Shown: positions 1 to 64,000 of the stretch, piece by piece
Layout of the letters: each line of letters opens with the position of its first letter
Position numbering within the stretch: the stretch's first letter is position 1
Source of the DNA: Bhargavaea sp. CC-171006
Lineage (GTDB): Bacteria > Bacillota > Bacilli > Bacillales_A > Planococcaceae
Length of the DNA: 64,000 nt
Assembly: GCF_009761675.1 (NCBI RefSeq)
Contig: NZ_QUZH01000006.1
Coordinates: 1-64,000 of the forward strand
Direction of reading: 5' to 3'
The notes under the pieces: model-generated
The model's input: only the letters and a program-made list of their open reading frames with translations
The model's database searches: none
Told to the model about the DNA's origin: nothing
Position numbers and translations under genes: made by a program

Positions 1-13
1 TTTTCAGGAATAG

Positions 14-84
14 AAAAAACTGCAGACCAAGGAGTAGTTCACTCACTTTGTCTACAGTCTGAAACGGCGCCTGGGCGCCGTTTC
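14..84 (-). terminator. Tandem hairpin terminator of hmoB
   Basis: Reading the minus strand away from hmoB, a perfect GC-rich inverted repeat (61-71 against 74-84) is followed by a second hairpin. Its arms lie near 47-59 and 20-32, pair over 13 positions with one mismatch and one wobble, and run straight into six T residues (14-19 on the plus strand are A). The second hairpin is the convincing intrinsic terminator; the first may assist or be bidirectional. Confidence 0.75.
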
Positions 85-95
85 CTGATGCCGGC

Positions 96-617
96 TCAGA
101 TCTTTTCGTCTTCCGGCTTTTCTGTTTCATATTCAGTGATGTAAGAGGACGCGCTGAAGATGTGCTGTACTTTCTCTGCCGTCGTAGGCTGTTCTTTCCG
201 GTCGTGCGCGCTCTTGAATGCCTGCGAACCCTTCCACAGTTCGTAGTGGTCTTTCGACTCCCAGGCGGTTACGACGCGATACGTATCGTCCTTGATCGGA
301 CGGAGAAGCCGGAAGGTGAGGAAGCCCGGCTGGCCGTCGACCATATTCGCCCGGTTCTGGAAGCGATGCTCGAAGATCGGACGCCCTTCGTCGGTGACCG
401 GGATATTGTTGACGATATAATACCCGTGCTTGGCAAGCGGGCCGCTTGCGCCGATCACTTCATAGCGTTTCGGCGTCTGGAAAACGCTCTTGCCCTCCGT
501 CTCGTGCAGAAGAAGCGAGTTCCCCGCACCGTGGAGGAGCACCATGTTTTCCCCGTTATGCTTTTCTTTGATTTTCTCCATGAATTCCGGCGTACCGGAT
601 GTGGTGTACAAGTTCAT
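96..617 (-). CDS. hmoB: Heme-degrading monooxygenase HmoB-like (ABM fold)
   Basis: The 173-residue protein has a C-terminal antibiotic-biosynthesis-monooxygenase (ABM) domain from about residue 65 (NRANMVDGQPGF through VVTAWESKDHYELW), the ferredoxin-like fold of IsdG/HmoB enzymes that open heme in the cytosol and release iron. Length and N-terminal extension fit B. subtilis HmoB (YhgC), which also sits near hemE. A GGGAGGT Shine-Dalgarno lies 7 nt before the ATG. Divergent from hemE, so heme breakdown and synthesis genes share one intergenic region. The specific function is inferred from family and position. Confidence 0.8.
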   Translation of the reverse strand: MNLYTTSGTPEFMEKIKEKHNGENMVLLHGAGNSLLLHETEGKSVFQTPKRYEVIGASGPLAKHGYYIVNNIPVTDEGRPIFEHRFQNRANMVDGQPGFLTFRLLRPIKDDTYRVVTAWESKDHYELWKGSQAFKSAHDRKEQPTTAEKVQHIFSASSYITEYETEKPEDEKI

Positions 618-828
618 TTGACATACCTCCCGTATCTACCTATCCTGCATTAATTTTCCCACAGCCGGGCCGGTTAAAACAAGTGTGACCAATCCTTGAC
701 AAGATATATGTCCGAACCGTGTCGGGAAAGGTTAAATTCTATGACATTTGCCTCTCCAATCTATACAATAAATGATGGACAGCCTATAGTTAAAACGGAA
801 TGATTACGAAGAAAGTAGGAATCATGAC

Positions 829-1869
829 ATGACCAAGTTTAACGACACGCTGCTTCGCGCAGCCCGCGGGGAGAAAACGGAACACACACCGGTCTGGTTT
901 ATGCGCCAGGCGGGACGTTCCCAGCCGGAATACCGGAAGCTGAAGGAAAAGTACTCGCTGGAGGAAATTACCCACCAGCCGGAGCTTTGTGCCTATGTGA
1001 CGAAGCTCCCGGTCGACCAGTACAACGTCGATGGGGCGATCCTCTACAAGGATATCGTCACCCCGCTCGCAGGCATCGGGGTGGATGTGAAGATCAAGTC
1101 CGGCGTCGGCCCGGTGATCTCCAACCCGATCCGCTCCCGCGCGGATATCGACCGCCTCGGCGAGTTCCATGCCGAAGAACAGGTGCCGTACGTGCTTGAG
1201 ACCATAAAAATCCTGACAGAGGAGCAGCTGGACGTGCCATTGATCGGCTTTGCGGGTGCGCCGTTCACCTTGGCAAGCTATATGATCGAGGGCGGTCCGT
1301 CCCGCAGCTACAACCTCACAAAATCGTTCATGGTGTCGGAGCCGGAAGCCTGGCAGGCACTCATGGATAAACTCGCGGATATGGACATCGCTTACCTGAA
1401 GGCGCAAATCGCCGCAGGCGCGAAAATTGTTCAGGTGTTCGACTCGTGGGTCGGCGCATTGAGCGTGGCTGATTACCGCCGGTTCATCAAGCCGACGATG
1501 ACTCGCATCGTCTCCGAAGTGAAAAAGACCGGCGTTCCGGTGATCACGTTCGGCGTCGGGGCAAGTCACCTGGCCAATGAATGGAACGACCTGCCTGTTG
1601 ATGTCGTCGGCCTCGACTGGCGCCTCCCGATCAGAGAAGCAGGGGAGCGCGGCATCCAAAAGCCGGTCATGGGCAACCTGGACCCGACACTCCTGATTGC
1701 AGACTGGGACGTTATCGAAGAACGGGCGAAGGAAATCGTCGAGCAGGGCGTCGAACACGGCGCGCACATCTTCAACCTCGGCCATGGCGTCTTCCCGGAC
1801 GTCCAGCCGGCGACACTCAAGAAGCTGACAGAGTTCGTCCACACGTACTCTGCGCAACTGAGAAAATAA
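829..1869 (+). CDS. hemE: Uroporphyrinogen decarboxylase
   Basis: This cytosolic enzyme removes four acetate carboxyls from uroporphyrinogen III to give coproporphyrinogen III. The 346 residues match the family length. The signature [10 protein letters not shown] (about 21-30) holds the substrate-binding arginines, [13 protein letters not shown] carries the catalytic-pocket aspartate, [14 protein letters not shown] follows, and [11 protein letters not shown] is near the C-terminus. It starts an apparent two-gene unit with hemH, whose ATG comes 30 nt after its stop, as in the Bacillus hemEHY operon. Confidence 0.97.
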
Positions 1870-1899
1870 CCTAAACTCCTTAACTGGAAGGTGAAACGA

Positions 1900-2829
1900 A
1901 TGGCGAAAAAGACGATGGGCCTTCTCGTCATGGCCTATGGAACCCCTTATAAGGAAGAAGACATCGAACCGTATTACACGCATATCCGCCGCGGCCGTCC
2001 GCCTGCGCCGGAGCAGCTCCAGGACCTGAAGGACCGCTACGAGGCGATCGGCGGAATATCCCCGCTCGCCAAGACGACCGACGAGCAGGCTGAAGCACTC
2101 GGCAAGCGGCTCAACGAAGTGCAGGACGACATCGAGTTCAAGGTGTATGTCGGCCTGAAGCACATCCACCCGTTCATCGAGGACACAGTGGAGAAGATGC
2201 ATGAAGACGGCATTACAGAGGCGGTCACAATTGTCCTGGCACCGCACTACTCGACCTTCTCCGTCGAGTCGTACACCAAGCGCGCAAAGGAAAAAGCGGC
2301 GGAACTCGGCGATATGCAGATCCATTCCGTCAAGGACTTCTACCGCCAGCCGAAGTTCATCCAGTACTGGGAAGAGAAGATCCGTGAAGCATACGAGTCG
2401 ATGACGGAAGAAGAACGCGAAAATGCGTGCCTTGTCGTCTCCGCGCACTCGCTTCCTGAGAAGATCAAGGAACACGGCGATCCGTATCCGGACCAGCTGG
2501 ACGAGACTGCGAAGCTGGTTGCGGAAGCGGCTGACGTGAAGACTTACGCGGTCGGCTGGCAGTCCGAGGGCAATACGCCTGACCCATGGCTCGGCCCGGA
2601 CGTCCAGGACCTGACGCGCGACCTTCACAAGGAACACGGCTACAAGGCATTCGTCTACACGCCGCTCGGATTTGTCGCGGAGCACCTCGAAGTGCTCTAC
2701 GACAATGACTACGAGTGTAAAGTCGTCTGCGATGAAGTCGGCGCTTCCTACTACCGTCCGGAAATGCCAAAAACGCACCCGCTGTTTGTTGATGCGATGG
2801 CAGACGCTGTCATGGACGTACTGAAATAA
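1900..2829 (+). CDS. hemH: Coproporphyrin III ferrochelatase
   Basis: Inserts Fe2+ into coproporphyrin III (Gram-positive coproporphyrin-dependent pathway) in the cytosol. The protein has 309 residues. It opens with [14 protein letters not shown], has [13 protein letters not shown] mid-protein and [11 protein letters not shown] with the metal-binding histidine near residue 180. I chose the ATG at 1900 rather than the in-frame GTG at 1891, because that GTG lies inside the Shine-Dalgarno GGAAGGTG (1886-1893), which is 6 nt from the ATG. hemY (cgoX), third gene of the B. subtilis operon, is missing here; a terminator follows directly. Confidence 0.95.
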
Positions 2830-2840
2830 GAAATGAGGGA

Positions 2841-2873
2841 ATCGGGAACGGCTATGTGCCGTTCCCGATTTTT
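2841..2873 (+). terminator. Terminator of hemEH
   Basis: A perfect 12-bp stem (2841-2852 against 2858-2869) with a 5-nt loop is followed by a T run, 11 nt after the hemH stop. Confidence 0.92.
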
Positions 2874-2935
2874 CGTTGGTCCTCTATCTGTTTCTTTATT
2901 AAGATGGACATAAAGGAAACAAGGAGGAGATTGAG

Positions 2936-3421
2936 ATGATCACGGATGTGGATTTGAAGCATTTGCGGCGTTGTGTAGAGTTGGCGGAAACAGCGCTGGA
3001 GAAAGGGGACGAGCCATTCGGTTCGGTCCTTGTCTCCGCCGGCGGGGAAGTGCTTGCCGAAGACCATAACCACGTGGCAGGGGGCGATCATACCCAGCAC
3101 CCGGAATTCGCGCTGGCGCGTTGGGCGGCGGAAAACATGACACCCGAAGAAAGAAGCGGGGCGACCGTCTATACATCCGGTGAACACTGCCCGATGTGCG
3201 CCGCGGCACACGGCTGGGTCGGCTTGGGCCGCATCGTCTATGCTTCTTCTTCGCAGCAGCTGGCAGAATGGCTCGCTGAACTGGGCGTCGCTCCTTCGCG
3301 TGTCCGGAACCTTTCCATACAGGAAGTGATCCGGGATGCTCAAGTAGACGGGCCGGTTCCGGAACTCGCGGAACAGGTACGGGAGCTGCATCGTGAGCTT
3401 CACAGTAAGGCGGGAAGGTGA
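2936..3421 (+). CDS. Nucleoside deaminase (guanine/cytidine deaminase-like)
   Basis: The 161-residue protein is a cytidine-deaminase-fold zinc hydrolase. It has the H-x-E motif in HPEFAL (about 60-65) and the zinc-binding C-x2-C in EHCPMCAAA (about 83-91). EPFGSVLVSAGGEVLAEDHN is the usual N-terminal strand pair. The family contains guanine deaminase, tRNA adenosine deaminase and others; size and the GDEPFG opening are closest to guanine-deaminase-like enzymes, but the substrate cannot be fixed. The Shine-Dalgarno AAGGAGGAGA lies just before the ATG. It stands alone between the hemH terminator and a repeat array. Confidence 0.8.
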   Translation: MITDVDLKHLRRCVELAETALEKGDEPFGSVLVSAGGEVLAEDHNHVAGGDHTQHPEFALARWAAENMTPEERSGATVYTSGEHCPMCAAAHGWVGLGRIVYASSSQQLAEWLAELGVAPSRVRNLSIQEVIRDAQVDGPVPELAEQVRELHRELHSKAGR

Positions 3422-3465
3422 TAAGGGATTTTTGCGATTAGGATGTTTTAATTCCGGATCTACGG

Positions 3466-3630
3466 TTTCGTCCTTCATGGTCGGAGTCTCGTCATTCAAG
3501 GCCTCAGTTTCGTCATTCGTGGCCCTAATTTCGTCATTCGCACGGCCGGATCCAGCGAATGACGAAATGATCTGGATGAATGACGAAATCAGACGGTCGA
3601 ATGACGAAACCTAACCGCTGAATGCGGAAA
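3466..3630. repeat. Inverted 4+4 array of an 11-nt core, 21-nt period (family A)
   Basis: Four copies of TTTCGTCATTC (starts 3466, 3487, 3508, 3529; first two with one substitution each) are spaced exactly 21 nt apart. Four copies of the reverse complement (3557, 3578, 3599, 3620; last with two changes) follow at the same period. Every pair is symmetric about position 3548. The 10-nt spacers are neither conserved nor complementary across the dyad, so a transcript would form four 11-bp helices separated by internal loops. The array lies between convergent genes, just past the terminator of the LytTR gene. Function unknown. Confidence 0.9.
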
Positions 3631-3653
3631 TTGATTAAAAATCTTACGTACGA

Positions 3654-3688
3654 GAAACGCCGTTCCGGACATGCCGGAACGGCGTTTT
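3654..3688 (-). terminator. Terminator of the LytTR gene
   Basis: Strong inverted repeat (3655-3668 against 3674-3687). T residues follow in the minus direction, and a shorter T run lies on the plus side, so it may work both ways. Confidence 0.8.
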
Positions 3689-3693
3689 CCATT

Positions 3694-4347
3694 TCAGAAT
3701 CCGAGAACTTTCCTGAGCGTGGGGGCATGGGTCTGGCTGACCGGGATTTCCGATCCGTCCGATGTCGTGATGAGGAGTCCCGAGGTGAAGTCGTCTTTGC
3801 GGATGCGGCTGATGAAGTCCGTGTTGATGAGATAGGAGCGGTGCACCCGGAGGAAGGAGCCCGACAATTCCGCCTCCAGCTGTTTGAGTGTCCGGGTGGA
3901 GGCGAATTCTTCCCCGTCCGCATAGAACCAGGTTTTCTTGTCCGCGCTTTCGATGTGTGTGATGCGGCTGACGGAGACCGGCACCCAGTCTTCATCATTG
4001 CGGCCGGTCAGGTAACGGATCGGGGCGGCCTTCTCCGTTTTCTTTTCCTCGGGCAGGAGGATGATCACGGCACCCGGCAACGAATCAATTTCCACCGGAT
4101 AGCCGATTCCATAATAGGAAGAGTCACGGTCGGGGAAGGACAGCCGGTCTTCCGCGCGCCGTCCTGTCTGCAACACCCGGTGGGCAATGTCCCCCGGAGT
4201 GACGGGATGGCCGGTGGCGAGCGGGATGTCCAGGCCCCGCTGGTCCAGATGAATGTAATGGCCGTCTGCCGCCACGGCAAATGCCGCCTTTTCCGGAATC
4301 CACTCACAAGCAAATTGCGCCAACTGTTCTAACACACCGTTTTTCAT
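3694..4347 (-). CDS. LytTR-family transcriptional regulator
   Basis: The 217-residue protein has a C-terminal LytTR DNA-binding domain (about 115-217, with THIESADKKTWFYADG, LEAELSGSFLRVHRSYLIN and the terminal PTLRKVLGF). The N-terminal half (about 1-105) resembles a small-molecule or PAS/GAF-like sensor rather than a receiver: no phospho-acceptor aspartate pattern is visible. The start at 4347 is chosen because GGAGGAGA lies 5 nt upstream; an ATG at 4389 is also open. It diverges from aceA across about 190 nt, so it probably regulates the glyoxylate shunt (inference). Confidence 0.8.
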   Translation of the reverse strand: MKNGVLEQLAQFACEWIPEKAAFAVAADGHYIHLDQRGLDIPLATGHPVTPGDIAHRVLQTGRRAEDRLSFPDRDSSYYGIGYPVEIDSLPGAVIILLPEEKKTEKAAPIRYLTGRNDEDWVPVSVSRITHIESADKKTWFYADGEEFASTRTLKQLEAELSGSFLRVHRSYLINTDFISRIRKDDFTSGLLITTSDGSEIPVSQTHAPTLRKVLGF

Positions 4348-4434
4348 CTGATCTCCTCCATTCATCGGCGAACCGCCCATGTTCATCAAAGAATTTCCCT
4401 CTTTTGTCCGAAAACCCAGACAAAAAAGACGATT

Positions 4435-4502
4435 CTGTTATATAGTAAGTTACAACAAAGACAGCTGTTATGAAACAGTCAAAAAGAACTATTTTATAAC
4501 AG
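4435..4502. promoter_or_regulatory. Shared lytTR/aceA control region with dyad
   Basis: The divergent intergenic region holds the dyad CTGTTATGAAACAG (4465-4478), an upstream CTGTTA (4435-4440) and further ACAG elements at 4461 and 4499. LytTR proteins bind short direct repeats of comparable character, so this is a candidate operator. No clean -35/-10 pair could be assigned. Confidence 0.35.
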
Positions 4503-4535
4503 CGTTAATAAAACCCTCTGAAAGGTGTGTATCGG

Positions 4536-5813
4536 ATGACTACAAAACAGGCGGAAATCGAACAGATTGAAATGGGATGGCAGGATGAGCGGTGGAACGG
4601 AATCACACGGCCTTACACGGCGGAAGATGTGTACCGCCTCCGCGGCTCCGTCCAGATTGAACATACGCTCGCAAAGCGCGGAGCGGCACGGCTCTGGAAA
4701 TCCCTTCAGGAACAACCGTTCATCAACGCACTCGGCGCACTCACCGGGAACCAGGCGATGCAGCAGGTCAAAGCAGGACTGCAGGCCATCTACCTGAGCG
4801 GCTGGCAGGTCGCAGCTGACGCGAACATCTCCGGCCATATGTACCCTGACCAGAGCCTTTACCCGGCAAACAGCGTGCCGCATGTCGTCAAGCGCATCAA
4901 TCAGGCGCTCCAACGCGCAGACCAGATCGACCGCGCGGAAGGCCGTGAAGGATTTGACTGGTTCGCGCCGATCGTCGCGGACGCGGAAGCCGGATTCGGC
5001 GGACCGCTCAACGTCTTTGAACTGATGAAAGGCATGATTGAATCTGGAGCTGCCGGCGTCCACTTCGAGGACCAGCTCGCGTCCGAGAAGAAATGCGGAC
5101 ACCTCGGCGGCAAGGTCCTTCTCCCGACGCAGAACGCAGTCAAAAACCTGATCTCTGCCCGTCTGGCGGCAGACGTCATGGGCGTCCCGACCATCATCAT
5201 CGCCCGCACCGATGCGGATGCGGCCGACCTGATCACAAGCGACATCGACCCTGCGGACCACGAGTTCATCAAAGGAGAGCGCACGCCGGAAGGCTTCTAC
5301 CGCACACGTGCCGGCATCGACCAGGCGATTGCACGCGGCCTCGCCTACGCGCAGTATGCCGACCTGATCTGGTGCGAGACATCCAAGCCGTCTCTTGAAG
5401 AAGCGAAAAAGTTCGCCGATGCAATCCATGAGAAGTTCCCGGGTAAGATGCTCGCGTACAACTGCTCGCCATCATTCAACTGGGAAGCGAACCTCGACAA
5501 GGAAACGATTGCCGAGTACCAGCGCGAAATCGCGAAGATGGGCTACAAGTTCCAGTTCGTCACGCTCGCCGGTTTCCACTCGCTGAACCACAGCATGTTC
5601 GAACTGGCAAATGCGTACAAGGATGAAGGCATGGCAGCCTACTCCCGTCTCCAGCAGGCCGAGTTTGCCAGCGAGGAAAAAGGCTACACGGCGACACGCC
5701 ACCAGCGCGAAGTCGGCACCGGTTACTTCGACGAAGTCGCGCAGGTCATTTCCGGCGGCCAGTCGTCGACAACCGCGATGGCAGGGTCCACGGAAACCGC
5801 GCAGTTCGCATAA
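4536..5813 (+). CDS. aceA: Isocitrate lyase
   Basis: Splits isocitrate to glyoxylate and succinate, the first glyoxylate-shunt step. The 425 residues match bacterial enzymes. Visible signatures are [19 protein letters not shown], the catalytic cysteine motif [11 protein letters not shown] (about 191-201), [11 protein letters not shown] and the late YNCSPSFNW. The ATG at 4536 lies 8 nt after GGTG; the in-frame GTG at 4527 overlaps that Shine-Dalgarno and is rejected. aceB follows with its ATG 18 nt past the stop, so the two form an operon. B. subtilis 168 lacks this pathway, so it is a metabolic distinction allowing growth on acetate or fatty acids. Confidence 0.97.
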
Positions 5814-5831
5814 GGGAAGGAGCGGGTGTAC

Positions 5832-7442
5832 ATGACGACAAACGAAACGGCAAGGGAGCGGCAAGTCAATGTCACGGGCGGCCGGACGCCGTCCTCGGAT
5901 ACGATTCTGACCGAAGACGTACTCCGCTTTATCGGCGAACTGCATGAGCGGTTCAACAACCGGCGGCTTGAATTGCTGGAAAAGCGGATGGAGCGCCAGG
6001 CAAGGTTTGATGCGGGGGAGCAACCGGACTTTCTTCCAGAGACGGAACAGATCAGGGAGGGTGATTGGGAAGTCGCCCCGATCCCTGACGACCTGAAGGA
6101 CCGCCGGGTGGAAATCACCGGTCCGGTCGAGAGGAAGATGGTCATCAACGCGCTGAACTCCGGTGCGAAGACCTTTATGGCTTGCTTCGAGGACGCCACC
6201 TCCCCGACATGGGAAAACATGATCGAGGGCCAGAAGAATATGCATGATGCCGTACGGCGGACGATTTCCTACACCCGTCCGTCCGACGGCAAGGAATATA
6301 AACTGAACGACGAGACGGCGGTCCTGATTGTCCGACCGCGCGGGTGGCATCTGGAAGAGCGCCATGTCACGGTCGGCGGGGAGCCGGTGTCCGGCAGCTT
6401 GTTCGACTTCGGGCTCTTCTTCTATCACAACGCGAAAGAACAGATCGCCCGCGGAACGGGGCCGTATTTCTACCTTCCGAAGGTGGAAAGCCACCTGGAG
6501 GCACGCCTCTGGAATGATGTCTTCACCTATGCACAGGAGCGACTCGCCATCCCTCATGGCACGATCCGGGCCACTGTCCTGATCGAGACGATCCTCGCCG
6601 CATTCGAAATGGATGAAATCCTCTATGAACTGCGTGACCACGCGGCAGGGCTCAACTGCGGACGCTGGGACTATATCTTCAGCTTCCTGAAGCGGTTCCG
6701 GAACCAGGACGGTGTGCTGCTTCCGGACCGCGGCCAGGTCACGATGACAGCGCCGTTTATGAGGGCCTACACCCAACTGTGCATCAAGACGTGCCATAAG
6801 CGCGGCGCGATGGCGATCGGCGGCATGGCGGCCCAGATCCCTGTCAAGGGCGATGAAGAAGCCAACGCAGATGCTTTCAACAAAGTCGCCGAAGACAAAC
6901 GGCGCGAGGCGTCCGACGGCCATGACGGCACTTGGGTCGCGCATCCCGGCCTCGTCCCGGTCGCGATGAAGGAGTTCAATGCCGTCATCGGCGACGAACA
7001 GAATCAGGTGGACCGGAAGCGGGAAGACGTCCAAGTGACCGGCCGGGATCTGCTTCAAGTACCGGACGGGACCATCACGGAAGGCGGCATCCGGACGAAC
7101 ATCAACGTCGGCATCCGCTATATCGCAGCCTGGCTTTGCGGCAGCGGGGCGGTCCCGATCAACAACCTGATGGAAGACGCCGCGACGGCTGAAATCTCCC
7201 GCTCGCAGATCTGGCAATGGATCCGCCACCCGGAGGCACGTCTCGATGACGGCAGGGAAATCACAGAAAGCCTATTCCGGCAGCTGCTTCAAGAGGAACT
7301 GTGGAAAATCCGAAAGTCGGAAGGCGCGGAACGGTTCACAGAAGGACGTTTCCAGGAAGCCGCCGACCTGTTCAAGGAACTCACGGAAAACGACGACTTT
7401 GAAGAATTCCTGACCGTGCCGGGATACGGCCGGCTGGCATAA
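5832..7442 (+). CDS. aceB: Malate synthase A
   Basis: Condenses glyoxylate with acetyl-CoA to malate. The 536 residues fit isoform A. Signatures include [16 protein letters not shown], the Mg/glyoxylate-binding region [24 protein letters not shown] (written here only as [15 protein letters not shown]), [12 protein letters not shown] and [18 protein letters not shown]. The ATG at 5832 is 7 nt downstream of GGAAGGAGCG; the track GTG at 5826 is too close to it. It is translated from the aceA operon; together they bypass the decarboxylating TCA steps. Confidence 0.97.
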
Positions 7443-7469
7443 CCCCAAACCCATAAGGAGGAGATCTAA

Positions 7470-7598
7470 ATGATGAAAAACCAGCAGAAGATCGAAAAGT
7501 CCCGGAAGATCTGTGTCGAGTGCGGTTGTGAAATCGTTGAGAAAGTCGAGTCCCTCCATCACGAATGCGAACGCTGCGTCGGGAAATCGGAGCAGTAA
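7470..7598 (+). CDS. Zinc-ribbon microprotein, YhfH-like
   Basis: A 42-residue ORF with a strong AAGGAGGAG ribosome site 6 nt from its ATG lies 27 nt after aceB and before the operon terminator. It is lysine-rich at the N-terminus, then KICVECGCEIVEK and HHECERCVGK give two cysteine pairs that would hold one zinc ion. This spacing resembles YhfH, of which a clear copy lies at 10297-10422. Role unknown; being last in the aceAB operon suggests co-expression with the glyoxylate shunt. Confidence 0.75.
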   Translation: MMKNQQKIEKSRKICVECGCEIVEKVESLHHECERCVGKSEQ

Positions 7599-7610
7599 AT
7601 GAAATAACGG

Positions 7611-7645
7611 GGAGCCGTCATCTTAGATGACGGCTCCTATTAGTT
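7611..7645 (+). terminator. Terminator of aceAB operon
   Basis: Perfect 12-bp stem (7611-7622 against 7626-7637) with a 3-nt loop, followed by a T-rich stretch. Confidence 0.8.
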
Positions 7646-8148
7646 TTAATTTAAAGGGAAATTCTGTATGGGACCAGAATGCTATACCAAACGATTCATC
7701 GAAAGGTGGGACTATTATTGAGATTTTGCAGGCCTGGCAGCCCGTCACTTATTTGAAAGGAAGAAGTCTAGGGGACTTGGGTTTTTTTGAAGTCCTCACC
7801 CATTTTGATTACCTGAAACTCTCGTTCAGTGACTTGGCAGACACGAAAGTCGAAGTCATTTACGACCAGCCCGTTTCGCCTGTCGAGTATTACGTTTGGT
7901 CTTATCGGTTTTCAACTGAATATGGCAGGTTTGATTTGCTCAGCAAGGAAATGGATCTATCCACCGTAAAAGACGAGAGTTCGCTGTATTTCTATAAAGT
8001 CCTGAACTCGGAGTACCTGAAATGGTTCGATCACAATCCGCTCATCAACAGAAAGACGTACCCGAAACTGGAGCATCATCTGTACATGAACGGCGATCAG
8101 GTCTTTGAAGTCTTGTCCGAATACGAGCCGAGATTTATCAGAGTTTAA
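7627..8148 (+). CDS. Unknown protein, start uncertain
   Basis: An unrecognised protein of up to 173 residues, rich in aromatic and acidic residues, probably cytosolic (no signal or membrane segment). The only in-frame ATG (7627) sits inside the preceding terminator hairpin, so it is unlikely to be used. A good GAAAGGTGGG site (7701-7710) is followed by ATT codons at 7714/7717 and a TTG at 7726, so translation may start there, or the gene may have lost its 5' end. The lower GC content and lack of relation to neighbours suggest an accessory origin. I assign no function. Confidence 0.5.
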   Translation: MTAPISFNLKGNSVWDQNAIPNDSSKGGTIIEILQAWQPVTYLKGRSLGDLGFFEVLTHFDYLKLSFSDLADTKVEVIYDQPVSPVEYYVWSYRFSTEYGRFDLLSKEMDLSTVKDESSLYFYKVLNSEYLKWFDHNPLINRKTYPKLEHHLYMNGDQVFEVLSEYEPRFIRV

Positions 8149-8255
8149 CAACCATCAGGAGAGCTGTACATTTTGTTTTGATGCTTGTTTCCAGTTGTTT
8201 AAAGTATGGTCAGGAATGACATCGGCTTCAGGCCCTGACGTTAGGAGAGTCTTCT

Positions 8256-8522
8256 ATGGATAATAAAAATTCCTCTGACCATTCCCGTTACAACGAACTT
8301 CTGGCCCATATTAAACATGGTCGTGAAATTGAATTTCTTTATCAAGGACAGGAGTACTTTATCTCAAAATCTATTGAAGGTAGGGCCTTATGGAACGGAA
8401 AAACACAATTAAGCCAAATTTATAAAGATGATGATGATGCATTGAATTTTATAGAAGTTAATGGAAAAAAGTTGAAAGATCTCTTTAAGGAATCAAAAGT
8501 CGTGATTCAAACAATTTTTTAA
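8256..8522 (+). CDS. Small acidic unknown protein
   Basis: An 88-residue protein with a TAGGAGAG ribosome site 8 nt from the ATG. The sequence HIKHGREIEFLYQGQEYFISKS followed by an aspartate run (YKDDDDAL) and GKKLKDLF resembles small single-domain Bacillus proteins with a GREIEFxYxGxxYFIS core, which I recall only as hypothetical. It is AT-rich compared with flanking housekeeping genes and likely acquired. Cytosolic; no function is assigned. Confidence 0.6.
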   Translation: MDNKNSSDHSRYNELLAHIKHGREIEFLYQGQEYFISKSIEGRALWNGKTQLSQIYKDDDDALNFIEVNGKKLKDLFKESKVVIQTIF

Positions 8523-8640
8523 TGTTTGCGCTCTATTCATTCAAATGGAGCGCAATTATGTAGAATGCAGGATTAAAGGATCGGCCTCCGATGATTCTAA
8601 TTAGGAAGGGGGGGCAACGCTGCGTCGGCAGTGAACAAAT

Positions 8641-8682
8641 CAAAGGAGCCATCACTTCAGGATGGCTCCTTTGATTTTTATA
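8641..8682. terminator. Bidirectional terminator
   Basis: Perfect 13-bp stem (8641-8653 against 8661-8673) with a 7-nt loop and a T-rich plus-side tail. It sits between the small unknown gene and the convergent CPBP gene. Confidence 0.75.
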
Positions 8683-8728
8683 AACAATGGCCTGACGAAA
8701 GCACAAGAGCTTTTACTGTGTCAAAAGG

Positions 8729-9511
8729 TCAAAGTATGAAACCACTTAAGACCATCCCCATATTCACAACAAAATGAAGTGCGATTGCCGGAAAGATGCT
8801 GTTTGATTTTATTACGACCATACCGTAAAACAATCCACCGAAAGAAAATAATAAACTAACGATGAATGGAATCCCTACAATAACGTGTAATAAACCAAAG
8901 CCGATGCTTGTAATGATTAAGGCATTTATAACAGAAATGTGCTCCATTAAATTGGTTAGCATGATGCCTCGCCAAATCATTTCTTCAAGTGAGGCGTTGA
9001 TGATCGAGAAGAGGATAGCAAATAATAATATGGATTTAATAAAAGCAGAGTCTTGTTGAAGAAGAAAAGGGAGAAAGGCTATTACGGATACGATTAACCC
9101 AATTAGCATAAAGCGGGAAAGTTTAACTGTATGGAATGGCATAGAAATGGATTGACTCCATTTAGGTTTGTGATTGAAAAAGGTGATTTTCTTATTTAGA
9201 TATAGGTTAACGATACTTATGCCTAAAAAAATCATAAGAAGTAGTCCTCTATTAACCAGCACCTTTACCTCTTTTGATATATCAAAATCATATATGAATG
9301 AATTCGTTAGTTGATATAGGAAAAAACTGATCAGAAACGCGATAAAGATTGAAATGACAAACCGATGAGACCCAATTGTAAGATGGATCATGAGTAAAAT
9401 GGCAATGATGCCGGCCACTCCAACCCAGATACTATATGAAATGAAGATGATACCGAGAAAAAAGAGTAGGGCTATTAATGATAATGTGAATTTCTTGTCA
9501 GCTGAAAACAT
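8729..9511 (-). CDS. CPBP-family intramembrane protease
   Basis: A 260-residue integral membrane protein with about eight hydrophobic segments. The CPBP (CAAX protease and bacteriocin-processing/immunity) motifs are visible: ASLEEMIWRGIML (the EExxxR motif), GFGLLHVIVG and ALHFVVNMG, supplying the Glu/His residues expected to bind the catalytic metal. The ATG at 9511 is preferred since GGGG lies 8 nt before it; the ATG at 9517 is too close. Members process peptides or give bacteriocin self-immunity; the substrate is unknown. It is conspicuously AT-rich, consistent with recent transfer. Confidence 0.82.
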   Translation of the reverse strand: MFSADKKFTLSLIALLFFLGIIFISYSIWVGVAGIIAILLMIHLTIGSHRFVISIFIAFLISFFLYQLTNSFIYDFDISKEVKVLVNRGLLLMIFLGISIVNLYLNKKITFFNHKPKWSQSISMPFHTVKLSRFMLIGLIVSVIAFLPFLLQQDSAFIKSILLFAILFSIINASLEEMIWRGIMLTNLMEHISVINALIITSIGFGLLHVIVGIPFIVSLLFSFGGLFYGMVVIKSNSIFPAIALHFVVNMGMVLSGFIL

Positions 9512-9612
9512 CCCCATCCCCTATTCGAAAGTCAAACACACTTTGATTATACGATTGCCAAAGTGTTTCTTATTCGTTAATTAAGATGCTGAAAACGCCA
9601 TGAAAGTTTATA

Positions 9613-10002
9613 TCACTGTTCCTTCACAACCGTCCCTGAAATCCGGTCGTGAGGGAACAGCGCCCCGTCCTGTGCCTCGAAGGCATCCCGGTCTTTCAGG
9701 TACTGGAATGTGCTGATGGTGTCCCGATAGGCCATTCGCTTGACGATCTGGCAGGGCGTCGGTTCGGTTCCGTCCACGTTTTCAAGGGCCAGTCCCATCG
9801 TCTTGTAGCCGATGGTCCGGCCGCTGTTCCGGAGCTGTGCGTATTCCAGGGCCCACATGACGGCGGTCGGGGTGACGAGCGCATGGAAGGCCTCGCTTTT
9901 GATTTTCTTCCGTAACAGGTATTCGACGCCTGCAGTTGCGGCGGTTGATACGGCCAGGTCAATCAGGTAGGCCCTAAATCGTTTCTTGGTGATCGGCTTC
10001 AC
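9613..10002 (-). CDS. RDD-family membrane protein
   Basis: About 129 residues. The N-terminal KRFRAYLIDLAVSTAATAG carries the arginine/aspartate pattern that defines RDD proteins, followed by LVTPTAVMWALEYAQ and GRTIGYKTMGLALENV. These small membrane proteins have been linked to ion transport, but this one is untested. The GTG start at 10002 is preferred because GGAGG lies 7 nt upstream; the earlier ATG overlaps that site. It stands alone on the minus strand. Confidence 0.75.
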   Translation of the reverse strand: MKPITKKRFRAYLIDLAVSTAATAGVEYLLRKKIKSEAFHALVTPTAVMWALEYAQLRNSGRTIGYKTMGLALENVDGTEPTPCQIVKRMAYRDTISTFQYLKDRDAFEAQDGALFPHDRISGTVVKEQ

Positions 10003-10100
10003 TGTGGTTCCTCCCATTCGTGTCTTGTATGTCTGGGATACGTAATGACAGAATGATTGGTTTCATTCAATGGAACGGATACAGAAAAAGCGGTAAAAGC

Positions 10101-10158
10101 TTACTTTCCGTTTTATCGGACGATTTACTGCCTCATCTCCGATTTACTCTGTTTCATC
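10101..10158. repeat. Degenerate three-copy array, ~21-nt period (family E)
   Basis: Three imperfect copies of TTAC-N(4-6)-TYATC end at 10117, 10137 and 10158, i.e. 20 and 21 nt apart. The array lies just past the yhfH terminator in the direction of yhfH transcription, the same position that other arrays in this window take. Weak on its own; listed because of that context. Confidence 0.4.
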
Positions 10159-10243
10159 CGTTTTCTATGGGACAAACTGTACTGATACAAAATAAATCTA
10201 TCTGTACTATAAAAGCGCTTTCATAACTGTTTTGAAACAGAAG

Positions 10244-10273
10244 AAAAACGCCCCGGACAGAAGATCCGGGGCG
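10244..10273 (-). terminator. Terminator of yhfH
   Basis: A 9-bp GC-rich stem (10249-10257 against 10265-10273) followed on the minus strand by five T residues. Confidence 0.88.
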
Positions 10274-10296
10274 CCGTTAAGGTCGGTTGGCTGTTG

Positions 10297-10422
10297 TTAT
10301 TTGCAGTTGCATTTGTCGCACTTATTGCTGTAGCACTCGTGTTGCTCCTCGATTTTTTCACCACAGTCAGCACACATTTTCGGAGGCAGGTTCTTGAAGA
10401 ATTCAACGACACTTTCCATCAT
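10297..10422 (-). CDS. yhfH: YhfH-family zinc-ribbon microprotein
   Basis: A 41-residue protein beginning MMESVVEFFKNLPPKMC, then CADCGEKIEEQHECY and CDKCNCK: cysteine pairs for one zinc ion. Sequence and neighbourhood (next to lplJ) match B. subtilis YhfH. The start at 10422 is set by GAGAGGAG 8 nt upstream. The region upstream has a TTGACA and a TATAAT on the minus strand, but the 13-nt gap between them is too short for a standard promoter. Function unknown. Confidence 0.85.
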   Translation of the reverse strand: MMESVVEFFKNLPPKMCADCGEKIEEQHECYSNKCDKCNCK

Positions 10423-10633
10423 TCCGCATTCTCCTCTCGATGAAGTTTTGTTATACAACTTCTGTTGTTGTACACAGTGTATTATAACAGTGGTTTGGGT
10501 GTCAATGGTTTTCACCTAATTTTATAAATATTTTTTCATATTGGTTTCGGACACTTTCGGACAGCCTAATCGCGGGAGCGTTTTGGGGGTGTGTGATAAA
10601 CTGAATGAAGCAAAATGACAGGAGGTCGAACCA

Positions 10634-11626
10634 TTGAAATTCATTGACAACAAGGGCATCCACGACCCGTACATCAACCTCGCGATCGAGGAATACATCC
10701 TGAATACATTCGATACGGATAAGGATTCTTATCTGCTGTTCTACATTAACGGCCCGTCCATCATCGTCGGCCGCAACCAGAACACCATCGAGGAGATCGA
10801 TGCCGGCTACGTGGATAAAAACGGCATCAAGGTCGTCCGCCGGCTTTCCGGCGGCGGAGCGGTGTACCACGACCTCGGCAACCTGAACTACAGCTTCATC
10901 ACGAAAGATGATGGCGAGAGCTTCCGCAACTTCAGGAAGTTTACGCAGCCGGTCGTCGACGCGCTCAACAACCTCGGCGTCAAGGCCGAGCTACAGGGGC
11001 GCAATGACCTGCTCGTCGAAGGCCGTAAGATCTCGGGTAACGCCCAGTTCTCGACTCAGGGCCGCATGTACAGCCACGGCACGCTCATGTTCGATACGGA
11101 CATCGGCGAAGTCGTGAACGCCCTGAAGGTCAAAAAAGACAAAATCGAGTCCAAGGGCATCAAATCGATCCGGTCCCGCGTCGCGAACATCTCCGAGTTC
11201 CTCGAGGAGCCCATGACGGTTGAAGAGTTCCGCCAGTACATCCTCGAGCAGGTCTTCGGCGGCAAGGACAAGATCGAGTACATCGAACTCACGGAAGACG
11301 ATTGGGAGAACATCAAAAAGCTGTCCGAGAAGCGTTACGGCAACTGGGACTGGAACTACGGCAAATCACCCAAGTTCAACATGTCCCACTCGAAACGCTT
11401 CCCGGTCGGCGGCATTGATGTGAAGCTGGATGTGAACAAAGGCAAGATCGAGGATGCGGCGATCTTTGGTGACTTCTTCGGCGTCGGCGAAGTGGCCGAG
11501 ATTGAAGAGGCCCTTAAAGGTGTGCAGTACAGCACGGAAGGCATCGAGAAGGCGATCGAGGGCATCGATATCGAGAAGCTGCTCGGCGGCATCACGAAAC
11601 AAGAGTTCATCGACCTGATTTACTGA
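10634..11626 (+). CDS. lplJ: Lipoate-protein ligase LplJ
   Basis: Activates free lipoate with ATP and attaches it to lipoyl domains of 2-oxoacid dehydrogenases and GcvH. The 330 residues equal the LplA/LplJ length. RRLSGGGAVYHDLGNLNYSF (about 71-90) is the family lipoate-binding signature, and GNAQFSTQGRMYSHGTLMF (about 135-153) is the second conserved stretch. The start is TTG, with AGGAGGT 7 nt upstream. A terminator follows immediately. Confidence 0.95.
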   Translation: MKFIDNKGIHDPYINLAIEEYILNTFDTDKDSYLLFYINGPSIIVGRNQNTIEEIDAGYVDKNGIKVVRRLSGGGAVYHDLGNLNYSFITKDDGESFRNFRKFTQPVVDALNNLGVKAELQGRNDLLVEGRKISGNAQFSTQGRMYSHGTLMFDTDIGEVVNALKVKKDKIESKGIKSIRSRVANISEFLEEPMTVEEFRQYILEQVFGGKDKIEYIELTEDDWENIKKLSEKRYGNWDWNYGKSPKFNMSHSKRFPVGGIDVKLDVNKGKIEDAAIFGDFFGVGEVAEIEEALKGVQYSTEGIEKAIEGIDIEKLLGGITKQEFIDLIY

Positions 11627-11643
11627 TTAATGGAAGACCATAC

Positions 11644-11676
11644 AAAGGGGACCCGACAGACGCCGGGTCCCTTTTC
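11644..11676 (+). terminator. Terminator of lplJ
   Basis: Stem of GC-rich 8 bp (11648-11655 against 11664-11671) extended by A/T pairs, then TTTT. Confidence 0.85.
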
Positions 11677-11757
11677 TGCTATCATAAAAGCAGTGAAAAC
11701 ACGGATTCCGGCCTGAGTAATCCGGCTGGAACCGGAAATGGAAAAGAGGGACTGAAC

Positions 11758-12462
11758 GTGGAACAACACCGGATCCTCATCATTGAAGACGACCGAAAAA
11801 TCGCCTCGCTCCTTGCCGAGACGCTAAGGAAATATCATTACAACGTTAAGACAGCCGATGACTTCGACCGGATCTTGGAGGCGGAGGCCGAGTTCTCCCC
11901 GCATTTGATCCTGCTTGATATCAACCTGCCGTCCTATGACGGCTATTATTGGTGCCGCCAGCTGCGGCAGCGGACGACCGTTCCGATCCTGTTCATCTCC
12001 GCCCGTTCCGGCGAGATGGACCAGGTGTTTGCGCTGGAAAACGGCGGGGACGACTTTATCACGAAACCGTTCAACTACGAAATCGTCCTGGCGAAGATCA
12101 GAAGCCATCTGCGCCGGTCATTCGGCGAATATGCGCCAAAAATGGAAGAGCGAACTGTCCGCCTCGGCCGGCTGGAGCTGTATCCGGAGCGGATGGAACT
12201 GCATGCGCACGGACAGGAGATCCCGCTCCAGAAAAAAGAGTGCGTCATCCTGGAGCTCCTCCTGTCCGAATCGCCGAAGGTTGTATCGCGTGAGAGGTTC
12301 CTTGAGGAACTGTGGGATGACCAGGCGTTCGTCGACGAAAACACGCTGAACGTCAATATGACCCGTGTGCGAAAAAAGCTTGCCGACTACGGCATCCAAT
12401 CACAGATTGAGACAGTTCGCGGGGCGGGCTACCGGTTTAACGCCGCGCCGGGGGAAGCATGA
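11758..12462 (+). CDS. Response regulator, BceR-like
   Basis: An OmpR-type regulator of 234 residues: receiver (about 1-115; IIEDD acidic pocket, phospho-acceptor aspartate in LLDINLPSYDGYYWC, KPFNYE) and a winged-helix domain (about 130-230; ECVILELLLSESPKVVSRERFLEELW). It resembles BceR/PsdR, which respond to cell-wall-active peptides. The GTG start is preceded by GAGGGAC. Its last 4 nt overlap the kinase start, and the downstream ABC genes complete the standard four-gene detoxification module. Confidence 0.9.
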   Translation: MEQHRILIIEDDRKIASLLAETLRKYHYNVKTADDFDRILEAEAEFSPHLILLDINLPSYDGYYWCRQLRQRTTVPILFISARSGEMDQVFALENGGDDFITKPFNYEIVLAKIRSHLRRSFGEYAPKMEERTVRLGRLELYPERMELHAHGQEIPLQKKECVILELLLSESPKVVSRERFLEELWDDQAFVDENTLNVNMTRVRKKLADYGIQSQIETVRGAGYRFNAAPGEA

Positions 12463-13487
12463 AGGCACTCCGCCTGTTTCTCCGGGAGCATTCGGCCTAT
12501 CTCGTGTTTCATGCGCTGCTGACTGTTTTCATCCTGTCGCTGTATTGGCTGGACGGTTTCCGGAACGTGGATACCGCTGTTTACTCGGTCGTCATGGTCA
12601 TCATCCTGACAACGCTTTTTCTGACTGCCCGCTTTATCGGGCGAAGGACATACTACAACCGGATCCTGAAGCAACCGGCCAAAATGGAGGACCTCCTCAT
12701 TCGGACCTCGAAATCCCCGGAAACTTCGGAGGCCGAGCGTTTCGGCCATGAAGTGTACGGCATTTACCAGAGGGAAGTGCAGGCGCTGCGCTCGGAAAAT
12801 GAACGTCATGAGACGTTCATGAATCAGTGGGTGCACCAGATGAAGACGCCGCTGTCGGTCATCTCACTGCTGCTGCAGGAAGAGGAAGTGGACCGGGAAG
12901 CGATCGGTGAAGAGGCCGACCGGATCCGGCGCGGCCTTGAGACCGTCCTGTTAAATGCACGGCTCGGTACCTTCGAGCGGGACATGCAGATTGCCCGTGC
13001 GGACCTTGCCTCGCTTGTCCGCGAAGTGATTTCGGAGCATAAAAAGCTGTTCATCACAAACCGGGTCTACCCGTCTTCCTCGATCGAAGAGGGACTCACC
13101 GTCACGACGGATCCGAAATGGATGAAGACGATCATTGCCCAGTTCATCACGAATGCCGTGAAGTACACGCAGGGTGAAGGGAAACATGTGTACTTTAGCG
13201 CGGACAGGACAGAGGACGGAATCCGGCTGACCGTCAGGGACGAGGGAATCGGAATTCCGGCTTCTGACCTGAAGCGAGTCACCCATGCGTTCTTTACCGG
13301 AGAAAACGGAAGGCTGACAGGTGAGTCGACAGGGATGGGGCTGTTCATCGCAAAGGAAGTGTGCGACCAGCTCGGCCACGGCCTGGAGATCGAGTCGGAA
13401 CCCGGGAATGGGACGGCGGTATCCGTCCTCTTCAGGGAGAAGAAGGAAGAAGGAAAGGAAGAGGCGCATGCCGATCGTCAGCATTGA
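12459..13487 (+). CDS. Intramembrane-sensing histidine kinase, BceS-like
   Basis: A 342-residue membrane kinase. Two N-terminal membrane helices (about 13-31 and 36-58) have almost no extracellular loop, typical of BceS kinases that sense through their ABC partner. The H-box is FMNQWVHQMKTPLSV (His near 127); the ATP-binding domain follows (FITNAVKYT, DEGIGI, GMGLFIAK). It overlaps the regulator by 4 nt and the ABC ATPase by 20 nt, so all four proteins are coupled translationally. The likely signal is a bacitracin- or lantibiotic-like peptide. Confidence 0.9.
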   Translation: MKALRLFLREHSAYLVFHALLTVFILSLYWLDGFRNVDTAVYSVVMVIILTTLFLTARFIGRRTYYNRILKQPAKMEDLLIRTSKSPETSEAERFGHEVYGIYQREVQALRSENERHETFMNQWVHQMKTPLSVISLLLQEEEVDREAIGEEADRIRRGLETVLLNARLGTFERDMQIARADLASLVREVISEHKKLFITNRVYPSSSIEEGLTVTTDPKWMKTIIAQFITNAVKYTQGEGKHVYFSADRTEDGIRLTVRDEGIGIPASDLKRVTHAFFTGENGRLTGESTGMGLFIAKEVCDQLGHGLEIESEPGNGTAVSVLFREKKEEGKEEAHADRQH

Positions 13488-14241
13488 AGACGTCATCAAG
13501 ATCTATGAGGGAAAAGTGACTCACCGGGCGCTTGACCGGCTCAGCTTCGACGTGGAGGAAGGAGAATTCCTTGCCGTCATGGGACCATCCGGAAGCGGCA
13601 AAACGACGCTTCTGAATCTGATCTCCGGCATTGACATGCCGACATCGGGAAGAGTGCTCATCAAAGGGACCGATCCGTCGGAGCTCCGGCCGGATGACCT
13701 GGCCCGATTCCGCCGCCGCGAGCTCGGTTTCGTCTTCCAGGACTTTAACCTGCTGCGGATGCTGACGGTCGAGGAAAACATCGTCCTTCCGCTGACGCTT
13801 GACCTGCTGCCCGTCGCGGAGATGGACGCGCGGGTCAAGGCGGTCACCGCACGCCTCGGATTGGAAGGCATCCTTCACAAACGGCCGGATGAGATTTCGG
13901 GCGGACAGGAGCAGCGTGTTGCGATTGCGCGTGCGCTCGTCCACCGGCCGTCAATCGTCCTTGCAGACGAGCCGACGGGGAATCTGGACTCGAACGCAGC
14001 GCGCGAAGTGCTGGACCTGCTCGGGACGATCAACCGCGAAAACCGGACGACGTTCATCATGGTGACCCATGATCCGATCGCTGCCAGCTACTGTGACAGG
14101 GTGCTCTTCATCAAGGACGGCGCTTACTACAATGAAATCCACAAGGACGACCGCCGAAGGACGTTCTTCCAGCGCATTCTGAACATGCTGTCGCTTCTGG
14201 GGGGCAACGTCGATGACCTTTCGTCAGTTCGCCTACCGTAA
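13468..14241 (+). CDS. Peptide-resistance ABC transporter ATPase, BceA-like
   Basis: A 257-residue ABC ATPase with Walker A GPSGSGKT (about 38-45), Q-loop FQDFNLL, signature ISGGQEQR (the more usual form is SGGQQQR), Walker B IVLADEP and the switch histidine in VTHD. The ATG at 13468, preceded by GGAAGAGG, is inside the kinase gene; an ORF open from 13321 upstream is only kinase sequence in another frame. It pairs with the large permease that follows, overlapping it by 29 nt. Confidence 0.93.
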
Positions 14242-16135
14242 CGTCGTCCGGAACCGCCGTGTCTACGCAGCGTTCTTCCTGGCGAGCGTGTTTTCAGTCA
14301 TGGTGTTTTTCCTTTATTCGATGCTCATGTTCCATCCGGGCATCGGGGAACGGTTCATCACCGGCATCACGCTGATCGGGATGACCACGGCGGACATTAT
14401 CCTGTATGTGTTCATGCTGTTTTTCCTGTTTTATTCGATGCGTGCGTTTATGCAGGCGCGCTCGGGTGAATTTGCAGTGCTCCTTCAGATCGGCATGGAG
14501 CGCCGGCAGCTCGGGAAGCTGCTGCTTCTTGAGATGCTGCTTCTTGGTGCCGCATCAACCGCGAGCGGCATCGTGCTCGGGTTCGCGTTCTCGAAGTACT
14601 TTTTCATGATTGTCCGCGAATTGCTCCAGCTTCCTGCTTTGCCGCTGTATGTTTCCTGGGAACCGTTCCTGATGACAGCGGGCGCTTTTTTTAGCCTGTT
14701 CCTCATGATCGGTCTGCTATCCGCCTACATTGTCGCCAACCGGGACATCTCGGAATTCAGGAAGGGGATCGGCGGGGAGGCGGATCCGTTCGGTTATTCA
14801 CCTGGCAGGGCGGCGGCCGGCATTCTGTTGCTGCTGTCATCCTACGGGGCGGCGCTGCTTGCCGGGCGGGTGAATGTCCTGTATCTCTCGGTGCTGCTCC
14901 CGCCAGCGGCCACGCTCGGGACGTATTATTTCTTCTCGCACTCGATCCTGTACTTGCTCGACCTGTTCAGGGACCAGAAAAGCCTGTACTGGAAGCGGGC
15001 GCGGCTCGTGTCGCTTGCCGAGACCGCGGCGAAACTCCGGGACAACGCGAATATGTTCTTTATCGTCGCGATTGTCTCGACCGTCGCGTTCCTGTCGGTC
15101 GGGACGCTTGCAAGCCTTGCCACCTATACGGCACAATACCGGGCACTGAACCCGCTAGGCCTCGTCTACGAAAGCTTCCAGGGCAACCCGCATGAATATG
15201 AGCATGTGACCGGGCTGATGCAAGAACTGGAAAACGCGGGTCTCGAGTACACCCACGTGCCGCTCACCGTCGCCAGGGAAGAATCCTCCTTCTCGGGGCA
15301 GCCAATCAATATCCTTCGTGAGGGCGAGGTCAACCGGCTCGCGGAAGCGCTTGGCGCGGGATCGGTACGCTTGAGTCCTGGTGAGGCCATCTTCCTTCCT
15401 TATTCAACGGAAGCCGCCCCCAGGCTGCAGGATGCGGATATCCAGACGGTGCTGGAGGAAAGCGGAGTGGAAGTCCATGTGAAAGGCGTAGTCGGGGGCC
15501 TTCTGCTGCCGGCCTACAGCCTCGGGACAAATTCGGTCGTTGTCAGCGAAACCGACTTCGTTAAAGTCGCATCCGCCCAGCAGGAGAACCTCCTCCGCAT
15601 CCATGCATTCGATGTGCCGGATTGGGAGGGGACCGTCGGCATCGGGCTCTCGATCGAGCAGTCGATGGTCATGTCCGAAATTCAAAAAGGAGAGGCTCTG
15701 CCGTTCTACTTTAAGAACCCGGGGCTCGACTATTCGATTATCCGGTCGACATTCCACTTGCTGCTGCTGACCGGCCTGCTGGTCGCCATGGTCTTCCTGC
15801 TTGCCGCGGGCAGCTTTATCTACTTTAAGCTTTACACGATGCTTGACCGCGACAGGCGCCAGGCGGCCGTCCTGAAGCGGCTCGGCATGACAGAGCGTGA
15901 GTTCATCAAGATCGTCAACCGCCAGCTGATCCCGCAATTCTTCCTGCCTTGGGGAATCGCGATGCTCCACAGCACATTCGCCTTCATCTCCCTTCAGGCG
16001 ATCTGGAAGGAATTCGCCGACATCTCGATCCTGAACGAGATGGCCCTCGTCCTCGTCGGCTTCACGGTGATCCAGCTGCTGTATTTCTATCTGATCCGCT
16101 GGCGTTATCTGGCGCATGTGAAAGGACCGGCTTGA
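14213..16135 (+). CDS. Peptide-resistance ABC transporter permease, BceB-like
   Basis: A 640-residue permease with the Bce layout: an FtsX-like bundle in the N-terminal half, further helices, a large extracellular domain of about 200 residues (about 315-515) between helices 7 and 8, and a C-terminal FtsX domain (LLLLTGLLVAMVFLLAAGSF, ending near LLYFYLIRW). The extracellular domain is the presumed peptide sensor. RNRRVYAAFFLAS at the N-terminus is typical. With the ATPase it probably frees lipid II-cycle targets from antimicrobial peptides and signals to the kinase. Confidence 0.92.
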   Translation: MTFRQFAYRNVVRNRRVYAAFFLASVFSVMVFFLYSMLMFHPGIGERFITGITLIGMTTADIILYVFMLFFLFYSMRAFMQARSGEFAVLLQIGMERRQLGKLLLLEMLLLGAASTASGIVLGFAFSKYFFMIVRELLQLPALPLYVSWEPFLMTAGAFFSLFLMIGLLSAYIVANRDISEFRKGIGGEADPFGYSPGRAAAGILLLLSSYGAALLAGRVNVLYLSVLLPPAATLGTYYFFSHSILYLLDLFRDQKSLYWKRARLVSLAETAAKLRDNANMFFIVAIVSTVAFLSVGTLASLATYTAQYRALNPLGLVYESFQGNPHEYEHVTGLMQELENAGLEYTHVPLTVAREESSFSGQPINILREGEVNRLAEALGAGSVRLSPGEAIFLPYSTEAAPRLQDADIQTVLEESGVEVHVKGVVGGLLLPAYSLGTNSVVVSETDFVKVASAQQENLLRIHAFDVPDWEGTVGIGLSIEQSMVMSEIQKGEALPFYFKNPGLDYSIIRSTFHLLLLTGLLVAMVFLLAAGSFIYFKLYTMLDRDRRQAAVLKRLGMTEREFIKIVNRQLIPQFFLPWGIAMLHSTFAFISLQAIWKEFADISILNEMALVLVGFTVIQLLYFYLIRWRYLAHVKGPA

Positions 16136-16148
16136 GCGGTCCTTTTTT
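16121..16148 (+). terminator. Terminator overlapping the permease stop
   Basis: A 9-bp stem (16121-16129 against 16137-16145) with the stop codon in the loop, then seven T residues. Confidence 0.88.
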
Positions 16149-16208
16149 TGTGTGGAAGCAGTACAACATCCGGGAAGAAAGGGCTATGTTAAATTTCCTG
16201 ACTACAGG

Positions 16209-16237
16209 TTGTCTGCTCTATATTATTGCTCTATAAT
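16209..16237 (+). promoter_or_regulatory. lcfB promoter
   Basis: TTGTCT (16209-16214), 17-nt spacer, perfect TATAAT (16232-16237), as for a vegetative sigma factor. Transcription should begin near 16244. Confidence 0.75.
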
Positions 16238-16252
16238 AGTCACTGGGGATAG

Positions 16253-16270
16253 TGAATGACTATTCATTCA
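16253..16270. promoter_or_regulatory. FadR operator upstream of lcfB
   Basis: TGAATGACTATTCATTCA matches the B. subtilis FadR consensus TGAATGAMTANTCATTCA at every position. It lies just downstream of the predicted start point, where bound FadR would block lcfB transcription until long-chain acyl-CoA releases it. Confidence 0.88.
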
Positions 16271-16291
16271 ATTCAAACAAGGGGGATGGCT

Positions 16292-17851
16292 ATGAATCTT
16301 GTGAAGCGCGTGCATCAGACGGCGCTTGAGGAACCGCAGAAGATTGCCTATCATTTCATGGGGAAAGACACGACTTACGCAGAGTTTGACCAGACGGTCG
16401 GGCTTCTGGCGGCCGGCCTTCAGAAAAGCGGCATCGGCAAGGGGGACCATGTCGTCTTCTTGCTTGGCAACACACCGCACTTCCTCGTTTCGCTGTATGC
16501 TACGATGCGAATCGGGGCGACAGCGGTGCCGGTCAACCCGATCTACTCACCTGAGGAGATCGCGTTCATCGTCCACAACAGTGACGCCAAGGCGGTCATC
16601 GCACTGGACAAGCTGTTGCCGCTGATCCAGCAGGCCTCTGCCGCGTTCCCGGCGGTTGAAAGCTATGTGATCTGCGAAACAGAGCCCGGGACAGAAGAAA
16701 AAATCGCTTCACTTCCTAAAGATGTGCATGGAAAAGTGAAACCGTTTACAAAAGTGGTTGCTTCTGGCGACGTCCCTGCGGAAGCGGTGGAAGTGGATGA
16801 CGACGATACAGCTGTCATCCTCTATACGTCCGGAACAACCGGGCATCCTAAGGGCGCGATGCTTACACACAAAAACCTGTATTGCAATGCCCGTGATGTC
16901 GCGGACTACCTGCAGTTCAGCCCGGATGACCGCGTCGTCGCGACACTTCCGGTGTTCCACGTGTTCGCGCTGACAGTCGTGGTGAATGCCCCTCTGCTGC
17001 GGGGCGCTCAGGTGCTGCTCGTTCCGAAGTTCAGCCCGGCTGACGTATTCCGTGTCATCCGTGAGAAAGAGGCAACGATTTTCGCCGGCGTTCCGACGAT
17101 GTACAACTTCCTCTATCAGTATCCGGAAGGGAACCCGGAAGATTTCAAGTCGATCAATCGTGCGATTTCCGGCGGATCGTCACTTCCTGTCGCACTGCTC
17201 CACAACTTTGAGGATAAGTTCAATGTCCGCATCTCTGAGGGCTACGGCCTGAGCGAGGCATCCCCGGTCACCTGTTTCAATCCGCTCGACCGCGATCGGG
17301 TACCAGGCTCGATTGGCACGAACATCATCAATGTGGAGAACAAAGTCGTTAACGAATATGGGGAAGAAGTGCCGGATGGGGAAGTCGGCGAACTCGTCGT
17401 CCGCGGTCCGAACGTCATGAAAGGCTACTATAAGATGCCGGAAGAGACGGCGGTCGCGCTCCGTGACGGCTGGCTCTACACGGGCGACCTTGCCCGTCGC
17501 GACGAGAACGGCTACTTCTACATCGTTGACCGCAAAAAAGATCTCGTCATTGTCGGCGGCTACAACGTCTACCCGCGCGAAGTGGAAGAAGTGCTCTATA
17601 CGCACCCGGACGTGGTTGAAGCCGCGGTTGTCGGCGTGCCGGACTCCAACTATGGCGAAGCGATTCAGGCCTATGTCGTGAAGAAGGACGGGTCCGCCCT
17701 GACGGAACACGATCTGAAAGCCTTCAGCGCAGAAAAACTCGCGAAATACAAAATCCCGGCATCCATCGAATTCCTCGACGAACTGCCGAAAAACACCACC
17801 GGTAAAATCCTCCGGCGTTCGCTGAAGGACATGGCGGTCAATAGTAAGTAA
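16292..17851 (+). CDS. lcfB: Long-chain fatty acid-CoA ligase LcfB
   Basis: Activates fatty acids to acyl-CoA with ATP for beta-oxidation. The 519-residue ANL enzyme has the P-loop YTSGTTGHPKGAMLTH, EGYGLSEASPV, GWLYTGDLARRDENGYF, the hinge DRKKDLVIVGGYNVYPRE and the catalytic lysine in TTGKILRRSLK. The ATG at 16292 is 6 nt past AAGGGGG; earlier in-frame starts overlap that site or the FadR operator. Position after lplJ matches B. subtilis yhfL, with the Bce module inserted between. Expression should be FadR-controlled. Confidence 0.94.
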   Translation: MNLVKRVHQTALEEPQKIAYHFMGKDTTYAEFDQTVGLLAAGLQKSGIGKGDHVVFLLGNTPHFLVSLYATMRIGATAVPVNPIYSPEEIAFIVHNSDAKAVIALDKLLPLIQQASAAFPAVESYVICETEPGTEEKIASLPKDVHGKVKPFTKVVASGDVPAEAVEVDDDDTAVILYTSGTTGHPKGAMLTHKNLYCNARDVADYLQFSPDDRVVATLPVFHVFALTVVVNAPLLRGAQVLLVPKFSPADVFRVIREKEATIFAGVPTMYNFLYQYPEGNPEDFKSINRAISGGSSLPVALLHNFEDKFNVRISEGYGLSEASPVTCFNPLDRDRVPGSIGTNIINVENKVVNEYGEEVPDGEVGELVVRGPNVMKGYYKMPEETAVALRDGWLYTGDLARRDENGYFYIVDRKKDLVIVGGYNVYPREVEEVLYTHPDVVEAAVVGVPDSNYGEAIQAYVVKKDGSALTEHDLKAFSAEKLAKYKIPASIEFLDELPKNTTGKILRRSLKDMAVNSK

Positions 17852-17860
17852 TAGTTGGTC

Positions 17861-17885
17861 AAGCCCGCCTTTTGCGGGCCTTTTG
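17861..17885 (+). terminator. Terminator of lcfB
   Basis: GC-rich stem (17863-17868 against 17874-17879) with a short loop and a TTTT tail. Confidence 0.85.
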
Positions 17886-17911
17886 TATGTGCCGGGGTTG
17901 AATCGGGCCGC

Positions 17912-17965
17912 GAAAGTGACGCAAGTGACCGTGAAAGTGACGAAAGCGGTGCTGAAAGTGACGAA
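17912..17965. repeat. Three-copy array, 21-nt period (family B)
   Basis: The core GAAAGTGACGAA starts at 17912, 17933 and 17954, exactly 21 nt apart; the first copy has one change. The 9-nt spacers differ. It begins 27 nt after the lcfB terminator. The same family occurs in four copies at 55993-56067. Confidence 0.88.
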
Positions 17966-18002
17966 TGGTTCCTGGTTGCATATCTGATAGGGGGGTGCTG
18001 TC

Positions 18003-18173
18003 TTGAAGTATCTTGAAGAAACGATCTTGATCGTATCCGCTGCATGGATGCTGATCTATTTCTTTTATCCGGCAGGCTCCGAGTTGCTGCAGCTGGCAAT
18101 CTGGGCCATCCCGTTTGCCATGATCTACACGGCGATTCTGATGATTGTCGTTAAGCGGAAACGCGGAACGTGA
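18003..18173 (+). CDS. Small two-helix membrane protein
   Basis: A 56-residue ORF with a TTG start 6 nt after GGGGGGTG. It begins KYLEETILIVSAAWMLIYFF (first helix), has a short loop (YPAGSELLQ), then LAIWAIPFAMIYTAILMIVV (second helix), and ends in basic KRKRGT. It is flanked by two repeat arrays, and the second starts inside its last codons. No family recognised. Confidence 0.6.
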   Translation: MKYLEETILIVSAAWMLIYFFYPAGSELLQLAIWAIPFAMIYTAILMIVVKRKRGT

Positions 18174-18244
18174 ACGTTTAACTGCAGTATGTTAACGTCT
18201 CACGCCAGTATGTTAACGTCTCAATGAACTATGTCAACGTTTCG
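18167..18244. repeat. Array of TATGTTAACGTCTCA cores, 21-nt period (family C)
   Basis: Three clear 15-nt cores start at 18188, 18209 and 18230 (exact 21-nt period; 6-nt spacers CGCCAG and ATGAAC). A degenerate fourth at 18167 overlaps the stop codon of the small gene before it. The same family has six copies at 60803-60922. Confidence 0.88.
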
Positions 18245-18343
18245 CCCGCACTCCGGATCAAGCCTTAATAAAAGAAGAATATTGTTCCGCAAGTCGAAAT
18301 AGTTTAGACTTATCAGTAGGTTTTGTTAAAGGGGGAGTTACTG

Positions 18344-20320
18344 ATGAGCAAGAAGAACATTTCGGCTGAATCGCTATTTGAACTGTATTCCGTGGCGAAT
18401 CCAAATCTGGCGCCGACGAGCGACAGAGCGGTATTTGTGCGGACGCATATGGACAAGGAAGAAAACAAGTACATTTCGAATCTGTTCCATGCGGATCTGG
18501 CATCCGGAGACGTGACGCAGTGGACGTACGGCAAGAATCGGGTGAGCAGTCCGGCGTGGTCCGCGGATGGCAGCAAGATCGCTTTCCTGTCCGACCGTGA
18601 CGGCAAGAACCAGCTTTACGTGCTGAGCGCTGCAGGCGGAGAGGCGGAGCGGGTGACCGACTTTGCGAACGGGGTATCGGCATTTGCCTGGTCGCCATGC
18701 GGCAAGAAAGTATGGGTGAACGGAGCGGTCAAAAAAGACAAGTCGTTCACGGACAAGGAAGAGGAGAAAAAGGACAAGAACCCTGAGCCGGTCGTCATCG
18801 AGAAGATGAAGTATAAGGCGGACGGGCTCGGACTCCTTCCTCAGGACATGTTCCGCCAGATCGGTGTCGTGGACCTGGAATCGGGAGATGTGACGCAGTT
18901 TACGGAAGGCGATCATCAATACGGCCTGAACACGGTGTCCCCTGACGGCAAGAAGGTCGTCTTCAGCGTTAACCGCGCTGAAAACCAGGACTTCGAGTTC
19001 CGGGGCGCGCTGTATCTGACCGATGCGGAAACGAAGGAAGAGACTACGATCATCGATCAGGACGGCTACTACGGCGGTGCGACTTTCTCGCCGGACGGCA
19101 AGAAGATTGCCTTTATCGGCGCGGACCGCAGGCTCGAGAATGCGACACACACGGATGTTTATGTATATGATGTGACAGCCGGTTCTCTCACTGTCCTGAC
19201 GGAATCGCTCGACGCGCCGGTCGGCGACCTTGTTGCGGCAGATTTCCAACAAGGTACTGAAACTCCTGCGGCTGTATGGGCGGGGAACGATGCACTTTAC
19301 TTCCAGGTGTCCGTGATGGGCGATGTCCGCCTCTATTACGCGACGCTTGAAGGGGAACTGTATCCGGCCACACCAGAAAACGAGCATGTCTATGGCTATG
19401 ACGTGACAAAAGACGGCAAGACTGCGCTCCTCACGGCAAGTAATCCGGTCCACCCGGGCGAGCTGTATGCCCAGGAAATCATGACCGGTGAACGCAAGGC
19501 ACTGACTTCATTCAACCAGAAATTCATCGAGGAACATGAAATAGCCAAGCCGGAGCCAATCGTCTTCAAAGGTCCTAAGGACTGGGACGTACACGGCTGG
19601 ATCATGAAGCCGGCCGGATTTGAGGAAGGGAAGAAGTACCCGCTCATCACGGAAATCCACGGCGGGCCGCACACGATGTATGCCAACACGTTCTTCCACG
19701 AATTCCAGGTGCTCGCTTCCAAAGGATACGGTGTGCTGTTCGTGAACCCGCGCGGCAGCCACGGCTACAGCCAGGAATTCGTCGACGCGGTGCGCCGCGA
19801 CTACGGAAACGGCGACTATCAGGACATCATGGCGGGCGTCGATTATGCAATCGAAAACAACGACTGGATCGACACCGAGCGCCTTGGCGTCACGGGCGGC
19901 AGTTACGGCGGCTTCATGACAAACTGGATTGTCGGCCACACCGACCGCTTCAAGGCGGCCGTCACCCAGCGCTCGATCTCGAACTGGATCAGCTTCTTCG
20001 GGGTATCCGACATCGGCTACTACTTCAGCGAATGGCAGCACGGCGCAGTCATGGATGACGTGGAAGGGCTCTGGGACATCTCGCCGCTCAAATATGCGGC
20101 CAACGTCAACACGCCTCTCCTCATCCTCCACAGCGAGAAGGACTTCCGTTGCCCGATCGAGCAGGCGGAACAGCTATTCATCACACTGAAGCATATGGGC
20201 AAGGAGACGGTCTTCGTCCGCTTCCCGGAAGCCGACCACAACCTGTCGCGCACCGGCAAGCCGAACCTGCGCATCGAGCGTCTGGATCAGATCACGGAAT
20301 GGTTCGAGAAGTACCTGTAA
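18344..20320 (+). CDS. S9 family prolyl oligopeptidase / acylaminoacyl peptidase
   Basis: A 658-residue serine peptidase, probably cytosolic (no signal peptide). The N-terminal two thirds are a beta-propeller with repeated strands such as SPAWSADGSKIAFLSDRDG and TFSPDGKKIAFIG. The C-terminal alpha/beta-hydrolase has the nucleophile motif GGSYGGFMTNW, an aspartate in HSEKDFRCP and the histidine in PEADHNLSRTG. The ATG at 18344 follows AAGGGGGAG by 8 nt. Expected to trim short or N-acylated peptides. A GNAT gene follows after 16 nt. Confidence 0.93.
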   Translation: MSKKNISAESLFELYSVANPNLAPTSDRAVFVRTHMDKEENKYISNLFHADLASGDVTQWTYGKNRVSSPAWSADGSKIAFLSDRDGKNQLYVLSAAGGEAERVTDFANGVSAFAWSPCGKKVWVNGAVKKDKSFTDKEEEKKDKNPEPVVIEKMKYKADGLGLLPQDMFRQIGVVDLESGDVTQFTEGDHQYGLNTVSPDGKKVVFSVNRAENQDFEFRGALYLTDAETKEETTIIDQDGYYGGATFSPDGKKIAFIGADRRLENATHTDVYVYDVTAGSLTVLTESLDAPVGDLVAADFQQGTETPAAVWAGNDALYFQVSVMGDVRLYYATLEGELYPATPENEHVYGYDVTKDGKTALLTASNPVHPGELYAQEIMTGERKALTSFNQKFIEEHEIAKPEPIVFKGPKDWDVHGWIMKPAGFEEGKKYPLITEIHGGPHTMYANTFFHEFQVLASKGYGVLFVNPRGSHGYSQEFVDAVRRDYGNGDYQDIMAGVDYAIENNDWIDTERLGVTGGSYGGFMTNWIVGHTDRFKAAVTQRSISNWISFFGVSDIGYYFSEWQHGAVMDDVEGLWDISPLKYAANVNTPLLILHSEKDFRCPIEQAEQLFITLKHMGKETVFVRFPEADHNLSRTGKPNLRIERLDQITEWFEKYL

Positions 20321-20336
20321 GAAAGGGACGAATCAT

Positions 20337-20882
20337 TTGACATACACTGAAAACGGCACGACGATCCGCCCGGCCAAAGAGGCGGATCTCCGCCGCATGT
20401 GGGAACTCAGCTTCCGGGACAAAGACCCGGAATGGAAAAAGTGGGACGCCCCGTACTATCCGCACGAGCCGATGGCATGGGTTGCGTTCTACGAAAAGAA
20501 AGACAAGCTCGTCGACCAGGAGGACTACTGGCTGATCGAGCACGAAGGCACGATCATCGGCATGGTCGGCTACTACTGGGAGCACAAGCCGTCCCAGTGG
20601 CTTGAGATGGGCATCGCCATCTATGACCCGGCCTACTGGAACGGGGGCATCGGCACGACCGCCTTTAGAATGTGGCGGGACCATCTGTTCAACGCGATGC
20701 CGCTCGTCCGGACGGGGTATACCACCTGGTCCGGCAACGAGCGCATGATCCGGGCCGGCGAAAAGCTCGGATTCCAAATGGAAGCCCGCATCCGCAAAGT
20801 CCGCTACTGGAACGGGACGTACTACGACTCGATCCGGATGGGGATGCTGCGGGAAGAGTGGGAAGAACTCCAGAATAAGTGA
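20337..20882 (+). CDS. GNAT N-acetyltransferase
   Basis: A 181-residue acetyltransferase with the RimJ/RimL-type layout: TTIRPAKEADLRRMWEL, central GMVGYYWEHKPSQWLEMGIAIYDP (split here as GMVGYYW and LEMGIAIYDP), the acetyl-CoA-binding turn YWNGGIGTTAF, and C-terminal EKLGFQMEARIRK. TTG start, 16 nt after the S9 peptidase stop, so probably co-transcribed. Substrate unknown; pairing with a peptidase active on N-acylated peptides is suggestive only. Confidence 0.85.
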   Translation: MTYTENGTTIRPAKEADLRRMWELSFRDKDPEWKKWDAPYYPHEPMAWVAFYEKKDKLVDQEDYWLIEHEGTIIGMVGYYWEHKPSQWLEMGIAIYDPAYWNGGIGTTAFRMWRDHLFNAMPLVRTGYTTWSGNERMIRAGEKLGFQMEARIRKVRYWNGTYYDSIRMGMLREEWEELQNK

Positions 20883-20890
20883 GATTTAGA

Positions 20891-20924
20891 AACAGGCAGG
20901 GCACCGCGTCCCTGCCTGTTTTCT
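20891..20924 (+). terminator. Terminator after the GNAT gene
   Basis: 11-bp stem (20891-20901 against 20910-20920) followed by TTTTCTT. Confidence 0.85.
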
Positions 20925-20965
20925 TCTGTTAAGATAGAAAGAAAAGAGAGATAGGGGACAATGGA

Positions 20966-21583
20966 ATGCTTGCCGCTTTGATTCACGGGATCGTCCTTGC
21001 TTTTGGACTGATTCTGCCGCTCGGCGTACAAAATGTATTTATCTTTAACCAGGGGGCGACGCACCGGAAATTTTCACGGGCTCTGCCAGCCGTGGTGACC
21101 GCAGGGATCTGTGATATGTTGCTGATTCTGCTTGCGGTGATGGGGGTCTCGCTGATCGTCTTCAGCTTCGCCTGGCTCAAGAACCTGATCTTTCTCGTCG
21201 GCTTCTTTTTTATGGTGTATATGGGATGGTCGATTTTCCGGAGTGCTCCAGGAAACGGAGAGGGGCGGCGGGAGGCGCTATCGCCCAAGCAGCAGGTTCT
21301 CTTTGCAGCTTCGGTCTCGCTCCTCAACCCCCACGCCATCCTGGACCTGATCGGTGTCATCGGGCCGAGTTCTCTGGCATACGAAGGGGACCGGCTCGCT
21401 GTGTTCACAGCGGCGTGCATCGGAGTGTCATTTATCTGGTTTTTCGGTTTGGCACTGGCCGGCCGGATGGTCGGAAGGATGGATACCGGAGGAAGTGTCC
21501 TCAGACGATTAAATCAGGTTTCCGGGCTGATCATTTGGGGGATCGCCATCTATTTGGGCATTCAACTTGTGGATAACCTGTAG
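20966..21583 (+). CDS. LysE-family amino acid exporter
   Basis: A 205-residue membrane protein with six hydrophobic segments. The family signature is GLILPLGVQNVFIFNQGA near the N-terminus, and LLNPHAILDLIGVIG contains the conserved NP-H pair of LysE/ArgO exporters. It probably exports basic amino acids or a related metabolite. Single gene followed by a bidirectional terminator. Confidence 0.88.
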   Translation: MLAALIHGIVLAFGLILPLGVQNVFIFNQGATHRKFSRALPAVVTAGICDMLLILLAVMGVSLIVFSFAWLKNLIFLVGFFFMVYMGWSIFRSAPGNGEGRREALSPKQQVLFAASVSLLNPHAILDLIGVIGPSSLAYEGDRLAVFTAACIGVSFIWFFGLALAGRMVGRMDTGGSVLRRLNQVSGLIIWGIAIYLGIQLVDNL

Positions 21584-21621
21584 CCTCGGTGTGAAAGAGA
21601 AAGGCTATCATAAGCATGAAA

Positions 21622-21655
21622 AGGAGGCAGCGCATCTGATGCGCTGCCTCTTCCT
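21622..21655. terminator. Bidirectional terminator
   Basis: Perfect 11-bp stem (21624-21634 against 21640-21650) between convergent lysE-like and efflux permease genes, with T-rich tails on both strands. Confidence 0.85.
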
Positions 21656-21657
21656 CA

Positions 21658-22875
21658 TCATTCATACCTCAACGCATCAATCGGGCTCAGCTTGGAGGCT
21701 TTGTTGGCCGGCAGGATGCCGAACACAATCCCGATCATCGAAGAGAAGAGGATTCCGATAATGACGACGACCGGGTTGATGATCGGAGAAAATGGCAGGA
21801 CAAGTGCCAGAACTGCGGTTACGAGTGCCGCAAAACCGATTCCGATCAGTCCGCCGAGTGAAGTCAGTGTCACCGATTCGATCAGAAACTGCCGGAGAAT
21901 CTGGCCTCGCGTTGCGCCGAGTGCCTTTCGCAGGCCGATTTCCCTCGTGCGCTCCGTGACGGAGACGAGCATGATGTTCATGACCCCGATGCCGCCGACA
22001 AGAAGCGAGATGCCGGCGATGCTGCTGATAAACAGGGTGATGGTCATGTAGAAGCTGTCGAATTCCTCGACATACGCGGACATGTCCTCTGCGACATACA
22101 TGCCTTCTTCGCTGCCGGTAAGTTCAGTCAGCTTCTCGGCAGCGGCAAAGCCTGTTTCCGTCAGATTGTCTGGCTGTTCTGCAATCACGTTGATCGTATC
22201 GATCTCCGGACTCCCGAACATCATGGAAATGAGCGTGCGTGGCATCAGCATCTGTCCGTTTGAGAATTCCTCCATGTGCCGGAACTCAGGAGGCAGCGTG
22301 GACTCGTACACGCCGACCACTTTATACGGATTGTCGTTGATGTCAATGATCGCCCCGACCGCTTCTTCATCCGGCGCGAACATGTTCTCCCTTGTAAGGG
22401 AATCAATCATCGCGACGCGTGAGTAACTGTCATTGTCCCGGGTGTTCAGGCGGCGCCCTTCCAATAGTGTAAGGTCTTTGGCGATAAAGTACTGGTTGTC
22501 GACACCGATGATTTCCATGTCGGCAGTGTGTTCGTTATGGTTCATCGTGCCCCAGCCGCTGTTTGTGCCGAGAACATATTTCACGCCGGCTACTTCTTTC
22601 ACCGCATCAAGCTGTTCACCGGTCACTGCAGGGGGCTCGACCCACATCATTTCCCCGTTTTCCTCGTACGTGGTCTGTTCAAAGTAGAGGGGGATGGCAT
22701 TCTCGTCCGTGCTGAACAGGTCGTCCGCCATCTGTTGCCGTGCGCCATCACCGATCGCCACAACGATGATGACGGCGCTGACACCGATGATGATGCCGAG
22801 CATCGTCAGGATGGACCGGATTTTATGGTTCCAGATGGAGGACAGGGCGAGGGTAAAGCTTTCCCACAGGTTCAT
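21658..22875 (-). CDS. MacB-like ABC transporter permease
   Basis: A 405-residue permease of the MacB/YknZ type: one N-terminal helix (IRSILTMLGIIIGVSAVIIV), an extracytoplasmic MacB-PCD domain (about 45-265) and three C-terminal FtsX helices (SIAGISLLVGGIGVMNIMLV, LGGLIGIGFAALVTAV, VVVIIGILFSSMIGIVFG). Last gene of a three-gene operon with ATPase and adaptor; overlaps the ATPase stop by 4 nt. Likely exports a toxic peptide or lipid, as YknXYZ does. Confidence 0.93.
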   Translation of the reverse strand: MNLWESFTLALSSIWNHKIRSILTMLGIIIGVSAVIIVVAIGDGARQQMADDLFSTDENAIPLYFEQTTYEENGEMMWVEPPAVTGEQLDAVKEVAGVKYVLGTNSGWGTMNHNEHTADMEIIGVDNQYFIAKDLTLLEGRRLNTRDNDSYSRVAMIDSLTRENMFAPDEEAVGAIIDINDNPYKVVGVYESTLPPEFRHMEEFSNGQMLMPRTLISMMFGSPEIDTINVIAEQPDNLTETGFAAAEKLTELTGSEEGMYVAEDMSAYVEEFDSFYMTITLFISSIAGISLLVGGIGVMNIMLVSVTERTREIGLRKALGATRGQILRQFLIESVTLTSLGGLIGIGFAALVTAVLALVLPFSPIINPVVVIIGILFSSMIGIVFGILPANKASKLSPIDALRYE

Positions 22876-23552
22876 GAGGTCACCTTCCTGTCTTCCACGA
22901 TCAGTCCGTCACGCAGGACGATAATGCGGTCTGTGTAGGCCGCAATTTCTTCTTCATGAGTAACGATGATGACCGTTTTGCCTTCGCGGTTCAGCTCGGT
23001 GAGCAGATCCATGATTTGTGCGCCTGTCTTTGAGTCCAGCGCGCCTGTCGGCTCATCTGCCAATATGACGGTGGGCTGGTTGACCAGCGCACGGGCGATG
23101 GCTACCCGCTGTTTCTGGCCGCCCGACAGTTCGCTCGGAAGATGTCCGGTCCTGTCCTTCAGGCCGACTTTATTCAATAGGCCCAAGGCGCGTGCTGTAC
23201 GTTCCTTTTTCGAGATACCTGCGTAAAGCAGAGGCGTTTCCACATTTTTCTGGGCGTTCAGGCGGGGGAGCAGGAAGAACTGCTGGAACACAAAGCCGAT
23301 GTGTTTGTTGCGCAGGCCCGCCAGCTGCTTTTCATTGGCCTGCTTCACGTCTTCGCCGTTCAGGGAGTAAGTGCCGCCGGTCTGCTTGTCGAGGAAGCCG
23401 ATGATGTTCATCAGCGTGGATTTGCCGGAACCGGACGGTCCCATGATTGCCACGAATTCGCCGTCTCCGATTTCCAGATCAATGCCGCGGAGAACCGGAA
23501 CGGCAAGACTTCCGCTCCCGTAGGTTTTTGTAAGCTGAGAAAGCCTGATCAT
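22872..23552 (-). CDS. MacB-like ABC transporter ATP-binding protein
   Basis: 226 residues: Walker A GPSGSGKST, Q-loop FVFQQFFLLPRL, signature LSGGQKQR, Walker B VILADEPTGAL and VTHEEE. The ATG at 23552 is chosen because GGAGGAGG lies 5-6 nt before it; the longer ORF upstream is the adaptor gene in another frame. It starts 2 nt inside the end of the adaptor gene's stop region, giving tight coupling. Confidence 0.94.
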   Translation of the reverse strand: MIRLSQLTKTYGSGSLAVPVLRGIDLEIGDGEFVAIMGPSGSGKSTLMNIIGFLDKQTGGTYSLNGEDVKQANEKQLAGLRNKHIGFVFQQFFLLPRLNAQKNVETPLLYAGISKKERTARALGLLNKVGLKDRTGHLPSELSGGQKQRVAIARALVNQPTVILADEPTGALDSKTGAQIMDLLTELNREGKTVIIVTHEEEIAAYTDRIIVLRDGLIVEDRKVTS

Positions 23553-23553
23553 G

Positions 23554-24879
23554 TTAGGCCTCCTCCGACTCGTCGGCTTCCGGCTCCGTTTCTTCCGGGG
23601 CGTCCCCGCCATCTGCCGGTTCTGCTTCCGTTTCCGTTTCTGTTTCACCATTCATGTCAGGCTCTTCCGTGCCTTCGTCTGCATTCACGAAATCCTGAAC
23701 CTCCTGGCCGGGTTCGAGGTTTTTCACCATGATGACATAGGGGTTGGTGACGACCAGGTCGCCGGGTTCCAGGCCTTCTGCCACGCCGGCGAACTCGTCA
23801 TTCATTTCACCAAGCACCACCGGGCGCTTTTCAAGGATATTGTCATGATTGATGACATAAACAAACTCATTGCCCTCGTCATCCATATCCAGCGCCATAT
23901 GAGGAATGGCCAATTGTTCACTCTGTTCAAGGTCGGAGACATTGATTTCCAATGCGACATGGAATCCCTGTCGCAGATCCTTCGTGTCGCCGGCAATGGC
24001 AACCGTAAACGGATACATCGTCACATTGCCTCCGCCTCCTCCGAACTCATCCATGCTTCCCTGGTCCCCTTCAGGAAACTGGGAGACGGATTCGATGCTT
24101 CCATCCCACGTCTGGTCTTTAAACACTTTTGGCCGGATGACAACAGCCTGTCCCGGCTTGACTTTAACCGTATCAAACTCGCTCATCGACCCGACCACCT
24201 TGAACGGGCCGCTGGAAATGAGGTGGACGACCGGCTCGGAGGAACCGTTTTCGGACGGTTCCACATTTTTATTGATCTTCACGACGGTGCCGGCAATCTT
24301 GCTTTTGACGGTCAGTTTTTCTTTCTGCATGGCCAGCTCATCAATCGTCTGCTGTGCAGAGCTGACTTCATCTTTAATGCCTTCGATATCCATTTCAAGT
24401 TGTACGATTTCCTTGGAGGCGGCATTTAATTCTTCTTTTGTGACGTCGGCGTTTTTCTTCATGTCCGTACGGAGTTTGCGCGCTGCCGTCAATTCATCGT
24501 TCGCAATGGCAAGGCGCCTGTTCGTGAGATCTCGCGTACGGACTGCTTTGTTGTATTCACTGTTCACTGTGGAGTCGTCATATGAAAACAGCGGGGTGCC
24601 CGCTTCGACAACCTGGTTTTCCTCCGCGAAAAACTCCTTCACTTCACCGTTTTCAGCTTCGTGGAACACTTTTTGCTCATCGCTCGGGATGATTTGCCCT
24701 GTGACGAGAATGCTCTCACCCATCTCTCGCATGGCGGCTGGCTGCACCATTACCGGCTCCTCAAGCTCTTCAGATGCCCCGGCAAGAAATAGCCGGTCCT
24801 TGAAGACAAATGCCGCTGCGCCCAGCAACCCGACCGCGAGGACGACGATACCTGTCCAAATCATTACTTTTTTCTTCAT
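23554..24879 (-). CDS. Periplasmic-adaptor-type (MFP) efflux subunit, YknX-like
   Basis: A 441-residue membrane-fusion protein: an N-terminal anchor helix (VMIWTGIVVLAVGLLGAAAF), a lipoyl half-motif, a coiled-coil hairpin (about 115-200; ARKLRTDMKKNADVTKEELN and following), a second lipoyl half, a beta-barrel, and a strongly acidic 50-residue tail of Glu, Thr and Ala. The ATG at 24879 follows AAGGGGGAAA. It is the first gene of the operon. The acidic tail is longer than in YknX. Confidence 0.92.
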   Translation of the reverse strand: MKKKVMIWTGIVVLAVGLLGAAAFVFKDRLFLAGASEELEEPVMVQPAAMREMGESILVTGQIIPSDEQKVFHEAENGEVKEFFAEENQVVEAGTPLFSYDDSTVNSEYNKAVRTRDLTNRRLAIANDELTAARKLRTDMKKNADVTKEELNAASKEIVQLEMDIEGIKDEVSSAQQTIDELAMQKEKLTVKSKIAGTVVKINKNVEPSENGSSEPVVHLISSGPFKVVGSMSEFDTVKVKPGQAVVIRPKVFKDQTWDGSIESVSQFPEGDQGSMDEFGGGGGNVTMYPFTVAIAGDTKDLRQGFHVALEINVSDLEQSEQLAIPHMALDMDDEGNEFVYVINHDNILEKRPVVLGEMNDEFAGVAEGLEPGDLVVTNPYVIMVKNLEPGQEVQDFVNADEGTEEPDMNGETETETEAEPADGGDAPEETEPEADESEEA

Positions 24880-25204
24880 ATTTCCCCCTTGATTGGTCAG
24901 GCGCATGTTTTTGTCTATTTTTCTGCGCCCTTTATTTTATCCGAAACCCTCATTAAGGAAGGGTTTCAGACATGGAAAAGCGCTCTGCCCGTCTGTGATT
25001 TAAACAGCCAATTAAAATCCAAGAAACGGAATGAGCATATTTCCTCATGATTATACAATATTTCCCGTTAAGAGACTTCTACAAAACCGTTATTATTGAT
25101 AATAATTTGATGTGATTGGTGGATTTGTTCCGATTGCACGTTCTACCAACTATAATGAGGGACATGAAGATTGTTTTGGTCTACGGGGAGGAAGGTGCTG
25201 TTAA
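24880..25204. other. Divergent intergenic region, efflux operon / TRIC gene
   Basis: Besides ribosome sites, only a short dyad is visible (24943-24950 against 24960-24967, GAAACCCT arms), a possible operator for the efflux operon, and a TATAAT near 25150 without a well-spaced -35. The stretch around 25040-25130 is AT-rich. Confidence 0.4.
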
Positions 25205-25804
25205 ATGACTTGGGACGTGCTGAATATCATCGGCACCTTGGCCTTTGCGGTCAGTGGTGCGATCGTCGCGATGGATGAGGACTTTGATATCTTCGGCGTC
25301 ATGATTCTGGGGTTCACGACCGCATTCGGTGGGGGTACGATCCGAAACCTCCTGATCGGAATCCCGGTTGAAAACATCTGGACGCAAAGCAATCTGTTTG
25401 TTCTGGCCTTCACCGCCATTCTTGTGGTGTTTCTGTTTCCGACACACTGGTGGATGAGCTACTGGCACCGCTGGGGAATCTTTTTCGATGCCATTGGCCT
25501 GGCCGCGTTTGCCATCCAGGGTGCCCTCATGGCCGTCTATTCCGGTGCATCGCTTGCGGGAGCCATTGTCGCGGCGACCCTGACCGGGGCAGGGGGCGGG
25601 ATGATCCGGGATGTGTTCGCAGGAAGAAAGCCGATGATCTTCAGGGATGAGATTTATGCACTGTGGGCGGCGCTCGGAGGTCTTCTGATCGGACTTGGCC
25701 TGGTCAAAGGAGCATGGCTGACCGGTGCACTGCTTGTGGTGATCGTCCTGCTCCGGATGCTGTCCGTCCATTACAAGTGGCAGCTTCCTAAACGGTCCCT
25801 GTAA
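25205..25804 (+). CDS. TRIC/UPF0126-family membrane channel-like protein
   Basis: A 199-residue protein with seven hydrophobic segments arranged as two repeats. IIGTLAFAVSGAIVA and FGGGTIRNLLIG in the first are echoed by AIGLAAFAIQGALMA and GAGGGMIRDVFAGRKP in the second. The glycine-rich GGG(T/M)IR(N/D) kinks are the hallmark of prokaryotic TRIC channels (YicG/YvgT group). Probably a monovalent cation channel; not verified. GGAAGGTG precedes the ATG. Confidence 0.88.
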   Translation: MTWDVLNIIGTLAFAVSGAIVAMDEDFDIFGVMILGFTTAFGGGTIRNLLIGIPVENIWTQSNLFVLAFTAILVVFLFPTHWWMSYWHRWGIFFDAIGLAAFAIQGALMAVYSGASLAGAIVAATLTGAGGGMIRDVFAGRKPMIFRDEIYALWAALGGLLIGLGLVKGAWLTGALLVVIVLLRMLSVHYKWQLPKRSL

Positions 25805-25847
25805 TAATAGTGTGTAGAAAGGGGATATAAAAACTGGAGGTGGTCAC

Positions 25848-27002
25848 TTGAAACAGGAACAAGCCAAGGAGATTCTGAAACAGCTGATTCGCATCAATAC
25901 TGTCAACCCGCCGGGGAACGAAACGGATGTCGCAAAAGAGCTGAAGGCTTTATTTGAGCGGCATGGCATCGAGACCGAACTCGTGGAATATGACGAAAAT
26001 CGCGCCAACCTGATTGCCCGGCTGAAAGGTAGTGAAGCCGGTCCAGTGCTCGGGCTGACGGGACATATGGACGTGGTGCCGCCCGGCGAAATTGAATGGA
26101 CATATGATCCGTTCGGCGCCGAGGAATCAGAAGGGAAAATCTATGGCCGCGGGGCGTGTGACATGAAAAGCGGGCTTGCCGCATGTGTCCTCGCCATGAT
26201 CGCCCTGAAAGAGCAGGGTCTTCCCGAAAAGGGCGAACTGGTACTGCTTGCGACGGTCGGGGAAGAAGCCGGAGCGGTCGGCGCCCGCCAGCTCACGCAG
26301 GAAGGATACGCCGACCAACTGGACGCCCTGGTCGTCGCGGAGCCGACCCGAAACCGGATCAAAATTGCCCATAAAGGTGCACTATGGCCGCAGATTGTCA
26401 CTTACGGAAAAACCGCACATGGATCGATGCCTGACAAGGGAACGAATGCCGTGATGCATATGAATGAGGTTCTTCACCGCCTTCTTGGCGGAGACTTTAC
26501 ATTTTCCTACGAGGAAGACGAACTGCTCGGCGGACCGACATTCAGCGTCAACGTCATAAGCGGCGGGTCCAATACGAACGTTGTCCCGGACCAATGTACG
26601 GCCAACATCGACATCCGGACGGTCCCGTCCCAGGACCACAAGCAGATCATCGGCCAGATCGAGCAGATCATCGAGTCGGCAAAAGGGCGGTACCCGGACC
26701 TTCGTGCAGAAATTAAGATCCTGAATGACCAGAACCCTGTAAAGACGCCAGCGGACGATCCGTTTGTCCGGCTCGTGCAGGAAGTGGTGAAGGAAGCGGA
26801 TGGTGCGGAGGAACTCGGCGGCATGACCGGATACACGGACAGCGCACAGTTTGCCCTTGCCAAAAAAGACTTCCCGATCATCGTGCTCGGACCCGGGGAT
26901 ACGACAGTGGCCCATCAGCCGGATGAGTATGTGGAAATCGATGAATACTACGCAAGCATCAGGCTGTATCAGGAAATTGCAAAGAAATTCTTGGCGGACT
27001 GA
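25848..27002 (+). CDS. M20 peptidase, ArgE/DapE family
   Basis: A 384-residue co-catalytic zinc hydrolase. The metal-site motifs are GLTGHMDVVPPG, YGRGACDMKSGLAA and VGEEAGAVGA; the dimerisation lid (about 180-290) carries KTAHGSMPD and GGSNTNVVPD; the last ligand is the His in VAHQPDEYVE. It starts with TTG 6 nt after CTGGAGGTGG. Family members remove acyl groups from amino acids (succinyl-diaminopimelate, acetylornithine); the substrate is unresolved. Confidence 0.9.
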   Translation: MKQEQAKEILKQLIRINTVNPPGNETDVAKELKALFERHGIETELVEYDENRANLIARLKGSEAGPVLGLTGHMDVVPPGEIEWTYDPFGAEESEGKIYGRGACDMKSGLAACVLAMIALKEQGLPEKGELVLLATVGEEAGAVGARQLTQEGYADQLDALVVAEPTRNRIKIAHKGALWPQIVTYGKTAHGSMPDKGTNAVMHMNEVLHRLLGGDFTFSYEEDELLGGPTFSVNVISGGSNTNVVPDQCTANIDIRTVPSQDHKQIIGQIEQIIESAKGRYPDLRAEIKILNDQNPVKTPADDPFVRLVQEVVKEADGAEELGGMTGYTDSAQFALAKKDFPIIVLGPGDTTVAHQPDEYVEIDEYYASIRLYQEIAKKFLAD

Positions 27003-27003
27003 C

Positions 27004-27043
27004 AAAGGCCCCTTTCTGCAATGGCAGAGAGGGCCTTTTTCTG
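27004..27043 (+). terminator. Terminator of the M20 gene
   Basis: Long stem (27004-27019 against 27024-27038, one mismatch), then TTTTT. Confidence 0.88.
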
Positions 27044-27114
27044 GTATAAGGTCCTTCTTTGCGTTATCCTGTGGCATTCGGCTGAACTCGCCTAAGGACG
27101 CTTAAAGCGGGGGA

Positions 27115-27192
27115 ATGATGAACCGTTTGCATCATGAGATTATCACGGAAGTCATTAATCTGATCGATACTCTAATCCTTTCTTACCATTAA
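27115..27192 (+). CDS. Possible 25-residue peptide
   Basis: ATGATG preceded by AGCGGGGGA opens a short ORF starting MMNRLHHEIITEVINL and ending in LSYH. The sequence could form an amphipathic or membrane-associated helix. No family recognised, and the length alone gives little statistical support. Confidence 0.25.
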   Translation: MMNRLHHEIITEVINLIDTLILSYH

Positions 27193-27415
27193 TAACTAAT
27201 GTTGAAGGAATTCCTTATTGCCGTTAGAATAGGATATAGCAAAGAGTTCGTGAAATCACTGAAAGTTTGTCATCTTTTTGTGCTCTTGTATAGGTAGAGT
27301 CTGGAAGTCCCGGTCAGGGATTGGCGTACATACTGCATAGAAGAAAACTTTATTGGAATTGAATCGTCCAGAAAAGTATAGCAAGACAAGCTGGTTGTTA
27401 TTGATTACGGGATGA

Positions 27416-27577
27416 GCAAATCGCTATACGAAACGATGTTGGGTTCCGCTTGCGGAAGCCGGTGTTCTTCCGCAGATCATATATGCTGTCTGCAACGTGT
27501 GCGGTGAGAAAAAGGAGCTTCGGATATACGGGGAAGCGGATCAGGATAAACGATGCTATTCATGCGGCAAGGAATAG
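27416..27577 (+). pseudogene. Zinc-ribbon protein remnant
   Basis: A 53-codon open stretch ends at TAG 27575-27577 and contains CNVCGEKKELRIYG and KRCYSCGKE, two CxxC knuckles. No ATG, TTG or GTG start precedes the first cysteine, and a TGA closes the frame at 27413. It looks like the 3' part of a small zinc-ribbon gene whose front is lost. Confidence 0.35.
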
Positions 27578-27592
27578 AAGGAGGCCATTCGA

Positions 27593-28378
27593 ATGAAAGT
27601 AGACTTCGGGAAAGTGGCGAAGGGCTTTGCGCTCTACCGGAATGACCTGACGGAAAATCTGATTGAAAACCTCCAAGTGAGGGGGCTGACATTTCGGGAG
27701 CGGTCGGTCGCGGACCTCGGGTCTGGCACCGGCGTCCTGACGCGGATGCTTGAGGAACACGGGGCGGAGGTGACGGGCGTCGAACCATCAGCTGAACTGA
27801 TTAGGGAAGCCAAGATGATCGACCAGGAATCCGGCGTGGAAATCGACTACGTCAACCGGTACGCGGAAGATACGGACCTCCCCGGACAGTCTTTTGATGT
27901 CGTGACCGCTCTGCGCGCATGGCATTGGTTCGATGGGGAGGCCGTCCTGAGAGAAGTGAAGAGGATTCTTAAGCCGGACGGGGATCTTCTGATCATGGAT
28001 TCCGGATTTGTCAGTGCCGATCCGGTCGTGCAAGAGACGATGGCTCTCCTGAAAAAGGAGATACCTGGACGAATTAAGCCTGCCGGAAGAAAGGCAGGAT
28101 CCGGACAGTCCATCAACAGCTTCCCGGTGGAGTGGTTCGCCGAATGGCAGTCGCACGGATTAGAACTGAAAGAGCTGTATAACGAGGACTACACAGTGGC
28201 CTTCACTCCGGAAACCTGGTGTGAGCGGATCAAGACGCTTTCCTGGATGCTGCACCTGGAAGAGGGGGAGCGAAACAATATTATGGACGGCATAAAGCCC
28301 CATCTTATTCGTCTATTTGGAGACCGGACATACGAGATTGAACATAAATTCCATGTGGTCATGCTTAAAAATGTCTGA
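27593..28378 (+). CDS. Class I SAM-dependent methyltransferase
   Basis: 261 residues. Motif I is VADLGSGTGVLTRML (about 39-53), with an acidic end of strand 2 in GVEPSAELI, motif IV region FDVVTALRAWHWFD (about 101-114), and VKRILKPDGDLLIMD. The AWHWFD form is common in small-molecule and ubiquinone/sterol-type methyltransferases. Substrate unknown. AGAAGGAGG precedes the ATG; a 61-residue membrane protein gene follows 13 nt later. Confidence 0.88.
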   Translation: MKVDFGKVAKGFALYRNDLTENLIENLQVRGLTFRERSVADLGSGTGVLTRMLEEHGAEVTGVEPSAELIREAKMIDQESGVEIDYVNRYAEDTDLPGQSFDVVTALRAWHWFDGEAVLREVKRILKPDGDLLIMDSGFVSADPVVQETMALLKKEIPGRIKPAGRKAGSGQSINSFPVEWFAEWQSHGLELKELYNEDYTVAFTPETWCERIKTLSWMLHLEEGERNNIMDGIKPHLIRLFGDRTYEIEHKFHVVMLKNV

Positions 28379-28391
28379 GGAGGAATCCGCA

Positions 28392-28577
28392 ATGCTTAAA
28401 AATAGCTTGCGGTATGGACTTTTCTTCTTCACCTTTATGACTCTCTGGCAGTTTGTGTTTAATCGGGAAGTCGAATGGGGGATGGTGGCCGCCGTAAGTA
28501 TCTTGGCCGCCCTGTTCAACCTGTCATGGGACTGGGCCAAGGTACCATACGAGTGGAAAAAGCGGAGCGGAGATTGA
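28392..28577 (+). CDS. Small two-helix membrane protein
   Basis: A 61-residue protein beginning MLKNSLRYGLFFFTFMTLWQ, with hydrophobic segments about 8-24 and 32-50, ending in a basic tail (WKKRSGD). GAGGAGGAA lies 6 nt upstream of the ATG at 28392. Downstream of the methyltransferase and probably in its transcript. Family not recognised. Confidence 0.65.
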   Translation: MLKNSLRYGLFFFTFMTLWQFVFNREVEWGMVAAVSILAALFNLSWDWAKVPYEWKKRSGD

Positions 28578-28642
28578 GGGCTTCCGTGCCGGCGGTGGTA
28601 TACTCGTGAGGACAAACTGTTTGAACTGAGGAGCGAAAGCAC

Positions 28643-28903
28643 ATGTTAATTACAGATGAAGCCCAAGAGCTATTGGAACCGTTTCTGAAGGAGCGCGGCT
28701 TGGCCGGCTTGCGCCTGACAGTGGAAACGGGCGAGTTCGGTCCTCAGTTCGCCATCACTTTCGACGAACCGCAGGAGTTCGACGTCGTGCAGGAGATCAA
28801 GGGAATCCGCGTGGCGATCGATGCGCAGCTGAGCGATACGGACCTTCTGACATTGGATATCGAGGAAACGCCGGAAGGGCGGGGAATCGTATTGCGGGGC
28901 TGA
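28643..28903 (+). CDS. IscA/HesB-like domain protein lacking cysteines
   Basis: An 86-residue protein with the strand pattern of the IscA/HesB fold (LRLTVETGEFGPQFAITFDEP, then VRVAIDAQL-type strand and EETPEGRGIVLRG). The cysteines used by true A-type Fe-S carriers are absent: the protein contains none. It therefore resembles the non-cluster-carrying HesB-like proteins of Bacilli. The assignment rests on fold pattern only. Confidence 0.55.
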   Translation: MLITDEAQELLEPFLKERGLAGLRLTVETGEFGPQFAITFDEPQEFDVVQEIKGIRVAIDAQLSDTDLLTLDIEETPEGRGIVLRG

Positions 28904-28910
28904 CAGAATA

Positions 28911-28947
28911 AAAGCAGGAGCATCCATTACGGGTGCTCCTGCTTTTT
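28911..28947. terminator. Bidirectional terminator
   Basis: 12-bp stem (28911-28922 against 28934-28945) between the convergent HesB-like and PAS-STAS genes, with a T run on the plus side and A/T tails both ways. Confidence 0.85.
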
Positions 28948-28956
28948 CAAATGGCT

Positions 28957-29724
28957 TCACTGCTGCAAATAAATGCTCAGTTCCTCTTTCAATGAATGGT
29001 TAAACTGGACCCATTGGTCGAGGTGATGGTGATTCAGCTCTTTTGCGAGGTTTGGCTTGATGCCGATGAGCTTAATGACATTTCCGGTCATGAAGTTCAG
29101 GGTCTTCACCAGCTGGATGAATTGATCAATGCCATCCGTCTGGACCTCTCCGACGGCGGTGAGGTCAAACAGGACCACTTCATAGTTTCCCCTGAAGACA
29201 GACTGCAGGCAACTTTCGGAGATGGTGTTGATCTTGTCCGCGGTGATGTCGCCGAACAGGGGAATCATGCACAGCGAATCGGACAGCGGGATGAACGGTC
29301 CGGATAGTTCATCCATCCGTCTCAGTACATGCTCAAGCTCATCTTTTTTCTCCAATAACTCAAAGTCGGTAGAAGCCAGGCGGTTTTGGATGTTCATCAG
29401 CTTTTCAATCAGATCTTCATTCGAGCTGTCTTTCGGCAGGAAAATCATGCTGGCGCGATTTTCCGGATTCCACTGAAGATGAACGTCAAATAGTGCCAGT
29501 GGCTTTTCCTTTGTGATCATATTCAGTTCCATTTTGACCGGGGCCTGTCCCTGTCCGGAACTGATCCGGCCCAGCTTGTTGACCGATTCTTCATCAACCA
29601 GGGATTTAATATGTCCTGTACTCAGGTCAAACCATTCATCGGCAAGGGCTGAATAGCTGACGATTCTTCCGTCCCTGTTAACACTCAAATACGGGAGGGG
29701 AAGGGATAGATTCAGTCGTTCCAC
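28957..29724 (-). CDS. PAS-STAS protein (RsbR-like)
   Basis: 255 residues. An N-terminal PAS-like domain (about 8-100; PYLSVNRDGRIVSYSALADE) joins through a helical linker (about 105-140) to a C-terminal STAS domain (about 145-255). The STAS core VVLFDLTAVGEVQTDGID and KLIGIKPNLAKEL parallels RsbR, whose conserved threonines near this region are phosphorylated by RsbT in stressosomes. GTG start with GGGAGG 8 nt upstream; the gene overlaps the cobalamin-binding gene by 47 nt. Likely the signal output of the operon into a stress or partner-switch pathway (inference). Confidence 0.82.
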   Translation of the reverse strand: MERLNLSLPLPYLSVNRDGRIVSYSALADEWFDLSTGHIKSLVDEESVNKLGRISSGQGQAPVKMELNMITKEKPLALFDVHLQWNPENRASMIFLPKDSSNEDLIEKLMNIQNRLASTDFELLEKKDELEHVLRRMDELSGPFIPLSDSLCMIPLFGDITADKINTISESCLQSVFRGNYEVVLFDLTAVGEVQTDGIDQFIQLVKTLNFMTGNVIKLIGIKPNLAKELNHHHLDQWVQFNHSLKEELSIYLQQ

Positions 29725-30355
29725 TCTGCTGTCCTCCCGTCATAAAATTTTGGAGCCATCTTTCAGTTTCCGGCAAATCACCGAGAATGACCGTATCCTC
29801 AGTGCAGTGCGGACGGAGGTCGTACATGCCTGTCAGGCGGCCTCCCAGAAGGATAGCCGGTTTTTTCTGCAGTTGGCTGAAAGCCTCCACATACTGTTGG
29901 AGCCTTGGCAGGTGATAGACGATGCTGACGGATAGACCGATTATGTCCGGTTTCCAGCTTTCCGCTGTCTGTAGGGCGTACTCCAAAGGCAGGCTCGGTC
30001 CGAAATACCGTGTTTCCCAGCCTTGCTCCCTGAACAGACTGTCGACCATCTTCAGGCCGAGATAGTGCTGTTCACCATCAAGGCAAAGGAACATCGCCTT
30101 GCCGCCCGATCGTTCCTTCCCGATGCTAAACGCCAGTTTTGAAAGGATGAAGTCACATGTCGCGGTCGCCAGGTGCTCGTCTGCAACCGTGATTTTATTG
30201 GTCTCCCACAAATGGCCGATATGCCGCATGGCCGGTGTGAGGAGGTGATGATAAAGATCAGGCCTGGAGGTTTCGGGATAATTTTCGATACATGCCCACG
30301 CCTTGTCCGGATCGCCTTCCAGCAGACAGGAAGCGAGCGTTTCAATAGGTGTCAT
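29678..30355 (-). CDS. CarH-like cobalamin-binding sensor without DNA-binding domain
   Basis: 225 residues: a four-helix cap domain (about 1-80) and a Rossmann-type B12-binding domain (about 85-210). W50, E60 and H61 form the W-x9-E-H signature of the CarH photoreceptor cap (LWETNKITVADEHL). EQHYLG (95-100) supplies the lower-ligand histidine (H97; canonical D-x-H-x-x-G with Glu for Asp). LLGGRLTG is the nucleotide-tail glycine motif. The MerR-type DNA-binding domain of CarH is absent. It overlaps both neighbours (14 nt and 47 nt). A light or B12-state sensor is the best guess. Confidence 0.85.
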   Translation of the reverse strand: MTPIETLASCLLEGDPDKAWACIENYPETSRPDLYHHLLTPAMRHIGHLWETNKITVADEHLATATCDFILSKLAFSIGKERSGGKAMFLCLDGEQHYLGLKMVDSLFREQGWETRYFGPSLPLEYALQTAESWKPDIIGLSVSIVYHLPRLQQYVEAFSQLQKKPAILLGGRLTGMYDLRPHCTEDTVILGDLPETERWLQNFMTGGQQSGTTESIPSPPVFEC

Positions 30356-30701
30356 GTTTCACCCCTTCCTTGAGGGTTGAGATGGCTGTGGTGAGGTATT
30401 GGCGGTAAGTTTTGGCCTGTTCGCTCGTTTCTTCTTCAAGCAAAGACCGGATGATTTCAAAGTTATCGATGAGGTGCTTTGTGTTCATGCCGTGTTTCGT
30501 GAGGATCCCGTCGAGCCAGACCGCGTAATCGGTGAAGACCTTGGTCTCGTTCAGATTATAGGCGGTCTGGAGATGCCTCATGTGATGATGGTTATCTTCC
30601 CGGCACTTTGCTTTTCCGGGCTCACCAAAACGTTCCAGGAGGGCCGGTTCAAGTTCATAGATCTTTTCTGTCACCTGATTAACGATCATATCGACGTTCA
30701 C
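30342..30701 (-). CDS. Small helical partner of the B12 sensor
   Basis: A 119-residue, apparently all-helical protein. KCREDNHHHMRHLQTAY followed by TDYAVWLDGILTKHGM resembles the N-terminal helical segment that precedes the B12-binding region in some cobalamin-binding proteins of other phyla (recollection, not searched). Here it is a separate gene overlapping the sensor by 14 nt and the upstream gene by 4 nt. The histidine-rich HHHMRH could bind metal or a cofactor. Confidence 0.6.
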   Translation of the reverse strand: MNVDMIVNQVTEKIYELEPALLERFGEPGKAKCREDNHHHMRHLQTAYNLNETKVFTDYAVWLDGILTKHGMNTKHLIDNFEIIRSLLEEETSEQAKTYRQYLTTAISTLKEGVKHDTY

Positions 30702-31003
30702 TTGGCCACCACCTTGAATTTGGACACCTTCGGAATGATGGAGGCCAGTTCCTGATCCGGATACTTTTTCTCCAGCTCATGGATTCTGCGAAAATCCTCA
30801 CTCCGTGCCCAGTCTAGGTAATTCTCTTTTGTATCGAATATCAGCTGCACCGTCAGTTCGCCGGGACGACGGTCGTTCTGCAATAGCAGAAAATTGACGA
30901 ATCCATTGGCCTGGTCGACCAGACGGGAGCGGTTTTGATAGATCCGGATGACTTCCTCCGATTTTTCCGGGGGAACATCAAATGTTGAAAAGACGGTATA
31001 CAT
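30698..31003 (-). CDS. ABM-domain protein (HmoA/IsdG-like)
   Basis: A 101-residue single ABM domain (MYTVFSTFDVPPEKSEEVIR, LVDQANGFVNFLLLQNDRR, TVQLIFDTKENYLDWARSEDF). Similar dimeric proteins degrade heme (IsdG, HmoA) or act as other cofactor-free monooxygenases. The ATG at 31003 follows AAGGGGGAAA; the longer ORF start has no such site. First gene of the B12-sensor operon. A tetrapyrrole-related role would fit, but heme ligands cannot be confirmed by eye. Confidence 0.72.
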   Translation of the reverse strand: MYTVFSTFDVPPEKSEEVIRIYQNRSRLVDQANGFVNFLLLQNDRRPGELTVQLIFDTKENYLDWARSEDFRRIHELEKKYPDQELASIIPKVSKFKVVAK

Positions 31004-31095
31004 CAGCTTTCCCCCTTTTTCTAGCAATTCGTGTGTCTCGCAAGTTTAACATACTGACACAAAGGTGGCGCCCAATCCGAATTGTTCGGACGTAA

Positions 31096-31136
31096 AAAGG
31101 GCAGGTGCACCCAATCGGATGCGCCTGCCCTTTTTG
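31096..31136 (-). terminator. Terminator of the small Trp-rich gene
   Basis: Stem of 14 bp with one wobble (31097-31110 against 31121-31134), T runs on both strands. Confidence 0.78.
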
Positions 31137-31141
31137 ATTCA

Positions 31142-31309
31142 TCACCAGTCAAACAGCCGGCCGAACGACCGGCCGATCCACGTCAGCATGCCCCACAGGA
31201 GCCTGAACGGCCAGATAAGCAGTTCAGGGAACCAAAGGAAAAATTCTGCAATGTCGCTTTTGTCCTTTTTCCTCTTCTGTCTTTGCCCGTCCTGTTCCCG
31301 TCCGTTCAT
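31142..31309 (-). CDS. Small tryptophan-rich membrane-associated protein
   Basis: A 55-residue protein with GGAGGAGATC ahead of the ATG at 31309. The N-terminus is very basic (QRQKRKKDKSD); the rest, FFLWFPELLIWPFRLLWGML and then TWIGRSFGRLFDW, is aromatic and hydrophobic with scattered arginines, as for an amphipathic membrane-surface helix. Six tryptophans or so in 55 residues is unusual. No family recognised. It has its own terminator. Confidence 0.65.
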   Translation of the reverse strand: MNGREQDGQRQKRKKDKSDIAEFFLWFPELLIWPFRLLWGMLTWIGRSFGRLFDW

Positions 31310-31411
31310 CAGCTGATCTCCTCCTGTTTGGTCTCTTCTTATTTGTCATTACGGATAACCGTTGAAAAAGGTTTCAAAGATTCAGCTAAACGGAAACCGG
31401 CTCTGTTCGGG

Positions 31412-31452
31412 AAAAAGACTGCAGGGAAGACGGGTTCTCTGCAGTCTTTTGC
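31412..31452. terminator. Terminator of ydhK-like gene
   Basis: 11-bp stem with AAAGACTGCAG arms around a 12-nt loop, flanked by A/T runs on both sides; directly downstream of the minus-strand lipoprotein gene. Confidence 0.8.
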
Positions 31453-31472
31453 ATCGTTATCGTTGCCGTGCA

Positions 31473-32093
31473 TTACTCCTCGGACAGCTCTTCTTCCGTC
31501 ACCCACTTATGATTCTTGACTTCTTCATTGCTGTCACTCGGAATGAAGTCGACCATGTAGACGGTCGTCTGTTCGGCGGAATCGACCGTCGCCGTTGCTC
31601 CTTTCATACCCGGCATGTGGTCTGCGAGAAGTGTCACTTCAGTCCCCGGCTCAAGCGGTGCTTCTCCGGGGTTCTCAAGTTCTTCGTGGACCACCCATTT
31701 ATGGTCTTTGACAGGCTCGCCTCCGTCAGTCGGGGTATAGGTGACCGAATAGGCCGTCGTTTCAAATGCTCCGCTGATGGTTGCTTCGACACCATTCATG
31801 CCCGGCATATGATCGGCATGCATCATGGCTGTGCTGCCGACGCGGAATGTAGGGTTTTCGGCTTCCTTCAGGCCTTCCGGCACTTCTCCGGAACTGCTGT
31901 GCATGGCGTGCGAGTCCTGGCTGCCGTCATTTTCGCTGCTTTCTTCCTGAGCCGGCTGTTCCGTGTTTTTGTCGGTTTGCTCAGTCTGCTGGGCGGCATC
32001 TTCCTTGGGTTCCGTGTCGTCAGACTGGCAACCGGCAAGCAGGAGGACAAGGGTCCCTGCGGCAACGGCCGTTTTCCATTTCAATAAGTTCAT
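31473..32093 (-). CDS. YdhK-family (DUF1541) lipoprotein
   Basis: 206 residues. The signal peptide ends in the lipobox LLLAGC (Cys near 21), so it is anchored outside the membrane. A Glu/Gln/Thr/Ser-rich linker follows, then two tandem DUF1541 repeats, each with a D-H-M-P-G-M turn (ADHMPGMNGVEATI and ADHMPGMKGATATV) and a KxHKWV strand. The His/Met content suggests metal binding; relatives often lie near copper or cadmium genes, as here. The ATG at 32093 is 7 nt past GGAGG. Confidence 0.85.
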   Translation of the reverse strand: MNLLKWKTAVAAGTLVLLLAGCQSDDTEPKEDAAQQTEQTDKNTEQPAQEESSENDGSQDSHAMHSSSGEVPEGLKEAENPTFRVGSTAMMHADHMPGMNGVEATISGAFETTAYSVTYTPTDGGEPVKDHKWVVHEELENPGEAPLEPGTEVTLLADHMPGMKGATATVDSAEQTTVYMVDFIPSDSNEEVKNHKWVTEEELSEE

Positions 32094-32264
32094 GTGATCT
32101 GCCTCCTTGGATAAAAATAGTACCAATCATACGGTACCCACTTAGCATGCAGGTTCTGTGCAGATATTATGAACAATTGAGCAAGATGACGGGTTTCTGT
32201 ACCGTAATTCCTTCTTCCTCGGATAAAATGAAGGAAGAAAATCTGCCAAGGGGAGAGGTTCGTC

Positions 32265-33671
32265 ATGTTCAGTAAGCTATCCATCCGGTTGGGCCTGCTC
32301 CTGTTCAGTATTTTGCTTCTGATTGAACTTCTGCTGTATGCGGGGCTGTATGTCTCCTTGGCCGATGAGCGGGCCGATGAAGTCATCAGTCAGCTGTTGG
32401 CGCGTGGGAACACGCACCGGGATGTGCTTGAAGATCATTTTGATGAATTGACACTCAACCATGTCATCATGATGGAATCGGCCTCTGTCTTTTCTGTCGT
32501 CGTTACTGACGGGAATGGCCTGGTGTTGGAGCGATCGGAAGAAGTAGCCCCTGCTTTGCTGGAATTAATCCTTCATTCCGATGAAGAACCGGTTTCCCAT
32601 GCCGGAAGAGTGCTCCAATCAGGATGGCGAGATCACGAATTCATCGTCACAGACAGTCCGTTGACCATTGAAGGCCGGCACAGCGGCCATGTGTATATGC
32701 TGGCACCATCGGCAATGATCCGGGAGACCGTCGGAGAACTGAGACGCCGTTTCCTGTCGGTCGGTGCTTTTTCAGTGCTTCTGACAATTCTGGTCATTCC
32801 GTTCCTGACCCGCTTTGTCACAAGGCCGCTGCTCCGCATGAAGCAGGTGACAGAACATTTGGCATCGGGTGGGCACCCTTCCGGTCTAGATACAGCAAGA
32901 TCAGACGAATTGGGCGATCTTGCCCGCTCAATCGGCCAGCTGTCGAACGACCTGGAGCGGATGAGAAATGAACGGAACGAGTTTCTCGCCAGTGTCGCTC
33001 ATGAGCTCAGGACGCCGATCACTTATATCAAGGGCTATGCGGATCTTGCATCAAAGAATGGAACCGATGAACAGGCAAGAAAAGAATATCTTGTCATCAT
33101 CCGGAATGAAGCCGGGCAACTGAATCGGCTGGTCGGCCAATTGCTGGATCTTGCCCGTTCGGACAGGCAAGGGTTCTCAGTCAGCTTGTCATCTGTGCAT
33201 CTGTCTTCCCTTGCTGAATCGGTTTTGTCGCTTGTCCGTCCGGCATATAAGGACAAAGGGGTCCGGTTATCGTGCCGAATTCCCGATGACCTAACTGCAG
33301 ATCTGGATATCGGCCGCTTCAAGCAAGTGCTCCTGAACCTTTTGGATAATGCGCTGAAACATACGCCTTCAGGGAAAGAGGTTTCCCTGGAAGCGGTCCG
33401 GACTAAAAAAGGAATCCGGGTCTCGGTCGCAGATGAAGGGGAAGGAATTCCGAATGAAGAGCAATCGGCGGTGTTTGAACGGTTCTACCGTGTGGATAAG
33501 TCGAGGTCCAGGAAAAGCGGAGGAGCCGGTCTCGGGCTTGCCATTGTGAAGGATATTGTCGGGGCGCATGGCGGCACTGTCGCAGCTGAAAGCCGGCCCG
33601 GAGGAGGAACCGTCATGACGATCATATTGGAAAGGAGGAGAGGCGATGGTGCAAATCCTGCTCGTAGATGA
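32265..33671 (+). CDS. Sensor histidine kinase
   Basis: 468 residues: helix 1 (about 9-30), an extracytoplasmic sensor (about 31-165), helix 2 (about 166-185), HAMP (about 186-238), H-box FLASVAHELRTPITYIKGYA (His near 252), and the ATPase domain (NLLDNALKHT, DEGEGIP, GAGLGLAIVK). It overlaps the regulator by 26 nt. Placement between a YdhK lipoprotein and metal transporters suggests a metal or envelope stimulus (inference). Confidence 0.92.
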   Translation: MFSKLSIRLGLLLFSILLLIELLLYAGLYVSLADERADEVISQLLARGNTHRDVLEDHFDELTLNHVIMMESASVFSVVVTDGNGLVLERSEEVAPALLELILHSDEEPVSHAGRVLQSGWRDHEFIVTDSPLTIEGRHSGHVYMLAPSAMIRETVGELRRRFLSVGAFSVLLTILVIPFLTRFVTRPLLRMKQVTEHLASGGHPSGLDTARSDELGDLARSIGQLSNDLERMRNERNEFLASVAHELRTPITYIKGYADLASKNGTDEQARKEYLVIIRNEAGQLNRLVGQLLDLARSDRQGFSVSLSSVHLSSLAESVLSLVRPAYKDKGVRLSCRIPDDLTADLDIGRFKQVLLNLLDNALKHTPSGKEVSLEAVRTKKGIRVSVADEGEGIPNEEQSAVFERFYRVDKSRSRKSGGAGLGLAIVKDIVGAHGGTVAAESRPGGGTVMTIILERRRGDGANPARR

Positions 33672-34332
33672 CGAACCGATGATGTTGGACTTGCTTCAGT
33701 TATATTTGGAACCGCATGGATTCCACTGCCTGAAGGCTGTCTCAGGAGAAGAGGCCTTGAACCTGCTTAGTCTTCATAAGCCAAACCTGGTGGTACTGGA
33801 TGTCATGATGCCCGGCATGGATGGGTGGACGGTGTGCCGGGATATCCGGCAACGGTCTGCAGTCCCCATTCTGATGTTGACAGCACGGGGCGAGACAGAG
33901 GACTTGGTAAAAGGGTTGGGTATAGGTGCGGATGACTATCTGACAAAACCTTTTGAAGAAGAGGAACTGGTGGCACGTCTCAATGCATTATTGAGACGTT
34001 CAGGCATGTCTTGTGTGCTTGAAACGGCAGGCCTGGTCTATTCGCGGGATTCATTCACGCTTACATACAGAAAGGAACCGATCCGCCTGACACCGAAGGA
34101 GTTTGCCTTGCTGGGTAAGCTGATGAGTGAGCCGGACAGGGTATTCAGCCGTGACAGTTTGCTGGGACATGTTTGGGGATGGAATACGGAAACAGAGGGC
34201 AGGACGGTCGATTCACATGTAAGGAATCTACGTGAGAAGATTCGCCGCTCAGGCTTTCCGATAGATGATCATCTCCTCACTGTTAGAGGCGTGGGGTACA
34301 AGTGGAATCCGAGAGGGGACGGATACATGTAG
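33646..34332 (+). CDS. OmpR-family response regulator
   Basis: 228 residues: receiver with LVDDEP, phospho-acceptor in VVLDVMMPGMDGW (Asp near 51) and TKPFEEEEL; winged-helix effector ending RTVDSHVRNLREKIRRSG and VRGVGYKW. GGAGGAGAGGC precedes its ATG inside the kinase gene. Partner of the kinase just upstream. Targets unknown; the divergent ydhK-like gene and the ZIP gene downstream are candidates. Confidence 0.93.
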   Translation: MVQILLVDDEPMMLDLLQLYLEPHGFHCLKAVSGEEALNLLSLHKPNLVVLDVMMPGMDGWTVCRDIRQRSAVPILMLTARGETEDLVKGLGIGADDYLTKPFEEEELVARLNALLRRSGMSCVLETAGLVYSRDSFTLTYRKEPIRLTPKEFALLGKLMSEPDRVFSRDSLLGHVWGWNTETEGRTVDSHVRNLREKIRRSGFPIDDHLLTVRGVGYKWNPRGDGYM

Positions 34333-34461
34333 GTGACAGGTCGTGTAGGGGCCCAAGCGACAGGGGACAGAGGACCGGGTGGGTGGATCTTCGATTTCGA
34401 AATGGTATGGTACCTCGGCTTTGGGCATAAAAAATAAAAATGACTAGCGAAGGATGGGCTC

Positions 34462-35172
34462 TTGTCTTCTGTTTGGTTAACCGGCTCGATCGCCACCTTT
34501 TGGGGAATAGGAATTGGCGGCTTGTTCTCTTTCCTGATCCATGGAAATAAGAGAAGTATCGGAACCATTTATTCAGTGTGTACGGGAGCGATACTGGGCT
34601 TGGCCAGTTTTGAAATCATTCCGGCAGCCCTGGAAAAAGGAAGCTGGATCACTATGGTCTTGGGGTTTTTAGCAGGAATGGTTCTATTCCTGCTTACACA
34701 TCTCTTTTCGGATGTTTCCTTCCGGACTCTTAACATGCCGCATATCAAGTCAGGCTTTTTATTGGCCATCGCCATTTCGATTCATAATATCCCGATGGGG
34801 ATGACGATCGGCTCCATCCAACAAAGTGATCTCACAGCGGCCTTGTTATCCGCTGTTGTCATGCACAATATTCCCGAGGGGATGATCCTGTTTGCACCAC
34901 TATTCCTGACCGGTTTCAGGATGATCATTCTTTTTGGTTTTTCCGCTATGGTTGCTGTCCCGTTTGGAATTGGAGCTTACATCGGCGGATGGATCGGGAT
35001 AGAGAGTGATCTAATCTGGTCGTTTTTGGTTACTTTGTCGGTGGGCATGATCTATATGATTGCAATCAGAGAAATTCTGCCACAAGCAATCAGGCATTCC
35101 TCCCATGCATACAGTCTTGTGGTTGCCGTGATTTCTTTCCTCTTGATCGGGGCTTATCTTCTCTGGATATAA
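34462..35172 (+). CDS. ZIP-family metal transporter
   Basis: A 236-residue membrane protein with about eight helices. AIAISIHNIPMGMTIG (helix 4) and AVVMHNIPEGMILFAP (helix 5) carry the HNxPxG metal-site motifs of ZIP transporters. TTG start, with AAGGATGGG upstream. Likely imports zinc or another divalent cation; adjacent to a cadmium/zinc exporter, so the pair would set metal balance. Confidence 0.88.
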   Translation: MSSVWLTGSIATFWGIGIGGLFSFLIHGNKRSIGTIYSVCTGAILGLASFEIIPAALEKGSWITMVLGFLAGMVLFLLTHLFSDVSFRTLNMPHIKSGFLLAIAISIHNIPMGMTIGSIQQSDLTAALLSAVVMHNIPEGMILFAPLFLTGFRMIILFGFSAMVAVPFGIGAYIGGWIGIESDLIWSFLVTLSVGMIYMIAIREILPQAIRHSSHAYSLVVAVISFLLIGAYLLWI

Positions 35173-35239
35173 AGGAAGTACATGTTTCATTACTGAAGGC
35201 ATGTCCTAGGGCATGTCTTTTTATTATTTAGATATTCGT

Positions 35240-35269
35240 TTGACTATTCAGTTGAAGGATGCATACAAT
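35240..35269 (+). promoter_or_regulatory. cadCA promoter
   Basis: TTGACT (35240-35245), 18-nt spacer, TACAAT (35264-35269). Confidence 0.7.
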
Positions 35270-35276
35270 ATTGATA

Positions 35277-35294
35277 TTCAAACAAATATTAGAA
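35277..35294. promoter_or_regulatory. CadC operator
   Basis: TTCAAACAAATATTAGAA is an imperfect dyad closely resembling the Staphylococcus aureus pI258 cad operator (TCAAATAAATATTTGAA). It covers the predicted start point 8 nt after the -10 box, a position for direct repression released by Cd2+, Pb2+ or Zn2+. Confidence 0.75.
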
Positions 35295-35309
35295 TGAGTA
35301 GGTGGGGCA

Positions 35310-35696
35310 ATGTCCGGGGGAAAAGCGGTTAATCACTCCAAGGATTCCTGCGAAACGTTTAGCTACGATGAAGAAAAGGTCAGCCGCATCCAGGAAAAAA
35401 TCGACCAGGTCAGCGGTGTCGAGATGATTTTCAAGGCATTGGCGGACGCCACCCGGCTGAAAATCGCCTACGCACTCACTTTGGAAAAAGAGCTGTGCGT
35501 CTGTGACGTGGCCAATATCATCGGCGCCACAACCGCAACGGCTTCGCATCATTTGAGGCTGCTCCGGAACATGGGGCTCGCCCGATACCGCAAGGAAGGC
35601 AAAATGGTGTTTTATTCGCTGGAAGACGATCATGTCCGGCAACTCGTGTCGATTGCAATGATTCATGAAAAAGAAGGGATCCGCCATGGAAGATAA
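35310..35696 (+). CDS. cadC: ArsR/SmtB-family metal repressor CadC
   Basis: 128 residues of winged-helix fold. [20 protein letters not shown] contains the CadC metal-binding Cys-x-Cys (C-V-C of the alpha-3 helix), and SCETFSY near the N-terminus supplies the additional cysteine of CadC-type sensors. It represses its own operon through the operator upstream and frees it on binding Cd, Pb or Zn. Its stop overlaps the cadA start by 11 nt. Confidence 0.93.
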
Positions 35697-37791
35697 CCAG
35701 AACGTGTACCGGCTGCAGGGACTGTCCTGCACGAGCTGTGCTGCCAAGTTCGAGAAAAATATCCGTGCCATCGAAACCGTGGAAGATGTCCAGCTGAACT
35801 TCGGCGCGATGAAGATCACGGTCAAAGGCGACGCCTCGATCGAGCAGTTGGAGAAGGCGGGCGCGTTTGACGGAATCAAGGTGTATCCGGAACGTGAGCG
35901 GCTGGAGAAGCCGGAGCCGTTCTGGAAAAAACGAGAGAACATCGCTGCAATGATCTCCCTCGTGTTCATCATCGCCGGGTATGTCTCCGGTTTCCGGATG
36001 GGCGATGAGAGCCCGGTGACCATCGGATTGTTCGCGGCCGCAATCCTGATCGGCGGATTTGATCTGTTCAAGGTGGGGCTCCAGAACCTGACGAAACTGG
36101 AGTTCGACATGAAGACGCTGATGACGGTGGCGATCATCGGAGCGGCGCTTATCGGCGAGTGGGCCGAGGGAGCGGTCGTAGTGTTCCTCTTTGCGGTCAG
36201 CGAAGCGCTTGAAGCCTACTCCATCAATAAGGCACGCCAGTCGATCAAGGCGCTTATGGAGGTCGCGCCGAACCGGGCCACGGTCAGACGCGGCACGGAA
36301 GTCATGGAGATCGACGTGGAAGATGTCCGGATCGGCGATGTGATGCTGATCAAGCCTGGTCAGAAGCTGGCCATGGACGGCGAAGTCATCCAGGGGCAGT
36401 CGTCCATCAACCAGGCCGCCATCACCGGCGAATCGATCCCGGTCCATAAAGCGATTGGAGACGAGGTATTCGCCGGTACCCTGAACGAAGAAGGGGCGCT
36501 GGAAGTCCGGGTCACCAAGCGGGCGGAAGACACGACGATCGCAAAGATCATCCACCTGGTGGAAGAGGCACAGGCGGAACGTGCCCCATCCCAGCAGTTT
36601 GTCGACCGGTTCGCCAAGTACTACACGCCCGCCATCATGGTGGTCGCTTTGCTGGTGGCTGTCATTCCGCCTCTGCTATTCGGCGGTTCATGGTCCAAAT
36701 GGGTGTACAGCGGGCTGGCGGTCCTCGTCGTCGGCTGTCCGTGCGCGCTGGTCATCTCCACGCCGGTTGCGATTGTGACCGCAATCGGGAACGCGGCGCG
36801 AAAAGGCGTCCTGATCAAGGGCGGTATCCACCTGGAAGAGACCGGAAAGCTGAAAGTGGTTGCTTTCGATAAGACCGGCACTCTTACAGAAGGGAAACCC
36901 GTTGTCACAGATGTGATCGGTTTTTCGAACATGGATAATGATGAGATTCTCGGCGTTTCCAGAGCGATTGAGTCCTACTCGCAGCACCCGCTCGCTTCCG
37001 CAATTGTCCGCAAAGCTGAGGAGACTGGGCTTGCTGCATTTACGGCCACAGATTTTCAGTCCATCACGGGCAAAGGAGCAAAGGCTTCAGTCGGAAACGA
37101 AACCTACTACATCGGAAGCCCGAACCTGTTCGATGAGATTCTCCCGATACCGGAATCTGTATCCCGGCAGATAAAAGATCTTCAGAAGCAGGGCAAAACG
37201 GTCATGCTGCTAGGAACCGACCGGGAAATCAAAGGGCTTGTCGCTGTGGCCGACCAGGTAAGGAAGAGCAGTGCAGCCATCATCCAGAAGCTTCATAAGC
37301 TTGGAATCGAGAAGACCGTCATGCTGACAGGGGACAACGAGGCCACTGGCCAGGCGATCGGCCGTCAGCTTGGACTGAGTGAAACAAGGGCAGAGCTGCT
37401 GCCCGAGGATAAGCTGGAGTCCATCAGAACCCTGCGCGGACAAAACGGAAATGTCGCCATGGTCGGAGACGGCGTCAATGATGCCCCGGCACTGGCTGCC
37501 GCCACGGTCGGGATCGCCATGGGCGGAGCAGGGACGGACGCCGCGCTGGAAACAGCCGACGTCGCCCTGATGGCCGACGACCTTGAAAAACTTCCATATA
37601 CGATTGCTTTGAGCAGGAAAACACTGGCCATCATCAAGCAGAACATCTCGTTTGCCATTCTGGTCAAGATCGCGGCGCTGCTTCTCGTGGTGCCGGGATG
37701 GCTCACGCTCTGGCTCGCCATCTTCGCGGACATGGGCGCAACGCTGATCGTCGTTGCCAATTCACTTCGGCTTTTGAGATCGAAAGAATAA
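35686..37791 (+). CDS. cadA: Cadmium/zinc-exporting P1B ATPase CadA
   Basis: 701 residues: one N-terminal HMA domain with [12 protein letters not shown] (C-x2-C), helices, actuator TGES (ITGESIPV), the metal-path CPC in [11 protein letters not shown], the phosphorylation motif [15 protein letters not shown] and [13 protein letters not shown] with this HMA fits Cd2+/Zn2+/Pb2+ export. The ATG at 35686 has AAGGGATCC upstream; an ATG at 35665 is also open. Co-transcribed with cadC. Confidence 0.95.
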
Positions 37792-37795
37792 AAAG

Positions 37796-37837
37796 AGCAG
37801 GCCGGGAAAAATCGAATGTTTTCCCGGCCTGCTTTTG
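37796..37837. terminator. Bidirectional terminator after cadA
   Basis: Perfect 15-bp stem (37796-37810 against 37819-37833) followed by TTTT; the convergent small gene ends just beyond. Confidence 0.92.
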
Positions 37838-37839
37838 TA

Positions 37840-38100
37840 TTATTGGACACCCAGCGCTTCCTCTGTGCAGGAGGAGTGTGGAGGATAGCCGAGTTCTTCG
37901 GCTTCTCCCAAAGTTGACTCCTCAATGAAATTGGTCGGTTCGGATTCCTCAAAACAGGAAGGTGCGATATACGTTTTATGGGTATGATCCAGGATGACTC
38001 TTGAATCTGAAGGGTCATCTTTGAGCCAATTAAAGGCCGCAATGGCCAGTATGATCAGCAAGATGAGTGACGTGGCCAGCATGATCACGTTATTCCGCAT
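37840..38100 (-). CDS. Small membrane-anchored acidic protein
   Basis: 86 residues. One N-terminal helix (IMLATSLILLIILAIAAF), then an acidic extracytoplasmic part with two cysteines: THKTYIAPSCFEESEPTNFI and GYPPHSSCTEEALG. The cysteine/histidine pattern beside a cadmium exporter suggests metal or thiol chemistry at the cell surface, but I recognise no named family. Confidence 0.65.
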   Translation of the reverse strand: MRNNVIMLATSLILLIILAIAAFNWLKDDPSDSRVILDHTHKTYIAPSCFEESEPTNFIEESTLGEAEELGYPPHSSCTEEALGVQ

Positions 38101-38343
38101 GTTCCTCCTCCTTCAAGTGGGGGGGCGTTCTAAAAACCCAGCATAACATGGCTTCTGTGTATAAGGATGTTTGTCCTCATCATGTTCGAAAACTGTCAAA
38201 AACAGTCGGGGAATTTAGCTTCCTGGTTCAGGGTTGCTGAAAATAAAAGTGGACTAAACAGTAAAGCTGACACAGAGTATGCTGGGAAAATGGTAAACTG
38301 ATTTTGCAGAATTATTTATAAATTAAGTGAGAGAGGAGAAAAC

Positions 38344-38874
38344 ATGTTTCCGACCTTAGAAACAGATAGATTGCGATTGAGAGAACTGACAAAGGCTGAT
38401 GCAGACGGTCTATTCGCCTGTTTTTCAGATGAACGGGTAACCCGATTTTATGGGCAGGAAACAGTGCACACCATCGAACAGGCAGAAGCTTTCGTTGATT
38501 TCTTTGCATACAGCTACAAGGAAAAACGAGGGATCCGCTGGGGAATTGAAGTGAAAGAGCGCCCGGGCATCATAGGGACGATTGGATTTAATGCTTGGTC
38601 CCCCAAACATAAACGGGCAGAAATAGGATACGAAATTCTCCCTGAACACTGGAGGAAGGGTTACACCTTCGAGGCGATAACTAAACTCATCCAATATGGG
38701 TTTGACGAATTGGGCCTGACCCGCATCGGGGCTGTTGTATTTATGGAGAATGAAGCATCCAACCAATTACTTGCCAAAGTCGGATTTCAAAGAGAGGGCA
38801 TTTTGAGAGAATACATGTACCAAAATGGAAAGGCTTATGACACTTACGTCTATTCCATTCTGAAAAATAATTGA
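38344..38874 (+). CDS. GNAT N-acetyltransferase, RimJ/RimL type
   Basis: 176 residues: LETDRLRLRELTKADADGLF at the N-terminus, AEIGYEILPEHWRKGYTFEA with the acetyl-CoA pyrophosphate loop, and LTRIGAVVFMENEASNQLLAKVGF near the C-terminus (parts: LTRIGAVVF, NEASNQLL). This is the ribosomal-protein-alanine or antibiotic acetyltransferase group (YdaF/YoaA-like); substrate not determinable. Stand-alone gene; less GC-rich than its neighbours. Confidence 0.88.
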   Translation: MFPTLETDRLRLRELTKADADGLFACFSDERVTRFYGQETVHTIEQAEAFVDFFAYSYKEKRGIRWGIEVKERPGIIGTIGFNAWSPKHKRAEIGYEILPEHWRKGYTFEAITKLIQYGFDELGLTRIGAVVFMENEASNQLLAKVGFQREGILREYMYQNGKAYDTYVYSILKNN

Positions 38875-38881
38875 AGGCTGC

Positions 38882-38932
38882 AAAAGCAGCGGACGAACCT
38901 TAATCTGCAGGTTCCTCCGCTGCTTTCTTTCC
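38882..38932. terminator. Bidirectional terminator
   Basis: Long hairpin (AAAGCAGCGG arms with an inner GAACC/GGTTC pairing) between the convergent GNAT and SMR genes, T-rich tails both ways. Confidence 0.8.
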
Positions 38933-39247
38933 GTTCGAATTCAAGAGGATGACGCCGCCGATGATGAGGAGCACACCGGCTATTTTCATCGGGCCGAACA
39001 GCTCGCCCCAGACAAGTGCGCCGAGCAGGGCGGTGAGGGCGGTCCCGATGCCCGACCAGATCGCATAGGCAAGGCTGAGCGGAACCGTCTTCAGGCAGAG
39101 CGAAAGACAGTAGAATGACAGTCCGTAAGCCGCCGCAACTCCGATGGTAGGGAGGGGGACGGTAAATCCTTCCGACAGCTTCAGCATAGCGGTGCCGAAC
39201 ACTTCGGTGACGATGGAGATGGTGAGGTAGAGGTAGCCTTTCATCAT
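38900..39247 (-). CDS. SMR efflux protein, second subunit
   Basis: 115 residues, four helices. The membrane-embedded glutamate is in SIVTEVFGTAMLK, and YAIWSGIGTALTALLGALVW is the SMR signature region. The C-terminus has an extra charged tail (KKAAEEPAD). It overlaps the paired SMR gene by 4 nt, so the two probably form a hetero-oligomer like YkkCD or EbrAB and export cationic drugs or guanidinium-like compounds. Confidence 0.92.
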   Translation of the reverse strand: MMKGYLYLTISIVTEVFGTAMLKLSEGFTVPLPTIGVAAAYGLSFYCLSLCLKTVPLSLAYAIWSGIGTALTALLGALVWGELFGPMKIAGVLLIIGGVILLNSNGKKAAEEPAD

Positions 39248-39567
39248 TTGGCACCTCCGGCACTCAGAAGGATGACGCCCGCGATGATCATTGCAAGCCC
39301 GGCTAACTTCTTGCTGTCGAAGCCTTCCTTATAGACGATAACGCCGACCATTGCGGTGAGGGCGGTCCCGAGTCCCGACCAGACAGCGTAGGTCAGGCCG
39401 AGGGGAAGAGTGAGAAGTGTCAGCGAAAGGGCGTAGAAGGCGAAGCCGTAACCAGCGACGACTCCGAGAGTCGGCAAGGGCCTTCTGAATCCGTCGGTTG
39501 CCTTCAGGAGCGAGCTGCCGACCACCTCGCTGATGATGGCAAAGAGTAATAATATGTAGGCATTCAT
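39244..39567 (-). CDS. SMR efflux protein, first subunit
   Basis: 107 residues, four helices, glutamate in AIISEVVGSSLLK, and YAVWSGLGTALTAMVGVIVY. Paired with the following SMR gene. I looked for a guanidine-I (ykkC) riboswitch upstream and saw none, so a drug-type rather than guanidinium-type substrate is slightly favoured. Confidence 0.92.
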   Translation of the reverse strand: MNAYILLLFAIISEVVGSSLLKATDGFRRPLPTLGVVAGYGFAFYALSLTLLTLPLGLTYAVWSGLGTALTAMVGVIVYKEGFDSKKLAGLAMIIAGVILLSAGGAK

Positions 39568-39661
39568 CAGGTGAACCTCTCTTTCTTTCCATGTAAAACT
39601 CTATCAACGGGGTGCAAGTTTGGGAAGAAAAAGAGATCGGAAGCCTTTTGTTTTTCAGGGC

Positions 39662-39690
39662 AAAAAAACCGGGAGCGTGTTAGCTCCCGG
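39662..39690 (-). terminator. Terminator of the organosulfur operon
   Basis: 8-bp GC-rich stem with CCGGGAGC arms, followed on the minus strand by seven T residues. Confidence 0.9.
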
Positions 39691-39715
39691 CAACAATTTT
39701 TCTTTGGGTGGTCCT

Positions 39716-40891
39716 TTATAGTGGAGGCAGGCCGACCAGCGCTTTGCCGATTTGGTCCAATGCGATATTGTTTGACGGCGCCATCGGAATGCCGCCGCGT
39801 GCATCGCGGTAAAGCTTTTCGAAGATACCCGTGTGGTAACCGTAACCGCCCGCAACATCCATCGCCGTTCTGGCAGCAAAATCAGCAAGTTCTGTGACTT
39901 GGACCTTACATTCATTCACTTCAGCGGTGACATTATTCAATGGCTCTCCCGCTTCATTTAATTCATCCAGATGGCGGGCGATGTCGATCAGCCATGCGCG
40001 GGAAGACTTGATGCGGATGGCGACCTTTGCAAGTTTGGCCCGGATCACCTGATGATCGGCAAGCGTATTCTGGAAACCGTGATTTTTAGTTTTCATCACA
40101 TGATCGGTCGCTGCATCCAGCGCTGCCTGGGCGACTCCCAGCCAGACGGCATTCAAGCCGATGATGGCCGCGGAGTTTTGGTAGATGTCTTCCGGTGTAG
40201 CGTTCAATAAGTCGTTTTTATGAACGCGTACATGTTCAAAAGTGAGCGGGCCGCTGTGATTGCCCCTTACGCCCAAAGCATCCCATGGCTTGGCTGTAAT
40301 TCCCTCATGACGGCCATCCACGATGAAATAGCTTTGTGCACTCAGTTCTATCGCATTTGCCGTTCCGGTTTGGGTCACATAGAAATCCGCCTGGCCGCCG
40401 CTTGTGGTGAACGACTTTGTGAGGTTTAAGATGTACTCATCACCATCCTGGACAGCCCGGCTCAGATTGTACCAGACATGTCCGCCAGTGGACTTCTCGC
40501 TAATGGCGAAGGTCGTGATGGATCCATTTTCCCGTACCGGAAGCAGCCAACGCCGCTTCTGGTCCTCGGTACCATAAAGATACACTTTCTCTGAGGCGGC
40601 GATATGCATGGTATAGACAAGACCGGTCGATGCGTCCGCCTTCGCAATTTCTTCCGCAGCAATTACAAATTCGGTATAGCCCAAGCCCAAACCTTTTAGG
40701 CTTTCATCAAATAGGATTGAATTCCAGCCTGCCAGGCCCAACGCTGTGAGGCTCTCACGCGGGAACAGGCCTTCCCGGTCATCCACCTTAACGTGGGGAG
40801 TCACATTCTGGGAAACGAATTCACTGATCTCATTACGTACGGTCTGCAAATACCGGCGGTCATCGCGTTGTTTGTCGACTGTACTGATCAC
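39716..40891 (-). CDS. Acyl-CoA-dehydrogenase-fold flavin monooxygenase (SfnB/DszC-like)
   Basis: 391 residues of ACAD fold: helical N-domain (GLGYTEFVIAAEEIAKADAS), beta-domain (ITTFAISEKSTGGHVWY), and a C-terminal helical domain (KTKNHGFQNTLADHQVIRAK, VAGGYGYHTG). ACAD-fold proteins linked to sulfur starvation (SfnB, DszC) oxygenate organosulfur compounds with FMNH2. GTG start at 40891, 5 nt after GGGGGGAG; the ATG before it overlaps that site. Third gene of a SAM-riboswitch operon. Confidence 0.8.
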   Translation of the reverse strand: MISTVDKQRDDRRYLQTVRNEISEFVSQNVTPHVKVDDREGLFPRESLTALGLAGWNSILFDESLKGLGLGYTEFVIAAEEIAKADASTGLVYTMHIAASEKVYLYGTEDQKRRWLLPVRENGSITTFAISEKSTGGHVWYNLSRAVQDGDEYILNLTKSFTTSGGQADFYVTQTGTANAIELSAQSYFIVDGRHEGITAKPWDALGVRGNHSGPLTFEHVRVHKNDLLNATPEDIYQNSAAIIGLNAVWLGVAQAALDAATDHVMKTKNHGFQNTLADHQVIRAKLAKVAIRIKSSRAWLIDIARHLDELNEAGEPLNNVTAEVNECKVQVTELADFAARTAMDVAGGYGYHTGIFEKLYRDARGGIPMAPSNNIALDQIGKALVGLPPL

Positions 40892-40905
40892 ATGTACTCC
40901 CCCCA

Positions 40906-42102
40906 TTAGAAGTAGACCTCATGAATCGGCAGTTGTTTATCATTTAGCAGATAATTGCCAATCCATCGCTCTTTGTAAACAGCCGGATTGTGCGAAGCGA
41001 TGGTGCGGATGTTGCGCCAGTGCCTGTCGTATTGCTTGCCTGCCCGGACAGCAGAAGATCCGCCGACTTCAAATAAAAGGTTCGCCGACTGCAGAGCCAG
41101 ATCATCGACGATCACTTTTGCTTCTGAAGCTTCAAGTGCTGCCTGGTGCGTATCGCTTACTTGCACTTCGCCGTTTTGAGCGCCGTCCACTGTTCTTTGC
41201 AGGGCATGGGCTGCCTGCAGGACAGTCGCTTTGGCCGCATAGGCATTGCTCGCGAGGCGTCCCAGCACTTGCTGAAGCTGTGGGTCTTCCGCAGGCGTAT
41301 CGGACGTTGCATAGGTGAAGGTCCGTTTGCGGGAAAGGATGATCTCTTTTGCATCGGATACAATTTCTTGCGCAATGCCGGCGATGACTGCCTGCAAGAA
41401 CAGCTGCAGATACGAATTGAACGGTGTTTTGGCTTCCATCAGACTGAACTCATCCGGTGAAACCTTTACATGATGGAAGCGGGTGGTTCCGCTGCCGGTT
41501 GAACGCTGCCCGAATCCGTCCCAGTCATCAATAATCTCCACGCCCTCACGGTCAGCGGGCACCACTGCCGCCACCGCTTCATTTTTCTCGTTGGCCGCAG
41601 TCACGACGATATAGTCCGAGTACATCGTGCCTGTGCTGTAGTATTTCGTGCCATTCAATACATAGCGGTCCCCGTCAGGGAGGAGGGTCGTGTTGAACTG
41701 CAGTTTCCCTACGTTCTTCGATGAGATTTCCGTATAGGCATTGCCCAGGATGGCGCCATCTGCGACTTTTTCAAGCCACTTTTTATTCCCGGTGGCTTCA
41801 GTGTCCATTAAATACGCTTCCACCTGCCAAAAGTGCGCGCGCAGAATATGTGCGGCATCCGGATCCGCTGCGGCCAGCCGGATCAGGGCCTCAAAGAGTT
41901 CCGGAATGGTGGCACCGCCGCCTCCGAGTTCGACCGGCAGGCGCAATGCGCCGAACCTTGCCTCTTTCAGCAGTTGGATGGAGCGGTAGGGGTGTTCGGT
42001 TTCGGGTAATTCACGTCTCCGTCTTGCATCATTCCGGACAGCGGCAATCAGTTCGTCAAATTCGGAAGTGCCATATTGGATGGCTTGTTCTTTAACTGTC
42101 AT
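40906..42102 (-). CDS. Acyl-CoA-dehydrogenase-fold monooxygenase (SfnB-like)
   Basis: 398 residues, ACAD fold: LRLPVELGGGGATIPELFEA, GNAYTEISSKNVGKLQF, GQRSTGSGTTRFHHVKV and VGGSSAVRAGKQYDRHWRN (parts). FQRxTGSG and the GGSS/RHWRN C-terminus are typical of SfnB/DszC-type enzymes. GGAGG precedes the ATG. 14 nt separate it from the next gene, so the two related enzymes may act as a pair or on different sulfonates or sulfones. Confidence 0.82.
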   Translation of the reverse strand: MTVKEQAIQYGTSEFDELIAAVRNDARRRRELPETEHPYRSIQLLKEARFGALRLPVELGGGGATIPELFEALIRLAAADPDAAHILRAHFWQVEAYLMDTEATGNKKWLEKVADGAILGNAYTEISSKNVGKLQFNTTLLPDGDRYVLNGTKYYSTGTMYSDYIVVTAANEKNEAVAAVVPADREGVEIIDDWDGFGQRSTGSGTTRFHHVKVSPDEFSLMEAKTPFNSYLQLFLQAVIAGIAQEIVSDAKEIILSRKRTFTYATSDTPAEDPQLQQVLGRLASNAYAAKATVLQAAHALQRTVDGAQNGEVQVSDTHQAALEASEAKVIVDDLALQSANLLFEVGGSSAVRAGKQYDRHWRNIRTIASHNPAVYKERWIGNYLLNDKQLPIHEVYF

Positions 42103-42126
42103 TTTGGAAAGCCTCCTGTCTCGTCG

Positions 42127-43509
42127 TTATTTAACGGGTTCGGCGATACGTTTATAGCGGTGTCCGATATGATCGTTCCGGAGATAAGGCGACTCACCAA
42201 AAAGTTTTTCACGCAGTGTGCCTTCGCCGTATGCTTTCTTGAAGATGCCGCGCTTCTGCAGTTCCGGGATCACCAGCTCGACGATATCTTCAAAGGTGCC
42301 GGGGGTGATGGCGTATGCCAGGTTAAAGCCGTCAATGTCGGTTTCATCGATCCACTCTTCAAACAGATCTGCGATCGTCTCCGGTGTCCCGATGAAAATC
42401 GGACCCAATCCGCCGATGCCGGCAAAGTTGGCGAGTTCACGCGGTGTCCATTTTTTGTTCGGGCTGGCTTTCGTCAATCCTTCCAGCATGGACTTGATGG
42501 CATTCGTCTCGATGTACTGCAGCTCTTGATCGGGGTCGAACTTGGAAAAATCAATGCCCGACCACCCGCTCAGTAAAGTCATCGCCCCTTCGTAGCTCAC
42601 ATATTGGGCAAGGTCCTCATACTTGGCCTGGGCTTCTTCTTCCGTTTCCCCGACAATAACAGTGGCCAGAGCGAGAACCTTGAGGCTTTCCGGATCTCTG
42701 CCTTGCTTTGCAGATTCGGCCCGCAAGGTTTTCACGTAAGTCGCGGTCGCTTCCTTGGATGGCGTCGAGATGAACGTCAGCTCCGCATGCTTGGCGGCGA
42801 ATTGTGTTCCGCGTGGGGAGGCGCCTGCCTGGTACAGGACCGGGGTGCGCTGTGGCGACGGCTCGCACAAGTGAATTCCGGGAACGCTGAAGAATTCTCC
42901 CTGGTGACCGATTTCGTGGACCTTCTCGGGGTCCGTAAATACGCCGCGTTTGGCGTCCCTGACAACCGCGCCGTCTTCCCAGCTTGATTCCCACAGCTTA
43001 TAGCAGACTTCCAGGTATTCATCGGCAATGTCGTACCGCTTCGTATGTTCGAACTTGTCGCCGATCTCAATGTTCTTGGTCCCGCTTTCCAGATAGGAAG
43101 TGACGATATTCCAGGCGATTCGGCCTTTCGTCAGGTGGTCGAGTGTGGAGATGCGGCGGGCGAACGTATACGGATGCTCGAATGTGCTCGAAGCGGTCAG
43201 GCCGAAGCCGATATGCTCGGTGGCGTAGGCCATGACAGAAATCAGCATGGCGGGGTCATTGACCGGAACCTGGGTCGCTTCGCGGATGGTGGCTTCACGG
43301 CTGCTTTCGTAGACGTCATACAGGCCGATCACATCAGCGATAAACAGGCCGTCGAATTTGCCCTTTTCCAATAACCTGGCCAGATTCACCCAATACTCGA
43401 TCGTGTTGTAGGTGTCCGATTGATCATTGGGATGCTTCCAAAGCCCGGGGGACTGATGCCCGACACAGTTCATGTCAAATGCGTTCAGATAGATTCGTTT
43501 TTTGCTCAC
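42127..43509 (-). CDS. NtaA/SnaA/DmoA-family FMN-dependent monooxygenase
   Basis: 460 residues, luciferase-like TIM barrel: NAFDMNCVGHQSPGLWKHP, GKFDGLFIADVIGLYDVY, the long GRIAWNIVTSYLESGTKNIE, and VLYQAGASPRGTQFAAKHAE. This group cleaves C-S or C-N bonds (dimethylsulfide monooxygenase, nitrilotriacetate monooxygenase). GTG start 8 nt after GGAGG. First gene of the riboswitch operon; its reduced flavin must come from a reductase not seen in this window. Confidence 0.9.
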   Translation of the reverse strand: MSKKRIYLNAFDMNCVGHQSPGLWKHPNDQSDTYNTIEYWVNLARLLEKGKFDGLFIADVIGLYDVYESSREATIREATQVPVNDPAMLISVMAYATEHIGFGLTASSTFEHPYTFARRISTLDHLTKGRIAWNIVTSYLESGTKNIEIGDKFEHTKRYDIADEYLEVCYKLWESSWEDGAVVRDAKRGVFTDPEKVHEIGHQGEFFSVPGIHLCEPSPQRTPVLYQAGASPRGTQFAAKHAELTFISTPSKEATATYVKTLRAESAKQGRDPESLKVLALATVIVGETEEEAQAKYEDLAQYVSYEGAMTLLSGWSGIDFSKFDPDQELQYIETNAIKSMLEGLTKASPNKKWTPRELANFAGIGGLGPIFIGTPETIADLFEEWIDETDIDGFNLAYAITPGTFEDIVELVIPELQKRGIFKKAYGEGTLREKLFGESPYLRNDHIGHRYKRIAEPVK

Positions 43510-43630
43510 CTAAAAAACCTCCATTATTCTTTTTCTCGCCAATTAAGCTTATCGATCTAGTCGGGATAATGAATAACGGGGCTCGGTGTTTTTCTTTGAT
43601 GAGTTGATGCCACTCCACATGGGAAGGACA

Positions 43631-43663
43631 GCAAAAAGCCCCTTCCCGATGAGGAAGAGGCCA
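43631..43663 (-). terminator. SAM-riboswitch terminator
   Basis: 9-bp stem with one wobble (43653-43661 against 43638-43646) and five T residues on the minus strand, between the aptamer and the first gene: the off-state terminator. Confidence 0.88.
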
Positions 43664-43680
43664 TATGTTTGATATTCCGC

Positions 43681-43784
43681 CCCTCATCTTCCAAGCATGC
43701 GCTTGCTGGACTTAGCACCTTGTTACATCGTAACGGTTGCTGCGGGATCTCAGGACCAGATTCCTCCCCCGACTCTTGATAAGG
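43681..43784 (-). promoter_or_regulatory. SAM (S-box) riboswitch
   Basis: On the minus strand the S-box hallmarks appear in order: CTTATCAAGAG with GGGGGAGG, a CTGGTCCTGAGA-type segment, CCCGCAGCAACC, then AAGGTGCTAAGTCCAGCAAG and a closing GGAAGATGAG, with the terminator behind. It turns off the organosulfur operon when SAM is abundant. Confidence 0.94.
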
Positions 43785-43815
43785 AAATCGAGCTATTCAA
43801 TTAGCGAGTACCCAC

Positions 43816-43844
43816 ATCTTAACCAAAAGGTATTTGACTGTCAA
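43816..43844 (-). promoter_or_regulatory. Promoter of the SAM-riboswitch operon
   Basis: On the minus strand: TTGACA (43839-43844), 17-nt spacer, TAAGAT (43816-43821), about 30 nt ahead of the aptamer. Confidence 0.8.
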
Positions 43845-43989
43845 CAGGGAATTTTCTTAAAGTTTACAGCGACCAAATTCGTATGAGGGGATGGAACGGG
43901 GAGTCGGCGTAGGTTTCTGAATCTGCCGGTCGGCTCCGTGCGATCGGAACATGTGCTATCATTGGAAATAATAGGGGGTAGTGGGGCGG

Positions 43990-44193
43990 ATGTATCTAAA
44001 TTCTCGTATTAAGCACTACGTGCCGGTGCTTCTGGCCATGGCGTCTGCGTTTGCGGTGATCTCCGTGGTGGTGGAGAAGCCCGACTATTCGACGGCCATG
44101 ATCGCAATTGGGATCGGCTTCGTGATGGGGGAGACTTTCCATTACCTGAAATCAAAAAAACCGGTCAGATCACGGAATAAACCGTTCAGTTGA
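43990..44193 (+). CDS. Small two-helix membrane protein
   Basis: 67 residues beginning MYLNSRIKHYVPVLLAMASAF, with hydrophobic segments about 10-27 and 37-53 and a basic tail (KSKKPVRSRNKPF). The ATG at 43990 lies 8 nt or so after the GGGGGTAG site; an in-frame GTG at 43981 is less well placed. Unknown function. Confidence 0.6.
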   Translation: MYLNSRIKHYVPVLLAMASAFAVISVVVEKPDYSTAMIAIGIGFVMGETFHYLKSKKPVRSRNKPFS

Positions 44194-44218
44194 GTGGTGC
44201 TGCAAACTATATGCCAAC

Positions 44219-44262
44219 AAAAAAAGACCGCCGAATCAATTGCTGATTCGGGGTCTTTCTTG
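44219..44262. terminator. Bidirectional terminator at the csp gene
   Basis: Long hairpin with GAATCA/TGATTC inner and AAAGACC/GGTCTTT outer pairing; seven T residues on the minus strand. Confidence 0.85.
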
Positions 44263-44278
44263 TTTTTGCGATTTAAGA

Positions 44279-44479
44279 TTAAGCTTTTTGAACGTTAGCT
44301 GCTTGAGCTCCGCGAGCACCTTGCTCAACGTCAAACGTTACTTTTTGACCTTCGTCCAACGATTTGAATCCGTCGCTTTGGATAGCGGAGAAGTGTACGA
44401 ATACATCGTCGCCACCTTCACGTTCGATGAAGCCAAAACCTTTTTCTGCGTTAAACCATTTAACTGTACCTTGTTCCAT
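44279..44479 (-). CDS. Cold shock protein (CspB/CspD-like)
   Basis: A 66-residue single OB-fold RNA chaperone: [12 protein letters not shown] (RNP1) and [11 protein letters not shown] (RNP2). Binds single-stranded RNA and keeps it unfolded at low temperature. A gap of some 150 nt before any plausible promoter suggests the long leader usual for csp genes. Confidence 0.96.
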
Positions 44480-44667
44480 GTTTGTTGCCTCCTAGTGCGT
44501 TACCACACATTTTATTACTATCGTTGCTCAAAGTATCCTCAAGATGAAGAGTAAATATTCATCTTATCCTTTACGCCGAACAAAAATAAGTTATTTGTAT
44601 CATAACAGGCATCGGAAAGAAATGCAAATCCGAATGATCACTGGAAAAAACATTCTTCCCGATGTTG

Positions 44668-44682
44668 TTGTAAACGTTTTCC
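44668..44682 (+). promoter_or_regulatory. Candidate cre (CcpA) site
   Basis: TTGTAAACGTTTTCC matches the Bacillus cre consensus WTGNNARCGNWWWCA at 14 of 15 positions. It lies 56 nt before the acyl-CoA ligase, near the likely -35 region, as expected for glucose repression of fatty-acid use. Confidence 0.6.
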
Positions 44683-44737
44683 GTTTCTATTAAAATAATT
44701 CTGATAAGATAAACGATTCTGAAGGGAGAGGGGTTAC

Positions 44738-46330
44738 ATGTTTGCTGCGCTGACGCCGCTGGACTGGAAGCGGAGGGCGGTCAAGTACTACCCGGACAAA
44801 ATTGCGGTGATTGACGAAGATAAGGAATTTACTTATAAAGAGTTTGCGGAGCGGGCGGACCGGCTGTCCATCGCGCTGCACAATGCCGGCATCCGCGAGG
44901 GGGACCATGTCGCGGTCATGCTGCCGAACACGCACTACATGCTCGAAGCCTTCTACGGCATCTGCCAGATCGGAGCGGTCATGATGCCGCTCAACTACCG
45001 GATCTCGCCGGCGGATATGGAGTACATCCTGAACCACAGTGATTCCAAGATGCTCATCGTTGACGAGGAGTTCACGGCTCCAATCGCGGAAGTCCAGGAC
45101 AAGCTGGGCTTCGACCAGTTCGTCGTCGTGAAAGTGGACGGAGCGGAGCACGGACTGCCTGCCGCGGACTATGAGGCGTTTATCGGGGACATTCCGGAAG
45201 ACGCCAAGGTGCCTGAAGTGCAGATCGACGAGAACCAGCTGCTGACTCTGAACTATACGAGCGGAACGACTTCCCGTCCGAAGGGCGTCATGCTGACTCA
45301 CCGCGGCAACTACTTGAACGCGGCGAACTTCATGTACCACCTGAGCGTGAAGCATGACGATGTCTACCTGCACACGCTCCCGATGTTCCATGCGAACGGA
45401 TGGGGCGGGGTCTGGGCGATCACGGCAACCGGTGCGACACATGTGTGCCTCCGGAAAGTTGTGCCGTCCACAATCCTTGATCTCTTCGAAGACAAGAAGG
45501 TCAGCCTGCTGTGCGGCGCTCCGACCGTCGTGAACATGCTCGTCAACGAACCGAAGGCCCAGGAAGTGAAAATTACGACGAAGCCGCGCATGGCGACGGC
45601 GGGCTCACCGCCGGCGGCAGCGCTGATCCAGCGCGCCCAGGACCTTCTCGGCCTGAACATGATGCACGTCTACGGCCTCACCGAGACGTCGCCGTTCATC
45701 CTTTACAATGAGTGGAAGGCGGAATTCGACGACAAGTCCGCCGACGAACAGGCAGCGATCAAGGTGCGCCAGGGCATCGAGCTCGCCTTTAACGGCGAGA
45801 CGAAAGTCGTCCGCGAAGACGGCACGGAAGTCGACTGGGATGGCATGGAACTTGGCGAGATCGTCACACGCGGCAACGTCGTAATGGACGGCTACTACAA
45901 GGATCCGGAAAAGACCGCGGAAGCGATCAAGGACGGCTGGTTCCACACCGGCGATCTTGCAGTCACGTATCCGGACGGCTACATCGAAATCCGCGACCGC
46001 GCCAAGGACATGATCATCTCAGGCGGCGAGAACATCTCCTCGACCGAGATCGAAGGCGTCCTCTACAAGCACGGCTCCGTCCTGGAAGCGGCCGTCATCG
46101 CCGTGCCGGACGAGAAGTGGGGCGAGGTGCCGAAAGCGATCGTCGTCCTGCACAAGGACCGCCCGTCAACGGAACAGGAAATCATCCAGTTCTGCCGCGA
46201 CAATATGGCCCACTTCAAGGCACCGAAGTCGGTCGAAATCGTCGATGCCCTTCCGAAAACCGCAACCGGGAAACTCCAGAAGTTCAAGCTGCGGGAAATG
46301 TACTGGGAAGGCGCGACGAAGGTGAACTGA
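44738..46330 (+). CDS. AMP-binding fatty acyl-CoA ligase
   Basis: 530-residue ANL enzyme: P-loop YTSGTTSRPKGVMLTH, PMFHANGWGG, YGLTETSPF, GWFHTGDLAVTYPDGYIEI, hinge DRAKDMIISGGENISSTEIE, catalytic lysine in KTATGKLQKFKLRE. The GGENISSTEIE form is usual for medium/long-chain and plant-AAE-like ligases. A second such ligase besides lcfB; with no FadR box but a candidate cre site, so regulated differently. Confidence 0.92.
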   Translation: MFAALTPLDWKRRAVKYYPDKIAVIDEDKEFTYKEFAERADRLSIALHNAGIREGDHVAVMLPNTHYMLEAFYGICQIGAVMMPLNYRISPADMEYILNHSDSKMLIVDEEFTAPIAEVQDKLGFDQFVVVKVDGAEHGLPAADYEAFIGDIPEDAKVPEVQIDENQLLTLNYTSGTTSRPKGVMLTHRGNYLNAANFMYHLSVKHDDVYLHTLPMFHANGWGGVWAITATGATHVCLRKVVPSTILDLFEDKKVSLLCGAPTVVNMLVNEPKAQEVKITTKPRMATAGSPPAAALIQRAQDLLGLNMMHVYGLTETSPFILYNEWKAEFDDKSADEQAAIKVRQGIELAFNGETKVVREDGTEVDWDGMELGEIVTRGNVVMDGYYKDPEKTAEAIKDGWFHTGDLAVTYPDGYIEIRDRAKDMIISGGENISSTEIEGVLYKHGSVLEAAVIAVPDEKWGEVPKAIVVLHKDRPSTEQEIIQFCRDNMAHFKAPKSVEIVDALPKTATGKLQKFKLREMYWEGATKVN

Positions 46331-46339
46331 ATACGAATC

Positions 46340-46372
46340 AAGCCCCGGACGGTTGTCCGGGGCTTTCATTTT
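46340..46372 (+). terminator. Terminator of the acyl-CoA ligase
   Basis: 10-bp stem (46341-46350 against 46355-46364), then TTCATTTT. Confidence 0.82.
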
Positions 46373-46386
46373 AGTGCATTTGGTTG

Positions 46387-46929
46387 TCAGACCCTGAGGG
46401 ATCCGCGGAATCCTCTTGCTGCATAGTACGAATCGGCGCCATTGTGATAAAGGAACACTGTGTCATACCGGCGATCGCAGAATAGGGCGCCGCCTAGCTT
46501 GCGGATGCGCTCCGGAGTCTGCACCCAGCTGGACGTTTTCTTGTCGACATGTTCCAGCTCCTGCAGATGCCGGTACTCTTCCTCAGTCAGCATCTCGATG
46601 CCCATCTCGGCGGCCACATCCATTGCGGAATTCTCCGGCTTGTTCTTTTTTCTCTTCTCGAGTGCCTCCCGGTCATAGCAGATGCTCCGACGGCCTTTCG
46701 GGCTTTCCGGCGAGCAGTCGTAGAACAGATACTCGCCCGTTTCCGGATCTTTCCCGACCACGTCCGGCTCGCCTTCGGTGTCTTCCATGGCCTGGAGGGA
46801 GCGGAGCTTGTCCGGGTTTGCTTCCAGCCGGGATTGGACATCCGCCCAATCGATGCCTTCATGGCGGTGCATGTTTTCTTCGAATCGTGTTTTCAGTACG
46901 TCGAGCAGTTCTTCCTGGTTTTGTGTCAT
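46387..46929 (-). CDS. DUF4256 family protein
   Basis: 180 residues, cytosolic. YLFYDCSPESPKGRRSICYD, AMDVAAEMGIEMLTEEEYRH and GGALFCDRRYDTVFLYHNGA are the conserved stretches of DUF4256, a family without known function found widely in Bacteria. It stands alone, separated by the family D repeat array from the enoyl-CoA hydratase gene upstream. Confidence 0.85.
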   Translation of the reverse strand: MTQNQEELLDVLKTRFEENMHRHEGIDWADVQSRLEANPDKLRSLQAMEDTEGEPDVVGKDPETGEYLFYDCSPESPKGRRSICYDREALEKRKKNKPENSAMDVAAEMGIEMLTEEEYRHLQELEHVDKKTSSWVQTPERIRKLGGALFCDRRYDTVFLYHNGADSYYAARGFRGSLRV

Positions 46930-47027
46930 GGGGGAGCCTCCTTGATAGGGATAAACTCAGTATACCGAAATTTCATCTCGCGACCCGTTCGCAGCGGGGA
47001 AACTTGCTCGAAATAACAAGGTCAGTA

Positions 47028-47179
47028 TTGCAACAAGGGGACTTGATTTGCAACAAGGCCTCTGATTTGCCACATGGGATCCGAATTTGCCGCACGGTCT
47101 CCGGAATTGCCACATGGCTTCCGGAAATGCCACAAGGCCTCCGGAATTGCCACAAGGCCTCCCGATTTGCAACAAGCGG
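47028..47179. repeat. Eight-copy array, 20-nt period (family D)
   Basis: The core ATTTGCCACAAGGCCTCCG (with variation) recurs with TTGC at 47028, 47048, 47067, 47087, 47107, 47127 (ATGC), 47147 and 47167: period 20 except one 19-nt step. Unlike the other families more of the unit is conserved. 20 nt breaks any reading frame, so it is not a peptide repeat. The array follows the enoyl-CoA hydratase terminator on the minus strand. Confidence 0.9.
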
Positions 47180-47190
47180 ATAGCCTCAAT

Positions 47191-47227
47191 CAAAAAGCCG
47201 GAGAGTCCCGCAACGGACTTTCCGGCT
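47191..47227 (-). terminator. Terminator of the enoyl-CoA hydratase gene
   Basis: A stem of about 13 bp with one mismatch and a GTTGC loop, then TTTTT on the minus strand. Confidence 0.85.
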
Positions 47228-47233
47228 CTCACA

Positions 47234-48010
47234 TTATTTCCCCTTAAACTCCGGTTTCCGCTTTTCAGCAAATGCATTCAGTGCTTCGATCCGGTCTTCG
47301 GTCGGAATCGTCACTTCATACGCCTTACGCTCGATGGCGAGTCCGGTCTGGATGTCGGCGTTCATGCCGTGCTTGATGGCGAATTTCGCCTGCTGGAGGC
47401 CGATCGGGCCGTTGGCGAGCATCTGGTCGGCGAGTTCGACGGCAGCGTCCATCAGTTTTGCAGCTGGCACTACCTTTGTGACGATGCCGTACTGATACGC
47501 TTCCTCCGCCTTCATGCGCTTGGCGGTGAGGATCAGTTCGAGCGCTTTGGCTTCGCCGACCAGGCGGGGCAGGCGCTGTGTGCCGCCGGCGCCCGGAATG
47601 ATGGCAAGGCTCGTCTCGGTCAGGCCCATGACCGCCGTTTCCGAGGCGACGCGGAAGTCGCAGGCGAGTGCCAGTTCCATCCCGCCGCCGAATGCGTATC
47701 CGCCGATCACGGCGATGGTCGGCTGCGGAAGGTTTTCGATGGCAGTGAACACCTCGCCGATTTTATACAGATTCCGTTTGACGTGCTGATCCGGCAGTGT
47801 CTTGCGTTCCTTCAGGTCCGCGCCGACGCTGAATGCGCGGTCGCCTGATGCGGTAAACAGCACGACCCGGATGTCCGGGTTGATGCGGATCGATTCAACG
47901 ACCTGCCCCAAATCGGTGATGAGTTCATAGTTGAACGCGTTCATCGCTTCCGGGCGGTCGAGCGTCACAATGCCGAGATGGCCTTTTTGTTCGTAGCGGA
48001 TCGTTTCCAT
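47234..48010 (-). CDS. Enoyl-CoA hydratase/isomerase
   Basis: 258 residues, crotonase fold: RPEAMNAFNYELI, AFSVGADLKE (first oxyanion-hole strand), GGYAFGGGMELALACDFRVA (second), and glutamates in MGLTETSLAIIPGAGGTQRLPR, where the E and the GAGGTQRL motif match true 2-enoyl-CoA hydratases. The ATG at 48010 follows AAGGGGGACT. Beta-oxidation or amino-acid catabolism is likely. Confidence 0.93.
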   Translation of the reverse strand: METIRYEQKGHLGIVTLDRPEAMNAFNYELITDLGQVVESIRINPDIRVVLFTASGDRAFSVGADLKERKTLPDQHVKRNLYKIGEVFTAIENLPQPTIAVIGGYAFGGGMELALACDFRVASETAVMGLTETSLAIIPGAGGTQRLPRLVGEAKALELILTAKRMKAEEAYQYGIVTKVVPAAKLMDAAVELADQMLANGPIGLQQAKFAIKHGMNADIQTGLAIERKAYEVTIPTEDRIEALNAFAEKRKPEFKGK

Positions 48011-48179
48011 GTCCAGTCCCCCTTGTTGTTTGAAAAATCCCCCGTTTACAAAAACATTACCATGAGGCGGCACGTTCCGCCACCGCATGACAGAAAAAGG
48101 TCATTGCATAAACATGAGGGAATGGGGTAAGATAAAAATACGAACAGATGTTCTTTTCTCGGAAGGAGGGGAAGGGACG

Positions 48180-48545
48180 ATGCCGCTGATCCCGCCGGAG
48201 GCACTGCCTCACTTTGAAAACCAGATCTACCTGCCGATGCTTCTCATCATCCTGGAGCGTGACCGGCTCGCATTCGAAAAAGGTCCGTTCAAGCTCAAGC
48301 GCCCATACCTCGCGATGATCGCGGAGGCGGAAAAGCTTGTGCAGAAGGACCTGAAGGAATCCCGTCTTTACATGCGCCGCCACTCGATGAAGGTGATCAA
48401 GGGAGACCATGACGACATGTTCACGGAGTATGTATTCATCCATGGCGGCTATGAGGACCACCGGCGCTACCTGAACGTCCGGCTGCGGAACCGGTCGGAG
48501 GAGCTGTTGGGCGTGTATTTGGCAATGGGCGACCGCGCCATCTAG
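48180..48545 (+). CDS. YhjD-like protein
   Basis: 121 residues: a helical N-terminus NQIYLPMLLIILERDRLAFE, then FKLKRPYLAMIAEAEKLVQK, and a C-terminal beta part DDMFTEYVFIHGGYEDHRRY. It resembles B. subtilis YhjD, which also lies close to comK, so gene order supports the match. The ATG at 48180 follows a long GGAGGGGAAGGG. Function unknown. Its stop codon overlaps that of comK on the opposite strand. Confidence 0.6.
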   Translation: MPLIPPEALPHFENQIYLPMLLIILERDRLAFEKGPFKLKRPYLAMIAEAEKLVQKDLKESRLYMRRHSMKVIKGDHDDMFTEYVFIHGGYEDHRRYLNVRLRNRSEELLGVYLAMGDRAI

Positions 48546-49054
48546 ATGAATTCCCGGTCGAGCCCGGGGTGGCGGAGATAATACTGCATCCGGGAAAACT
48601 TTTTGTCGAGCCGGCATGCGAGGGCATACTGCCGGTTCATCGTCTGGATGGAGACATTCACCCGGATGGTGTCACCGTTTTCCAGCAGTATCTCACAGGA
48701 GCCGGAGTCTCCCCAATAATCCTCGATGCCATGAAGGCCAATCCAGACATTGCTCTCGGATTGCGGCGAGAGGGTCGGGAGGAAAATGCACGGCATCCCC
48801 ATATCCTGGACAATGAGCACAGGAACTTTATGATGGTTTCCGATCAGTTTGCTGGAAATCTGGATCGCCTGGCGAAGCGTGGTCCCGTACATCTCGCAAG
48901 CCCGCTTCAGATTATTGAGCGGCCTGTTGTCGAGAAGGAGCTTGTCTTTCTTCTCCGTAACAACTGTGCAGACTTTGCCATCAATCACTTTTGGCTCAAG
49001 AGCCAGTGTGTCAAACGAGATATAATAAGGAGATGCCAGCCGCTTCAATTCCAA
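48542..49054 (-). CDS. comK: Competence transcription factor ComK homologue
   Basis: 170 residues. IDGKVCTVVTEKKDKLLLDN, RPLNNLKRACEMYGTTLRQA, the KVPVLIV-FLPTLSPQSE region and WIGLHGIEDY align with ComK (its KPPIMVD and FPTLSS stretches). ComK drives late competence genes by binding AT boxes. It is shorter than B. subtilis ComK at the C-terminus, where MecA/ClpC contacts occur. TTG start with GGGGG about 9-10 nt upstream. Presence implies at least vestigial competence control. Confidence 0.82.
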   Translation of the reverse strand: MELKRLASPYYISFDTLALEPKVIDGKVCTVVTEKKDKLLLDNRPLNNLKRACEMYGTTLRQAIQISSKLIGNHHKVPVLIVQDMGMPCIFLPTLSPQSESNVWIGLHGIEDYWGDSGSCEILLENGDTIRVNVSIQTMNRQYALACRLDKKFSRMQYYLRHPGLDREFI

Positions 49055-49228
49055 AATAGATGACCCCCTGACTATGTATACTTCTAATTATAGAAATCGT
49101 TGGAAATAAAGCAAGACTTATTTCTCACTATTGTCAATTAACTGTGAATATCGAATTTTTAAAAATAACCGTTGCATTCGCCGGCCTTTTGCATATATAA
49201 TAGGAAAAAGCGCCAGGTGGTGAATGGA

Positions 49229-49474
49229 ATGGAACATTACTATTCGTACGCGGAATTCCTGAAAGCGGTCGGCAAGGGTCAGGCGAGTCCGTCTGAGCAG
49301 CTGCTGAACGACATTTACATGGACCTGTTCCTGAAGCATGTGCACCGTGAACAGACGAGGGAACGGTTGCTTAACCTGATCGACGAGGCACTGGACAAAA
49401 AAGACGTGGAAGCCTTCAACCTGCACACCGAACAGCTGAATCAGCTGGATGACGACGAAACCGGGAAACCGTAA
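49229..49474 (+). CDS. IDEAL-domain protein
   Basis: 81 residues; LLNLIDEALDKKDVEAFNLH contains the IDEAL motif core (I-D-E-A-L). IDEAL domains occur at protein ends in Bacilli and are thought to mediate protein contacts (YpiB and others). The ATG at 49229 is preferred over an in-frame GTG at 49220. Divergent from comK, which may hint at a link to competence, but that is only positional. Confidence 0.78.
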   Translation: MEHYYSYAEFLKAVGKGQASPSEQLLNDIYMDLFLKHVHREQTRERLLNLIDEALDKKDVEAFNLHTEQLNQLDDDETGKP

Positions 49475-49515
49475 CTCTGGAGGATTGCTGACATCATGCC
49501 GAAATCATATTGTTG

Positions 49516-49553
49516 AACCGTCCGTACTGAAGGGGATCTGAGCCCTGTGTGCG
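49516..49553 (+). terminator. Terminator of the IDEAL gene
   Basis: 9-bp stem (AACCGTCCG against CGGGCGGTT) around a loop of about 20 nt, then TTGTGTG; the T tract is weak. Confidence 0.55.
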
Positions 49554-49646
49554 GGCGGTTTTGTGTGTCCGGATCCGTTCAGACCGCCTGCCCGGAGAAG
49601 GGAATGACCGCTCCGTTTCCTCAAAAAACCGGCATCAGATTGATAG

Positions 49647-49660
49647 AAAACACCTGTTCG
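49647..49660. promoter_or_regulatory. Candidate LexA (SOS) box before uvrB
   Basis: AAAACACCTGTTCG retains AAC-N4-GTTCG of the Bacillus LexA consensus (CGAACRNRYGTTYC). It sits just upstream of a TTGCTC (49665-49670) / 16-nt / TATGAT (49687-49692) promoter for uvrBA, genes known to be damage-inducible. Confidence 0.5.
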
Positions 49661-49745
49661 CTTTTTGCTCGAGAAGAATAGGGGAATATGATACGATAGT
49701 GACATTATCGTGAGTTTCATGAAAGCAATCGGAAGGGGACGGGAC

Positions 49746-51728
49746 ATGGTCCAGAAATTTGAACTGCAGGCACCGTATGAGCCCTTGGGCGATCAGCCGA
49801 GGGCAATCGACCGGCTGATCGCCGGCGTCAGGGAAGGCAAGCGCCACCAGACGCTTCTCGGGGCGACGGGGACGGGGAAAACGTTCACCGTCTCGAACGT
49901 ACTGACGGAGATCAACAAGCCGACGCTCGTCATCGCGCACAACAAGACGCTCGCCGGCCAGCTGTACAGCGAGTTCAAGGAATTCTTCCCGAACAACGCC
50001 GTCGAATACTTTGTCAGCTACTACGACTACTACCAGCCGGAGGCCTACGTGCCGTCGACGGATACGTATATCGAAAAGGATGCGAGCATCAACGATGAGA
50101 TCGACAAGCTGCGCCACTCTGCGACGTCTTCGCTGTTTGAGCGGAATGACGTCCTGATTGTGGCGTCGGTGTCGTGCATCTACGGTCTCGGTAACCCGGA
50201 CGAATACCGCGAGATGCTCGTGTCGCTCCGGGTGGGCATGGAGATCAGCCGCAACGAGCTGCTGCGCCGGTTCGTCGACATCCAGTACAACCGGAATGAC
50301 ATGAACTTCATCCGCGGGACGTTCCGCGTACGCGGGGACGTCGTGGAGATCTTCCCGGCATCGCGCGACGAGCGCTGCATCCGGATCGAGTTTTTCGGCG
50401 ACGAGATTGACCGCCTTCGCGAGGTTGATGCGCTGACAGGCGAGATCCTCGGTGACCGTGATCACGTCGCGATCTTCCCGGCTTCCCACTTCGTCACGCG
50501 TGAGGAAAAGATGAAAAAGGCGATCGAGAATATCGAAGCCGAGCTGGAGGATCAGCTGAAAGCGCTGCGCGCGGAGGACAAGCTGTTGGAGGCCCAGCGG
50601 CTCGAGCAGCGCACGCGCTATGACCTGGAAATGATGAAGGAGATGGGCTTCTGCTCAGGGATCGAGAACTATTCCCGTCACCTGACCCTAAAGCCGGCGG
50701 GTGCGACGCCGTACACGCTTCTCGACTACTTCCCGGACGACTTCCTGATGATCATTGACGAGAGTCACGTGACCCTTCCGCAGATCCGCGGCATGTACAA
50801 CGGTGACCAGGCGAGGAAGCAGGTGCTCGTGGACCACGGGTTCCGCCTGCCGTCGGCACTCGACAACCGCCCGCTGAAGTTCGAGGAGTTCGAGGCGCGG
50901 CTCCGACAGGCGATCTATGTGTCGGCGACGCCCGGCCCGTACGAACTCGAGCATTCACCGGAAATGGTCGAACAGATCATCCGGCCGACGGGACTGCTTG
51001 ATCCGGTCATCGAAGTGCGTCCGATCGAGGGGCAGATCGATGACCTGATCGACGAGATCCAGGAGCGCATCAAGAAAAACGAGCGCGTCCTGATCACGAC
51101 GCTGACGAAGAAGATGTCGGAAGACCTTACCGACTACCTGAAGGAAATCGGCATCAAGGTCAACTACCTCCACTCCGAGATCAAGACGCTCGAGCGGATC
51201 GAGATCATCCGCGAGCTGCGTCTCGGTACCTACGATGTGCTTGTCGGGATCAACCTCCTGCGGGAAGGGCTGGACATCCCGGAAGTGTCGCTTGTCGCCA
51301 TACTCGATGCCGACAAGGAAGGGTTCCTGCGCTCCTCGCGCTCGCTGATCCAGACAATTGGGCGTGCCGCGCGGAACTCGAACGGGCACGTCATCATGTA
51401 CGCCGACCGGATAACCGACTCGATGCGCATTGCGATCGATGAAACCGCGCGGCGTCGCGAGAAGCAGATTGCCTACAACGAAGAGCACGGCATCACGCCG
51501 ACGACGATCAATAAGCAGATCCGCGAATCGATCCGTGCGACACACGAGGCCGACGAAACGGCCACGTATGCGGAAAAGGCGACACAAGGGAAGAAACTGA
51601 CGAAGGACGAGAAAGCAACGCTTCTCGCTTCCCTCGAAAAGGAAATGAAAGAAGCGGCAAAGGCACTCGACTTCGAACGGGCCGCCACGCTCCGCGATAC
51701 GATACTCGAACTGAAAGCAGAGGGGTGA
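49746..51728 (+). CDS. uvrB: Excinuclease ABC subunit B
   Basis: 660 residues. Walker [14 protein letters not shown] (about 39-46), the damage-verifying beta-hairpin [12 protein letters not shown], Walker B-like IDESH, helicase motifs [13 protein letters not shown] and [13 protein letters not shown], and a C-terminal UvrC-binding UVR domain ([20 protein letters not shown]). Loaded by UvrA onto damaged DNA and recruits UvrC. The ATG at 49746 follows AAGGGGACGGG. uvrA starts 7 nt after it. Confidence 0.98.
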
Positions 51729-51735
51729 GATCCGC

Positions 51736-54606
51736 ATGAGAAACCAGGAAATCGTCATTCAGGGCGCGCGTGCGCACAACCTGAAGGACATCAATGTCAC
51801 CATCCCGAGGGACAAGCTGGTCGTCGTGACCGGCCTGTCCGGCTCGGGCAAATCCTCGCTCGCCTTTGACACGATCTACGCAGAGGGGCAGCGTCGCTAT
51901 GTGGAATCGCTGTCCGCTTATGCCCGGATGTTCCTCGGACAGATGGACAAGCCGGACGTGGACGCGATCGAAGGGCTGTCACCGGCAATCGCGATCGACC
52001 AGAAGACGACAAGCCGAAACCCGCGGTCGACCGTCGGGACGGTCACGGAAATCTCCGACTATCTCCGGCTTCTGTACGCGAGGATCGGCAAGCCGATCTG
52101 TCCGAATCACGGCATCGAGATTTCTTCCCAGACGGTCGAGCAGATGGTCGACCGGGTGATGGAGCTGCCGGAGCGGACGCGGCTCCAGATTCTCGCGCCT
52201 GTCGTCTCGGGACGCAAGGGCACGCACAAAAAGCTTCTGGAAGACATCAAGAAACAGGGCTATGTCCGCGTGAGGGTCAACGGGGAACTGTATGACCTGG
52301 ACGATGACATCGACCTGAACAAAAACAAAAAGCACGACATCGAGGTCGTCATCGACCGGATCGTCGTGAAGGACGATGTGGAAGGGCGCCTTTCGGATTC
52401 CCTCGAGACAGCGGCATCCCTTGCCGGCGGCCGCGCGATCATCGACATCATCGGCGGCGAAGAACTCATCTACAACGAACACCATGCCTGCCCGATTTGC
52501 GGGTTCTCGATCGGCGAGCTCGAGCCGCGGCTGTTCTCGTTCAACAGCCCATTCGGCGCCTGCCCGGAATGTGACGGGCTCGGCTCCAAGCTAGAGGTCG
52601 ATCCGGACCTCGTCATCCCGGACAAAAGCCTGTCACTCGCCGAAGGTGCCATCGCCCCTTGGGAGCCGACGAGTTCCCAATACTATCCTGAGCTTCTGAA
52701 GGCGATCTGCAAGCATTACGGAATCTCCATGGATGTGCCGGTAAGCGAGCTTCCAAACAGCCAGCTGGACAAGATCCTTCACGGTTCCGGAAATGACCGG
52801 ATCCGCTTCCGGTATACGAATGAATTCGGGAAGACCCGGGACAATCAGATTTATTTTGAAGGGGTGCTCAAAAACGTCGAGCGCCGCTACCGCGAGACAA
52901 GTTCCGACTGGATCCGTGAGCAGATGCAAAAATACATGGCGGAGCGGCCGTGCCCGGTCTGCCAGGGTGACCGTCTCAAGGAAGAGGCGCTTGCGGTGAA
53001 AGTCGCCGGCCTCAACATCTCACAGGTGACCCGGTTCCCGATAACGGAAGCGGTCGAGTTTTTCCAGGGCCTCAACCTATCAGAGAACGACCGCGCGATC
53101 GCGAACCTGATCCTGAAAGAGATCAATTCACGGCTCGGCTTCCTCGTGAACGTCGGGCTGGATTACCTGTCGATGTCCCGCGCGGCGGGGACGCTGTCTG
53201 GCGGCGAAGCACAGCGGATCCGGCTGGCCACACAGATCGGTTCGAAGCTGTCGGGCGTCCTTTATATCCTCGATGAGCCGTCGATCGGCCTCCATCAGCG
53301 TGACAACGACAAGCTGATCGGCACGCTCAAGGAAATGCGAGACCTCGGCAACACGCTCATCGTCGTCGAGCACGATGAAGATACGATGATGGCCGCCGAC
53401 CACCTGATCGACATCGGACCTGGCGCCGGCCTGCACGGCGGGGAGGTCATCGCGCAGGGTACGCCTCAGGAAGTGGCGGAGAACCCGGATTCCATCACGG
53501 GCGATTACCTGAGCGGCAGGAAATTCATTCCGATTCCGGTTGAGCGGCGCAAGCCGGACGGCCGGACCGTCCGCATCGAGGGCGCGTCGGAAAACAACCT
53601 GAAGAACATCGACGCCGACTTCCCGCTCGGCCAGTTCATCGCCGTCACCGGGGTTTCCGGTTCAGGAAAGTCGACGCTCGTCAACGAAATCCTCTATAAG
53701 ACACTGGCACAGAAGCTGAACCGGGCCAAGGCGAAGCCGGGTGCCTATGCAGCCATTTCGGGCCTGGAAGAACTTGAGAAAGTCATCGACATCGACCAGT
53801 CGCCGATCGGCCGTACCCCGCGCTCTAACCCGGCGACATATACCGGTGTGTTCGACAACATCCGCGACCTGTTCGCCTCGACGAACGACGCAAAGGTCCG
53901 AGGCTTCCAGAAGGGCCGCTTCAGCTTCAACGTCAAGGGCGGTAGATGCGAGGCGTGCAAGGGGGACGGCATCATCAAGATCGAGATGCACTTCCTGCCG
54001 GATGTCTATGTCCCGTGCGAAGTGTGCCACGGACGCCGTTACAACCGGGAGACCCTCGAAGTCCGATACAAGGGCAAGAACATCTCAGACGTGCTCGACA
54101 TGACTGTGTCGGACGCGGCGGTGTTCTTCGAGAATATCCAGAAGATCCACCGGAGGCTGCAGACACTTGTCGACGTCGGACTCGGCTATGTGAAGCTCGG
54201 CCAGCCGGCGACGACGCTCTCCGGCGGGGAGGCCCAGCGGGTCAAGCTCGCCTCTGAACTGCATCGCCGGTCAAACGGCAAGTCGTTCTATATCTTGGAT
54301 GAGCCGACGACCGGCCTTCATGCACATGACATCTCGCGCCTTCTGGAAGTGCTCCACCGTCTTGTGGACAACGGCAACACGGTACTGGTCATCGAGCACA
54401 ACCTCGATGTCATCAAGACGGTCGACCATATCATCGACCTGGGGCCGGAGGGCGGCGACCGCGGCGGGCAGATCATTGCGACGGGCACCCCGGAGCAAGT
54501 GGCGGAAGTCCGTGAATCCTATACGGGCCGCTACCTGAAGCCGATCCTTGAACGCGACCGGAAGCGGACAGACGCGCTTCTTGCGGAAGCCGAAGGACGG
54601 GCCTGA
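51736..54606 (+). CDS. uvrA: Excinuclease ABC subunit A
   Basis: 956 residues. Two ABC ATPase halves: Walker [13 protein letters not shown] (about 31-42) and [14 protein letters not shown] (about 637-650); signatures [13 protein letters not shown] and [13 protein letters not shown]; Walker [13 protein letters not shown] and [12 protein letters not shown]. Zinc modules with CPICG...CPECD and CEACKGDG...CEVCHG. Recognises bulky lesions and delivers UvrB. AGAGGGGTGAG precedes the ATG. Confidence 0.98.
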
Positions 54607-54703
54607 CGGATTTTTCTGACAGGGTGATGAAACTTTTCCGGTTCCCGGCACGTATCATAACTATCAACGGAAGCGCCATGCCGCTTTCGAAGGAGGAACG
54701 CAC

Positions 54704-55924
54704 ATGAAAGACGAGAAAAGCCGTATTCTGGACATGCTGGAACAAGGGACTATCAGCGCAGACGAAGCATTGCGTCTTTTGGAAAAGTTCGAGAGCAACC
54801 GGGAAGCCGTGAAGGATAGCCATCCGGAAATCCGTGACGGGCAAGCGGACAAGCAGGAAACAGATTCCCAGCCTGCATCGGCCGGTGAGGAAGCGGACAA
54901 CTGGCAGGGGGACTTCCAAGAAGACGCCCAGCCGGAAAGCGAAGAACACCGCTCCGGAAAACAGGCATCGATGGACGACTTCCTGGAAGACGTCCGCCGC
55001 GACTTTACGACGATCGGCAACCGGTTCATGCAGTTCATGCAGACGGCGGTCGACCGCGTGAAGACGTTCGACCTCGACAAGCCATTTGGCGAGCCGATCG
55101 TTTTCCGGGAGACCTTCTCCAAAAGTGCAGAGGGTATCGAAGAGATTACTGTCGACTTATCGATGGGCAGCTTTGACATCCGGATCGGAGAAGGGGAAGA
55201 GCTCCGGGCCGAGTGCGAAGTGAAGGTGCACCGCGCGGAAGACGAGGCAGAGGCGAAGCGGGAATTCGGAGAACGATTCCTCTTCATCACGGATGGCAGC
55301 CGCCTACGCGTCACGAACGACCAAAAGATGACCCAGGTGAATGTCGTGCTTCATGTGCCTGAAAAGCAATATAAGAAACTCTCTGTGCGCATGTTCAACG
55401 GCACATTCAAATCCGGCGCCGGACTGACGGCGGCAAATGTGAGGGTGCGCACGGCCAACGGCAAAATCGAGGCGGATAATCTCCACTTCGATGAGGCGGA
55501 GTTCGAGACTGCAAACGGTGCGATCCGCCTGACGGACATCCACGGCGAGCAGGTTGAGGCCGAGACGCTCAACGGCCGGATCGACATCGACGGCATGCTG
55601 AAGGACATCGAGGCCCAGTCGGTGAACGGCCATGTCATCGTCACGACACGCGATGCCGAATCCCGCAAGGTGGAGGCTACCGCCATGTCCGGAAGCGTAG
55701 AAGTATATGTGCCGCAGGATGCCGGCATTGAAGGGGAAGTTTCCTCGAACTTTGGCCGGATGGATATCCGCATGCCGGACATCACCCGGACAAAGGAACA
55801 GGAGCAACTGCTGCAGAAATCCATCCGATTCCGCAAAGAAGGCGGCAACCCGGATCTTCCTCCGCTCCGCATCAAGGGCGAGGCCAAGACGGGCACCATC
55901 ATCGTCGGCTATATCGGAAACTGA
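54704..55924 (+). CDS. yvlB: YvlB-like DUF4097 protein
   Basis: 406 residues. The N-terminus (MLEQGTISADEALRLLEKFE) is the SHOCT-like helical module, followed by a charged, probably disordered linker (about 45-100) and a C-terminal DUF4097 beta-helix of repeated strands (GLTAANVRVRTANGKIEADN, FETANGAIRLTDIHGEQVEA, ETLNGRIDIDGMLKDIEAQS). No signal peptide. Position downstream of uvrA matches B. subtilis yvlB. Envelope-stress-related genes often surround this family; role unproven. Its yvlC and yvlD neighbours of B. subtilis are absent here. Confidence 0.88.
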   Translation: MKDEKSRILDMLEQGTISADEALRLLEKFESNREAVKDSHPEIRDGQADKQETDSQPASAGEEADNWQGDFQEDAQPESEEHRSGKQASMDDFLEDVRRDFTTIGNRFMQFMQTAVDRVKTFDLDKPFGEPIVFRETFSKSAEGIEEITVDLSMGSFDIRIGEGEELRAECEVKVHRAEDEAEAKREFGERFLFITDGSRLRVTNDQKMTQVNVVLHVPEKQYKKLSVRMFNGTFKSGAGLTAANVRVRTANGKIEADNLHFDEAEFETANGAIRLTDIHGEQVEAETLNGRIDIDGMLKDIEAQSVNGHVIVTTRDAESRKVEATAMSGSVEVYVPQDAGIEGEVSSNFGRMDIRMPDITRTKEQEQLLQKSIRFRKEGGNPDLPPLRIKGEAKTGTIIVGYIGN

Positions 55925-55932
55925 AGAACATC

Positions 55933-55971
55933 AAAAAGACGGAAGGCACAAGTGGCCTTCCGTCCTTTTTT
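55933..55971 (+). terminator. Terminator of yvlB
   Basis: Perfect 10-bp stem (55938-55947 against 55955-55964) then six T residues. Confidence 0.92.
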
Positions 55972-55992
55972 GCGTCTGGGTGTCCGTCTTGC

Positions 55993-56067
55993 GAAAGTGA
56001 TGAATCGGTCGGTGAAAGTGACGAAAGCCTCCTTGAAAGTGACGAAAGGCGTCTTGAAAGTGACGAA
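55993..56067. repeat. Four-copy array, 21-nt period (family B)
   Basis: GAAAGTGACGAA cores start at 55993 (one change), 56014, 56035 and 56056, exactly 21 nt apart, with unrelated 9-nt spacers. It starts 22 nt after the yvlB terminator and lies between convergent genes. Same family as 17912-17965, 38 kb away. Confidence 0.9.
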
Positions 56068-56099
56068 TCAGCTGACCCCGATACCCGATCCCATACGGC

Positions 56100-56657
56100 C
56101 TATTGCCCCTTGCCGTAATACCAGTTGATCACGGCGAATGCAATGGCGCGGGCACATTGCCTCCTGTACCGATCATTTTTCAGGAGCCCGGCTTCCGTGC
56201 GGTTGGTCATGAATCCGCACTCTAAAAGGACAGCGGGCATGCGGGTCTCGCGGACGACGGCGAAGTTGGCGCGCTTGACTCCGCGGTTTCTCCGGCCGGT
56301 GGCGGAGACGAGCGCCGCCTGGACATGTCCCGCGAGCAGTTCCGACTGGCGCTGTGCACGCGGATAGATATAGGTCTCGATGCCATTCGCCTCATTCCAG
56401 CCCGTGCCGTACGCATTGGCGTGGATCGAGATATAAGCATCGGCCCCCCAGCTGTTCGCCTTGCGCACACGTTCCGCCAGCGGAACGTCACGACCTGATG
56501 CATGTGCCGTCATCACCGTGATTCCTTCGGCCTTGAGAAGCTTTTCTGCATACGCTGAAACCGATGTGTTAAAGGCAAATTCCAGCATTGATCCGTCGGG
56601 CGTCCGCTTGCCCGGTGTTGTGGGTCCGTGGCCGGCATCCAGCATGATTTTCTTCAT
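56100..56657 (-). CDS. N-acetylmuramoyl-L-alanine amidase (Amidase_3)
   Basis: 185 residues, catalytic domain only. Zn ligands: IMLDAGHGPTTPGKRTPDGS (His), the glutamate of SMLEFAFN, and SIHANAYGTGWN (His); catalytic Glu in PAVLLECGFMTN. No signal peptide, SH3 or SPOR domain, unlike most vegetative amidases, so release may need cell lysis, as for CwlC-type or phage-type enzymes. The ATG at 56657 is 9 nt after GGAGGTG; an in-frame TTG at 56663 is closer. A lone minus-strand gene inside an otherwise plus-strand block. Confidence 0.9.
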   Translation of the reverse strand: MKKIMLDAGHGPTTPGKRTPDGSMLEFAFNTSVSAYAEKLLKAEGITVMTAHASGRDVPLAERVRKANSWGADAYISIHANAYGTGWNEANGIETYIYPRAQRQSELLAGHVQAALVSATGRRNRGVKRANFAVVRETRMPAVLLECGFMTNRTEAGLLKNDRYRRQCARAIAFAVINWYYGKGQ

Positions 56658-56807
56658 CTTCAATACACCTCCGCCTGTTACATAGAGCTGTAAGGCATGG
56701 CGGATACACCCGAATCAGGGCTTTCGGATAAAAGCGATGTTCATTGACCGAATCTTTGTTAGAATATAGGGCATGGCCGACATTCGGCAGCGAAGGGGGC
56801 AATGCCG

Positions 56808-57743
56808 ATGGATCACGTGACGGTAAAAGACGTGATGGAACGTTTCGGACTTGAACTGTCTGCGGGCGCGGAAGGGGTCGGGCGGCATATCGCCAGCAGC
56901 GACATTTCCCGTCCCGGACTTGAAGTGGCCGGCTTCTTCGAATATTACCCGGCGAACCGCATTCAACTCCTGGGGAAAAGCGAGATCTCATTTTTCTCGA
57001 TGCTTCCCCGTCTTGACAAGATGGAGCGCGCCCGGAAGCTCTGCTCTCCGGACACGCCCATGATTGTCGTCTGCCACAGCATGCGGATTCCTCCGGAACT
57101 TGTGGCGGCGGCGGAGGAGGAGCAGGTGCCGCTCTTATCGTCACCGATGACGACGACCAAACTGTCGAACAAATTGAGCGACTTCCTCGAAAACCGTCTT
57201 GCTCCGATGACGGCGGTGCATGGCGTCCTGCTTGATATCTATGGGCTTGGCGTCCTGATCACGGGCAAAAGCGGCATCGGCAAAAGCGAGGTGGCGCTCG
57301 ACTTGGTCAAGCGCGGGCACCGGCTCGTCGCGGATGACATGGTGGAAATCCGACAGGTGGCGGAAGACACTTTGGTCGGCAATCCGCCGGAGCTGCTCCG
57401 CCATCTGCTTGAGATCCGCGGGCTCGGCATCATCGATGTACAGATGCTTTTCGGGGCGAGCGCCATCCGTGACTTCAAGCGCATCACGCTCGTCATTGAC
57501 CTGGAACTTTGGGATCCGGGACGTACCTATGACCGTCTTGGGCTCGAGGAAGAGAAACTGAAAATCCTCGATACCGAGCTGACACGGCTCACCGTGCCGG
57601 TGCGTCCGGGACGGAACATGTCGTCAATCGTCGAGGTGGCGGCGATGAACCATCGAATGAAGCAAATGGGCATGAACGCAGCCGAGCAGTTTTCCGATCG
57701 GCTGAACGATATGATCGGACGGGAACAGGACCCGTCCTACTAA
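56808..57743 (+). CDS. hprK: HPr kinase/phosphorylase
   Basis: 311 residues. N-terminal domain (about 1-125), then Walker [10 protein letters not shown] (about 154-162), the capping [10 protein letters not shown], and the family signature [16 protein letters not shown]. Phosphorylates HPr on Ser46 at high fructose-1,6-bisphosphate and reverses it, controlling CcpA and sugar uptake. The ATG at 56808 follows AAGGGGGC by 6 nt. First gene of the hprK-lgt-yvoD-ppaX-yvoF cluster. Confidence 0.97.
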
Positions 57744-57785
57744 GCCGGCAATCCCGCCGGTGTGCACGGAAGAAGGGGTCATTGA

Positions 57786-58595
57786 ATGCAGTTTACTCTC
57801 GCGGCGATCGATCCGATCGCCTTTTCTCTCGGACCGATCGACGTCCGGTGGTACGGGATCCTCATTGCGACAGGAATCGTGCTCGGGTTCCTCGTCGTTC
57901 AGCGGGAAGCGGTGAAGAGGGGCCTCCATCCCGACTTCATGACGGACTTCCTCATCTGGGCAGTGCCGATCTCAATCGTGGGTGCCCGGCTCTACTATGT
58001 CATCTTCCAGTGGGAGTACTACCGGGACGATCCCGGAAGAATCTTCAAGATCTGGGAAGGCGGGCTCGCCATTCACGGCGCGCTGATCGCGGCAGTGATT
58101 ACGGCCATCATCTATACAAGGAAGCACGGTGTATCATTCTGGAAAGTCGCGGACATCACGGCACCCGGCCTGCTCATCGGCCAGATTCTCGGCCGATGGG
58201 GTAACTTCGTGAATCAGGAAGCGCACGGCGGGCCGGTCGCAGATGACTGGTGGGGCTATTCCGCACTGCCGGACTGGATCGTCAATCAGATGACAATCGA
58301 TGGCGTGACCTATCATCCGACGTTCCTTTATGAATCGGTCTGGAACCTGATCGGACTTTTGCTGATCTTGTTTGTACTCCGCCGGATGAATCCGGAGCGC
58401 GGCGTCATTTTCCTGTTTTACATCGCATGGTACTCGTTCGGCCGCTTCTTCATCGAGGGAATGCGGACGGACAGCCTGATGGCTTCCGGCCTGAAGGCGG
58501 CACAGATTGTCTCGATGATCGGGTTCTTCGGCGCGATCGTGATTTATGTGGTCCGCCGGTTCGTGATGAATATCCGCACACGCTATAAAGAATAA
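57786..58595 (+). CDS. lgt: Prolipoprotein diacylglyceryl transferase
   Basis: 269 residues, seven membrane helices. Transfers diacylglycerol from phosphatidylglycerol to the lipobox cysteine of prolipoproteins at the membrane. Signature GRWGNFVNQEAHGGPV (about 137-152), with essential-residue motifs IGARLYYVIF-like and HPTFLYESVWNL, and GRFFIEGMRTDSL near the C-terminus. Confidence 0.97.
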   Translation: MQFTLAAIDPIAFSLGPIDVRWYGILIATGIVLGFLVVQREAVKRGLHPDFMTDFLIWAVPISIVGARLYYVIFQWEYYRDDPGRIFKIWEGGLAIHGALIAAVITAIIYTRKHGVSFWKVADITAPGLLIGQILGRWGNFVNQEAHGGPVADDWWGYSALPDWIVNQMTIDGVTYHPTFLYESVWNLIGLLLILFVLRRMNPERGVIFLFYIAWYSFGRFFIEGMRTDSLMASGLKAAQIVSMIGFFGAIVIYVVRRFVMNIRTRYKE

Positions 58596-58655
58596 GTCAG
58601 CAGACGGCCCGGCTGAGCGGGCCTGAAAGATAAGCAAAGGATGTCGAACTGAAAC

Positions 58656-59603
58656 ATGTCTACTCTACGCAAAGGAATACAGGCGGGGCTGAAAACGACT
58701 TGGACGCTCGGCAAGATCATTTTCCCGATCACGCTGCTGGTCGTCATCCTGCAGCATACGCCCGTCCTCCCGTGGATCATCGACCTCGTGGCGCCGCTCA
58801 TGGGACTGTTCGGGCTAAGCGGAGAAGCGGCGATTCCCCTTGTCCTCGGTAATGCACTGAATCTGTATGCCGGCATCGCCGGCATCCTGTCGCTGGAACT
58901 GACGGTGAAGGAAGTCTTCATCCTGGCCGTCATGCTGTCGTTCTCGCATAACCTGTTTATCGAATCGGGCGTCGCGATGCGCGTCGGGGTCAAGCTCTGG
59001 GTCATCCTGGTCGTGCGCCTCGGACTTGCATCGGTTTCCGCCATTCTGATCAACCTGTTCTGGAAGGGCGGATCGGAAATTGCGCAGTATGGGATGGCGC
59101 CGGCACCGGAAGCGGCACCTGAAACCTGGGGAGCCATTGCCCTGCTCGGATTTGAAAAAGCAGGATTCGGAGTCCTGCAGCTTGCGGTGATTGTGATTCC
59201 GCTCATGGTCGCCATCCAGTTCCTGAAAGACGGAGGCTGGATGCAGAGGCTCTCCGCCAAGCTCGGGCCGCTTACGAAGCTGATCGGCGTCCAGCCAAAC
59301 GCCGGCATGACACTGGCCACCGGACTTGTCGCGGGACTGGCAATGGGAGCGGGCGTCATGATCCAGGCTGTGGAAGAGGACGGCGTCAGCAAAAAGGACG
59401 CGACACTCGTCCTTATCTTCCTCGTCAGCTGCCACGCGGTCATCGAAGACACACTGATCTTCGTTCCGCTCGGTATTCCGGTATGGCCGCTCCTGCTGAT
59501 CCGTGTGGTGACCGCGTTTGCGCTAACGATGGCGGTTGCTTGGGCATGGAAGCGGGCAGAACTATCCAAAGGGAAGGGAGTCGTGCTGCCGCATGGCCAA
59601 TAA
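58656..59603 (+). CDS. yvoD: YvoD-like nucleoside-recognition (Gate) domain protein
   Basis: A 315-residue membrane protein with about eight hydrophobic segments and two Gate-like halves (LGKIIFPITLLVVILQHTPV, FGVLQLAVIVIPLMVAIQFL). FSHNLFIESGVAM and CHAVIEDTLIF carry conserved His/Glu/Asp residues. Related to SpmA/SpmB-type proteins. Position between lgt and ppaX matches yvoD. Substrate unknown. It overlaps ppaX by 11 nt. Confidence 0.85.
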   Translation: MSTLRKGIQAGLKTTWTLGKIIFPITLLVVILQHTPVLPWIIDLVAPLMGLFGLSGEAAIPLVLGNALNLYAGIAGILSLELTVKEVFILAVMLSFSHNLFIESGVAMRVGVKLWVILVVRLGLASVSAILINLFWKGGSEIAQYGMAPAPEAAPETWGAIALLGFEKAGFGVLQLAVIVIPLMVAIQFLKDGGWMQRLSAKLGPLTKLIGVQPNAGMTLATGLVAGLAMGAGVMIQAVEEDGVSKKDATLVLIFLVSCHAVIEDTLIFVPLGIPVWPLLLIRVVTAFALTMAVAWAWKRAELSKGKGVVLPHGQ

Positions 59604-60252
59604 AATCGAAACCATCCTGTTTGACTTTGATGGGACTCTGTTTGATACGAACGATCTGATTATCGAAACCTTCATGGCGGTGCTCGGCAAGCATTTCCCG
59701 GGCCGCTATTCACGCGAGGACTGCCTACCGTTCATGGGGCCTCCGCTGCGTGAGACGTTCGAGGCGCTTGCGCCTGAGAATGTCGAGCAGATGATGGAAG
59801 AGTACGTGAACTGGAACCTGGAAAACCATGACAGACTGACGACGGAGTTCCCGGGCGTGTCTGACGTCCTCAAGAAGCTGAAGGCGCGCGGCCTCAAGAT
59901 GGCAATCGTCTCCACCAAGAGGAACAAAACCATTCACAGGGGCCTCGGCCTCATGGATGCGGACGGTATCTTCGACATAGTGATCGGATTGGACGACGTC
60001 ACTCACGCGAAACCCCATCCGGAACCGCTTCAGAAAGCGATGGACGCGCTTGGCGCCGACCCGGTGACTACACTGATGGTCGGCGATAACTCGCATGACA
60101 TCGAAGGCGGCCGCAATGCCGGCACTCTAACGGCAGGCGTTGCCTGGAGCGCGAAGGGAAGGGAGTTCATGGAATCCCTCAAGCCGGACTATATGCTGGA
60201 TGCAATCGAGGATCTGCTGGAGATTGCGGATGGGAAGGTCCGGGCGAAATGA
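59593..60252 (+). CDS. ppaX: Pyrophosphatase PpaX
   Basis: 219-residue HAD phosphatase: motif I DFDGTLFDTND (Asp nucleophile near 11), cap domain, motif II VSTKRNK, motif III lysine in KPHPEPL, motif IV VGDNSHDIEGG. In Bacillus PpaX hydrolyses the pyrophosphate released when HprK dephosphorylates HPr, fitting its operon with hprK. The ATG at 59593 lies within the yvoD end; its GGGAAGGGAG site is rather far (about 12 nt), so translation may rely on coupling. Confidence 0.93.
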   Translation: MANKIETILFDFDGTLFDTNDLIIETFMAVLGKHFPGRYSREDCLPFMGPPLRETFEALAPENVEQMMEEYVNWNLENHDRLTTEFPGVSDVLKKLKARGLKMAIVSTKRNKTIHRGLGLMDADGIFDIVIGLDDVTHAKPHPEPLQKAMDALGADPVTTLMVGDNSHDIEGGRNAGTLTAGVAWSAKGREFMESLKPDYMLDAIEDLLEIADGKVRAK

Positions 60253-60776
60253 GGCGGACCGACCGCCATCCTGCGCCGGTCAAAGGGACGAATCCGCTCT
60301 GGCACATGTACCGGACGGTCTCGTTCTTCAAGGTTGCCAAGAATTTCATCGTCATCCAGATTGGGCGGTATACCCCGTTCCTGTCCGTGAAGCGTTGGCT
60401 TTACCAAACATTTCTCGGCATGAACATCGGGGAGAAGACGGCGCTTGCGCTCATGGTCGTTCCGGATACGATGTTTCCGGAGCGCATCCGCATCGGCCGC
60501 AATTCGATCATAGGGTTTAACACGACGATCCTCGCCCACGAATACCTGACCGATGAATACCGGCTTGGTGATGTCATCATCGGCGACAACGTGATGATCG
60601 GCGCCAATACGACGATCCTGCCGGGAGTGGAGATCGGGGACGGCGCCACCGTCTCCGCTGCCTCGCTCGTCAACCGCGACATCCCCCCCGGCAGCCTTGC
60701 CGGGGGGAACCCGGTCCGCATCATCTACACCGCGGAACAACTGAAGGAACGGAAGAGAACCCCCCGTCAGCAATGA
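60249..60776 (+). CDS. yvoF: Hexapeptide-repeat acetyltransferase YvoF
   Basis: 175 residues. Left-handed beta-helix repeats: IRIGRNSIIGFNTTILAHEY, VIIGDNVMIGANTTILPGVE, IGDGATVSAASLVNRDIPPG; LAGGNPVRI ends the acetyl-CoA site. The ATGA overlap with ppaX shows one transcript. Position matches yvoF. Acceptor unknown; neighbours suggest envelope or sugar chemistry only weakly. Confidence 0.92.
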   Translation: MRRTDRHPAPVKGTNPLWHMYRTVSFFKVAKNFIVIQIGRYTPFLSVKRWLYQTFLGMNIGEKTALALMVVPDTMFPERIRIGRNSIIGFNTTILAHEYLTDEYRLGDVIIGDNVMIGANTTILPGVEIGDGATVSAASLVNRDIPPGSLAGGNPVRIIYTAEQLKERKRTPRQQ

Positions 60777-60788
60777 CGGGGGGTTCTT
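60757..60788 (+). terminator. Terminator at the end of the hprK cluster
   Basis: Perfect 14-bp stem (60757-60770 against 60775-60788 approx.) spanning the yvoF stop codon, with TTCTTAG behind. Confidence 0.82.
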
Positions 60789-60802
60789 AGGTATTGCGCT
60801 GA

Positions 60803-60922
60803 TATGTCAACGTTTCACTCGAGTATGTTAACGTTTCACTGGAGTATGTTAACGTTTCACTGGAGTATGTTAACGTCTCACTCGAGTATGTCAACGTCTC
60901 AATGAAATAACGCAACGTCTCA
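60803..60922. repeat. Six-copy array, 21-nt period (family C)
   Basis: Core TATGTTAACGTTTCA (C/T variants) starts at 60803, 60824, 60845, 60866, 60887 and 60908, each exactly 21 nt apart; the last is degenerate. The 6-nt spacers alternate CTCGAG, CTGGAG, CTGGAG, CTCGAG, then ATGAAA. Starts 15 nt after the yvoF terminator. Same family as 18167-18244. Confidence 0.93.
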
Positions 60923-61008
60923 TCGGAACGCACCAGCCCCTGCCGCTCCGGGGGAATCATCCGCGTAATGCCCATCCATTACCGGCGACCGGGAGACGGT
61001 CACTATGA

Positions 61009-61014
61009 TATAAT
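61009..61014 (+). promoter_or_regulatory. Possible -10 box of yvcD
   Basis: A perfect TATAAT lies 75 nt before the yvcD start; the -35 region 17 nt upstream is weak. Confidence 0.4.
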
Positions 61015-61089
61015 GGGTAGCTGAAAACATTTGAACCTATTTGTACCATTACGCGGCTTTGCCGCTTTCATAATGCGGAGGAATTTTTA

Positions 61090-62607
61090 TTGAACAACCA
61101 CTCTCAACAGGGAAACCATAAAAAAGTCATCAACTTCATACCGAACGGCGAATTCTATTACAAGAAGGCGCTCGGCGCACTGAAACGCGACGAAGTGGAG
61201 AAGGCCCACAAGTTTCTCAGCAGGGCGGCGGACCTGAGTCCGGAGGATGCTGACATCCTCCTTCAATACGCCATCCTGGAGATTGACATGGGGCGTTTTG
61301 AGCATGCCCGCGACTTGCTGATGACTGCGCATGACTCGGGCCCGGAAGATCCGGACACCCTGTTTTACCTGTCGGAGGTGCACGTCAATCTCGGCTATCT
61401 GCGGGATGCGATCCGGTATGCCCAGCGGTACCTCAAGCTCGCACCGGAAGGGTTGTATCGCGATGAGGCAATGGACATCATTGAGTTCTCGGAGCATGAG
61501 CTCTACGGGCTGCCGGATGATGCGGAAGGGGACGGGCGGCTCGACTATATCCTCGACCGCGGCCGCCGGCTGATGGAGTCCGGTGAATTTCGGGAAGCTG
61601 TCAGCCTCCTTGAATCGGCAATCGAGGAACACCCCGATTTCTGGGCGGCCTACAACAATCTGGCGCTCGCCTACTTCTATATCGGCGATACGGAGCAGGC
61701 CGAGGCCCTTCTGAATCAGGTGCTCCGGGGAGATAACGGCAACCTCCATGCCCTCTGCAACTTCGCAGTGTTCCACTTTTACAAGCAGGACGCTGAAGCC
61801 CTCAACCGGATGGTCTCCATCCTGCTGAAGATCCGTCCGATGCTCGTTGACCACCGCTATAAACTCGGGGCGACACTCGCGCTTGTCGGCCGCCATCAGG
61901 AGGCGTACGGCTGGCTGCGCGGCCTGCAGAGGATCGGCTTTGAAGGGGATCCGGGCTTTTATTTCTGGCTTGCGCATGCCGCGGCCATGATCGGAGAGGA
62001 TAAGGTCGCACGTGATGCATGGGCGATGCTCGTCTCGATGGATCCGTCCAAGGAAGGCAAAGAACCGTGGCTTCGGGCCCGCATTCCGGATACGCCCGAA
62101 AACGATCCGAAGTTCGTCATCGGCAAGCTGAACAGCGGGGAAGAGGGGCTGCGCCTGCTCGGCCTGTTCCTGACGGGCAAATCGATGCGCCGCGAAGACA
62201 TCCTGACACATCCGGAATGGCCGGATGTCGAGAAAATGTCGACGACCGAAAAACTGTTTCTGGCGAACGGCCTCGGTCACCGTCTGCCGGGACGGGACCG
62301 CGGGGAACTGCTCTATAACCGTGTGTTCGAAGCGACCGACCTGCTGTACAGCCGGTATGAGCCGCTTGCGGAAGAGGATCTGCCCATTCTGGAAATGTGG
62401 TTCCTTATGTGCAGCCGTGCGATCGACGAAAGCTATGCTTTCCGCAATCCGCGTGCAATTGCCGCATCGGCGGAGTACATGTACCGTTCTTCCCGACATG
62501 CGGGCACGACGAAAAAGGAAATTGCGGAAGCTTACGGCATTTCGGTGAAGACACTCACGAAGTATGTCAATGAACTGTTCCGCTTCCTGCCATTCCCGCG
62601 CAGTTAG
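61090..62607 (+). CDS. yvcD: YvcD-like TPR protein with C-terminal HTH
   Basis: 505 residues. Tetratricopeptide repeats occupy most of the protein (KALGALKRDEVEKAHKFLSR, EDPDTLFYLSEVHVNLGYLR, AYNNLALAYFYIGDTEQAEA, and others). The end, TTKKEIAEAYGISVKTLTKY, is a helix-turn-helix. TTG start with GGAGGAA upstream. Precedes trxB as in B. subtilis. A scaffolding or regulatory role is likely, unproven. Confidence 0.88.
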   Translation: MNNHSQQGNHKKVINFIPNGEFYYKKALGALKRDEVEKAHKFLSRAADLSPEDADILLQYAILEIDMGRFEHARDLLMTAHDSGPEDPDTLFYLSEVHVNLGYLRDAIRYAQRYLKLAPEGLYRDEAMDIIEFSEHELYGLPDDAEGDGRLDYILDRGRRLMESGEFREAVSLLESAIEEHPDFWAAYNNLALAYFYIGDTEQAEALLNQVLRGDNGNLHALCNFAVFHFYKQDAEALNRMVSILLKIRPMLVDHRYKLGATLALVGRHQEAYGWLRGLQRIGFEGDPGFYFWLAHAAAMIGEDKVARDAWAMLVSMDPSKEGKEPWLRARIPDTPENDPKFVIGKLNSGEEGLRLLGLFLTGKSMRREDILTHPEWPDVEKMSTTEKLFLANGLGHRLPGRDRGELLYNRVFEATDLLYSRYEPLAEEDLPILEMWFLMCSRAIDESYAFRNPRAIAASAEYMYRSSRHAGTTKKEIAEAYGISVKTLTKYVNELFRFLPFPRS

Positions 62608-62642
62608 GCAGAAATGTTGAGCCTGGGCTGCAAATGGAATAG

Positions 62643-63635
<993 letters not shown>

Positions 63636-63733
63636 TTTAATACGTTCTTAACCGCACTGTAACAGCGCTGCAATAAAAAGGGTGTATAGTCAGAAGTGTA
63701 AATTGACCCCCCTTTATGATTGAAATACTTTTA

Positions 63734-63770
63734 GACGGCACCGGGAACGCCCGGCTGCCGTCCTTTTTTG
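63734..63770 (+). terminator. Terminator of trxB region
   Basis: GC-rich stem (GACGGCACCGGG against CCCGGCTGCCGTC, one bulge), then TTTTTT. Confidence 0.88.
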
Positions 63771-63778
63771 CATTCCTT

Positions 63779-63808
63779 TTGTATCCCCTATCCGTTGCAT
63801 AGTATAAT
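63779..63808 (+). promoter_or_regulatory. Promoter of the NUDIX gene
   Basis: TTGTAT (63779-63784), 18-nt spacer, perfect TATAAT (63803-63808), 36 nt before the start codon. Confidence 0.6.
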
Positions 63809-63844
63809 AAAGGGTAGAATGTTTTCCGGGAAGGTGGGAGACCG

Positions 63845-64000
63845 ATGCAGCGGATCGCCAATCTGTTGGTTATCCAGGACGGAAAAGTCCTGTTATTGAA
63901 GAAGCCCCGCCGCGGCTGGTATGTCGCGCCGGGCGGGAAGATGGAGTCGGGAGAGTCCGTCTATTCGGCCGCTTTCCGGGAGTTTACGGAAGAGACCGGT
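63845..64000 (+). CDS. yvcI: NUDIX hydrolase YvcI, 5' part
   Basis: The first 52 codons; the gene runs off the window. MQRIANLLVIQDGKVLLLKK is the first strand pair, and GGKMESGESVYSAAFREFTEETG (given as GGKMESGES and REFTEETG) is the NUDIX box that binds Mg2+ and hydrolyses nucleoside-diphosphate-linked substrates. GGGAGGTGGGAG lies upstream of the ATG. Following trxB, it matches yvcI, which usually precedes rapZ. Confidence 0.9.
   Translation, partial: MQRIANLLVIQDGKVLLLKKPRRGWYVAPGGKMESGESVYSAAFREFTEETG

Follow-up and report, generated by a model that had tools for sequence, protein, structure and literature searches.

Intergenic DNA of Bhargavaea sp. CC-171006 carries dispersed arrays of short cores that recur at an almost invariant step of 21 nt (20 nt in one family), two turns of the DNA helix, and this register is kept with other cores elsewhere in the genus and in other genera of the Planococcaceae. 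The arrays lie mostly after genes, often past a terminator, and where they persist between species their cores change more slowly than the spacers between them. They may be docking platforms for DNA-binding proteins.

Phased arrays in a 64-kb window

The window, the whole 64-kb stretch of DNA that was analysed (G000:C32:1-64000 of the source genome G000, 3.27 Mb in 32 contigs), holds arrays of families A, B, C and D (Table 1). In array C2 the unit starts (60803, 60824, 60845, 60866, 60887 and 60908) follow each other at exactly 21 nt, and the 15-nt core TATGTYAACGTYTCA is complete in five of the six units and degenerate in the last (TAACGCAACGTCTCA). The 21-nt spacing of six cores given in a preliminary description of this DNA is correct, and all arrays named there lie where it puts them; array D is absent from it. 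As that description had it, the C core recurs at 18188-18244, where we find three units, the last with one change, preceded by an extra degenerate unit, and family B keeps the identical 21-nt period in its two arrays; family A also has the 21-nt period given for it, but is not a simple array, its units running in two arms round a 17-nt centre. The B, C and D cores are direct repeats, and spacers measure 6-10 nt. A lag scan of the window (lags 12-79, identity threshold 0.72) brought out lags 20, 21, 40 and 42 only. Because family D has a period of 20 nt, the suggestion that the spacing amounts to seven codons is ruled out as its general cause, and a single one of the 154 arrays described below overlaps a called gene; a coding heptapeptide was rejected as well, since, although a single frame runs through the cores of C and B, the period of D is 20 and C2 follows an in-frame stop.

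Table 1. Arrays and neighbouring features in the window.
Feature	Position	Strand	Description
Array A left arm	3466-3539	-	four units TTTCGTCATTC, every 21 nt, outermost degenerate
Array A centre	3540-3556	.	17 nt, between both arms
Array A right arm	3557-3630	+	four units GAATGACGAAA, every 21 nt, outermost degenerate
Terminator-like hairpin, bidirectional	3656-3686	.	separates array A from the convergent LytTR gene; read in sequence
LytTR-domain protein gene	3694-4386	-	230 aa; adjoins array A
Array B1	17911-17973	+	three units, core YGAAAGTGAYGAA, 21 nt; terminator at 17863-17879
Array C1	18167-18244	+	four units, C2 core; first (18167) degenerate, last with one change
Array D	47028-47186	+	eight units, core TTGCMRCAWGG, period 20
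Array B2	55992-56075	+	four units, core YGAAAGTGAYGAA, 21 nt; terminator at 55938-55969
Hairpin, 12 bp, GC-rich	60757-60786	+	end of the upstream gene, directly before C2; plain in sequence
Array C2	60803-60928	+	six units, core TATGTYAACGTYTCA, 21 nt; the last one degenerate

The register is strict throughout the genus

Pairs of cores one period apart occur throughout G000, as the proposed recurrence across the chromosome implies: we counted 34 C pairs (at most 2 mismatches), 51 B pairs (at most 3) and 141 A pairs (at most 2) at 21 nt, and 18 D pairs (at most 3) at 20 nt, the reversed control patterns of the four cores giving 0 pairs each time. Each of these cores is found in six of the eight Bhargavaea genomes (G005 with one C pair) and is absent from G002 and G004. 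Using an array caller that required at least 3 units and tolerated deviations of ±2 from the period plus double steps, and with overlapping calls removed, we obtained 154 arrays in 77 loci of six Bhargavaea genomes (A 108, B 16, C 11, D 10, E 4, F 2 and H 3), a set in which family A is over-represented because 44 of the 77 loci were taken from named records for holding an A pair. Families E (TTCTAYGAGCGCT), F (TTTCGCGACCGCAAC) and H (AACGAAAGACCAAGC) likewise have a period of 21 nt; G, I, J and K are weaker candidates, and G appears to form a single superfamily with D.

Of 416 single-unit steps counted in families with a 21-nt period, 414 measure exactly 21 nt (one is 22 and one 23, with 3 double steps besides), and of 91 in family D, 87 measure exactly 20 nt (two are 19 and two 21, with 5 double steps), so the strict two-turn register proposed at the outset stands. 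Unit number also has preferred values: A arms of 3, 4, 5 and 6 units number 34, 67, 6 and 1, with the peak at 4, and 10 of the 16 B arrays have 5 units. With orthologs counted apart, the centre of two-armed A elements is exactly 17 nt long in 45 of 57, another 5 being longer by whole units (38 or 59 nt) and 7 having other lengths.

The same period emerged when no core was specified. A coreless scan of intergenic DNA from G000 gave periods of 21 (30 places), 42 (16), 20 (5), 40 (5) and 60 (1), with 18, 35 and 43 together in 4 places, and of the 36 arrays brought out by a stricter scan (four units, 10-column core, periods 14-34) 30 have period 21, 5 period 20 and 1 period 18, the sample for both being the window plus 20 stretches (449 kb) partly picked round known matches; the stricter scan found no arrays in five shuffles of this sample. 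In 14 stretches of G002 and G004 there are arrays with other cores, some resembling B and C, of which 10 have period 21, 3 period 20 and 1 period 34. Whole two-armed A elements are at places duplicated or triplicated in tandem with near-identical spacers (L127:8483-8900 and G006:C25:95121-95560). Several draft contigs start in or near arrays (G001:C10, C30 and C33; G006:C1, C8 and C40; G005:C2; G007:C16), as if the arrays broke short-read assemblies.

Arrays lie downstream of genes

At 33 loci of four genomes, with genes called by our own codon-usage script, we assigned arrays of the called families to intergenic regions of at least 30 nt. None of the 86 divergent regions holds an array, against 31 of the 274 co-directional and 21 of the 82 convergent ones (p = 8e-7 for 0/52). 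Counting overlaps longer than 45 nt, 1 of the 154 arrays runs into a called gene. A weak three-unit candidate of family I at L123:17634-17696, which stands outside the table of 154 arrays, sits in a divergent region.

Of 140 gene ends facing 106 merged elements, drawn from a table that held B calls overlapping A, 76 have a terminator before the array (67 of these within 60 nt), 20 have one only past the array, and at 44 none was detected; 76 of the 96 gene ends with a detected terminator thus have it ahead of the array. These figures agree with the idea that arrays are placed downstream of genes and often of terminators, whereas the narrower claim that they come just past a terminator fits B1 and B2 and does not extend to all window arrays: the hairpin before C2 received no terminator score in our consensus scan, and array A lies ahead of the bidirectional hairpin, between it and its left gene. 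Terminators are hardly commoner at array sites (45/73) than elsewhere (130/232), and the arrays therefore fill the space behind terminators instead of marking special ones. By eye, six arrays from G065, G042 and G057, genomes of other genera (see below), mostly adjoin terminator-like hairpins, one of the six lying behind an apparent tRNA gene end.

Cores are held where arrays persist

We compared five window loci with G003, G005 and G006, and also with G002 and G004 where the flanks matched. Across sister species array positions are mostly kept and unit number varies. By eye, the C2 ortholog has about 4 units in G003 and one core in G006, is decayed in G005 and G007 and shows no clear units in G001, the C1 ortholog of G003 has 5 units, and B2, with 4 units in G000, has 5, 5 and 6 in G003, G005 and G006; the B2 site of G002 holds a different array with the core GAGTTTTCC. 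Array A is present in G000, G003 and G006 and absent in G005. Counted by eye, the orthologs of array D in G003, G005 and G006 have some 13-16 units each; D cores differ blockwise among species (TTGCCACATGG, TTGAAATAAGG), a pattern like that of locally homogenised repeats. Since arrays decay or vanish in sister species, any one of them can be dispensed with.

Fifteen locus comparisons were made with G003, G005 and G006. In the 11 that aligned over >85%, differences affect 93 of 665 core sites versus 138 of 443 spacer sites (Fisher p = 1e-11), or 56 of 582 versus 118 of 370 (~10% versus ~32%) without the A site of G005, where there is no array; these values are an upper estimate of core constraint, because 4 of the 15 comparisons were dropped and repeat alignment favours core-to-core matches. 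The 4 dropped comparisons, of decayed C sites, show no difference between cores (62/193) and spacers (24/73), and all 15 together give 155/858 and 162/516. Thus, cores are held in persisting arrays, whereas in decaying ones they drift as the spacers do, and the faster divergence of spacers in persisting arrays points to selection on the core. In the families for which spacer likeness was compared, it is slightly higher within than between arrays (A, 0.40-0.44 versus 0.36; C, 0.48-0.58 versus 0.41; B, 0.42-0.53 versus 0.36, in a B set that included arrays overlapping A). Units two apart are often more alike in their spacers, which suggests some dimer duplication.

The period recurs with other cores in other Planococcaceae

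Among 143 genomes outside Bhargavaea, C core pairs occur in 0, B matches in 2 (G065 and G076) and A matches at single places in 2 (G027 and G033), while the reversed controls of C, B and A matched 1, 3 and 2 genomes; the B match of G065 is part of a five-unit array. A coreless five-unit scan of 34 stretches (639 kb) from 16 other genera of the Planococcaceae, shuffles of which gave none, found 9 arrays at period 21 (3 of them scoring at threshold), 3 at 18 and none at any other period, and a stricter four-unit scan found 4 at 21 and 2 at 18. The period-21 matches come from 5 of the 16 genera and have different cores, e.g., TAATAGACAAT, TGAGGATTA and CGCGGGTATT, with 2 of the 9 lying in L148, a G065 stretch picked for its B match, and none in four further G065 stretches. 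The register thus outlives change of the core.

Some of these cores are numerous in their own genomes. For GAGGATTA we counted 23 pairs in G065 and none in five congeners, with 0-1 per genome for the reversed control, and TAATAGACAAT pairs number 53 in G042, 50 in G057 and 0 in G025. Pairs of TAGACAAT at 21 nt occur in 79 of 261 genomes of the family, mostly singly and at control level, reach at least 5 in 10 genomes of four genera (reversed control, 2 genomes) and are found in 0 of the 8 Bhargavaea genomes. In a small sample of other Bacilli families (20 stretches, 359 kb) the scan gave 0 arrays at 20-21 and one at 26. The period, whose loss beyond the window had been named as the outcome that would speak against a real pattern, is therefore kept across genome, genus and other genera.

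A pair of A cores is present in at least 109 stretches of named genomes, at least 48 from Bhargavaea and at least 61 from others, the latter including, among the matches listed, many Verrucomicrobia, Planctomycetes and Akkermansia MAGs. Of the at least 61 stretches outside Bhargavaea, 30 were inspected; most of these are irregularly spaced heptad mosaics or CGGGAATGACGAAA elements and were set aside as lookalikes. The GAATGAC heptad mosaics, which resemble the A core, are intergenic in Verrucomicrobia and Planctomycetes MAGs, and some of them include inverted copies (among loci L155-L263). Among CGGGAATGACGAAA elements of other MAGs, L163, L178 and L214 have three or four units at 21 nt, and a period scan of the 61 listed A-pair stretches from outside Bhargavaea returned one period-21 match, L214; phased arrays may thus exist outside the Planococcaceae.

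The results favour a DNA-level element

The arrays could in principle act as RNA-level elements, i.e., as 3' untranslated or read-through RNA motifs, and their location after genes would suit this, as would the stable folding of the two-armed array A (z about -6 relative to shuffles), which comes from its complementary arms. However, the B arrays (z -0.1 and 0.5) and C arrays (z -1.7, on one strand, and -0.8) of the window are not clearly better folded than shuffles. In the A spacers the first position pairs above shuffles (z 3.0), whereas two of the ten positions fall well below them, and 44 distinct A centres show no excess of compensatory pairing (z -3.2 to +1.5), for which reason an RNA hairpin was rejected for the two-armed A although its cores are complementary and fold. 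Of the one-armed arrays (B-H) in co-directional regions, 17 share the orientation of the genes and 13 have the opposite one, no clear strand preference (B arrays, 6/7 with the genes, p = 0.125), and an Rfam search of the window at gathering threshold gave no match at arrays. Taken together, the pairing, folding, strand and Rfam results favour the DNA level. The transcript-level element once suggested finds no support in them, nor in the terminators that intervene between gene and array, and we give this reading hardly any credence. The Rfam matches elsewhere in the window are a SAM riboswitch and a nearby cspA thermoregulator (43681-43785 and 44222-44662, minus strand).

Comparison with known repeats and search for machinery

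The arrays share with REPs and BIMEs, the latter being composites of regularly spaced units, the properties of short, species-specific, many-copy intergenic sequences (PMC2817692, PMC6006769), and like them are dispersed, intergenic and 3' of genes. REPs form palindromes that bear a GT[AG]G head and occur in alternating orientation, whereas the B, C and D arrays are direct repeats, and the folding results for B and C give no sign of an imperfect palindrome. Nor is the cognate RAYT Y1 transposase (PF01797) present in any of the 8 Bhargavaea genomes or in G042 and G057, which led us to reject REP/RAYT identity; it was found in 5 of 17 genomes searched, the array-bearing G065, G019, G008 and G035 having one or two.

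LytTR direct repeats are about 9 bp long, which gives a 21-bp period when the gap is 12 bp. The direct repeats to which LytTR regulators bind are mostly separated by 12 bp (PMC6193735, PMC4064291), and LytTR sites (AgrA, AlgR, LRS operons) thus share the two-turn geometry of the arrays, within 20-22 bp; these sites, however, are pairs upstream of promoters, whereas the arrays comprise 3 to 20 units after genes. A LytTR gene, whose product has no Pfam match in its first 130 residues, borders array A of the window. Yet LytTR (PF04397) genes number 3 in seven Bhargavaea genomes and 4 in G002, within the range of relatives and too few for at least seven core families. The LytTR consensus 9-mer is absent from most cores, fitting 2 of 406 A, 1 of 78 B, 3 of 45 C, 0 of 106 D, 0 of 16 E, 0 of 7 F and 0 of 11 H units, although it occurs in 4 places in a C-like array of G004. 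We therefore set LytTR proteins aside as readers, since the geometry fits and the gene number and motif do not, and take the arrays to be extended LytTR-type sites only with great doubt.

BldC oligomerises cooperatively, head to tail, on direct repeats that vary in number (PMC5859096), but places one protomer per 9 bp on one motif at promoters, whereas the arrays have a 20-21 bp step and many cores. The TAACTGA heptamer repeats of Beggiatoaceae and cyanobacteria have a 7-nt unit and, in the genome described, lie mostly just upstream of start codons, whereas the arrays combine a core with a free spacer and lie downstream of genes. Iterons are direct repeats about two helical turns apart that are bound by Rep proteins, but form a single cluster at the origin beside the rep gene, whereas the arrays are dispersed over the chromosome. 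None of the 10 proteins flanking the window arrays gave a rep-type match, other flanking genes being compared only mutually. CRISPR arrays were rejected on the spacer length of 6-10 nt, with no Pfam match to a Cas family among the same 10 proteins.

Genes flanking arrays in the G000 sample include no recurring regulator family (3 paralogous pairs among 72). Array A had no plasmid match and array C2 no phage match, and viral contigs contained no exact core pairs of the B, C, D or TAATAGACA type; four viral stretches with an A pair, three of them near-identical, are lookalikes. No candidate for a protein family that tracks the arrays emerged among RAYT, LytTR and flanking genes.

Proposed mechanism and alternatives

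We tentatively favour, at a little under even chances, a reading of the arrays as DNA-level docking platforms on which core-specific proteins would assemble every two turns, perhaps as post-terminator barriers. Each core family would be recognised by its own putative DNA-binding protein, with successive molecules on one helix face every two turns (20-21 bp) contacting their neighbours, so that core and exact spacing would be kept while spacer letters drift; family A would be a two-armed platform with two head-to-tail rows running outward from the 17-bp centre. The constant spacing, changing cores, free spacers and preferred unit number are what cooperative, helix-phased binding predicts. Cooperative binding sites, proposed from the window at the start, accordingly stay the leading idea in that the two-turn register holds, although the search for a candidate binding protein came up empty. 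A platform in the spacer after genes, often past a terminator, would most likely serve as a barrier or boundary, candidate functions being the halting of read-through RNA polymerase or the organising of the nucleoid. DNA-bound proteins can block the path of RNA polymerase (PMC10310618), and a barrier role behind terminators would fit the position of the arrays. With slightly more reserve we propose that they represent an undescribed class of dispersed element defined by its register, whose core families would drift between species, each with its own protein from a putative superfamily or served by one copier with a 21-nt ruler, to form genome-wide barriers or organising sites. Searches for repeats of this kind or for work on Bhargavaea genomes, in a literature with few subscription journals and no preprints, brought up no description of the arrays.

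The main rival, which we consider unlikely, is biased amplification by an enzyme measuring out 21 nt: it would recognise the core and nick, copy or switch template, adding units to selfish arrays in which only intact cores are copied. One ruler for many unrelated cores would then be expected, as would the whole-unit changes in copy number between species, the 42-nt higher-order repeats and the greater likeness of spacers within arrays of A, B and C; most spacers, however, are far diverged beside intact cores, unlike the product of plain unit copying, and the peak of arm size at 4 and the missing RAYT genes of Bhargavaea, G042 and G057 also argue against it. That the arrays are ordinary minisatellites, neutral tandem duplications tolerated in intergenic DNA, strikes us as improbable. 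Such repeats would be intergenic, turn over in unit number and contain homogenised stretches, and in sister species they would decay, their cores and spacers diverging to the same degree at the decayed sites, all of which we see, but their period would hardly be nearly confined to 20-21 (35 of 36 matches in G000), nor would they have cores common to many loci, almost no spacer indels and a fixed A centre. The whole-unit likeness and unconstrained core typical of minisatellites are, the four decayed comparisons apart, not what persisting arrays display, where core change is slower than spacer change.

The usual classes of dispersed repeats in bacteria rest on sequence or on a palindromic fold. 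What stays constant in the present arrays is a physical length, two DNA turns, and the sequence varies among families and species, a combination that predicts either a cooperative binding system or a copying enzyme that bears a ruler. The core families would offer a natural series for how a protein and dozens of its sites switch specificity together, and arrays behind terminators a test case for protein roadblocks that insulate neighbouring bacterial genes.

Sites resembling sigma-70 promoters (TTRACA ... TAACAT, spacer 16) lie inside C units on the minus strand (60825-60894 and 18189-18237), with 3 in C2 and 2 in C1 (a third being nearby) where 0.3-0.4 would be expected per region scanned, and may be a by-product of the core.
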